DNA of 36,826 nucleotides from Anaerolineae bacterium (GCA_015486845.1 WFQU01000162.1:1-36826), one strand, 5' to 3'; shown: positions 1 to 36,826, numbered from the stretch's first letter. Numbers and translations are program-made. The notes: generated by a model from the letters alone, not told the origin.

Positions 1-9
1 CTCGTATAA

Positions 10-110
10 GACCTCTCCCCTGGCTTACCGCCCAAAGGGGCAGCAAGCCTTCCCCTCCCCGATACGGGGAGGGGAAAAAGCTAAGCGCAGCGCAGCTTGG
101 GGGAGAGGTC
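10..110. repeat. Repeat family R, copy 1 (GGGGAGGGG palindrome)
   Basis: The block starts with GACCTCTCCCCTGG, carries the palindrome CCCCTCCCCGATACGGGGAG in its centre and ends with GGGGGAGAGGTC. An inverted, near-identical copy lies at 33414-33511. The ends are themselves inverted (GACCTCTCCC and GGGAGAGGTC), so the unit can fold as a nested hairpin. No coding potential is seen. It is probably a non-autonomous intergenic repeat. Confidence 0.75.
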
Positions 111-160
111 TCCCCGTAGCATGACTTCTCAAGCCTGCGATCCCCAATCTTGTCAAGGGA

Positions 161-203
161 TTTTCATTCGCTGTGGTGCGCCGCAGTCCTATGCTGACTC
201 TCC
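161..203 (-). repeat. Repeat family S, copy 1
   Basis: On the minus strand this reads GCGGCGCACCACAGCGAATG followed by AAAA. The same sequence is found on the plus strand at 32896-32941 and 36659-36702, and a shortened form (TTTCATTCGCTGTGCTGTGC) lies near 2851-2872. It is a short intergenic repeat of unknown role. Confidence 0.7.
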
Positions 204-409
204 TGAAAATAAACTTCTCTGGAGGGTGGCCGAGGGCATTGCCCTCGGCTACCCTCTTCTCTGAAAAATAGAACGCAGAACAACGCAGGCTGCTTCGCCC
301 GGCGATTAGAAATCGCTGCTACCTCTGCAAAACCTGCCTGCGCAGGTTGCAAGCTAATCGCCGTAGGGCGATTTTGCAGAGGTTGCCGTGACTTTTAGTC
401 ACTGGGCCC
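203..409 (-). repeat. Repeat family Q, copy 1
   Basis: On the minus strand this reads GGGCCCAGTGACTAAAAGTC, then a CGCCCTACGGCG palindrome, a CCTGCGCAGG palindrome, AATCGCCGGGCG, and finally a GTAGCCGAGGGCAATGCCCT palindrome. The same order occurs on the plus strand at 33063-33268, and a partial copy lies at 15887-16030. It is several short hairpins in series with no open frame of note. Positions 410-559, up to the first gene, show nothing I can interpret. Confidence 0.75.
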
Positions 410-559
410 TATGCTATGGTGTGCTGCTGGTTCGTTACGATACCCGTGAAAACAGGTGACACAGTGATGCGAAGACGTAGGGTAACAAAAAACACTTGTT
501 TTTTTCTCTGCATCTTAACAGATTGGCATCAGACGCTTGCTCACTTACCCCGCTTAGCC

Positions 560-823
560 TCAAAACACCAGAATTTTCAGACCGAAGAGCGAAAGCACGA
601 CCAGGAGAAGCAAAATGACGATGGCTAATAAGACAATGCTTAACGTCACGGCTAACATGAACCCACAGCCAAACTGAACGCCATCGCTGAAGGTCAAACC
701 GGTGGTCCAGTCCACCTCGGCCGGCGTCTCGGGCTGGACAACCGGGGATGTTGTTACTTCCTCTGTTTCGGTGTCCTCCAAAGCAGTTAGAATCGCCTCT
801 TCTGGAACGGTTTGCTCTGGCAT
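560..823 (-). CDS. Small C-terminally anchored membrane protein
   Basis: This 87-aa protein starts at the ATG preceded by AAAGGAGCACACC, a good ribosome site; an upstream in-frame ATG at 964 has none. The first ~50 residues are acidic and rich in Glu, Thr and Pro. Residues ~53-87 are one long hydrophobic run (Val, Ile and Leu rich) that reaches the C-terminus. It is therefore probably a tail-anchored or single-pass membrane protein with an acidic soluble segment. No family is recognised. It is divergent from the glycosyltransferase at 1003, and a minus-strand extended -10 sequence sits between the two genes. That it is a real gene is supported by the ribosome site, the promoter and the clean hydrophobic segment; its function is unknown. 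Confidence 0.6.
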   Translation of the reverse strand: MPEQTVPEEAILTALEDTETEEVTTSPVVQPETPAEVDWTTGLTFSDGVQFGCGFMLAVTLSIVLLAIVILLLLVVLSLFGLKILVF

Positions 824-975
824 GGTGTGCTCCTTTATAATAGCAAAATCCTGCCGCCTGTTCAATGCGTGTCGCCGGGCCGGCAGAGAGATAGATATGC
901 CGACTTTCAAGTTATTATTGTCTGACGGTGACAATAACCGACAACGCGGGTATTCGCACGGCATAACAAACGTAA

Positions 976-986
976 ATTATAGCACA
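976..986 (-). promoter_or_regulatory. Extended -10 promoter element for the 87-aa gene
   Basis: The minus strand reads TGTGCTATAAT, an extended -10 (TG-n-TATAAT). The identical 11-mer lies on the plus strand at 26901-26911 ahead of another small membrane-protein gene. No convincing -35 box is visible, as is common for extended -10 promoters. Confidence 0.4.
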
Positions 987-1002
987 GGTTAGGGAATTAA
1001 CC

Positions 1003-2697
1003 ATGTCTACAGGGGAAAGAAATTGGAAGGGCCAGCGCTTGTTAGCCATTTTGCTGCTCTTGTTGGCTTTCGCTTTGTCGCTCTACGCGCTGCGGGCGCT
1101 CTCGGCAACATACGACGAATTGATCGATATGGGTGTCGGGCAGTACGTCTGGCGCAGCGGCGATTTCTCCATCCAGCAGATGCACTACCAGCCGCCGCTT
1201 TCCTATTATGTGAACAGCGTGTTCTTGCCGTTACTGCATTTGCCGGCTAACTTGAATGTGGATGCCAACGGCCATTTCGGCTTCTGGCCCGGCCGGGCAA
1301 TCCTCTACCACGGGCCGTACAGCCCGGATTTGCCGCTTTTCCTGGCCCGTTACCCTTTCGTGATGATTTTTATGCTGGCGGGTGCGCTGCTTTGGCGCTG
1401 GGGCAAACAACTGTTCCGCCGAGAGAGCGCGGCCACGTGGTCGCTCCTTTTCTTTGCCCTCAGTCCCACCGTTTTGGCGCACGGCACGTTAGCCAAAAAT
1501 GACTTCATCCTGGCGGCCATGTTCCTCTTCACCGGCGCTTCGTTCTGGCAATTTCTGCGTCGGCCGCGCTGGTCGTGGTTCGTCGCCACAGCGTTGTTCT
1601 GCGCGGGGGGATTGCTCAGCAAACTGACCGGCGTGGCGCTCCTGGCCGTCATCCCGGCATGGTACGTGGCAACCTGGTATGCTTCCCGGCACGGCGCCTG
1701 GCCGGTCCGTCTCTCGATGCAGCGCGGATTGCTTTGGGGCGCTCTCTTCTTATTGTTGGTCGGCTTTTTCGTGGCCGCTGGCTACGGTTTTCACGGTGCC
1801 TCGGCTTGGTCGCCCGCTACGAGGCCGCATCGCTTGCTGGATCGGGCTTTCTTCTTCTTACCGGGGAGCACCCGGCCGGCATTATACCGCCTGGCCGAGC
1901 GGCCCATCCCCGGCTACGATTACATCCAGATGTTGTTGTACCAGGTGCATCACCAGGAGGTCGGCCACGACAGCTATTTGCTGGGGAACCGTTCGCTGCG
2001 CGGCTGGATCTACTATTTCCCGGTAGCCATAGCAGTCAAAACGCCGCTGGTCACCTGGCTAACGCTGTTGTTAGCGTTTGCAGGTTTCTGGAAAGCCCAA
2101 AAAACGCGAGCTCAACGGGCAAAACAGTGGCTGCGCTTCGCCTGGCTTTGGGTACCCATCGCCGCCATTTTCCTGCCCGCGTTGAAAGTGCGCACGGACA
2201 TCGGCATCCGCTATCTGCTGCCTTTCTACCCGTACCTCTTCTTGTTCTTAGGCTACGCGCTGTGGGTCTGGCAAAAACGTCACTGGAGCAAAGTGATCCT
2301 GGCCGGCTTAGCCATCGGCTATTTGTTCACCATCGTGCGCATTGCGCCGGACTATTTGGCTTATTTCAACGCGGCAGCCGGCGGCCCTGACAACGGCTAC
2401 AAAATCCTGGGCGATTCTAATTTGGATTGGGGGCAGAGCCTGAAAGAACTGCGGTCTTACATGGAGCAAGAAGGGATCGCGAGCGTCAAGCTGGCTTATT
2501 TCGGCAGCGAATTGCCGGAGAAACGGGGCATTCGCTATCAGCCGCTGGGTTGCACACGGACCACGGGCGTCATCGCACTGAGTAGTACGTTCTGGCAAGG
2601 GTTGTATATGGATGATCCTCACTGCTACGACTGGCTACATGCCGTGGCGACACGTGCGCGGGTCGGCCACGCCATCTTCATTTATGATTTGCGCTAA
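1003..2697 (+). CDS. GT39-type (PMT/ArnT-like) membrane glycosyltransferase
   Basis: This 564-aa polytopic membrane protein is of the GT-C type, enzymes that move a sugar from a polyprenyl-phosphate carrier to an acceptor outside the membrane. The first hydrophobic segment (residues ~12-33) is followed by the Asp-Glu pair D38-E39, the usual catalytic acid site in the first external loop, and then by QPPLSYY. About ten more hydrophobic segments follow. A soluble C-terminal stretch contains GDSNLDWGQSLKEL, a motif I associate with this family in Chloroflexota and Acidobacteriota. AGGGA lies 10 bases before the ATG. It is a stand-alone gene; donor and acceptor cannot be told from sequence. The family call is firm and the substrate is unknown. 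Confidence 0.85.
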   Translation: MSTGERNWKGQRLLAILLLLLAFALSLYALRALSATYDELIDMGVGQYVWRSGDFSIQQMHYQPPLSYYVNSVFLPLLHLPANLNVDANGHFGFWPGRAILYHGPYSPDLPLFLARYPFVMIFMLAGALLWRWGKQLFRRESAATWSLLFFALSPTVLAHGTLAKNDFILAAMFLFTGASFWQFLRRPRWSWFVATALFCAGGLLSKLTGVALLAVIPAWYVATWYASRHGAWPVRLSMQRGLLWGALFLLLVGFFVAAGYGFHGASAWSPATRPHRLLDRAFFFLPGSTRPALYRLAERPIPGYDYIQMLLYQVHHQEVGHDSYLLGNRSLRGWIYYFPVAIAVKTPLVTWLTLLLAFAGFWKAQKTRAQRAKQWLRFAWLWVPIAAIFLPALKVRTDIGIRYLLPFYPYLFLFLGYALWVWQKRHWSKVILAGLAIGYLFTIVRIAPDYLAYFNAAAGGPDNGYKILGDSNLDWGQSLKELRSYMEQEGIASVKLAYFGSELPEKRGIRYQPLGCTRTTGVIALSSTFWQGLYMDDPHCYDWLHAVATRARVGHAIFIYDLR

Positions 2698-3062
2698 TTG
2701 GTTTGCCGTTAAAACTGTCCTGCTGGAGGGCAGTGTTTTCGGCAGAGGAATCAATCATAGCCGTTCCCCTGCCGATCGCTTGGAGGGCGGAGCTCTTGCC
2801 AAAGAAAGTAGCCCTACTAAATCGCATAGAGACGCACAGTGAAGTCTCACTTTTCATTCGCTGTGCTGTGCCTTAGTAGTGGCTGTCTAAAAACAACTTC
2901 CCGTTTGTGTCATTGCGAGGCCGATAGGCCGAAGCAATCCCCAAGTTTGTAAGTCGGAGATTGCTTCGGGGCTGCGCCCACTCGCAATGACAGTTGGGGA
3001 AACTTATTCTTGGACGATTACTTAGGCCTATGGTGCCATCTTTACAGCAATAATATCTGCGG
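2698..3062. other. Gene-free interval with repeats downstream of the GT39 gene
   Basis: The convergent interval between the glycosyltransferase and the 168-aa gene contains a degraded family S fragment (about 2851-2872) and the left copy of the inverted repeat that brackets amt (2876-3023). No terminator hairpin with a T-run and no credible small gene were found. Confidence 0.6.
2876..3023 (+). repeat. Inverted repeat flanking amt, left copy (family P, copy 1)
   Basis: The ~147-bp unit begins TAGTGGCTGTCTAA and ends GACGATTAC. Inside it, TGTCATTGCGAG pairs with CTCGCAATGACA and GAAGCAATC pairs with GATTGCTTC, giving a nested hairpin. The reverse complement at 5584-5729 matches along the whole unit with about nine mismatches by eye. 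The match extends beyond the palindrome on both sides, so the two copies come from one longer element. Confidence 0.85.
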
Positions 3063-3569
3063 TTATGCTATGGAGACGGCATGCAGTTGCAGATCGGTGT
3101 GAGAAAGATAGAGCATTTTAGTTTCCTCGGCCGAGTGAACCCGTCCCGTCTTGCTAACATAACCCACAAGCCATTGATATAACTCGGCGATAGACAGGGC
3201 GGTGAAAACTACGCCATCCATTGATCGGGTGATAAACTGCCGGGTGAGATGATACACCGGCCAGCCATTGCCTTGAGCTACAAAGAGAAACTCTGGCAGC
3301 TTACTGAAGCGGATCAATGCCTGTAAGTAGGCATCAAGGCGTTCCGGTAGATGTTGCAAACTGCCTTGGATGGGTAGGCCCGCCACGTAAGTTGTGTATG
3401 TATTCGATCGGATGCCCCCATCCATCATTTGTGCGTAAAGGGGCAGACTGGTCACCTTGCCGGGCAAGCCGAAATACTCTAAGCTAAAAGAAGCGTAATA
3501 GCTCGGCTGTACCTGGTTTTTAATGGAATACGAAGGATTAGGACGATAGCTAATTTCAAGCATAGACAT
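3063..3569 (-). CDS. Hypothetical protein next to amt
   Basis: This 168-aa soluble protein has no signal peptide or membrane segment, and I do not recognise it. The start is the ATG preceded by AAGGAGAGGTATC (an ATG two codons downstream is also possible); the frame stays open upstream but without a ribosome site. It is rich in Tyr, Leu and Ser, with no Cys, no nucleotide-binding loop and no obvious catalytic motif. It lies 92 bp downstream of amt on the same strand, and the two are the only genes between the inverted repeats. It is not PII/GlnK: it is longer than the ~112 aa of that family and lacks its T-loop signature. A role tied to ammonium uptake is inferred from position only. Confidence 0.65.
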   Translation of the reverse strand: MSMLEISYRPNPSYSIKNQVQPSYYASFSLEYFGLPGKVTSLPLYAQMMDGGIRSNTYTTYVAGLPIQGSLQHLPERLDAYLQALIRFSKLPEFLFVAQGNGWPVYHLTRQFITRSMDGVVFTALSIAELYQWLVGYVSKTGRVHSAEETKMLYLSHTDLQLHAVSIA

Positions 3570-3661
3570 GATACCTCTCCTTATGCATGGATTAATATGA
3601 TCAGGCCAACAGCAAATAGCGCCTTTTGTCGTGTAGGCTTTCGTGATCAAGTTCTTTGACT

Positions 3662-5053
3662 TCACTGAGAAGTATGCGTTCCGCCATGGGAAACTTCTTG
3701 GATCCCTTTGAGGTAAATACCCTGAAGCTCAATGCCGGAGAATTCCGGATAGGATTCGATGCCGTGATAGAAAAGATCAAGCCCCTCGTCTTCGACTTCA
3801 GGTGTCACGCGTAGTCTGAACAAATGTTTGATACCTACGAACAGTAATAGCGAGACTGGGAATACAAACGCAGTGACAGCTAACACGCCCAGAGTCTGCA
3901 CGCCGAGCAAGTGGAAGCCTCCACCGTAAAAGAGCCCGGCATCAGTAGCCCACAGGCCAACGGCAAGGGTACCGAAAGCGCCATTAAGCCCGTGCACGGC
4001 GAAAGCACCCACCGGATCATCGATACGGAGTTGTTCCAGCAGTTCGACGCCATAATAAGCAATCAGGCCGGCGATAACACCGATCAGCAAAGCCATGGTC
4101 GGTGTGACAAAAGCACAAGGCGCTGTGATGGCAACTAAACCGCCCAGCGCGCCATTGAAAGCCATGCTGACATCCCATTTGCGGGTATGTAGATAAGCAA
4201 GGAAAATTGCCATAATGGCGCCGGTCGTGGCGGCGAAGTCTGTGTTAACTACGATCAGAGCAATGGCGTTAGCATTAGTGGCGCTTAATGTGCTGCCGGG
4301 ATTGAAACCGAACCAACTTAACCAGAGAATAAAGGTGCCGAGTGCAGCAAGGGGAATGTTATGGCCGCGGATTTGCTTGACGTCCGTCCCAAACTCTTTG
4401 TCCCGGCGTTTGCCGAGGACCAATGTGCCAGCTAAGCCTACTAACGCTCCCACCAGGTGCACCACGGTAGAGCCGGCAAAGTCACGCATGCCCAATACAG
4501 CCAACCAACCATCACTACTCCAAATCCAGTGTCCGACTAAAGGATAGATGAGCAGACCTACAACGAAACTGTATACGAGATCCGCTCTGAAGTCCGTGCG
4601 CTCGGCCATCAACCCTGAAGCGATGGTGGAAGCTGTAGCGGAGAAGGCAAATTCAAAGAAGAAAAATGCCAGTGGCGGTAAGCCATTCAACTCGGGCGGC
4701 ATGTTGCGCAAGAAAAACCATTCTTTACCGAATAGTGCCGTGCCGCTGCCGAACATGATACCAAACCCAAAAGCCCAGAAGCCAACGGTCGTCATGGTCG
4801 TATCTAGAAAGTTTTCTGCCATGATATTGACCACATTCTTGGCTCGTACGAATCCTGCCTCCAGGAAACCGAAGCCGGCTTGCATGAAGAACACTAAGAA
4901 CGCGGCAATTAACACCCACATCGTATTAATTGATTTGGCAAGATCGTTATTGGATAAAGTGCTTGAGCCATCAGCGAGGGCAGTGCTGGCGAATAGCGAT
5001 ATTAATACCAGCGCTAAGAACATTATTGGAAGTCGGCGAACTATTTTACGCAT
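3662..5053 (-). CDS. amt: Ammonium transporter
   Basis: This 463-aa Amt/Mep/Rh channel takes up ammonium across the cytoplasmic membrane. Residues 1-27 look like a cleavable signal peptide (ending ALA-DG), as in several bacterial Amt proteins, and about eleven membrane segments follow. The family signature DFAGSTVVHLVGA holds D191 and the pore His H199; the second pore His is H354 in VHGLNGAFG. WFGFNPGS carries the gate Phe. The cytoplasmic tail has the conserved EDEGLDLFYHG, the part that contacts PII proteins in studied homologues. GGGAG precedes the ATG. No glnK is adjacent; a 168-aa unknown follows instead. The pair is divergent from gltB, fitting nitrogen assimilation, and is enclosed by inverted repeats. 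Confidence 0.96.
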   Translation of the reverse strand: MRKIVRRLPIMFLALVLISLFASTALADGSSTLSNNDLAKSINTMWVLIAAFLVFFMQAGFGFLEAGFVRAKNVVNIMAENFLDTTMTTVGFWAFGFGIMFGSGTALFGKEWFFLRNMPPELNGLPPLAFFFFEFAFSATASTIASGLMAERTDFRADLVYSFVVGLLIYPLVGHWIWSSDGWLAVLGMRDFAGSTVVHLVGALVGLAGTLVLGKRRDKEFGTDVKQIRGHNIPLAALGTFILWLSWFGFNPGSTLSATNANAIALIVVNTDFAATTGAIMAIFLAYLHTRKWDVSMAFNGALGGLVAITAPCAFVTPTMALLIGVIAGLIAYYGVELLEQLRIDDPVGAFAVHGLNGAFGTLAVGLWATDAGLFYGGGFHLLGVQTLGVLAVTAFVFPVSLLLFVGIKHLFRLRVTPEVEDEGLDLFYHGIESYPEFSGIELQGIYLKGIQEVSHGGTHTSQ

Positions 5054-5583
5054 AGCTTTGAGTCTCCCGTTAGGTTATGCATAGAAATGAACGTGTAAAC
5101 ACACTGAATGTGACACGGTTCTTTTCTACAGGTTGCTGTGGAATGACGTGTGTCTTGCATGCAACCCATCTCTTCGTCTTGCGTCTTTGCGCTCCAATTT
5201 TGCGTCGCCTGTGACTTTCTATACCCTCACGCCCGGAATTCGACCATACCCTATTGGAAGCATTAATTTCCTGTACACTTGTACTTCTCCGTTGAGCATT
5301 GTCTGATTCCAGCAGGGAATCGGTACAAACTCCCAAACAAGCTTGTCGTACATAGATTCTCGAGCGCATATCCAGGGTTATGTTGCCCATTTTACGACAA
5401 AGATAGGGGAATTCCATTGCCCGAATGGGTGATTTCCCGGGTGAATAGGGTAGTTTGTAACATTGATGCAGCATTTTTGTGCGTTTCCTGAAAAGAATAT
5501 GATTTTATTTCCGTTTTATCTGTATTGCATTTGACCTGGGCCGAGCCGTTACGCTTGTAAAAGTAAGATCCTATTGCAACGCT

Positions 5584-5729
5584 ATGTAATCGTCCCAGAA
5601 TAAGTTCCCCCAACTGCCATTGCGAGCGGGCGCAGCCCTGAAGCAATCTCTGACTTACAAACTTGGGGATTGCTTCGGCCTATCGGCCTCGCAATGACAC
5701 AAATGGGAAGTTGTCGTTAGACAGCCACT
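5584..5729 (-). repeat. Inverted repeat flanking amt, right copy (family P, copy 2)
   Basis: This is the reverse complement of 2876-3023, with matching ends (GTAATCGTCC on the left, AGACAGCCACTA on the right) and the same internal nested palindrome. With its partner it encloses the amt cassette of about 2.56 kb (3024-5583). Confidence 0.85.
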
Positions 5730-5786
5730 ATGATTCCCCGCTCTGCACACGTTGCTTCCCGCTCTGTCGAATTTCAGGCTGCACAA

Positions 5787-5815
5787 TTGGCCTGACTTGG
5801 CAAAAAGCGTATAAT
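5787..5815 (+). promoter_or_regulatory. Candidate promoter for gltB
   Basis: TTGGCC (5787-5792) is followed 17 bases later by a perfect TATAAT (5810-5815). It faces gltB and lies about 280 bp before its ATG. It is the best sigma-70-like site in the interval. Confidence 0.5.
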
Positions 5816-6096
5816 GTGTTTGTTCGTATCTCTCCCTTCACGGTGTCGTGAAGAACCCTCATGAAGAGTTTGTTTCTCTCGCTGACGAGTTGACACTGGG
5901 CAGGTTATCCCTGCCATATCAAGACAAGACCCCGCTTACGTTGACAACAGGTATGCTAACAATATCGGCATTACGCTCCCGTTGTCAGATAACTTGGGAA
6001 TGTAGAAGGGTTGCGGGGCAGGGCAGGGCATTCCTGCTGTTGCCTTTACGCTTCCTTGTCGCTTCGTGCCACGAATGACTGAGGGAGACCGTTGAA

Positions 6097-9000
6097 ATGA
6101 AGTTAACTATGCCAGATTCTCGTTCTATCACCAACAAAGAGATGCTCCAGATCGCGAGCGAAGTGAGTCCTGGAATGACAAATGTTGCCAAGGACTCGGT
6201 TCGCGCGGCCATACGTGATGCTGCGTCTGAACAAAACAGATATTCTCAAGAGCACGACAGTTGTGCTATTGTTTGTAATATTCACAAAGCAGTTAGAGGT
6301 AGTCATGGCAACGTTAAAAGGACGCTGGAAGCTTTACACAAAATGGGGCATCGCGCCGGTGATGTAGATGGTGAAGGGGATGGCTGTGGCCTCCTCACCG
6401 ACATCCCCAGAATCTTATGGGCTAATTACCTGGCGGAAGCAGGTCGCCCTCGCTGGTTGGCGGAAGATAGCCGTTTTTTTGTTGGGCATCTGCTGATCCC
6501 CATGGCGCATAAACAAGAGGAACAGGCTGTAAAGCGACGCGTTTCGCGCATGGTACAGGAGGAAGGGTTTGACCTCCTGTTGGCACGGGATGCTCTAACA
6601 AGAAAGGTCGCACTGGGTGCCTCGGGCCGGATGCAGGAACCGCTGTTTTGGCAGATAGCAGGCTTGGTGAGCCATAGTCCTTTGGATCGCATCGATGCTA
6701 AGCTTTTCCAGTTGCATTTGCGCATCGAGCGGGAGACTCCCATTCATGTGGCATCGTTTAGCACGCATACTGTAGTTTACAAAGTGCGCGGGGATAGCCG
6801 TACTTTGCGCAATTACTATCCAGAGCTGCTCATGCCGGATTACACCAGCAAAGTTACCATCGGGCATACCCGCTATAGCACCAACACCTGGTCTGTTTTC
6901 GAGCGCGTGCAACCATTCACCATATTGGGACATAACGGCGAGATCAATACCATTCAGCGGCTAAACGAAGAAGCCCGCATGGTTGGGGCAGAGCTGGTCC
7001 CCGGCGCTTCGGATAGCCAGGATGTCAACAGAATGCTGGAGACACTGATTCATGTCTATGGCTTTACCCTGATGGAAGCGATGGAAATACTCTTCCCGCC
7101 CATCTTGAGCAATGTGGCGTCTCTATCTCCTGATTTGCAGGCGCTGCACCGTTACTATCGCTATGCTTTTGGCCCTTTTGCCCAAGGCCCGGCAGCCATC
7201 GTAGCCCATTTTGCCAATGAGGCTCTTTTCAGTGTGGATGCCCTTGGTTTGCGCCCGCTCTGGTTCGGGGAAACGGACAAGGAATACTTCTTCTCCAGTG
7301 AGCGCGGGGTAGTGCCCACGGAGAATGTGGTTAGAGACCCCAAACCATTGGCTCCAGGAGAAAAGATGGCCGTTAGAATGTCTCGCGATGGTGAGATAGA
7401 AATATTGGATTATGTTACTATCCAGCAAAGGTTGCTGCGCCTTGCCTACCGCCGGTTCGGTTCTCTATCCCCCGTGAAGCGCGTTCTGGAAACTATGACG
7501 TACCAAGAAAGTGCTGAAAGACCGGCTGATAGTGTTGCTATCACGATTCCAAAGGCGCCGAACGGGGCAGAGAAGGTAGAAAACTACTTGGCGGCCTTTG
7601 GTTGGCGACGAGAGCATCGAGATTGGGTTAAGCAGCTTAGTGAGCATAAAAAGGAACCCATTAGTTCACTGGGGGCGGACGAACCACTGGCGCCTCTGGA
7701 TGCCGACCCCGTGAATCTGGCCGACTACATCAAAGAATCTGTGGCTGTGGTGACAAACCCAGCTATCGACCGAGAAAGAGAAGCAGAGCACTTCAGCACG
7801 CAAGTCGTGGTGGGCGCTCGCCCTTCCCTGGCTTACGGAACAGTTGACTTGTCTGGGTGCTCGGTCGTCTTGCCTATGCCTATCCTGATTGGTGGATATC
7901 CATTCCCCCCGCTGCTAGACGCCGACTCTTGTCAACAGGTTGCCGGTGCTCTTGGCACCATGACCGTGGATCGGCTTTTGGATTTCTGCGGCGCATCCAA
8001 AGTGCATCGCCTGGATTGTACTTTCCTGGCTGAAGAATCCTTGCCCGACGCCATCGAGAGGTTGAAAAAAGAAGCTGTGGCCGCGGTGCAAAGCGGCGCT
8101 AATTTGCTATTGCTGGACGATGCATCTGTTTGGTCTGGGCAGCGGCACTGGATTGATCCGCACCTGGCCATAGCCGCGGTGGACAGCGTGCTTCGGGAAG
8201 AAGGCCAAGGCGATGACAACTTGCGTCGCCGATGTGGTTTGGTGCTTCGCTCCGGCGCGATCCGTAATTTGCATGATATCGTCGTGGCGCTCGGCCTCGG
8301 TGCTAATGCCATCAATCCATACTTGCTGCTGAAAACGGGTGTAGATTCCGCACAGGACCTTTCCGCTGCTGAAAAGCGCATCCGACTGACCAACTTAATC
8401 ATCGCCTTGAACAGAGGAATCGAAAAAGTCACTTCTACCATGGGCGTCCATGCCCTGCGAGGCTATGGCCGGGTGTTTGGTTCCATTGGCTTGAGCGACG
8501 ACCTGGCCAATTTATTGGGCCTCCACAATTACTGTGGCTCCAAAGGACACGGTCTCACTTGGGAGCGTTTAGAGGCCGCGAGTAGACGCCGGGCCGAGAT
8601 CGCGGGGATGGCCCGGCCTCGTTTAGGCCATACCCATCGCCTGCTCTCTCGAATGTGGAAACCAGCCGGCCGCATTGCTCGCGGCGAGCCCGATAGCTCC
8701 GCGCTTTTTCGCCAAATGGAGGACTTGGAAGAAACCGAACCGGCGGCATTGCGGCATTTAGTATCTTTCGCTACGCCGGCCAATGTACCCGAAATTAGTG
8801 CCGGGGAAGTGGACGCTGGTTTGACAGGGCACGACTTGCCTTTCGTTATATCCTCGATGTCTTTCGGTTCCCAGGGGGAAACAGCGTTTTTAGCCTATGC
8901 TGAGGCGGCTTACCGTCTAAATATGATATCTTTGAACGGTGAAGGCGGCGAGCCTGAGGACGTGCTGGGCGTGTACCCGCATAATCGGGGCATCCAGATA

Positions 9001-10974
9001 GCCAGCGCCCGCTTCGGGATTACGGTAGACGTTCTCAATTCTACGGATCTCATCGAGATAAAAATTGGACAAGGAGCAAAACCAGGCGAAGGTGGCTTGC
9101 TCCCCAGCCGAAAGGTTACCGCAAAGATAGCGAAAACGCGCCGTGCCACCCAAGGAATCGATCTCATAAGTCCCTCCAATAACCACGATATTTACTCCAT
9201 CGAGGATTTGGCGCAGTTCATCGAGGAGCTCAAGACGGTCAATCCTAAGGCGCGGATAGCCGTGAAGCTACCTGTGGTACCCGGCGTCGGTATCATTGCC
9301 ACCGGCGTAGCCAAAGCAAAGGCGGATGTGATCAGCTTGAGCGGCTTCGAGGGCGGGACAGGCGCAGCGCGCCGGCATGCAATTCATTACGTCGGGATGC
9401 CCATCGAGATAGGGGTCATGGAAGCCCATCATGCTTTGGTGGCAGCCGGCCTCAGGGATCGTGTCGAGATCTGGGCGGATGGAGGCGTGCGTACGCCTGC
9501 CGATGTAGTGAAGTTGATCTGCCTCGGTGCTAACAGAGTCGGCTTTGGTACCATGTCAATGATAGCCATCGGTTGCACGGCCTGTCGCCAGTGCCAGTTT
9601 GGCACTTGTTACAAAGGCATCACGACGCATATTGAGAGTGTAGAAGAGGCCAAAGAAAAAGGAGTAAAGCATTTCGAACCCCTCGATCTCGATCTAGCCG
9701 TGGAAAGACTCGTGAACTTCTTCGGTGCGATGGGGACTGAGGTGAAACGCATAACAGCCGGCTTAGGCTTCCGCAGCGTGCAGGATCTGGTTGGCAGGAC
9801 AGACCTGCTGAAGCAAACCCGCGCTTTACAAGAAGTGGATTTGAGCCGGATGCTGACGCCAGCTACAGCACCGGAATTATCAGCGGTCGATGATTGGCGG
9901 ATTGGACGCCAGGTGCGCCGGCCCAGGAACCATCTTACGAATCTTGTCTCCGAAGTGATAGAAGAGGCAGTGCAAGCCGGGGATACCTCTGTGGTATTCG
10001 AAGATGAACTGGTCGGCCCGTCGGATAGGGCGCTGGGAACACATTTGGCCGGCCTGTTAACGCGTTGGCAGCATGGTTGGGATGGACGTCCAGCTAACCA
10101 CGCCGGGGAAGGCAAGTCTTATGGGCCTAAGCGCAAAGAAGACGTGCTCATGGGTACTGCCGGCCAGGCGCATTATGCGCAATCGCTGCGGGCTCTTCTG
10201 TATTTTCACGCTAGCTCAATTCCCGGCAATGGCCTGGGCGCTTTCAATACCGACGGCATAGAGATCATGGTAGAAGGTGGGGCACAGGATGGCGTCGCCA
10301 AGTGCGCTTGTGGTGGTAGCGTGGTGGTTATGAAAGGCTTGAACTACGACGGGAAGCGGCTGGACGGATCGGTGGGCAAATACTTCGCCTATGGTGCTAC
10401 TCGTGGTCTATTCATCGTGCAGGGAAATGCGGACAGCCGTGCTTGCATACGTCTAAGCGGCGCGGATGTGGTCCTTGGCGGACGGATAGAAGAACCAATC
10501 AATGACACATTGGGTTTTATCGGAACCAGAGCCAACGTCAAAGGTTTCCTCTGTGAGTACATGACGGCCGGCAGGGTGGTGGTGCTGGGAGACCCGGGGC
10601 CGTGGATTTGTGCTGGCATGACTGGAGGCGTTCTGTATCTCCGTCTGGACGAGAAGATGGGATTAGATATGGAGGCCATTCATAGGCGTTTAGCCACAGG
10701 GGCCCATGTAGAACTGCAAATGGTGCAAGATGAAGATGCAGCGAACTTGCGTTATTTGCTAGGAGAATACGTAGAGCAGCTAAACCGCACGATGCAGTAT
10801 CAGGAAGCGGAAGCGGTTCAAGAATACCTGGAAAACTGGCGCAGTGTCTTCGTGAAAATCGTTCCATCGCCCCGAAGGCACGCTGCCCAGGCACCGGCAA
10901 AGCGGGGAACGCTGCTAGCAGCGAGTACCCTCGTAGGAACGAAGGGCGTTCAGACCGGTGTGGTGTCAGTATAA
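6097..10974 (+). CDS. gltB: Glutamate synthase large subunit (probably ferredoxin-type)
   Basis: This 1,625-aa enzyme makes glutamate from glutamine and 2-oxoglutarate. Its N-terminal class-II amidotransferase domain carries C56 in HDSCAIV as the likely mature N-terminal nucleophile, after a longer than usual ~55-residue propeptide; GHNGEINTI and GHTRYSTNTW are conserved. The FMN/synthase domain follows, with SFGSQ, GEGGEPED, NNHDIYSIEDLAQ and ADGGVRTPADVV. The Cys set C1160-x5-C1166-x4-C1171 fits the family's 3Fe-4S cluster, with an extra Cys at 1163. The C-terminal GXGXG beta-helix domain is present. GGGAG precedes the ATG. No NADPH-binding small chain (gltD) is adjacent, so a ferredoxin donor is likely but not proven. 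It is divergent from amt. Confidence 0.95.
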   Translation: MKLTMPDSRSITNKEMLQIASEVSPGMTNVAKDSVRAAIRDAASEQNRYSQEHDSCAIVCNIHKAVRGSHGNVKRTLEALHKMGHRAGDVDGEGDGCGLLTDIPRILWANYLAEAGRPRWLAEDSRFFVGHLLIPMAHKQEEQAVKRRVSRMVQEEGFDLLLARDALTRKVALGASGRMQEPLFWQIAGLVSHSPLDRIDAKLFQLHLRIERETPIHVASFSTHTVVYKVRGDSRTLRNYYPELLMPDYTSKVTIGHTRYSTNTWSVFERVQPFTILGHNGEINTIQRLNEEARMVGAELVPGASDSQDVNRMLETLIHVYGFTLMEAMEILFPPILSNVASLSPDLQALHRYYRYAFGPFAQGPAAIVAHFANEALFSVDALGLRPLWFGETDKEYFFSSERGVVPTENVVRDPKPLAPGEKMAVRMSRDGEIEILDYVTIQQRLLRLAYRRFGSLSPVKRVLETMTYQESAERPADSVAITIPKAPNGAEKVENYLAAFGWRREHRDWVKQLSEHKKEPISSLGADEPLAPLDADPVNLADYIKESVAVVTNPAIDREREAEHFSTQVVVGARPSLAYGTVDLSGCSVVLPMPILIGGYPFPPLLDADSCQQVAGALGTMTVDRLLDFCGASKVHRLDCTFLAEESLPDAIERLKKEAVAAVQSGANLLLLDDASVWSGQRHWIDPHLAIAAVDSVLREEGQGDDNLRRRCGLVLRSGAIRNLHDIVVALGLGANAINPYLLLKTGVDSAQDLSAAEKRIRLTNLIIALNRGIEKVTSTMGVHALRGYGRVFGSIGLSDDLANLLGLHNYCGSKGHGLTWERLEAASRRRAEIAGMARPRLGHTHRLLSRMWKPAGRIARGEPDSSALFRQMEDLEETEPAALRHLVSFATPANVPEISAGEVDAGLTGHDLPFVISSMSFGSQGETAFLAYAEAAYRLNMISLNGEGGEPEDVLGVYPHNRGIQIASARFGITVDVLNSTDLIEIKIGQGAKPGEGGLLPSRKVTAKIAKTRRATQGIDLISPSNNHDIYSIEDLAQFIEELKTVNPKARIAVKLPVVPGVGIIATGVAKAKADVISLSGFEGGTGAARRHAIHYVGMPIEIGVMEAHHALVAAGLRDRVEIWADGGVRTPADVVKLICLGANRVGFGTMSMIAIGCTACRQCQFGTCYKGITTHIESVEEAKEKGVKHFEPLDLDLAVERLVNFFGAMGTEVKRITAGLGFRSVQDLVGRTDLLKQTRALQEVDLSRMLTPATAPELSAVDDWRIGRQVRRPRNHLTNLVSEVIEEAVQAGDTSVVFEDELVGPSDRALGTHLAGLLTRWQHGWDGRPANHAGEGKSYGPKRKEDVLMGTAGQAHYAQSLRALLYFHASSIPGNGLGAFNTDGIEIMVEGGAQDGVAKCACGGSVVVMKGLNYDGKRLDGSVGKYFAYGATRGLFIVQGNADSRACIRLSGADVVLGGRIEEPINDTLGFIGTRANVKGFLCEYMTAGRVVVLGDPGPWICAGMTGGVLYLRLDEKMGLDMEAIHRRLATGAHVELQMVQDEDAANLRYLLGEYVEQLNRTMQYQEAEAVQEYLENWRSVFVKIVPSPRRHAAQAPAKRGTLLAASTLVGTKGVQTGVVSV

Positions 10975-11285
10975 TGATGGAAAAAGCAACGCAAAGTGCG
11001 CAGAGAGAAAGATAATGCGTTTGCGATGAGTTCTTGCCTGTAGAATTCTTGCTTTTTCTCAGTGTTCTCGGCGATCCCCGCGGCTAAGTACCTTTTTCAG
11101 GGGACGCAACCAACAATAGATGAAAAGGCTTGCTGATTTGAACTGAGGGTGGCACAGTTGTATACTTTGTTATGCTGAAGGATGATGAGGGTGTCATTTC
11201 TTGCGGCGATTGCTGTCCGGGCTGGGTACCGTGAAATATCCACTATAGTTTCTTGATCTGCTTGACCAGATGTAGGAATAATGCC
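10975..11285. other. Leader and promoter interval before the sucCD-like operon
   Basis: The 311 bp between gltB and the next operon contain the promoter at 11138-11166. No terminator with a T-run was found after gltB, and no small gene. Confidence 0.5.
11138..11166 (+). promoter_or_regulatory. Candidate promoter of the sucCD-like/FeS/flavoprotein operon
   Basis: TTGAAC (11138-11143) and TATACT (11161-11166) are separated by exactly 17 bases. The site lies 120 bp before the first gene of the operon, giving a short leader. This is a good sigma-70-like match. Confidence 0.6.
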
Positions 11286-12470
11286 ATGAGACTGTACGAA
11301 TTTGAGACGAAATCTATGCTCCGTAGGGATGGCCTGCCCGTTCCATGGGGGATTTTTACCACCAGTCCTCGCGTTGCCGCCGGTTTTGTGGAACAAAATG
11401 GTGATTCCGTTGTTAAAGCACAAACCATTGCCGGCAAACGGGCCCGCGCCGGGGGAATTCTGTTCGTCAACATGGCGATCAAAGGGGAACTCGCCACAGA
11501 AATGCTCCTGGATTCCACCCTCTACGGCGAAGAGGTCATCGGGGTATTAGTGGAGAAGAAAGCACGGGTCAAGCGGGAGTATTATGTCTCGTTTTATTAC
11601 GATCCCAAGTTGCGTTCTTTGATGTTGGCTTTCAGCCCCGCCGGGGGAACGGATGTCGAAGAGAAGATAAAAACGGGGCCGCAGAATCTTTTTAAACTGC
11701 CATTGCCCCTTTGCCAGGACGTGCGTTGGCGTATCAGGGAATTTTTGATGGACATTGTGCCGACAGATCCGGCGCCGTTGGTGGATTTATTGTACCATAT
11801 CTACGAGTTTTTCCTCCTGTACGAATTTAGCTATTTGGAAATTAACCCGTTGGCAGAAACAGACCACCAGGATTATGTCATCTTAGATGTGGTCTCTTCC
11901 ATCGATGTGGCGGCGCTGGGCCGGCACCCGGAGATTGCCATCGCTCCGCGGGCTTCCCACAACGCTGACTTGCCAACAGGGGAATTCAGATCAGCCATGA
12001 TCAATATCGAGGATGCCCGCGGCACCCGCCGTGATTTCGTTCATTTGGGGGGCGACATCGGCGTGCTGGCCATCGGCGGATCAATCAGCTTGATCGTGGT
12101 GGATTACTTGTACCAGTTAGGTGGCCGGCCGTTCAACTATGCCGAACTGCGGGGAACTGTCACAGCTACACGCATTTCGCACCTGCTGAAAGAGATTCTG
12201 CGCAATCCACAGATTAAGGGGCTGCTTATCGTCGGCGCTTCCACGGATTATTTGCGCATAGACGCTGTGGCTAACGGTATTCACGACGCGCTCAAAGAAA
12301 TCCGGCCAACTTACCCGGTGGTGCTGAGGGTGCCCGGCTTGGGCAAAGATGTGGCTAAAGAGATTTTAAGTGGTCTCAGGCGCGCCAACATGCAAGTCTT
12401 GTGGAACCATGCCACCATCAAAGATAGTGTCACAGCGATTATGGAGAAGGTCTATGGGCATCCTGCTTGA
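11286..12470 (+). CDS. Divergent succinyl-CoA-synthetase beta-chain-like ATP-grasp protein
   Basis: This 394-aa protein is close to the length of SucC (~388). The start is the ATG with AGGA 8 bases upstream; an earlier frame extension lacks such a site. The N-terminus MRLYEFETKSML matches the SucC opening, VVKAQTIAGKRARAGG is the ATP-grasp lysine and loop region, and LEINPL (residues 184-189) keeps the Glu that contacts the phosphohistidine helix. The C-terminal ligase domain has the right order but altered loops: SucC's Gly-rich NGAG becomes AIGGSIS, LDVGGGA becomes AELRGTV, and FGGIVRCD becomes GASTDYLRID. It overlaps the alpha-like gene by 17 bp. It is an acyl-CoA ligase (ADP-forming type) subunit; the substrate may be succinate or a related acid. 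Confidence 0.8.
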   Translation: MRLYEFETKSMLRRDGLPVPWGIFTTSPRVAAGFVEQNGDSVVKAQTIAGKRARAGGILFVNMAIKGELATEMLLDSTLYGEEVIGVLVEKKARVKREYYVSFYYDPKLRSLMLAFSPAGGTDVEEKIKTGPQNLFKLPLPLCQDVRWRIREFLMDIVPTDPAPLVDLLYHIYEFFLLYEFSYLEINPLAETDHQDYVILDVVSSIDVAALGRHPEIAIAPRASHNADLPTGEFRSAMINIEDARGTRRDFVHLGGDIGVLAIGGSISLIVVDYLYQLGGRPFNYAELRGTVTATRISHLLKEILRNPQIKGLLIVGASTDYLRIDAVANGIHDALKEIRPTYPVVLRVPGLGKDVAKEILSGLRRANMQVLWNHATIKDSVTAIMEKVYGHPA

Positions 12471-13359
12471 TAGCGAAACGAATATCGTTCTCCAGGGGGC
12501 TTGCACCCGCCGGGGCTGGCAATTATTGGAGGATATGCTGAATTACAGCGCCACTGTGGCCGCCGGCGTCTGCTATGGCGGTCTGAAAACAAAGGTTTAC
12601 CGGGGTGTGCCGTTTTTTAAGAGTCTGAAACAGGCTGTAGAAACAGCCCCCGAGATCAACGTTTCGGTCATTGCCGTGCCGCCGTATGAAGTGCTCGGCG
12701 CGGCGCAAGAAGCGATGGAAGCTGGCGTGCGCCTTATCATCGTGCACACTGCCGATGTGCCCATCAAGGATGTTATCCTCATCCGGCGGGAAGCGGAACG
12801 GCTGAATTCGCTGCTATTGGGGCCCAACGCTGATGGCGTGATCACCCCGGATGTCTGCATGGCCGGCAGTTTAGGGGGTGTTTTAGCACTTTCCATCCAT
12901 CGCCGGGGGCCTATCGGCGTCATTAGCCGCAGCAATGGCATCGTGAACGAGCTTAGCGGTTTGCTTGCCGCCGGCGGGTTGGGGGTTTCCACCATCGTCA
13001 CTTTGGGGACGGAACGGATCCTTTTCTCCTCGTTTGTGGATATTTTGCGGCTTTTTGCGGATGACGAAGAGACGAAAGGCGTGCTGTTGTTCGGCGAACC
13101 GGGCGGGGCGTACGAAGCGGAAGCCGCGGACTGGATTGCGGCACACGGTTATGCCAAGCCTATTGTGGCTTACATTGCCGGGAAATTCATCGACAATCTG
13201 GCCGAGGGCACCATTTTAGGACATCGGGGCGTGGTCATCGAACGGGGATTGGGCAGCCCGACGGACAAAATCCGGCGTTTGCAAAGCGCCGGCGTGCGGG
13301 TGGTAGCGTTCAATGAGGATATTCCCGCTGTTTTTCAGGAGGTATTGAAAGATGGTTAG
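12454..13359 (+). CDS. Divergent succinyl-CoA-synthetase alpha-chain-like protein
   Basis: This 301-aa protein has SucD-like length (~289) and order. The N-terminal CoA-binding Rossmann domain starts MGILLDSETNIVLQG. The ligase domain has PNADGVITPD in place of PNCPGVITP, SRSNGIVNE in place of SRSGTLTYE, GTERI in place of GGDPI, and GEPGGAYEAEA, which keeps the Glu (E215) next to the active site. H257 in TILGHRG is the His expected to be phosphorylated, so catalysis should be intact. The start overlaps the beta-like gene by 17 bp; the stop overlaps the Fe-S gene by 8 bp, indicating translational coupling. The repeated changes in loops around the active site suggest a substrate or partner other than the standard enzyme. 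Confidence 0.8.
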   Translation: MGILLDSETNIVLQGACTRRGWQLLEDMLNYSATVAAGVCYGGLKTKVYRGVPFFKSLKQAVETAPEINVSVIAVPPYEVLGAAQEAMEAGVRLIIVHTADVPIKDVILIRREAERLNSLLLGPNADGVITPDVCMAGSLGGVLALSIHRRGPIGVISRSNGIVNELSGLLAAGGLGVSTIVTLGTERILFSSFVDILRLFADDEETKGVLLFGEPGGAYEAEAADWIAAHGYAKPIVAYIAGKFIDNLAEGTILGHRGVVIERGLGSPTDKIRRLQSAGVRVVAFNEDIPAVFQEVLKDG

Positions 13360-13978
13360 TATCGACATCATGGGCAAAACCTACGAAGTGCCGGACGATC
13401 TGACAATTCTACAAGCGCTTTGGTATGTCGGCCACAAAACGATCCGTGGGGTCGGTTGCTTGGGCGGGTTCTGCGGTGCTTGTTCCACCGTCTATCGCCT
13501 TCCCGACGAAGGATATAAACTGCACGTGGGCTTAGCTTGCCAGACCAATGTCATCGACGGTATGAGCTTAGCACAGATTCCTTTCTTTCCGTCGAAGGAT
13601 ACGACGATCTATGCCGAGACGGTAAAAAATGAGGAAGAATTATTGCTGGAGGTTTATCCGGACACCCAAAAATGTATCAGTTGCGGCGTCTGTAATCGGG
13701 TCTGTCCACAGAATTTAAACGTGATGGGTTACGTGCTCAAGGCGAATAACGGGGAGTTCCAGACGACCGTCAATTGGTCATTCGACTGTATCAATTGCGG
13801 CCTCTGCGCGATGAAATGTCCGGCGGATATTTCTCCCAACTTGATTGCCCGCTACGTGCGCCGGCAATATGCGCTGCTATCATTGCAGCCCTCTCGCCTC
13901 CTGGCAACGCGGATCGAAGAGATCAGAAAGGGAAAATACGATGACGCGTGGAGAGAACTCTTCGCCGATCTGGGATAG
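13352..13978 (+). CDS. Fumarate-reductase-type iron-sulfur protein (2Fe-2S plus two 4Fe-4S)
   Basis: This 208-aa electron-transfer subunit is slightly shorter than SdhB/FrdB (~240). The N-terminal 2Fe-2S domain has C36-x4-C41-x2-C44 and C63. The C-terminal domain has two full CxxCxxCxxxCP sets: C108, C111, C114, C118 and C146, C149, C152, C156. In SdhB/FrdB the second set normally lacks one Cys and holds a 3Fe-4S cluster, so two 4Fe-4S clusters are expected here. No quinone-pocket partner or membrane anchor is encoded nearby. AGGAGG lies 9 bases before the ATG, inside the upstream gene, and the flavoprotein gene starts 38 bp before this one ends. It probably passes electrons between a soluble donor or acceptor and the flavoprotein. 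Confidence 0.85.
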   Translation: MVSIDIMGKTYEVPDDLTILQALWYVGHKTIRGVGCLGGFCGACSTVYRLPDEGYKLHVGLACQTNVIDGMSLAQIPFFPSKDTTIYAETVKNEEELLLEVYPDTQKCISCGVCNRVCPQNLNVMGYVLKANNGEFQTTVNWSFDCINCGLCAMKCPADISPNLIARYVRRQYALLSLQPSRLLATRIEEIRKGKYDDAWRELFADLG

Positions 13979-15539
13979 CATCCGGCGCATTGCCGAGACT
14001 CGCGAACAGCGACTGCAAAGGCAGGATGTTCCGCTGCCGGCCGTCGATAAAGAAACGATGCTCCATCGCTACCACCCGGACTACGTGGAAGACTATTTCG
14101 CTGTTCTCCAGGTTGGCCCCAACAAAGGGGCGCGGGTGGCGAAAGAGATTGCTGCCGTTCTGGAATCTCCCACCATTTTGCCCTCTGAACTGCAGCCGTT
14201 TACGCCACAGCACAAAGCCGATGTCTTGGTGATTGGTGGGGGCGGTGCGGGTATTACTGCGGCTATTTTTGCCCACGATGCCGGCGCCAATGTGCTCCTC
14301 GTGACTAAACTGCGCTTGGGCGATTCCAACACGATCATGGCGCAAGGCGGAGTGCAAGTGGCTATCGGGGCGGACGATTCTCCCATTGACCATTTCCAAG
14401 ATGCTTTTGCCGGCGGCGGCAAGACCAGCGATCCGCATTTGCTCCGCTTTTTGGTAGAAAAGGGGCCGGAAGCTATTGTCTGGTTAGAGAAGATCGGCGT
14501 GATATTCTCTAAAGACGAAAATGGTGAATTCCTGCTGCGCAAAGCGGGGGGAACTACCCACCCCCGGGTGATCTTCGCTAAGGACTATACCGGCTTGGAG
14601 ATTACCCGCAATCTCATTGACGAATTGCGCAAGAGAGATGTGCGGGTTGTGGAAATGATGCCGACGGTGGAGCTTCTGACGGACGAGGCAGGGCGTTGCA
14701 CCGGCGCGGTGTTGATGGATTACGACAATGGTCGCTATACTGCTGTCCAGGCGAAAACCACAATACTTGCCACCGGCGGCAGCGGCCGGCTGCACATGGC
14801 CGGTTTCCCCACCAGCAATCATTATGGCGCCACCGGGGATGGGTTGGTCATGGCTTACCGGGCCGGCGCCGAGGTTCGGGATATGGATTCCTTCCAATAC
14901 CACCCGACGGGCGTGATCTATCCGCCTCAAATGTACGGGTTGCTGGTTACGGAGGCTATTCGCTCGGAGGGCGGCCAACTGGTTAACGACCGGGGGAAAC
15001 GATTCGTCAACGAGACGGAAACCCGCGATTTCGTGGCAGCGTCCATCATCCGGGAATGTCGGGAGGGGCGTGGCGTCACGGTGGAAAGCGGCGACTGTGG
15101 GGTGTGGCTGGATATTCCGGTCATCGAGAAAGTCAAAGGAAGTAATTACCTCAAGAAACGTTTCCCGGCCATGTTCCGCCAGTTTCAGCGCTTCGGCTGG
15201 GATATTCGCAAACATCCCGTGCTGGTCTATCCCACGCTGCATTACCAGAACGGAGGCTTAGTCATCGATGGAAGCGGCGAGACTGCGGTGCGCAATCTAT
15301 TTGCCGTGGGCGAGGTGGCCGGCGGCATTCACGGACACAACCGGTTGATGGGGAACTCGTTGCTGGAGATTTTCACTTTTGGCCGGCATGTGGGCGTGGT
15401 AGCAGCCCGGCGGGCACAAGAAACTCCATTTGGCGCCTTGACACTGCAGCATTTGGAGGCATTCACGGCAGCGCCGCGATGGGCCGGCGTGCGGAGCCCT
15501 ATCCTGCTGCCAAACTACGTGCGCAAAGAGTCTGCGTGA
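13941..15539 (+). CDS. Fumarate reductase / succinate dehydrogenase flavoprotein-like subunit
   Basis: This 532-aa FAD enzyme starts at the ATG inside the end of the Fe-S gene, preceded by AAAGGGA. Residues 1-93 are a family-atypical extension; the FAD dinucleotide fold begins at DVLVIGGGGAG (94-104). Catalytic residues of the fumarate/succinate family are all present: H321 in YHPTG, R341 in TEAIRSEGG, H434 in LHYQNGG and R468 in GHNRLMGNS. At the site where SdhA/FrdA bind FAD covalently through His (SHT), this protein has N130 (SNT), so FAD should be non-covalent. It ends ~50 residues after the NSLLE segment, so most of the C-terminal helical domain is missing. GGTTHPRV resembles L-aspartate oxidase, but the Fe-S partner favours a fumarate reductase-like role. 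Confidence 0.82.
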   Translation: MTRGENSSPIWDSIRRIAETREQRLQRQDVPLPAVDKETMLHRYHPDYVEDYFAVLQVGPNKGARVAKEIAAVLESPTILPSELQPFTPQHKADVLVIGGGGAGITAAIFAHDAGANVLLVTKLRLGDSNTIMAQGGVQVAIGADDSPIDHFQDAFAGGGKTSDPHLLRFLVEKGPEAIVWLEKIGVIFSKDENGEFLLRKAGGTTHPRVIFAKDYTGLEITRNLIDELRKRDVRVVEMMPTVELLTDEAGRCTGAVLMDYDNGRYTAVQAKTTILATGGSGRLHMAGFPTSNHYGATGDGLVMAYRAGAEVRDMDSFQYHPTGVIYPPQMYGLLVTEAIRSEGGQLVNDRGKRFVNETETRDFVAASIIRECREGRGVTVESGDCGVWLDIPVIEKVKGSNYLKKRFPAMFRQFQRFGWDIRKHPVLVYPTLHYQNGGLVIDGSGETAVRNLFAVGEVAGGIHGHNRLMGNSLLEIFTFGRHVGVVAARRAQETPFGALTLQHLEAFTAAPRWAGVRSPILLPNYVRKESA

Positions 15540-16053
15540 GCCTTCGGCGTACCACGACGGCTGGAAATAAGCCGGTAACCGACAGCCAGTAGCCGTCAGC
15601 AAGTACGCCGCCCCAGAGGAGCTTGCGGCCAAGCGACCACCTACGCGGTCGCAACTACGCCGACGTAGGTCGGCGTTCTATGGAACTGTTTTCCGGGGGG
15701 CGCACGGAGCTCAAAGCTCCGTGCTACAGGGTGAGAAAGCCCCCTGAAAGGGGGCTATAGCGAGGCAGCCCGCTTTAGCGGGCTTGAACTTAACGTAGCC
15801 CGGGTCTTTAGGCCCAGGCATGGGGGCGGCTGAGGAGTTATTGGCGCGTAGGCGCGGATCATGATCCGCCGGTTTGCTGCGCTTTTAGGCCCGGCGACTG
15901 GAAGTCGCGGGCAACATTTGCGAAATCGCCCTGCGGCGATTAGCATGCAACCTGCGCAGGCAGGTTTCGCAATCGTAGCAGCGATTTTAATCGCCGGGCG
16001 TGCTGCTGCGTTTATCTGCATCCTATTTTATTTTCGAGGGGGGTCTTTTTCTT
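15540..16053. other. Gene-free interval of hairpins and repeats
   Basis: The 514 bp after the operon hold several palindromes: CGCCGACGTAGGTCGGCG near 15658, CACGGAGCTCAAAGCTCCGTG near 15703, AGCCCCCTGAAAGGGGGCT near 15738 and AGCCCGCTTTAGCGGGCT near 15766. A partial family Q copy follows. None has a clean T-run, but together they could stop transcription of the operon. No small gene is supported. Confidence 0.6.
15887..16030 (+). repeat. Repeat family Q, partial copy 2
   Basis: From GGCCCGGCGACTGGAAGTCG through CGCCCTGCGGCG, CCTGCGCAGG and TAATCGCCGGGCG, this follows the same order as 33063-33200 and the reverse of 203-409. The final GTAGCCGAGGGC palindrome is missing. It runs to within about 25 bp of the YwiC-like start. 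Confidence 0.7.
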
Positions 16054-16884
16054 GTGATTTTGGCATTTAATTGGCAAAGCGCCCGGCGCATCTGGTTCCC
16101 AAGGGAACACGGTGCCTGGGCCATGACATTTTCGCCGCTAATCAGCGGTTTTATCGTGGCCGGTGCGATGCGCTGGACTGGCTTTTGGTTGTTGCTCTCC
16201 ATTTTGGCGTTCTTCCTGATTCGTCAGCCAGCCGTGACTATTGTTCGTTCGTGGACGCACCAAAAAAAGGTGCCATACTCTGTGTATATACTCTTCGTCG
16301 CCGAATTTCTGGCCCTTCTGCTGGCCGGGGGTGTGGTGCTTTGGCTGCAACCGGCGCTGCTGTGGTTCGCTTTCGGCGGTTTGGCCGCACTTTCGTTGTT
16401 AGCGTATCTCTATTTTGTTAGCCGGCGGCAAGAAATGACACCCATGGCTGAGGTCGTCACCGTGTCCGGGGTATGCGTGGGGGCCGCTGCGGGCTATTTC
16501 GCCGGGCGCGGCGCGGTCAACAACATTGCTTTAGCGCTCATCTTCTTGAATTTGGCCTATTTCGTGCCCAATATTTTCTTCATCCGGTTGAAAGCGCGGA
16601 CGCAAGCTAAGCAAGTGCCGCCGAAATCCTGGCACGGTTATTGGCAGGCTGGCAGAACGCTGCTCCTGATGAACGTTGCTGGTTGGCTGTTAAACGTGAT
16701 CGGCGTAGTCTCCGGCATCATGCCGGCCATCGCCTTGTTGGCTTTGCTGCCCAATGCACTAAAAGATGTTTGGGGCGTGGTGCGCTGGCATACTAAAGCA
16801 GAATTGAACATCCGTCGTCGGGGATACGCTGAGGTCGGGTATTTGTTTCTGTTTTTGCTGCTTCTGGCGATTCTGCTTAAATAG
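16054..16884 (+). CDS. YwiC-like integral membrane protein
   Basis: This 276-aa protein has about eight hydrophobic segments. The stretch FPREHGAWAM at residues ~14-23 is the hallmark of the YwiC-like family, whose biochemical role is unknown to me. I chose the GTG preceded by GAGGGGGGTC; the upstream in-frame ATG at 16000 lies inside a family Q repeat and would give the protein a repeat-derived N-terminus. It is separated by 514 bp from the flavoprotein operon, so it is unlikely to be that enzyme's membrane anchor. After its stop there are 241 bp before the next gene, with a possible promoter near the end. Confidence 0.8.
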   Translation: MILAFNWQSARRIWFPREHGAWAMTFSPLISGFIVAGAMRWTGFWLLLSILAFFLIRQPAVTIVRSWTHQKKVPYSVYILFVAEFLALLLAGGVVLWLQPALLWFAFGGLAALSLLAYLYFVSRRQEMTPMAEVVTVSGVCVGAAAGYFAGRGAVNNIALALIFLNLAYFVPNIFFIRLKARTQAKQVPPKSWHGYWQAGRTLLLMNVAGWLLNVIGVVSGIMPAIALLALLPNALKDVWGVVRWHTKAELNIRRRGYAEVGYLFLFLLLLAILLK

Positions 16885-17067
16885 GAAAGGTGCTGGCATG
16901 GAAAGGGGAAGATGGTATAGGGGAGATGGTGAATCGGTGGGATAAGACGGCCCGCCTCCTTTTTTTCTCCTTTCTTCTCCCGGCTAACGGCTTCTCGATT
17001 GGGCTCTGAGCGCCAAATTGCTAACACAGTAACCCGGCCAGGTTGTTTGCCGCACCGCCCCCCAGAA

Positions 17068-17076
17068 TGTTACAAT
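17068..17076 (+). promoter_or_regulatory. Candidate extended -10 promoter for the aminotransferase
   Basis: TGTTACAAT is an extended -10 (TG-n-TACAAT), 50 bp before the GTG start. No -35 box stands at the right distance (TTGTTT at 17043 is 22 bases away). This is a modest prediction. Confidence 0.35.
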
Positions 17077-17125
17077 GCGAGAGATTCGTGCAGATTAGAT
17101 TTGTATCTGTCTTGGGGGGAAAACT

Positions 17126-18226
17126 GTGAATATTCCGTTAGTCGATTTGAAAACACAATACGCTGCCTTGCAGCCACAAATGCAAGAAGCGATAAACCGT
17201 GTTATCACCAACACGTCATTCATTTTAGGTCCAGAAGTGGGACAGTTCGAAGAAGACTTTGCCGCTTATTGCAGAGCCCAACATGCCATCGGCGTGGCTT
17301 CCGGCACGGCTGCTTTAGACCTCGCACTGCGCGCTCTGGACCTATCCGCCGGCGACGAAGTTATCACCACACCGTTTACGTTCATTGCAACGGCTGAGAC
17401 TATTGCTAATTTAGGCGCCCGTCCAGTTTTCGTGGATATTGATCCGCAAACTTATAACATTAATCCCAACGGCATCGAAGCAGCGATCACGCCGCACACC
17501 AAGGCGATTATGCCGGTACACCTTTTCGGCCAGCCGGCGGCCATGGACGCCATTAACAAGATTGCTCGCCGCCATAACCTTTACGTCATCGAAGATGCCG
17601 CCCAGGCTCACGGCGCCGAGTACAAAGGACAGCGCACCGGTACGTTGGGCGACATTGCCTGCTATAGTTTCTATCCCAGCAAGAACTTAGGTGCCTACGG
17701 CGATGGCGGCGCCGTGGTCACGAATAGCGACGATCTGGCCGCCAAAGTGCGATTGTTGCGCCACCACGGCAGCGCCGATCGCTATCATCACGTGATCTTG
17801 GGCTTAGGTGAGCGGTTAGATGGCTTGCAGGCCGCTATCTTGGGCGTTAAATTGCCGCATTTGGACCGATGGAACGAACAACGGCGGCAGGCAGCTTATC
17901 GTTACAATGCCCTTTTCGCGGGCAGCGACTTGATCACGCCGGCGGAGAATCCACACGTGCGTCATGTTTATCACTGTTACACCGTGCGCACCCCGCGGCG
18001 GGACGTCGTCACCCAGGCATTGCAGGCCGCCGGCATCGGCTATGGCATTCACTATCCCCTTGCTTTGCATCAACAACCGGCGTTAGCTTACTTAGGCTAT
18101 CGGGAGGGTGATTTTCCTGTGGCCGAAGCGTGTGCCAGGGACATTATTAGCCTGCCCATGTTCCCGGAAATCACAGCGGAACAACAAGAGGCAGTGGTCA
18201 CGACCATTCGGCGGGCATTAAGCTGA
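17126..18226 (+). CDS. DegT/DnrJ/EryC1/StrS-family sugar aminotransferase
   Basis: This 366-aa PLP enzyme transfers an amino group to a keto group on a nucleotide sugar, a step in making amino sugars for surface glycans. The N-terminus IPLVDLKTQY is typical of the family. SGTAALDLAL binds the PLP phosphate, EDAAQAHGA holds the Asp for the pyridine nitrogen, and K186 in YPSKNLGAYGDGG is the Schiff-base lysine. GIHYPLALHQQP near the C-terminus is also a family hallmark. It starts with GTG after GGGGGGA. Its stop is 19 bp before the start of the 925-aa glycosyltransferase, so the two form an operon and may act on the same surface glycan. The exact sugar substrate is unknown. Confidence 0.92.
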   Translation: MNIPLVDLKTQYAALQPQMQEAINRVITNTSFILGPEVGQFEEDFAAYCRAQHAIGVASGTAALDLALRALDLSAGDEVITTPFTFIATAETIANLGARPVFVDIDPQTYNINPNGIEAAITPHTKAIMPVHLFGQPAAMDAINKIARRHNLYVIEDAAQAHGAEYKGQRTGTLGDIACYSFYPSKNLGAYGDGGAVVTNSDDLAAKVRLLRHHGSADRYHHVILGLGERLDGLQAAILGVKLPHLDRWNEQRRQAAYRYNALFAGSDLITPAENPHVRHVYHCYTVRTPRRDVVTQALQAAGIGYGIHYPLALHQQPALAYLGYREGDFPVAEACARDIISLPMFPEITAEQQEAVVTTIRRALS

Positions 18227-18245
18227 GCGCAACAACGGAAAAACC

Positions 18246-21023
18246 ATGAAAAGCGTGCAGGCGCAACGACGAAGGAATTTGCTTGCCTGGGTTCTCGTGT
18301 GGCTGATCCTCCTCGGCGGGTGGAGCTTGCGTCTATACCGCTTGGACCGACAAAGCATCTGGTATGACGAAGCGGTCAGTATTCAAAACAGCGCCGCACC
18401 GCTGGCCGACCAGGCCGCCTTAGCTGCACACGATAACCATCCGCCGTTGCACGCGTTCCTGCTCTGGTTGACGGAACGACTGAGCGGATCGTCAGCGTGG
18501 TCGGCCCGGTTCCTCTCCGTCTGGACCGGCTTCTTGCTCTTGCCAATTCTCTACGCGCTGGCAAAGCGCTGGTGGGGCGCTTCCGGCGGCATAGCGCTCC
18601 TTTTGTTGGCGGCTACATCCCCTTTGCTGGTCTATTACGCCCAGGAAGCGCGCATGTACGCCCTGGTTACCAGCTTGGTGGCCGGTTCATTCTGGGGGGC
18701 GTCCCTCTGGTGGCGCGGTCGGCCTTTTGGTAGGGGATTCTGGCTGACGACTTTTTCCCTCTTAGCCGCGCTCTATGCGCATTACAGCGCTTTTCTTGTC
18801 TTGCCAATTATCTATAGTGTTATCTTGCTACGCTGGTGGCAAGACCGTCGCGACGGTTGGTGGCAAGCGTTAGCGGCTCTGAGCGGCATCCTCATCGTCG
18901 GCTACCTGCCGTGGGCTATTGTGCCGATACAACGTGCCGGGGCTGCTCACGGCTATTGGCAAGGGCCGTTCAAGTCCTACTTGGCGCTGCGTGCTTTGCT
19001 GGAGAATTTCGTCATCGCCGCGCCCGAAACTGTATTAGAGCCGATCGCTTTGCGCTGGTTGCCACTACTATTAATCATTGTCGGCGCGCTTGTCGTGGCC
19101 GCGGCTTGGCAATCGTGGCGGCGGAACCGATTACGTCGCTGGCTATTGCTTGTTAGCTGGCTGTTAGTGCCAGTGCTCTTCTTCTTTGTTATTGCTTTCC
19201 GCATGCCGAAGTTTCATCCTCGCTATTTGCTGCTCAGCTACCCGGCCTGGTTGCTCCTGCTGGCCGGGGGGATCGCTGCTGTCTGGTCGATGCACCGGCC
19301 GTCCGGCATTTGGCCGCGGGGAATCGCTTCCGCAGGCTTACTGGTTCTGTTGGCTGCCAATGGTTACGCACTACACAATTGGTTCAGCGATCCTGCTTTC
19401 AGCAAGCCAGATTTTCGCGGTGCCGTGTTATATTTGCAGCAACATCGTCAGCCGGGCGAGCCAATCATCCTCCTTTCCGGGCACATGCGTCCCGCCGTGG
19501 CGTATTACGCACCGCATCTGGCGGTTCTGCCTCTGCCGGACGAACGGCTGCTGGACGTCAACGAAATCATCCGGCCGGATGTGGTGCGTATCCTAAACCG
19601 TGAGGTTGCCGGTCATCCCGGCGTCTGGCTGCTGCTTTGGCAGGATGACATTGTCGACCCTAATGGTATCGTCACGCACCTTTTGGCGGGACAAGGCCAG
19701 GAGGAAAAGGTCTCAGCCGCGTTTTGGCATGTGCGGCTGCGTCACTATAAATTAGCGCCTGCAGCTCATTTCCGGCTGCAGCCACAACATCCGTTGGCTA
19801 TCCGCTGCGGGGGGAAGATCGATCTCGTTGGCTACAGTGAAGATAAAGATGACAACTTGACGCTGTTTTACCGAGCGGTGCAACCATTAACGCATGACGT
19901 GCATGTTGCGATGCGGCTTTTAGATGGCGATGAGAATGTGTGGGGAACTAGCGACCGCCGGCCGGCCGGATATAATGACCCCACTTTCCGCTGGCAGTCG
20001 GGAGAATTGGTGCCCGGCTACATCAAGCTACCCGCCGCACCTGGCACGCCGCCGGGGGCATACCAATTAGCCGTTACGCTGTATGATGCTGCTGTGCCCC
20101 ACGGCCTGGACGCTATTAGCGCTAACGGCGAACTGTTGGGCAAAGAGATCATGTTGCCGGTGACATGGCACCGGTTGCGGCCGGCTCGAGCGTCCGATAT
20201 TCCAGTAGCCGCGCATCGCTTGCCGGGACAGGAAAGTATAGCGCCGGTTGCTTACCGGTTGCAGCCGGCCCGGGGCGCTGCCGGACAAAGACTGCATTTG
20301 GAAACGTGGTGGCATGCCACCAGCTCGCCGCGAGTGGCAGACCGGTACCGCTGGCAGTTAAGTGCTGCCGGTGGCAACGTGGTCGACGGGGCGTGGAGGA
20401 TGTTCAACGGGGATATGGGGAATATTTGGCCCGCCGACGCTTACTGGCGTCAGCAACAATTCTTACGGCTGCCCCGCCAGGCAGCAGTTACCTCGTGGCA
20501 ACTGTCTATCCGCTGGCAAAGCGATGGCGTCGACCATGAACAAAAACTCGCAGACATTCCGATCCTGCCGGAAAAGCATCTTTTCGTTTTGCCGCCGCTG
20601 GAACGCACGCTACCTGCACAATTCGGTCAACGATTGCGTCTCGCTGGATTGAATGGCTTGCCGGACAAGCTCCAGGCCGGCGATAAGTTGGCCATTACGT
20701 TAGTCTGGCAGGCAGAACGAGAAATGGCACATCCTTGGACCGGCTTCGTGCACCTTTTGGGGGCAGATGGCCGGGTAATTACACAGGACGATCATTTGAT
20801 AGGTGGTGCGGGACACTCGACCGATAGCTGGTTCGCCGGAGAGGTCGTCACGGACACGTTTCGCCTTGCTTTGCCGGTGAAACGGCCTGCAGGTGATGGT
20901 TACAAAGTGGAAATCGGCGTCTATAACGCACAAGAACCGGGTTTGCCGCGACTGCCGCGTACGGATGAAAAAGCGGCATCGGGGATGACGACTGTCACGA
21001 TTCCCATTACCGTGCAACCTTAG
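18246..21023 (+). CDS. Large GT39-type glycosyltransferase with extracytoplasmic tail
   Basis: This 925-aa membrane protein is of the GT-C type. After the first membrane segment (~13-30) comes IWYDEAV with the acidic pair D41-E42, then HDNHPPLHAFL and YYAQEARMYAL (131-140), all typical of this class. About ten further membrane segments run to ~residue 380. The remaining ~500 residues are soluble and appear to hold beta-rich modules: one around 530-650 and a related one at ~800-900, each with a pattern like LxW-FVHL-DG-QDD-W-GE. This is roughly twice the usual length. Co-transcribed with the sugar aminotransferase, it likely attaches a sugar to a surface polymer or protein. No ribosome site better than GGAAAA is seen. 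Confidence 0.85.
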   Translation: MKSVQAQRRRNLLAWVLVWLILLGGWSLRLYRLDRQSIWYDEAVSIQNSAAPLADQAALAAHDNHPPLHAFLLWLTERLSGSSAWSARFLSVWTGFLLLPILYALAKRWWGASGGIALLLLAATSPLLVYYAQEARMYALVTSLVAGSFWGASLWWRGRPFGRGFWLTTFSLLAALYAHYSAFLVLPIIYSVILLRWWQDRRDGWWQALAALSGILIVGYLPWAIVPIQRAGAAHGYWQGPFKSYLALRALLENFVIAAPETVLEPIALRWLPLLLIIVGALVVAAAWQSWRRNRLRRWLLLVSWLLVPVLFFFVIAFRMPKFHPRYLLLSYPAWLLLLAGGIAAVWSMHRPSGIWPRGIASAGLLVLLAANGYALHNWFSDPAFSKPDFRGAVLYLQQHRQPGEPIILLSGHMRPAVAYYAPHLAVLPLPDERLLDVNEIIRPDVVRILNREVAGHPGVWLLLWQDDIVDPNGIVTHLLAGQGQEEKVSAAFWHVRLRHYKLAPAAHFRLQPQHPLAIRCGGKIDLVGYSEDKDDNLTLFYRAVQPLTHDVHVAMRLLDGDENVWGTSDRRPAGYNDPTFRWQSGELVPGYIKLPAAPGTPPGAYQLAVTLYDAAVPHGLDAISANGELLGKEIMLPVTWHRLRPARASDIPVAAHRLPGQESIAPVAYRLQPARGAAGQRLHLETWWHATSSPRVADRYRWQLSAAGGNVVDGAWRMFNGDMGNIWPADAYWRQQQFLRLPRQAAVTSWQLSIRWQSDGVDHEQKLADIPILPEKHLFVLPPLERTLPAQFGQRLRLAGLNGLPDKLQAGDKLAITLVWQAEREMAHPWTGFVHLLGADGRVITQDDHLIGGAGHSTDSWFAGEVVTDTFRLALPVKRPAGDGYKVEIGVYNAQEPGLPRLPRTDEKAASGMTTVTIPITVQP

Positions 21024-21148
21024 TACCTTGCCAGTGGAATTCTTATCCACCGAGCAAAGATTTGATGCAGAGACGCCAGAGACGCAGAGGCAAAAAACAG
21101 TTAATGCCAGGCCGCAAGGTGGGGTAAGAACGCAAAGGGGGAACCTTT

Positions 21149-21290
21149 ATAGGCGTTACGCAGTTCAGCCAGGCAAATGTCGTTGCGAGCCCACGTAGAG
21201 GGGCGAAGCAATCTCCAAAGCGGTGTGGGGGTTCGCTTCGGCACGCTTCGACCGCCTCGCAATGACATTTTGTGGGTTTTGGTGCAGACA
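21149..21290 (+). repeat. Repeat family P, copy 3
   Basis: The unit runs from AGGCGTTACGCAGTTCAGCC through GTCGTTGCGAG, GCGAAGCAATCTCC and GGTTCGCTTCG to CTCGCAATGACATTTTGTGG. It is the inverted relative of 34135-34285, matching across the same flanks on both sides, so the two are copies of one element rather than of a bare palindrome. Confidence 0.75.
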
Positions 21291-21442
21291 TATATTGCCG
21301 GCTTTGCCTTGATTTTAATCTCTGCGCCTCAGCGGCTCCGCGTCGTTTTTTGGTTCTGGCTTGTCCAGGTTAGGTTTATCATAAGACCTTGGCCGGGGCT
21401 TATGCTGACGTTGAAATGGTGCACTCCATTTTCCATATGAAT

Positions 21443-21471
21443 TTGTGCTATTTTGAAAAAATAGTTATAAT
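21443..21471 (+). promoter_or_regulatory. Candidate promoter for the zinc-ribbon gene
   Basis: TTGTGC (21443-21448) and a perfect TATAAT (21466-21471) are 17 bases apart, in an A/T-rich stretch unlike its surroundings. Confidence 0.55.
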
Positions 21472-21689
21472 GCGTTTGGTTGTTGTCGTAAACATCGTTT
21501 AGGCTCACCGACACTTAGGTTTCAAACTGTTGTGTGAATCAACAGGCATTACGGAATCCGAACATCCGCAATAAACGAAACAAATATCAGTATCGCTAAG
21601 AAGATTGAGAATACGCTCTTTAGCCGCTATAACGGTGGAAGGATTTACAGGTTCCGCTCGCATTTTTACGCTTCACACGGGGAGAAGTT

Positions 21690-22388
21690 ATGCATAAGGC
21701 AACGATGCTCTATCGCTTGCAGCAGGTCGACTTGCAGATCGACAGGTTGAGCAAACAATTAGCACATTTACGCTCACAACTCGATGAGCCGGCATCCTTG
21801 GTAGAGAGCAAAAAGGAAATAGCAACGCTACAGGAACAATCTCGTACGCTTGGTGCCGAACTATTAGACGCTGAGCTGGCAGCTAAAAGCTTGAGCAACA
21901 AGATCGCCAAAGTAGAAAAAGCACTTTACGGAGGTCGCGTCTCGAATCCGAAAGAAATCGCCTCTCAACAAGAAAACGTGATCAGCATGAAAAAGCACCT
22001 CGACGTGCTGGAAGAAAAGCAATTGGATCTCATGCTCCAAAGTGAGCAATTAGAAGCTCAACTTCAGCAATTGCAACGGACCCTACAAGCAGCAACAGCA
22101 CAATGGCATGATACATTGAGCCGGATTATTGCCGAGACTCAAGTGATAGAAAGTTCGTTGGCGCAGCTACAATCCCAGCGGCAGGCAGAGGCTATCCATA
22201 TTGCTCCGGCTGATTTGCAATTGTACCAACGCATTCGCAGCCGTAAAGGCGGCATCGCCGTCGCCAAACTTGAGGATGGTCGTTGTTCCGTTTGCGGCAT
22301 TTCTCTGCCGGAAAGCAAACAACACGCTGTTCAATACCAGGATGATTTCGTTTTTTGCGGTAGTTGTGGTCGTATTTTAAGCCCCTGA
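21690..22388 (+). CDS. Coiled-coil protein with C4 zinc ribbon (zf-RING_7 type)
   Basis: This 232-aa cytoplasmic protein is almost entirely coiled coil from residue ~5 to ~165 (Leu/Gln/Glu/Lys heptads), folding back on itself in known relatives. It ends in a zinc ribbon made by CSVCG and CGSCG, ~33 residues apart. ALYGGRVSNPKEIASQQ is the conserved central turn of this family (CdsZ / HP0958-like). Relatives have been linked to RNA, flagellar or secretion proteins, but there is no single accepted role. GGGGAG lies just before the ATG. It is monocistronic with its own promoter. The family call is confident and the function unknown. Confidence 0.88.
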   Translation: MHKATMLYRLQQVDLQIDRLSKQLAHLRSQLDEPASLVESKKEIATLQEQSRTLGAELLDAELAAKSLSNKIAKVEKALYGGRVSNPKEIASQQENVISMKKHLDVLEEKQLDLMLQSEQLEAQLQQLQRTLQAATAQWHDTLSRIIAETQVIESSLAQLQSQRQAEAIHIAPADLQLYQRIRSRKGGIAVAKLEDGRCSVCGISLPESKQHAVQYQDDFVFCGSCGRILSP

Positions 22389-22701
22389 TTCTGGCTGAAC
22401 CAGGACTAAAAAGGCTTAACGCAAAGCCGCGGCAAGGCAAGTAGTCGTAGACGGCACAAGGGCATGGATTGACGCGGACTTCGTACTTAGAAAGCAAACA
22501 AAGTTCTATCCGTGTTTTTTCTGTGTGCATCCGTGTCCCGAAACCCTATCGACAAAGACTGTCGATACTTGTGCTTAAGAGGCCAAAGGAGGTGATATCG
22601 CATCTAAAGGGGAAACATCGTTTTCCGAACTGTTGTTTATGCCATGTACGAATTACTGGGTCATATTGTTGGTCCGTTCAGTGAAGAAAGGAAAACATGC
22701 A
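22389..22701. other. Leader region of the subtilase gene
   Basis: These 313 bp contain no separate gene. The sequence AAAGGAGGTGAT at 22585-22596 is a perfect match to the anti-Shine-Dalgarno end of 16S rRNA, yet no ATG, GTG or TTG follows at normal distance. The frame of the subtilase is open from this site onward. No promoter could be chosen with confidence. Confidence 0.5.
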
Positions 22702-25700
22702 ATGCGTACAAGATGGTTCAAATTACTCAGTCTGTTGATGGTTATTGCGTTAGTCGTACCCCTCAGCGTGGCCGTAGCGGCTGCACCAATGACTGATGCA
22801 GCTGCCACCGTGCCGGCTGGCATACCTGCTACCCACGCACGCTACATTGTGCAATTGGAGGGTGCTCCACTATCCATTTATTATCAGCAGATGGGACAAA
22901 TCAAGGCGATGTCTACGAATGGTAAGCTGGATGTGCATACGGCTACCAGCCAGGCCTATATTCGCAAATTGCAGGAAAAGCAGATGCGGACATTCCGGCT
23001 CATGAAAGCGGCTGTGCCTGGCATTCGCATGGCAGAATATCGCGATGCGCTGGGTAAAACACACCCGCTGACTTATCAAATTGTGCTGAATGGCTTTGCA
23101 GTGCATTTGCCTGCAGCAACTCGAGAGGTGTTCATTCGGCTCTCACATATTCCCGGCGTCAAACTGATCACCGTGGAACATCGCATTACGCCGAATCTGG
23201 AAATCGTCAATCCGCAGATTGGCTCGCCGGCCGTTTGGGCTTCTTTAGGCGGTGCAGAGAATAGCGGAGCGGGTCTCAAAGTCGCCGTTATCGATACCGG
23301 CATCGACCCACAACACCCGTTCTTCGACCCCACCGGCTATGCTTACCCCGCTGGCTTCCCAAAAGGGGATACCCGCTACACCACGCCGAAAGTTATCGTC
23401 ATGCGCGGTTACTATCGCCCTGATGATCCGCCCATTGCGCCAGCGCCGAAGCCGGGCAATCCCCACGGCACAGGCACAGCGGGCGCCGTAGCCGGCAATG
23501 CTGAAACCGTGGCGAATGTAAATGGCGTCAATGTCACTGTTAGCGGTGTTGCTCCGGCGGCATACTTAATGAGTTACCAGATTTTCTATCCGTCGGCTAA
23601 TAGCGATGGTATGTACGCCAGCGATCCCGAAACCGTGAAAGCAATCGAGGATATGGTCGCTGACGGTGCGGATATCAACAATGACAGTTGGGGCGAAAAT
23701 GCTTTTGTACCGTTGAAAGATGGTTACAATCCGGTCATCGATGCACTGAACAATGCTTCCAAAGCCGGCGTGGTCGTGGTCAAAAGTGCCGGCAACAGTG
23801 GTCGTGGCGGTGAAGCAACCGTCGGCGGCAATGATCAGCCATACAGCGCCATTTCGGTCGGCGCCACGGATAGCACCCGTGCTTTCGGCAACGAAGCGGC
23901 AGTTGTCGCTCCAGCGCCGGTTCCGGACAACTTGAAGAGCATTTTGGCTTCTCCGGCGGGGTTTGGACCGGCCATGAGTACTGATTTTGGTCCGGCAAAA
24001 GTTATCAGCGTCGGGCGTGTTGATTCCGGCAACGGCAAAGCTTGCAGTGCTATTACCGATCCCAACGGCCTTCTCAATGGCAATATCGCTTTGATTAGCC
24101 GCGGCTCCTGTAATTTTACTGCTAAAGTAGAACATGCTCAAGCCGCCGGTGCTATCTTGGCATTGGTGTACAACAATGTGCCGGACGCGCCTCCAATTAC
24201 TATGGGCGGTTCAAGTAGCAAAATTACGATTTCATCCTTCATGATTAGCAATCCTCAAGGCTTAGCTTTGGCTGCGCTGGAAACGGCTCATCCCGGCGAA
24301 GTGCAGATGACAATTTCTGCCCAGACTTCACGTATCGTTGATGTCAATGCGCCGGATATCTTAACCGATTTTAGCTCACGCGGCCCAGGCTATCCTCTGA
24401 ACAGGATTATCCCGGACGTCGTTGCCATTGGCCAAAAATATTTGACCTCTTATTCGCTGACCGGCGGCTGGGATGTAGTAGCGGGCACCAGTTTCTCCGC
24501 ACCGACGGTGGCCGGCGCCGCAACATTGCTCCGCAGCGCACATCCGGGCTGGACACCAGCACAAGTCAAGAGTGCATTGATGACCACCGCCAAGACACAA
24601 ATCTATGATGATTATGGCCAGACCACATTGGCTGGCATCATGGAACGCGGCTCTGGCCGTATTCAGGTTGATAAAGCTGCCGCGCCCGGGTTGACCTTAG
24701 ACAACCCAAGTCATTCCTTCGGTTTGGTCGATGCTGGCAGAACAACCTCAGTTACCTTTAATGCGACCAGCGTGGCCGACGCGGATTTAACGTGGAATAT
24801 TTCCGTTATAGATCCGATGACTGTTGGCCTGAGCAGTAGTGTGGCGACCTTGGCCTTGCCGGCCGGTGGCAGTGGTTCGTTTGACATTGCGCTCAACGTT
24901 CCTGTTGATATGCCCCCCGGCGATTACCAGGGTTGTGTCGTGCTGACTTCAGGTGATTACTCGGCGCACATTCCGTTATGGGTGCGTGTGAAAGCAGAAA
25001 AGACACCGGCTAAAGTCTTGCTCATTGATGACGACGGTAGCTTGCTACAACCAGCGTTCTTCGGTGTGGCTACGACAGATTACCGTTCCTACTTCACCAC
25101 AACCTTAGACGCCATGGGTGTAAGTTACGACGTCTGGGATGCGGATCGTGGTTGGTATTTCGGTCCTTCTGGCTTGCCGGATATCGCAACGCTGCAGAAA
25201 TACGACAAAGTGATTTGGTTCACCGGCGATAGCTTCTTGAGCTACTACGATGTTGCCGCCGATACGGCAAGTCGTGACGCACTATTAGACTATTTTCACA
25301 ACACGCCCAACGCGAAACTGTTTGTGACCGGCCAGGATTGGAGCGGTTATTTCAGCAGTTGGCAATCTGGCACTGATGTGGGCTGTGTGCTGTGCTCTCT
25401 TGGTGTAGCCAATTGGAGTGAGGATGCTTATGCGCCGGCCAAGATGCCCACGCCGCCCGCTGTAAGCTCCGCCATCGGTGAAGGACCTTTCGCCAACATG
25501 ATTTTAGATCTCGGCGGCGTTATTTCGCCGACATTGCCCAGCCCCGATGGCCGGGCGGGAAATCAGAACTACGTCGATGGCCTTTCGCCGGATGGTGGTA
25601 CGTGGTCTGGCGTCGGTCTCTTCCGGTCGTTGGTTCCAGCGAATGATGCTGATCAGACTAATGTGCCATATATCGCCACTGGTCGCGGCGGTGAACCTAC

Positions 25701-26724
25701 GCTGGAGACGCATGGCCAGTTAACGACCTCGGATAGCCGGGCGATTTACTTCGCTTTCGGCCTGGAGGGCGTTCCGTTCGCCTTTGGTGCTCAGACACAA
25801 AGTGGCGGCAATGCGTATGTATCCCGTACACAAGTGATGCAACGTGTTTTCGATTGGTTCGACGATCAGGTGACGGTGACCGTGAATGACGCAACATCTG
25901 CTTCACCGGCTATACCAGTGACCTTTGTCGCTAATGCTGATAGCAGTAAAACAGGCGCTTTCACGTATCGTTGGGATTTCGGTGACGGTACGCCCATCGT
26001 GAGCAGTGGTGATAGTATGACAACCAGCCATACGTACGCAGCAGCCGGCACTTACCCGATCATGGTGGAAACGACAGACACTTTTGGCCATAAAGCGGTT
26101 TCCTCGGCCATGGCGACCGTCAATCCGGGCACACCGCCAACACCGGCAACAGCCTCGGCTACTTTCCGCCAGGGCATGGATGGCTATAATGGTGTGAAAG
26201 ACACTTACATTGACAGTGCTGTTTTGCCGTGGTCTCCTGTGACGCAGCAAAACGAAGTCGTCATGCGAGTGCGTCAAAAGAACGTCAAAAGTGCGTTGCT
26301 TTATTTCGACGTGAGCAGTATTCCTGCCAATGCAACGGTGAAATCAGCCACGCTGAAGGTGTACGCATCATACGGCTCGTTGCCTAACCTGCTGCTCAGC
26401 GGCTATGCGTTAAAGAAACCATGGGATGTCAACGCAGCTAACTGGTGGAACGCCAGCAGCGCGAGTAAATGGGATATAGCCGGCGCCAACGGCCGTGGCG
26501 ATCGTGAAAGTACGCCATTTGACTCCGTTTTAGTCAAGACAGGTGGCTGGGTCACCTTGGACGCGACAGCGTTGGTACAATCATGGGTGTCGGGTTCCAA
26601 TTGTGGGTTGATCTTGCGCGGTGACAATGCAGCCCCCAAGACCGAATGGCAGTTGATTAGTAGTGATTTTGGTAACACTACGCTGCGCCCGACCTTGGAA
26701 GTCACTTACGATTACATTCCCTGA
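22702..26724 (+). CDS. Secreted multi-domain subtilisin-like serine protease
   Basis: This 1,340-aa exported S8 peptidase starts at the ATG followed by a clear signal peptide (MRTRWFKLL, a hydrophobic core, AVAAAP); AAAGGA lies 10 bases upstream. An I9-like propeptide begins at ~45 (ARYIVQLEG). The catalytic triad is D198 in VIDTGID, H255 in PHGTGTAG and S597 in GTSFSAP. A PA domain (~455-515) is inserted between His and Ser. After the protease come an Ig-like stretch (~670-765), a flavodoxin-like or class-I amidotransferase-like domain starting KVLLIDDDGS (~770-1040), a PKD domain (~1056-1150, with WDFGDG) and a DNRLRE-type domain (~1154-1340). No sorting signal or membrane tail is present, so it is probably released. 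It is a single gene with a strong terminator. Confidence 0.93.
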   Translation: MRTRWFKLLSLLMVIALVVPLSVAVAAAPMTDAAATVPAGIPATHARYIVQLEGAPLSIYYQQMGQIKAMSTNGKLDVHTATSQAYIRKLQEKQMRTFRLMKAAVPGIRMAEYRDALGKTHPLTYQIVLNGFAVHLPAATREVFIRLSHIPGVKLITVEHRITPNLEIVNPQIGSPAVWASLGGAENSGAGLKVAVIDTGIDPQHPFFDPTGYAYPAGFPKGDTRYTTPKVIVMRGYYRPDDPPIAPAPKPGNPHGTGTAGAVAGNAETVANVNGVNVTVSGVAPAAYLMSYQIFYPSANSDGMYASDPETVKAIEDMVADGADINNDSWGENAFVPLKDGYNPVIDALNNASKAGVVVVKSAGNSGRGGEATVGGNDQPYSAISVGATDSTRAFGNEAAVVAPAPVPDNLKSILASPAGFGPAMSTDFGPAKVISVGRVDSGNGKACSAITDPNGLLNGNIALISRGSCNFTAKVEHAQAAGAILALVYNNVPDAPPITMGGSSSKITISSFMISNPQGLALAALETAHPGEVQMTISAQTSRIVDVNAPDILTDFSSRGPGYPLNRIIPDVVAIGQKYLTSYSLTGGWDVVAGTSFSAPTVAGAATLLRSAHPGWTPAQVKSALMTTAKTQIYDDYGQTTLAGIMERGSGRIQVDKAAAPGLTLDNPSHSFGLVDAGRTTSVTFNATSVADADLTWNISVIDPMTVGLSSSVATLALPAGGSGSFDIALNVPVDMPPGDYQGCVVLTSGDYSAHIPLWVRVKAEKTPAKVLLIDDDGSLLQPAFFGVATTDYRSYFTTTLDAMGVSYDVWDADRGWYFGPSGLPDIATLQKYDKVIWFTGDSFLSYYDVAADTASRDALLDYFHNTPNAKLFVTGQDWSGYFSSWQSGTDVGCVLCSLGVANWSEDAYAPAKMPTPPAVSSAIGEGPFANMILDLGGVISPTLPSPDGRAGNQNYVDGLSPDGGTWSGVGLFRSLVPANDADQTNVPYIATGRGGEPTLETHGQLTTSDSRAIYFAFGLEGVPFAFGAQTQSGGNAYVSRTQVMQRVFDWFDDQVTVTVNDATSASPAIPVTFVANADSSKTGAFTYRWDFGDGTPIVSSGDSMTTSHTYAAAGTYPIMVETTDTFGHKAVSSAMATVNPGTPPTPATASATFRQGMDGYNGVKDTYIDSAVLPWSPVTQQNEVVMRVRQKNVKSALLYFDVSSIPANATVKSATLKVYASYGSLPNLLLSGYALKKPWDVNAANWWNASSASKWDIAGANGRGDRESTPFDSVLVKTGGWVTLDATALVQSWVSGSNCGLILRGDNAAPKTEWQLISSDFGNTTLRPTLEVTYDYIP

Positions 26725-26752
26725 TTCCACTTAGAATCACGGATGAAGTTGA

Positions 26753-26784
26753 GGGAGGGTGCTGGCCAGCATCCTCCCTTTTTT
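26753..26784 (+). terminator. Rho-independent terminator of the subtilase gene
   Basis: GGGAGG-G-TGCTGG pairs with CCAGCA-T-CCTCCC (12 pairs with one opposed G/T in the middle), followed at once by TTTTTT. It lies 29 bp after the stop codon and is the clearest plus-strand terminator outside the T-box. Confidence 0.9.
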
Positions 26785-26900
26785 GTTCCTTTCTGCCTGA
26801 AAGAATTAGCAAGGGACAGCGTTTGATCGGCTTAATCCGTTCTCGACATGCCAGAGCGTAAGTTATACCAGCCCACAAATTTACCCGGCCTGGTGGATCC

Positions 26901-26911
26901 TGTGCTATAAT
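26901..26911 (+). promoter_or_regulatory. Extended -10 promoter for the small membrane protein/EamA operon
   Basis: TGTGCTATAAT, an extended -10, lies 39 bp before the ATG. It is identical to the minus-strand site at 976-986. No good -35 box is seen. Confidence 0.5.
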
Positions 26912-26949
26912 ATGTTATCAGATTTCAGTCATAGAAAGGAGAGTGCGTT

Positions 26950-27150
26950 ATGGCCCAAAAACGAAAGGCAATAAAAGGTACCCACAAGGGCGGGAAAAAG
27001 AAGATCGATTGGCGTAAAATCACCATGTGGGTTCTGAGCTTGCTCATTGTTATCAGCATGTTATTGGCGTTTATCGTGATGGCGTTAGGCCCGAGTAATC
27101 CCGCCTTGCCGCCCAGTAATTTGACAAGTTTTATGCGAATCATGGCATGA
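26950..27150 (+). CDS. Small basic single-pass membrane protein
   Basis: This 66-aa protein has a strongly basic N-terminus (about ten Lys/Arg in the first 23 residues) and one membrane helix at ~26-48 (MWVLSLLIVISMLLAFIVMA). A short Pro/Asn-rich tail follows. By the positive-inside rule the N-terminus should be cytoplasmic. AAAGGAG lies 9 bases before the ATG, and an extended -10 is close upstream. Its stop overlaps the EamA start in ATGA, so the two are translationally coupled. No family is recognised; a role with the transporter is a guess from position only. Confidence 0.7.
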   Translation: MAQKRKAIKGTHKGGKKKIDWRKITMWVLSLLIVISMLLAFIVMALGPSNPALPPSNLTSFMRIMA

Positions 27151-28013
27151 AGCGAGAGGAGCAGCTCGGCATTTTGTATGCGGTGCTGGCAGTGTTCTTT
27201 TTTTCCACTTCGCCGTTGTTCATCCGCTGGGCTGCACCGCTTTCTGCTTACGAAATTGCCACAGGGCGCTTAGGCACAGCGGCCATTGCTATTTTTTTGT
27301 TGATTATTCTGCGCAAAGATACTTATGTTATCCCCTGGGGCAGATGGTCTCGTTTTTTGCTTTTTGGGCTCATTGCCGCCCTGCATTTCACGTTTTATAT
27401 TGCTTCACTCATGTATACGACCATCGCTCATGCCTTGGCCATCGTTTATACCGCACCAATTTTCGTGACGCTTTTCTCGGCCTGGTTCCTGCATGAGTCC
27501 ATGCCACGGCACAAATGGATCGGTATCATCGTAACAGTTGGTGGCATCGTCCTGTTGGTGAAATTCGAGCCGCATTTCGACCAGCGCATGCTTTTCGGTG
27601 ATTTGCTGGCGTTAGGCTCGGCGATCATGTTCGGCTTTTATTCCATTGCCGGACGCTCGCAGCGAGAAAAGTTTCCGTTGCTGACGTATGCAGGGACCGT
27701 TTACGCGTTGGCGGCACTCTGGGCATTGCCTATGGCAGCCATACATTTCACGCCGACTGGCTATCATTGGCCGCAACTGCTTTCTGTGCTGGCTTTAGGA
27801 ATCTTGCCATTAGCAGCGGGACACACATTGTATAATGCAGCACTGCGCAAAATGCATGCGACGATGGTGAACATCATTGCCACCCAAGAAGTCACAGGCG
27901 GCATTTTGTTGGGTGTTTTGTTCTTGGGCGAAGTGCCGGGGCGCAGTGAAATTGTGGGAGTCACCGTGGCTCTTGCCGGTATTTTCATGGTGCTCGTACC
28001 TGGCTACCGATAG
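27147..28013 (+). CDS. EamA (DMT superfamily) transporter
   Basis: This 288-aa protein has ten predicted membrane segments arranged as two five-helix EamA repeats, residues ~8-135 and ~150-285. Each repeat ends with the usual glycine-rich helix (IGIIVTVGGIVLLV and VGVTVALAGIFMVLVP). TAPIFVTLFSAWFLHES and QEVTGGILLGVLFLGE are the conserved helix-4 and helix-9 segments. The family moves small metabolites, often exporting amino acids or related compounds; the substrate is not predictable here. The start codon overlaps the stop of the 66-aa gene (ATGA). The stop is followed by a TTTTACCGGTAAAA palindrome of uncertain meaning. Confidence 0.9.
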   Translation: MKREEQLGILYAVLAVFFFSTSPLFIRWAAPLSAYEIATGRLGTAAIAIFLLIILRKDTYVIPWGRWSRFLLFGLIAALHFTFYIASLMYTTIAHALAIVYTAPIFVTLFSAWFLHESMPRHKWIGIIVTVGGIVLLVKFEPHFDQRMLFGDLLALGSAIMFGFYSIAGRSQREKFPLLTYAGTVYALAALWALPMAAIHFTPTGYHWPQLLSVLALGILPLAAGHTLYNAALRKMHATMVNIIATQEVTGGILLGVLFLGEVPGRSEIVGVTVALAGIFMVLVPGYR

Positions 28014-28363
28014 GATTTTACCGGTAAAACTCTTGCTTTTTGGGCAAGGAAATGGACCACATGGGATACAAAAAACACAAAGACGAAAGACGTGGTATCT
28101 TTCTGGCCCTTTGGCTTTTGGGTCCTGACTGATCCAAAGCTAGGTTTCTTGTACGCTGAACAAAGGCTTAGTACAGAGGCATGCGTGAATCAGCGACTCA
28201 GCGTCATAGCGACAATGGTGACGACTTACCTCCCCGACCAATAGGATGCAGCTAAACGCTGATTTCCGCTAATCCTTTCTGATCTAGCCGCGGATATCTG
28301 TGTTTTATTTGACCGGGACTGAGTAGTTGCCGGCAATGTTTGTAATACAGGGATGAAGAGAGG
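28014..28363. other. Gene-free interval before lysA
   Basis: The 350 bp contain no recognised repeat family, no lysine riboswitch signature that I can identify and no clear promoter. TTGACC at 28308-28313 could be a -35 box, but the matching -10 is poor. Nothing else is seen. Confidence 0.5.
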
Positions 28364-29689
28364 ATGGATATCAGCGTAGAGCGCTTATTTCCGCTGAGGA
28401 TGACATGGGAACCAGTAGCCCGTATTGCCGGGCATGATGTAGGTGCGCTGGTGAAGCAGTACGGCACGCCCCTCTATCTGTACGATGTACAGACTATGGA
28501 TGCTTCCGTAACGGCTTACCGGGATGCCTTAGCCGCTTTCTATCCCGGCCGGGGGCAAATCGCTTACGCCGCAAAAGCGTATCTCACCACTGCCGTTGTC
28601 CAGTGGGCAGCGGCCCGCCAATTGGAACTGGACGTGGTCAGTCTTTGGGAACTACAATTAGCATTGCAAGCTGGTTTTCCGCCGGAGCGCATGCATTTGC
28701 ACGGCAACAATAAATCGGATATCGCCCTGCAAACCGCTTTAACGGCTGGTATCGGCCAGATTGTTTGCGATAACGAAACAGAATTGCGTCAATTAGCGCA
28801 ATTTGCGGCAGAGGTAGGACGTGTTCAACCCATCTGGCTGCGTTTGACGCCGGACGTGGATGTGCCTACCCACGCGTACCGGCGCACCGGTCACCGGGAC
28901 AGCAAATTCGGATTCCGGTGGCCAGAAGCAGAACAGGCGCTTGCTTTCTTGCAATGTACGCCACAATTGCGTTTAACCGGACTGCACATGCATTTAGGCT
29001 CACAAATCTTCCGGACGGAACCCTTTGCCGAGGCCAGCCGGCGTATTTTGGCCTGGGCCGGCGCACACGATGTCTGGCCGGAAGCATTCAGCCCGGGCGG
29101 CGGTTGGGGCGTGCCCTACACACCGAATGCGCCAGAAGGTGATTTGAATAAGTTAGTGCGAGCGATCGCTGCAGTAGTGCAAGAAGAATCAGCGCGTTGG
29201 CAAAAACCGTTGCCAGCCCTCCTCTTGGAGCCGGGTCGATCCCTCGTCGCACGGGCCGGCGTAGCCGTTTACCGGGTCGGCAATCGCAAAGTGGTCTCCG
29301 GCGTGCGCGTTTATGTCGCCGTAGACGGTGGCATGGGCGACAATTTGCGGCCGGCGCTGTACGGTGCAACCTATCATGCTTGTCTCTTGGATCGGATGGG
29401 ACAGATAATCACCAACCGGCCCACAGAAACAGTGCAAGTGGTAGGGCCGTATTGCGAAAGCGGCGATTTTCTAATTAAGAAGGTCACGTTGCCCCAAGCA
29501 CAACGTGGTGATCTGTTGCTGATTCCAATGAGCGGGGCTTACCATTTGAGCATGGCCAGTAATTACAATCTGCGTCCCCGGCCGGCCGCACTCTGGCTGC
29601 AAGAAGGTCAAGTGACTTTGGTCCAACGCCGGGAGACTTTGGCCGATTTGTCACGCCGTGATGAACCTTGGCCGGGGGACCTTGCATGA
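28364..29689 (+). CDS. lysA: Diaminopimelate decarboxylase
   Basis: This 441-aa PLP enzyme of fold type III carries out the last step of lysine synthesis, meso-diaminopimelate to lysine plus CO2. K71 in YAAKAYLT is the PLP lysine. LHGNNKSD, HMHLGSQI, SPGGGWGVPY and EPGRSLVARAG are the ordered family motifs, and CESGDFL holds the active-site Cys from the partner chain. The first ATG is preceded directly by GAAGAGAGG with almost no spacer; ATG at 28400 (codon 13) is a possible alternative start with a similarly tight GAGG. The stop overlaps the next gene's start in ATGA. Related decarboxylases (ornithine, carboxynorspermidine) share the fold, but the motifs and length favour LysA. Confidence 0.9.
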   Translation: MDISVERLFPLRMTWEPVARIAGHDVGALVKQYGTPLYLYDVQTMDASVTAYRDALAAFYPGRGQIAYAAKAYLTTAVVQWAAARQLELDVVSLWELQLALQAGFPPERMHLHGNNKSDIALQTALTAGIGQIVCDNETELRQLAQFAAEVGRVQPIWLRLTPDVDVPTHAYRRTGHRDSKFGFRWPEAEQALAFLQCTPQLRLTGLHMHLGSQIFRTEPFAEASRRILAWAGAHDVWPEAFSPGGGWGVPYTPNAPEGDLNKLVRAIAAVVQEESARWQKPLPALLLEPGRSLVARAGVAVYRVGNRKVVSGVRVYVAVDGGMGDNLRPALYGATYHACLLDRMGQIITNRPTETVQVVGPYCESGDFLIKKVTLPQAQRGDLLLIPMSGAYHLSMASNYNLRPRPAALWLQEGQVTLVQRRETLADLSRRDEPWPGDLA

Positions 29690-30012
29690 GTAAGCCACGA
29701 TCTACCTCCAAACCGGATTGCCCCTACTATTACGAGGACTTTCACCGCGGGCGGGAAGTCAGGGGATGCCGACTGGTAGAGCAAAACCGGTCCTCGTTGC
29801 CCTGGACACGCGCCCTGTGCGATAAATGCCCGGTGCCATATATTTTGCGCGAGAGTACTGCACAAAGCATCGCGTTAGAGTTATCGGTGCAGAAACGGTT
29901 CCCCTGGGGTAGAAAATTGACTGTTTTTGCCGTCTGCACCCGCCATATGACCGCTTTGGCCGATCCATTGCACTGTCCGTTGTGCGAAGCAGAGAATAAG
30001 CCGCACGGCTAA
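29686..30012 (+). CDS. Cys-rich hypothetical protein coupled to lysA
   Basis: This 108-aa soluble protein starts at an ATG that overlaps the lysA stop (ATGA), which implies translational coupling. It has seven Cys: C12, C28, C45, C48, C84, C97 and C100, including two CxxC pairs (CDKC and CPLC). It also contains a DCPYYYEDFHRGRE opening. The spacing suggests binding of zinc or an Fe-S cluster, but I do not recognise a family. Co-expression with lysA is well supported by the overlap; its function is unknown. It is followed by 88 bp before the next gene. Confidence 0.75.
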   Translation: MSKPRSTSKPDCPYYYEDFHRGREVRGCRLVEQNRSSLPWTRALCDKCPVPYILRESTAQSIALELSVQKRFPWGRKLTVFAVCTRHMTALADPLHCPLCEAENKPHG

Positions 30013-30040
30013 GGTACTTCCAGAGAGTAGCGATTTACAT

Positions 30041-30046
30041 TATAAT
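30041..30046 (+). promoter_or_regulatory. Candidate -10 box ahead of the 301-aa membrane protein
   Basis: A perfect TATAAT lies in an A/T-rich patch 55 bp before the GTG. The -35 region (TTCCAG, 17 bases upstream) is weak, so this is tentative. Confidence 0.35.
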
Positions 30047-30100
30047 TCTAATGGAGCAGTTAAAACAGCGTGAGATCGTTGTAGCAAAGGAGCAGGAAGG

Positions 30101-31006
30101 GTGAAAACAGTTCGTTGGTCGTGGAACGCCTTGGTGTGGGGACTGATTTTGGTTGTCGGGGGCACCGTCTTGGTGCTGTTCAATGTCGGTATTCTAAAGC
30201 CGTACCAACAAAGTGTGGCGATAGGGGTAGCAGCTTTTCTAGCTGCAGCCGGCCTCTATTTTCTGGGTCGTTTTGTCTGGAAGGTGGATGTTTGGTGGCC
30301 AACTATCCCTGGCTTTACCCTTTGGGCTATGGCAGCCATCGTTTATTTGGCTGGCACAGGCAATAAGTCAGTTAGTGATGTCGTTTTAGCTTCGTTGATG
30401 TTCGTTGGCTTAGGATTAGCCTTCCTGGTTGTCTTCGCCGTCAACCGGCGTCAAAATTGGTGGGCCTGGATTACCAGCGGGGCGCTGCTAACAATGTTCG
30501 CGACGTTATATGCGAGCAGCATCGGTGCTTCACCAACATTGGTCGGCGCGGTGATTTTCGGCGGCATGGCTATCGTCTTCGCGCTGCTCTATCTATTGGT
30601 GCCTCTGCGGCAAAGGCTTTGGTGGGCACCGGCGCAAGCGGGCGCTATGGCATTGGCTGCCCTAATCGTGTTTCTCTTCGGACAGAACCAGGATAACCTG
30701 TTAGTGCAATTGTGGCCGGTTTTATTGGTGATCATTGGTGTCTTTCTAATCGGACGCCAGTTCAGCCGGCCGGCAGCAGCCCAGCCGACGCCACCGACGG
30801 TAGCAGCACCTCCTGTTGTCCCGGAAACTGGTGGCGAAATCTCCTTGCCACCGGAAACGACGCAGCCTGAGACGATTCCGCAACCAGAGCATGCAGCGGA
30901 ACTGATGCCAGAAAGTGACGGCGCGGTAGAAATCCCCGTGCCACCATCGGAGTTGGATGAAGTGCCGGAAACACCGGAAACGTCCACTACGGCGGAGGCA
31001 ACATGA
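30101..31006 (+). CDS. Multi-pass membrane protein with Pro/Glu-rich tail
   Basis: This 301-aa protein has about eight hydrophobic segments in pairs from residue ~10 to ~225. They are followed by a ~75-residue tail rich in Pro, Glu, Thr and Ala (PTPPTVAAPPVVPETGGE and similar), which is likely disordered. It starts with GTG after AAAGGAGCAGGAAGG. The opening NALVWGLILVVGGTVLVLFNVGIL resembles the short two-helix segments found in bacterial membrane proteins annotated as LiaF or DUF5668-like, but I would not assign a family. The histidine kinase starts 109 bp downstream on the same strand, separated by a repeat-like stretch. It might take part in the same envelope-sensing function; that is inference only. 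Confidence 0.7.
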   Translation: MKTVRWSWNALVWGLILVVGGTVLVLFNVGILKPYQQSVAIGVAAFLAAAGLYFLGRFVWKVDVWWPTIPGFTLWAMAAIVYLAGTGNKSVSDVVLASLMFVGLGLAFLVVFAVNRRQNWWAWITSGALLTMFATLYASSIGASPTLVGAVIFGGMAIVFALLYLLVPLRQRLWWAPAQAGAMALAALIVFLFGQNQDNLLVQLWPVLLVIIGVFLIGRQFSRPAAAQPTPPTVAAPPVVPETGGEISLPPETTQPETIPQPEHAAELMPESDGAVEIPVPPSELDEVPETPETSTTAEAT

Positions 31007-31055
31007 GCTGATGGCACACCATAACGGCTGAAAACACACCCTATCTCCCAACCTT

Positions 31056-31105
31056 GGGCGGAGCAACACACACCCAGTATTGGTGGACGGGGGACTATTT
31101 TCAAG
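31056..31105 (+). repeat. Repeat family T, copy 1
   Basis: GGAGCAACACACACCCAGTA followed by TTGGTGGACGGGGGACTATTTTCAAG is closely similar to 32960-33005 (GGAGCAACACACCCCCAGAA and on). The repeat spans the first in-frame ATG of the histidine kinase frame at 31080, which therefore is probably not the true start. Confidence 0.6.
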
Positions 31106-31115
31106 AAAGTCAACT

Positions 31116-32936
31116 ATGAAAAAACAAATCGGAATAGGGGAAATACCGGCACTCATTCCCTCTGTTGCCCAGCCCATTGCTCAATTGGATTCTTACATGC
31201 TGTTCATGCGTTGGATCTCAATTCTTGCCGTGGGCATAGCATCGCTTACCAACAATTTTCGTGGCACCGTTCTTTTAACGCCATTGTGGGCTTTCGTCGC
31301 TGCCTGTCTTTTTAATATCATCCTCTCAATTTATGTTTGGCAACGCCGCCCCCTGAACAATAAGTCCGGTCATTGGCTTCTCTTGAGTGATACCATTCAA
31401 GCGGCATTGTTCGTGGCCACCACCGGCGGCTATCGCAGCAATTACTTCATCTTTTTCCTGTTGCTTGTTATCGAATTAGCCCTTTTCTTACACTGGCGCA
31501 CGGCGCTCACGGCCTTGGTTATGGCTGATGCTTTACAGGTCATCGTGTCCATATCTATTGCAGATATTGGGCATGATTCAATCGCTGGTTATATCATTGT
31601 TAGTAAATTCATCGTTCTCCTTATCGTTGGTGTAGTGGTCATTGCTTTAGGCGAATCCATACGGAAAGAAGAAGCGATGTGCGAGAAAACCGCTTTGGCA
31701 GCGGCGCGCAGCGCGGCGTTGAATAGAATATTCACACGCTTAGGTGAAAGTGTCCTGGATCTGGCGCACATGCTTGACGCTATTTTAGAAGCTATCCAAA
31801 CTGTTCCTGATGTTATTTGTGGATTGGTATTGTTACCTGATCCGAAACAGCGTGGATGGCAGGTGGCTGCTTCTGTGGGCGGCATCAATGTGCCCGGGAA
31901 AGTCATCGAGCACCTGCCGGAAGAGAATAGTGATCAACAGCTATTTTGTGCCGGGGCTGGCTGTCCCATACCAATCCCAACTTATATTCTGGCTGATGAT
32001 GTCTCGCAAATCGTCGGCGTTTATCTTCCTTCGCCGGCTGGCGAGGTGTTAGGTGCCCTGATGGTTGGTCGCCACGCTTTTATGCCTTTGTCAGTAGATG
32101 ATTTAGCCTTTTTACGTACTTTAGCCTTAGAAGTTAGCATTGCGCTGCGCAACGCCCGTTTATACGCCAACGAACGTCGACAGATCGAGCAAATGCAACA
32201 GTTCGAAGCACGCCGTTCAACTTTCTTCTCCGCAGCCAGCCATGAATTGAAAACACCGCTCACCGTGCTCAAGACACTGGTTCCTGTCTTAGCACAATTC
32301 GATAACATTCCCGAAGCGACCCGCTCTGAAGTCGTGCAAACCATCGAAAACAATTTGGCCCGGTTGGAAAAAATGGTTGGCGACTTGCTGGACGGCGCTC
32401 GCCTGGAAGCGGAAGCGATAGCCTTGCACAAACATCCTACCCATGTTTCCGATCATGTCCAGGTCGTTGTAGGAAATCTGGCGCCTTTATTGGCCCGGAA
32501 AGGCCAAAAGGTTGTCACCCAGGCGGAAGATCGCCTTCCTGCTGTCAATGCCGACGGCCAACGTTTGGAGCAAATCCTTTCCAATCTCATAGCTAATGCG
32601 GCTAAATTCGCGCCGCCGGATAGTCGCATTGTGGTCAGTGTTTCTTTGGCCGACGTTATGGTTCTGGTTTGCGTTGAAGATGCCGGCCCGGGCGTGCCAG
32701 TCGCGGAGCGGGAACACATTTTTGAGAAATTTTACATTTTGGCGGCTAAGGATAGCGCTTTGTCCGGCGTGGGACTCGGCTTATTCATTTGTAGGGAGCT
32801 GGTCAAGCTGCACGGTGGACGCATTTGGGTGGAAGGCCAGGCAGGTCAAAATCGATTTTGCTTCACGTTGCCTATCATCCAGGCGGAAGACATCGGGAGG
32901 AGTCGGCATGGGCCTGCGGCGCACCACAGCGAATGA
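31116..32936 (+). CDS. Membrane sensor histidine kinase with GAF domain
   Basis: This 606-aa protein begins at ATGAAAAAACAA with a weak AAGAAAG upstream; an in-frame ATG at 31080 lies within a repeat and is rejected. Residues ~25-180 hold about six membrane helices (a 6TM sensor region). A GAF-like domain covers ~215-355, and a short coiled coil leads to the phosphoacceptor H-box AASHELKTPL with H376. The ATPase domain has the N-box NLIANAAKF, G1 EDAGPGVP and G2 GVGLGLFICREL. The last ~12 residues (RSRHGPAAHHSE) are encoded by a family S repeat that also supplies the stop codon. No response regulator is adjacent, so it is an orphan in this window. The signal is unknown. Confidence 0.9.
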   Translation: MKKQIGIGEIPALIPSVAQPIAQLDSYMLFMRWISILAVGIASLTNNFRGTVLLTPLWAFVAACLFNIILSIYVWQRRPLNNKSGHWLLLSDTIQAALFVATTGGYRSNYFIFFLLLVIELALFLHWRTALTALVMADALQVIVSISIADIGHDSIAGYIIVSKFIVLLIVGVVVIALGESIRKEEAMCEKTALAAARSAALNRIFTRLGESVLDLAHMLDAILEAIQTVPDVICGLVLLPDPKQRGWQVAASVGGINVPGKVIEHLPEENSDQQLFCAGAGCPIPIPTYILADDVSQIVGVYLPSPAGEVLGALMVGRHAFMPLSVDDLAFLRTLALEVSIALRNARLYANERRQIEQMQQFEARRSTFFSAASHELKTPLTVLKTLVPVLAQFDNIPEATRSEVVQTIENNLARLEKMVGDLLDGARLEAEAIALHKHPTHVSDHVQVVVGNLAPLLARKGQKVVTQAEDRLPAVNADGQRLEQILSNLIANAAKFAPPDSRIVVSVSLADVMVLVCVEDAGPGVPVAEREHIFEKFYILAAKDSALSGVGLGLFICRELVKLHGGRIWVEGQAGQNRFCFTLPIIQAEDIGRSRHGPAAHHSE

Positions 32937-32941
32937 AAATG
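32896..32941 (+). repeat. Repeat family S, copy 2 (overlaps the kinase 3' end)
   Basis: GGAGGAGTCGGCATGGGCCT leads into GCGGCGCACCACAGCGAATG and AAAA. It matches 36659-36702 almost exactly and the reverse of 161-203. Here it provides the final codons and the TGA stop of the histidine kinase. Confidence 0.75.
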
Positions 32942-32949
32942 CGCCCCCT

Positions 32950-33036
32950 CTCCCCCCAGGGAGCAACACACCCCCAGAATTGGGGGCCGGGGGCGATTTT
33001 CAGGGCAGGCTTGAGAAGTCATGCTACGGCGATAGG
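32950..33036 (+). repeat. Repeat family T, copy 2, with adjoining shared segment
   Basis: GGGAGCAACACACCCCCAGA onward resembles 31056-31105. The following stretch GGCTTGAGAAGTCATGCTAC (33009-33028) reappears inverted at about 117-136. The CCCCCAGAATTGGGGG core can form a hairpin. Confidence 0.6.
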
Positions 33037-33062
33037 CATGGCGTTAGTTGATGACGGCTGAT

Positions 33063-33268
33063 GGGCCCAGCGACTAAAAGTCACGGCAACATCTGCAAAA
33101 TCGCCCTACGGCGATTAGCATGCAACCTACGCAGGCAGGTTTCGCAGTTATAGCAGCGATTTCTAATCGCCGGGCGAAGCAGCCTGCGTTGATCGGCGTT
33201 CTATTTTTCAGAGGGTAGCCGAGGGCAATGCCCTCGGCTACCCTCCAGAGAAGTTCATTTTCAGAGAA
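33063..33268 (+). repeat. Repeat family Q, copy 3
   Basis: GGCCCAGCGACTAAAAGTCA is followed by the CGCCCTACGGCG palindrome, AATCGCCGGGCG, and the terminal palindrome GTAGCCGAGGGCAATGCCCT. This is the full-length plus-strand counterpart of 203-409, and is partly shared with 15887-16030. Confidence 0.75.
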
Positions 33269-33271
33269 GTT

Positions 33272-33373
33272 TGTCATTGCGAGGTCCGATGGGGCCGTGG
33301 CAATCTCCCCCACTGACGTTGGAGATTGCTTGACCAAAAAGAGGGTCACACTGTCACTTCGCCCGCAATGACA
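33272..33373. repeat. Repeat family P, copy 5
   Basis: The unit is bounded by TGTCATTGCGAG and CGCAATGACA. Its reverse complement shares about 65 bp (AGTGTGACCCTCTTTTTGGT and CAAGCAATC) with 34947-35011, so the two are inverted partners around the SPW gene and the T-box. Confidence 0.75.
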
Positions 33374-33413
33374 CGACTGATTTGAAGGCGTTGCGTCAGC
33401 TATATTTAGGGGT

Positions 33414-33511
33414 GACCCCTCCTCTAAGCTGCGCTTAGCTTTTTCCCCTCCCCGATACGGGGAGGGGAAGGCTTACCGCCCAAAAGGGCGGTAAGCCAGG
33501 GGAGAGGTCTT
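33414..33511. repeat. Repeat family R, copy 2
   Basis: This is the inverted copy of 10-110, with the identical central palindrome CCCCTCCCCGATACGGGGAG and the GGGAGAGGTC end. It also contains a second hairpin, GCTTACCGCCCAAAAGGGCG with GTAAGC, which is more perfect here than in copy 1. Confidence 0.75.
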
Positions 33512-33592
33512 ACATTCAGAGTATCTACTGATTCAGCGATTGAGCGCCGAGTACCCCCCACACCGCCGTTGCTGTGTGAAAACCTATTTTCC

Positions 33593-33626
33593 AAAAGAAA
33601 ACCCCCGCTAATATTCCAGCGAGGGC
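33593..33626 (-). terminator. Rho-independent terminator of the SPW gene
   Basis: On the minus strand, CCCTCGCT and AGCGGGGG pair around GGAATATT, followed by TTTTCTTTT. It lies just downstream of the SPW gene stop. Confidence 0.8.
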
Positions 33627-33677
33627 TTTCGCCTGGCGGCAAAGAGGCCGCCGACATACTAAAAATCAGACATTTTC

Positions 33678-34013
33678 TCAAGCGGTGAGAGCTGCCCAAA
33701 CCCCCAACACCAGCACAACGATACCGACGATAATGTCATTCCACATCGCCGTTACTGTGCTGCTATAGGCCAAAATAAAAGGAGCGATGATCAACCACAA
33801 CCCTAACACTGCATTGATCCAGTTTAAGGTTTTTATCGTTCCTTCCTCATTGGCCAGCGCCGCCCAGACACCCAAAACCAAGATCACTACGCCGATGATG
33901 ATAGCGTCCCACATGGCCGCTCCTACTGCCGTATAACCCAAGATGAAGGGCGCTACAATTTCCCACAAACCAACCACTGCGATAATCCAACTTAAAATCT
34001 TGGCATTTTTCAT
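33678..34013 (-). CDS. SPW-repeat membrane protein (tandem)
   Basis: This 111-aa integral membrane protein is made of two tandem SPW units, residues ~1-55 and ~59-111. Each has two membrane helices and shares the pattern LSWI/LNWI-AVxGLW-APFIL-Y-AMW-IIxG-VxLVLGVWAAL. The units are so alike that a recent or well-kept duplication is clear. The family is found in many bacteria and archaea and has no settled function. AAAGGAGG lies 7 bases before the ATG, and a good terminator follows. It is the only gene in the repeat-rich stretch and is transcribed against its neighbours. Confidence 0.9.
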   Translation of the reverse strand: MKNAKILSWIIAVVGLWEIVAPFILGYTAVGAAMWDAIIIGVVILVLGVWAALANEEGTIKTLNWINAVLGLWLIIAPFILAYSSTVTAMWNDIIVGIVVLVLGVWAALTA

Positions 34014-34134
34014 CGTAAGCCTCCTTTGCTTATCTTGTAGCCTTTCCCTGACTACCCCCTACATCTTCACTATACACGAAAAGGGTAAAAATCAGCGTTA
34101 ACAAAGGTAAACATTTGGTTAATAAGGATAGAAC

Positions 34135-34285
34135 TTACGCAGTTGAACGTCAAAGCCCACAAAATGTCATCGCGAGGCGGTCTTCGACCGCCGAAGCGAA
34201 CCCCCACACCGCCTTGGAGATTACTTCGCCCCCTACCGGGGATAGCAATGACATTTGCCTGGCTGAACTGCGTAACGCCTAAAGG
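34135..34285 (-). repeat. Repeat family P, copy 4
   Basis: This is the inverted relative of 21149-21290. The outer ends form their own inverted repeat, TTACGCAGTT on the left and AACTGCGTAA on the right, enclosing the CATCGCGAG/AGCAATGAC palindrome. That end structure resembles a MITE, although no target-site duplication could be defined by eye. Confidence 0.75.
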
Positions 34286-34395
34286 CGTCAACACAAACCA
34301 GCGCAGCGTCCCAAAAGTGATATTGCCAGATGCCAATGGTCTGGGACATTTCCCTCGCGATGTAAAAAGTGCACGTCGCACGCTCAGGGCATTAT

Positions 34396-34424
34396 TTGAC
34401 AAGGTCACGGATCTATAGCATAAT
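34396..34424 (+). promoter_or_regulatory. Promoter of the T-box/trpE transcript
   Basis: A perfect TTGACA (34396-34401) is followed after 17 bases by CATAAT (34419-34424). Transcription should start near 34431, just before the T-box fold. Confidence 0.75.
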
Positions 34425-34441
34425 ACCGTACATAATTGATA

Positions 34442-34790
34442 TAGATAAAGACTGTGAACCGGAAGAGTAGCCGTTACAACGGGCTTCAGAGAGCCAGGGC
34501 AGGGTGTGAACCTGGTAGCGACGTGGGCGGTGAATGGGCCGGGGAGTTGAGGGCCGAAAGAACAAACAAGTAGGTCCCTCCGGAAACTCCACCGTTACTT
34601 GGGAGCTGGATATCGGACGACCGTCAAGGAGGAGGTCGGGCCTGTATCTGTAGAGTGAGGCTGGTAATCGGAACTTCTCCGTGCTTCATGGAGGAGTTTT
34701 TTGTTTTCTGGTTGCCGCCTACGCAGGGTGGCACCGCGGGAAACTTTCATAGCTCCTCGTCCCTGGTTGTATCGGGACGGGGATTTTTTA
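34442..34790 (+). ncRNA. T-box leader, probably tRNA-Trp-responsive
   Basis: The T-box sequence AGGGTGGCACCGCGG is at 34725-34739, where uncharged tRNA pairs with its acceptor end. Upstream, stem I features are visible: GAGTAG near 34464, the AGAGAG bulge near 34489, and the distal GGTGTGAACC loop near 34503. On the returning strand, GTGAATGGG places TGG (34535-34537) as the likely specifier codon (an alternative TGG is at 34524), matching tryptophan. The leader ends in a terminator. Low charged tRNA-Trp should favour antitermination and expression of trpE, which lies ~350 nt further on. Confidence 0.9.
34754..34789 (+). terminator. Regulated terminator of the T-box leader
   Basis: TCCTCGTCCC pairs with GGGACGGGGA around a ~10-base loop and is followed by TTTTTT. 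It lies directly after the T-box sequence, the place expected for the termination stem that competes with the antiterminator. Confidence 0.85.
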
Positions 34791-34946
34791 TTTGGTACCG
34801 GTGTCCTCAGCCGTAAATAGAAAGCAAGTGTCGGGGGTCTGTTTTTGGTGTAGCACAGGGATGAAGGTTGTGCCTGCATGCGGGGGCGATGATGTAGGGT
34901 AGCCTTTCCAGGCTGTTTGTAAACGCTGTCTTCGGAGGAGTTGATT

Positions 34947-35074
34947 TGTCATTGCGAGCAAAGCGACAGTGTGACCCTCTTTTTGGTCAAGCAATCCCCA
35001 ACGTCAATGAAAGGAATTGCTTGACCAACAGAACGGTCACGCGGTCGTTGCTAACGCTCCTCGCCATGGCACAG
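34947..35074. repeat. Repeat family P, copy 6 (between T-box and trpE)
   Basis: The unit begins TGTCATTGCGAGCAAAGCGA and has internal arms TGGTCAAGCAATCC and GGAATTGCTTGACCA. The left half is the inverted partner of 33272-33373; the right half has diverged. It will be transcribed in the trpE leader and can fold into a long hairpin. Confidence 0.7.
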
Positions 35075-35138
35075 CCAGTTTTTTGATGCGCTGCGGCTTT
35101 GCGGCTCTACCATCAGTTGCTTTCAGAGGGGAGATGTC

Positions 35139-36620
35139 ATGTACTATCCAACTTTGGATGAGTTTAAACAATTAGCAGCCCATGGCAATGTCGTGCCGGT
35201 GTATAGGGCACTGCCAGCTGATTTAGAGACCCCTGTCTCTGTCTATATGAAGTTACACGACGCGGGCCCATCGTTTTTGCTAGAATCCGTGGAGAAAGAG
35301 GAACAACTGGGACGTTACTCCTTTATCGGCGTCCAGCCCACGTTGATGCTGCTGACCAAACGCGACCAGGCCCGGCTTCTTTCTGGCAATGGAGCTATCC
35401 TGAAGGAGACGGCAGGAATAGACCCGTTCATGGCGTTACAGCAATTGCTTGCTGACCGCAAAGCGGTCTCTTTGCCCGGCTTGCCCCGCTTTACCGGCGG
35501 TGCGGTGGGTTACTGGGGGTATGATAGCGTGCGCTTTGTCGAGCGGCTCCCCGCGACCGCGGTTGATGATCGTCCCGATTTGCCCGATGCCGCTTTTTTT
35601 GGGGCCGATAATTTAGTTGTTTTCGATCATGTTCGTCACCGGCTGCTCGTATTGACTAATGCTCGTCTGGAAGGCGATCTAACATCTGCTTATGCAGAGG
35701 CAGTCGCCCGCATTGAAAATGTGGTTAGCCAATTACAACAGCCGTTACAAACGCCCCGGCTAAAGCATGTCGCAACGTCCGAATCGTGGTCGTCCAATTT
35801 CGACCAGCCCGCGTATGAAACCGTGGTACGGCGGGCGAAAGAATACATTGCCGCCGGCGACATCTTCCAAGTCGTGCTCAGCCAACGCTTGCAGCGGCAT
35901 ACCACGGCGGACGCGCTGACCATCTACCGGGCATTACGGATGTTGAATCCTTCGCCATACATGTTCCTGTTGGAAATGCCCGGCGGTGTGCGGCTGATTG
36001 GTTCGTCGCCGGAGACCCACGTGCGCTTAGAAGGCCGTATTGCCCATTTGCATCCTATCGCCGGCACACGCTGGCGGGGCGAGACGCCGGAAGAAGATGC
36101 CCGTCTCGCCGAGGCGTTATTAGCAGATCCCAAAGAACGTGCTGAACATGTGATGTTGGTGGATTTAGGGCGGAACGACCTGGGCCGGGTGTGCGAATAC
36201 GGCACGGTGAAAGTTCCGGCTATGATGGCTATAGAGCGCTACTCGCACGTCATGCATATCGTGTCCGACGTACAAGGAAAAGTCCGCCCAGAGATCACGG
36301 CGCTGGATTTGCTTAAGGCGACTTTTCCGGCTGGGACAGTGTCAGGAGCGCCTAAAGTGCGGGCTATGGAAATTATTGAGGCCATTGAAGGGATGCGGCG
36401 CGGGCCGTATGCCGGGGCGGTTGGCTATGTGGGCTATAACAGTTCTATGGATACTTGCATTGCCATCCGTACCATCGTCATGCAAAAGGATGTCTGTTAT
36501 ATCCAGGCCGGCGGCGGTATCGTGGCGGATAGTGATCCAGCTTACGAATACAATGAGACCATGAACAAAGCCCGGGCGTTAGCCCTGGCCGTAGAACAAG
36601 CCGAAAAAGGCTTGCTGTGA
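35139..36620 (+). CDS. trpE: Anthranilate synthase component I
   Basis: This 493-aa chorismate-utilising enzyme catalyses the first committed step of tryptophan synthesis: chorismate to anthranilate, using ammonia from component II (TrpG). Residues L47-L48-E49-S50 form the LLES motif that binds tryptophan for feedback inhibition. GYWGYD, VVLSQR, NPSPYMF, GSSPE, HPIAGTRWRG, DLGRNDLGRV, VMHIVSDVQG and GTVSGAPKVRAME follow in the usual order, and the C-terminal QAGGGIVADSDP is present. GGGGAG lies 6 bases before the ATG. Expression should be governed by the upstream T-box. TrpG is not fused and is not in the window; the strand downstream continues into repeats. Confidence 0.96.
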   Translation: MYYPTLDEFKQLAAHGNVVPVYRALPADLETPVSVYMKLHDAGPSFLLESVEKEEQLGRYSFIGVQPTLMLLTKRDQARLLSGNGAILKETAGIDPFMALQQLLADRKAVSLPGLPRFTGGAVGYWGYDSVRFVERLPATAVDDRPDLPDAAFFGADNLVVFDHVRHRLLVLTNARLEGDLTSAYAEAVARIENVVSQLQQPLQTPRLKHVATSESWSSNFDQPAYETVVRRAKEYIAAGDIFQVVLSQRLQRHTTADALTIYRALRMLNPSPYMFLLEMPGGVRLIGSSPETHVRLEGRIAHLHPIAGTRWRGETPEEDARLAEALLADPKERAEHVMLVDLGRNDLGRVCEYGTVKVPAMMAIERYSHVMHIVSDVQGKVRPEITALDLLKATFPAGTVSGAPKVRAMEIIEAIEGMRRGPYAGAVGYVGYNSSMDTCIAIRTIVMQKDVCYIQAGGGIVADSDPAYEYNETMNKARALALAVEQAEKGLL

Positions 36621-36658
36621 CGGACAGGGAAAATTCGGAGGTCGTAACAAGACAAAGG

Positions 36659-36702
36659 AGGGAGTCGGCATGGGGCTGCGGCGCACCACAGCGAATGAAA
36701 AC
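36659..36702 (+). repeat. Repeat family S, copy 3
   Basis: GGAGTCGGCATGGGGCTGCG is followed by GCGCACCACAGCGAATGAAA, almost identical to 32898-32940. The remaining bases to the window end are GC-rich and contain short inverted segments such as CTGCTAAGAGGC, with no gene seen. Confidence 0.7.
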
Positions 36703-36826
36703 CTACGGCTGGACTCGAGCCTTTAGGCGGTTTTGTAGCGTTACCCCCGGCTAAAGCCTCTACTCCGGTACGGCGGCGAGGTACGTCAAGGTAGCGTCCG
36801 CTGCTAAGAGGCTGCCCTACAGCAGC

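Follow-up and report, generated by a model that had tools for sequence, protein, structure and literature searches.

A putative soluble fumarate-reductase-type pair encoded with an altered succinyl-/citryl-CoA-synthetase-like ligase in an Anaerolineae genome

We lean toward reading the four overlapping genes at 11286-15539 of this Anaerolineae contig as encoding a soluble succinate dehydrogenase/fumarate reductase (SDH/FRD)-type pair together with an altered ligase descended from citryl-/succinyl-CoA synthetases, the two pairs serving the same dicarboxylate branch of one pathway. The window (the whole stretch analyzed, 36,826 nt) is one contig of a 3.28-Mb assembly, 98% complete. What is unusual about it is the altered ligase, and the redox pair's apparent choice of electron partner.

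The sequence-only reading of this DNA had described four genes with successive overlaps of 17, 8, and 38 bp, encoding SucC-like, SucD-like, Fe-S, and flavoprotein products, and no SdhC/FrdC anchor; the open reading frames and Pfam domains agree with this description (Table 1), and no SdhC/FrdC-like anchor gene was found near the operon. Its single promoter is less secure: there is an upstream candidate (TTGAAC-17-TATACT), but this matches the consensus weakly, at 9 of 12 positions, and 6 promoter-like sites were observed vs. a shuffle mean of 2.3. The flanking genes are outside the operon's pathway, with glutamate synthase upstream and YwiC-like, aminotransferase, and glycosyltransferase-like genes downstream. 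Horizontal acquisition of the four genes was considered, but composition gave no support for it: their GC3 (0.62-0.67) is only slightly higher than that of the neighbors (0.56-0.64). The two ligase genes appear to be expressed rather than decaying, since their frames are open and overlapping and their composition is normal.

Table 1. Features of the four-gene operon and its upstream region (window coordinates).
Feature	Position	Strand	Description
Candidate sigma-70-like promoter, upstream of operon	11138-11166	+	Consensus scan, weak; no evidence of function
sucC-like gene	11286-12470	+	394 aa; open reading frame; Pfam ATP-grasp_2
sucD-like gene	12454-13359	+	301 aa; open reading frame; Pfam CoA_binding + Ligase_CoA + Succ_CoA_lig
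Fe-S protein gene	13352-13978	+	208 aa; open reading frame; Pfam Fer2 + 4Fe-4S (Fer4) dicluster
Flavoprotein gene	13941-15539	+	532 aa; open reading frame; Pfam FAD_binding_2

The same genome encodes the conventional enzymes elsewhere. There is a normal SucCD (L004), a class-I fumarase, and an SdhA/SdhB pair (L001) preceded by two short SdhC/SdhD-type membrane-protein genes, giving a complete standard SdhCDAB. A second divergent SucCD (L003), whose large subunit has citryl-CoA synthetase as its best match (285 bits), is followed by a citrate-synthase-domain lyase. An Hdr-like cluster is found on another contig; nothing ties it to the four-gene operon.

The flavoprotein keeps the dicarboxylate-site motifs whose roles are established for the SDH/FRD family: HPTG at 321, TEAIR (TE-x2-R) at 337, LHYQNGG at 433, and HNRL at 466. 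It has an N-terminal extension of ~90 residues, and no C-terminal Succ_DH_flav_C domain; at the position of the covalent-FAD histidine it has SNTIMAQGG, and the histidine itself is absent. Its Fe-S partner has an N-terminal 2Fe-2S domain followed by two CxxCxxCxxxCP motifs, with all 12 cysteines present (36, 41, 44, 63; 108, 111, 114, 118; 146, 149, 152, 156) in a spacing that corresponds to 2Fe-2S + 4Fe-4S + 4Fe-4S. The flavoprotein shares its fold and fumarate-site motifs with membrane SdhCDAB and FrdABCD; the pair differs from these in having no anchor gene, covalent-FAD histidine, or Succ_DH_flav_C domain, and in the two 4Fe-4S-type motifs of the Fe-S protein. The methanogen thiol:fumarate reductase TfrAB is similar in being a soluble, anchor-less type with a 2Fe-2S + 4Fe-4S partner, and TfrA is the best NCBIfam match of the flavoprotein; this match, however, is far under the cut-off (371 bits vs. 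718), and the Fe-S protein, a weak match to TfrB (33 bits), consists of Fer2 + Fer4 only and does not have the TfrB C-terminal cysteine-rich (CCG) domain. Some relatives of the window pair encode HdrB/CCG proteins as separate genes.

These relatives form a sharply bounded family. The flavoprotein is found in 52 of 396 genomes of the same class (E <1e-85), at 47-53% identity and nearly always at full length, N-terminal extension included, and in 20 of 400 genomes of the phylum (E 1e-110). Among 6 close genomes (same order or family), it was not found in five (E <1e-70), and is present only in the window's own. The relatives' partner proteins are ~45% identical to the Fe-S protein; at a few of the 53 class loci, no Fe-S gene was detected beside the flavoprotein. 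At 46 of these 53 loci (a manual count, with three of the other seven being contig-end fragments) the pair adjoins HdrA, MvhD, and/or an FrhB-like Fe-S protein. In the wider phylum, it is found beside HdrB/HdrC and the fumarase alpha and beta subunits (L187, L188, and L192, the last also carrying malate dehydrogenase), or adjoining NuoF (L123, L190, L191). In a third arrangement (L179, L205, L208), it belongs to an operon for a methylmalonyl-CoA mutase B12-domain protein, epimerase, SucC, SucD, CCG, LUD, Fe-S, flavoprotein, acyl-CoA-dehydrogenase-like protein, and fumarase beta; this is intact in three genera, and truncated at L204 and L206. Genes in relatives were named by tblastn to representatives, with Pfam for ten of these, and the mutase B12 domain, epimerase, fumarase beta, and malate dehydrogenase by reading the sequences. 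From these neighborhoods, the electron modules beside the pair (HdrA/MvhD/FrhB-like, HdrBC, NuoF, or CCG/LUD) look interchangeable; no such electron-input module (Hdr, NuoF, CCG/LUD) was found in the window operon. Because the relatives' neighbors include fumarase and methylmalonyl-CoA genes, a fumarate reductase or succinate dehydrogenase is the best reading of the predicted function of the pair.

SucCD genes beside the redox pair are rare, yet recurrent. The methylmalonyl-CoA operons have the same SucC-SucD ... Fe-S-flavoprotein order as the window, but also carry the CCG, LUD, mutase, epimerase, and fumarase genes. At L179, the CoA and phosphate loops of SucCD are the usual ones, and in the ligase tree this SucCD is on the canonical side. 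In the class, L066 has SucC-SucD-CitE-HD-flavoprotein, with no Fe-S gene.

The window ligase pair itself is harder to place. Its description as SucC-like and SucD-like stands as far as family domains go, but both subunits fall far under the curated NCBIfam cut-offs (SucC, 181 bits vs. 370; SucD, 216 vs. 336). It shares with succinyl-CoA synthetase the fold family, gene order, phosphohistidine loop, and ATP-grasp core; the changed SucD CoA and phosphate loops, along with the scores, set it apart. The best solved-structure match for the SucC is a citryl-CoA synthetase (6hxq_B, 135 bits), with a SucC (3ufx_B) at 129, and it is 35-36% identical to the citryl-CoA-synthetase-like SucC. No orthologue was found for either subunit, the next-best SucC being 36% identical and the next-best SucD 41%. 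A SucD search across genome contigs returned six loci only, five of them Marinimicrobia SucDs at 34-39% identity, and a plasmid search only SucD-like matches, all <39% identical. A phylogeny of the concatenated SucC+SucD sequences places the window pair with its own genome's citryl-CoA-synthetase-like pair (local support 0.92). Of all branches in this tree, that of the window pair is the longest (1.44; the next is 0.86), and the grouping may be long-branch attraction. Further differences from citryl-CoA synthetase (CcsAB) are the identity of at most 36%, the altered CoA site, and the lack of an adjacent citryl-CoA lyase: none was found in the window operon, while one is present at L003.

The alterations are concentrated in one subunit. 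With near-invariant taken to mean conserved in >=93% of all other sequences compared, 15 of 53 such residues are gone from the window SucD, vs. at most 5 from other true SucDs (L039, a distant non-SucD sequence, has lost 33). The window SucC has lost just 3 of 41, and equal degeneracy of both subunits was rejected on these counts. In the alignment, most of the SucD losses fall in the CoA and phosphate loops. The CoA loop TGxxG has become ACTRRG (TG to CT) and TPGKGG has become VCYGGLK; in the phosphate loops, SRSG has become SRSN (SRSNGIVNE) and GGDP has become GTER (LGTERI); and the residue after the phosphohistidine is changed, from GHAG to GHRG. The phosphohistidine itself (H257) and E215, the glutamate of GEPGG, are retained, as is the ATP-grasp EINPL motif of SucC. 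An AlphaFold model of the SucD (pLDDT 53) was too poor for use. The phosphohistidine of these enzymes swings between two sites, that of the ATP-grasp and that for CoA, the latter capped by a pair of "power helices" (PMC11494057); the window SucD changes fall at the CoA site. Since the SucD has lost most of the CoA/acyl-phosphate loop residues, succinyl-CoA formation by this pair seems doubtful, and it probably no longer carries out the textbook reaction. Of the proposal that fumarate/succinate redox chemistry is tied here to CoA thioester formation, what stands is a pathway link in relatives, in the methylmalonyl-CoA operon with fumarase.

One alternative, unlikely but the strongest of those weighed here, is that the ligase-like pair is a pseudoenzyme or a repurposed partner of the fumarate reductase, acting in regulation or in the slot of an Hdr, NuoF, or CCG-LUD module, with no CoA thioester formation. 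The loss of the CoA-loop, SRSG, and GGD phosphate-loop residues in frames that are nevertheless open, overlapped, and coding-like (GC3 0.62-0.65) would fit such a role, as would the position of the pair, where relatives have an electron module. The pair has no redox center of its own, however, and the catalytic histidine, GEPGG glutamate, and EINPL motif are all kept here, although nothing would constrain them in an inactive remnant. A related and rather less probable idea is that a converted citryl-/succinyl-CoA-synthetase pair is a new type of partner for a soluble fumarate reductase, replacing the Hdr, NuoF, or CCG/LUD modules and applying ATP/phosphohistidine chemistry to a non-CoA acceptor or a non-canonical acid.

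The sequence-only reading had proposed a stoichiometric four-protein assembly, and this we consider improbable. In such a dedicated soluble complex, SucCD and the fumarate reductase pair would interconvert fumarate and succinyl-CoA with direct transfer of succinate. The reactions are indeed consecutive and the genes tightly overlapping, and the recurrence of the gene order in the conserved methylmalonyl-CoA operon is a point in its favor. The relatives of the redox pair, though, mostly have no SucCD nearby; the window SucD has lost CoA-loop and phosphate-helix residues that all true relatives keep; and the genome has a normal SucCD and SdhCDAB besides. The check proposed along with it, a search for the same order in other genomes, found no second copy of the exact four-gene order in 6 genomes of the same order, 396 of the class, or 400 of the phylum, and a dedicated four-subunit channeling complex is therefore unsupported. 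Since the redox pair seldom has SucCD as its partner, and no other genome searched shows the exact order, a pathway role for the window's combination rests on one assembly. As for novelty, also claimed, the order was indeed found nowhere else, and no description of the gene set was found in the literature (open-licence papers only), but Sdh and SucCD are neighbors even in E. coli (sdhCDAB-sucABCD). In the relatives, the coupling of fumarate/succinate redox chemistry to SucCD is at the level of the pathway, and of a known kind.

It is equally improbable that the flavoprotein is an L-aspartate oxidase or a reductase of some other enoate, as the missing covalent-FAD histidine and an NCBIfam NadB score (305 bits) close to that for Sdh (307) might suggest, given that it falls under every NadB cut-off (305 vs. 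453 bits, and others likewise), retains the fumarate-site motifs, and has a three-cluster Fe-S partner and relatives with fumarase, malate dehydrogenase, SucCD, and methylmalonyl-CoA genes as neighbors.

Under the preferred reading, a soluble SDH/FRD-type pair with an altered ligase, the catalytic unit would be a flavoprotein with non-covalent FAD and a protein with one [2Fe-2S] and two [4Fe-4S] clusters. The Fe-S protein would exchange electrons, in one direction or the other, with a soluble partner, not with quinone; we infer the redox direction, electron partner, and soluble location, as we do the ligase substrate. The ligase pair, of citryl-/succinyl-CoA-synthetase descent, would act in the redox pair's dicarboxylate branch. 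It seems to have kept the ATP-grasp core and the swinging phosphohistidine and had its CoA/acyl-phosphate site rebuilt; because of this rebuilding, it would most likely use an acid or acceptor other than succinate or CoA, or a changed mechanism. Both pairs would be translated together as servants of one pathway, not as a fixed four-subunit channeling machine.

More broadly, one soluble fumarate-reductase/succinate-dehydrogenase pair is reused within a bacterial phylum, beside at least five different modules, so that the electron donor of fumarate reductases lacking an anchor can be tested at each locus in turn. The window ligase, with its CoA site rewritten and its ATP and phosphohistidine parts kept, stands out within a very well-studied enzyme family as a clear candidate for a changed reaction.

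The soluble pair of Fe-S protein and flavoprotein recurs in a conserved methylmalonyl-type operon of relatives, where genes for a B12 domain, an epimerase, SucC, SucD, CCG and LUD precede those for the pair, a ferredoxin, an acyl-CoA-dehydrogenase-like protein and a fumarase beta subunit. This order suggests a methylmalonyl-CoA pathway joined to a soluble succinate dehydrogenase, with the CCG/LUD module feeding it. Elsewhere in the phylum, the pair followed by a NuoF-like gene is likely an NADH-linked soluble fumarate reductase.

Two genomes share the SucD-CitE-HD order, accompanied by SucC and by a flavoprotein in the vicinity, a recurrence hinting at a dicarboxyl-CoA ligase and lyase pathway.

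The divergent SucCD of L143 neighbors a CaiB-type CoA transferase and a CitE lyase; the locus also holds a two-subunit fumarase-like pair and another Fe-S/flavoprotein pair.

Immediately upstream of the window's four-gene operon lies a glutamate synthase large-subunit-like gene; no small-subunit gene was noticed adjoining it.

Coordinates of the loci discussed
Feature	Locus	Position
Methylmalonyl-type operon, conserved in three genera	L179	3813-13590
	L205	1530-11321
	L208	4587-14286
Consecutive Fe-S, flavoprotein, NuoF-like genes	L123	268-3798
	L190	3001-6541
	L191	3079-6619
SucD-CitE-HD order	L066	3983-9383
	L148	9549-12004
Divergent SucCD locus	L143 (G270)	4954-16001
Glutamate synthase large-subunit-like gene, 1625 aa	window	6097-10974
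Citryl-CoA-synthetase-like pair, then citryl-CoA-lyase-like gene	L003 (G000:C175)	4409-7327

The citryl-CoA-synthetase-like pair and lyase-like gene of the window's own genome, shared with two genomes that belong to another family (L140, L141), possibly constitute an ATP-dependent route of citrate cleavage.
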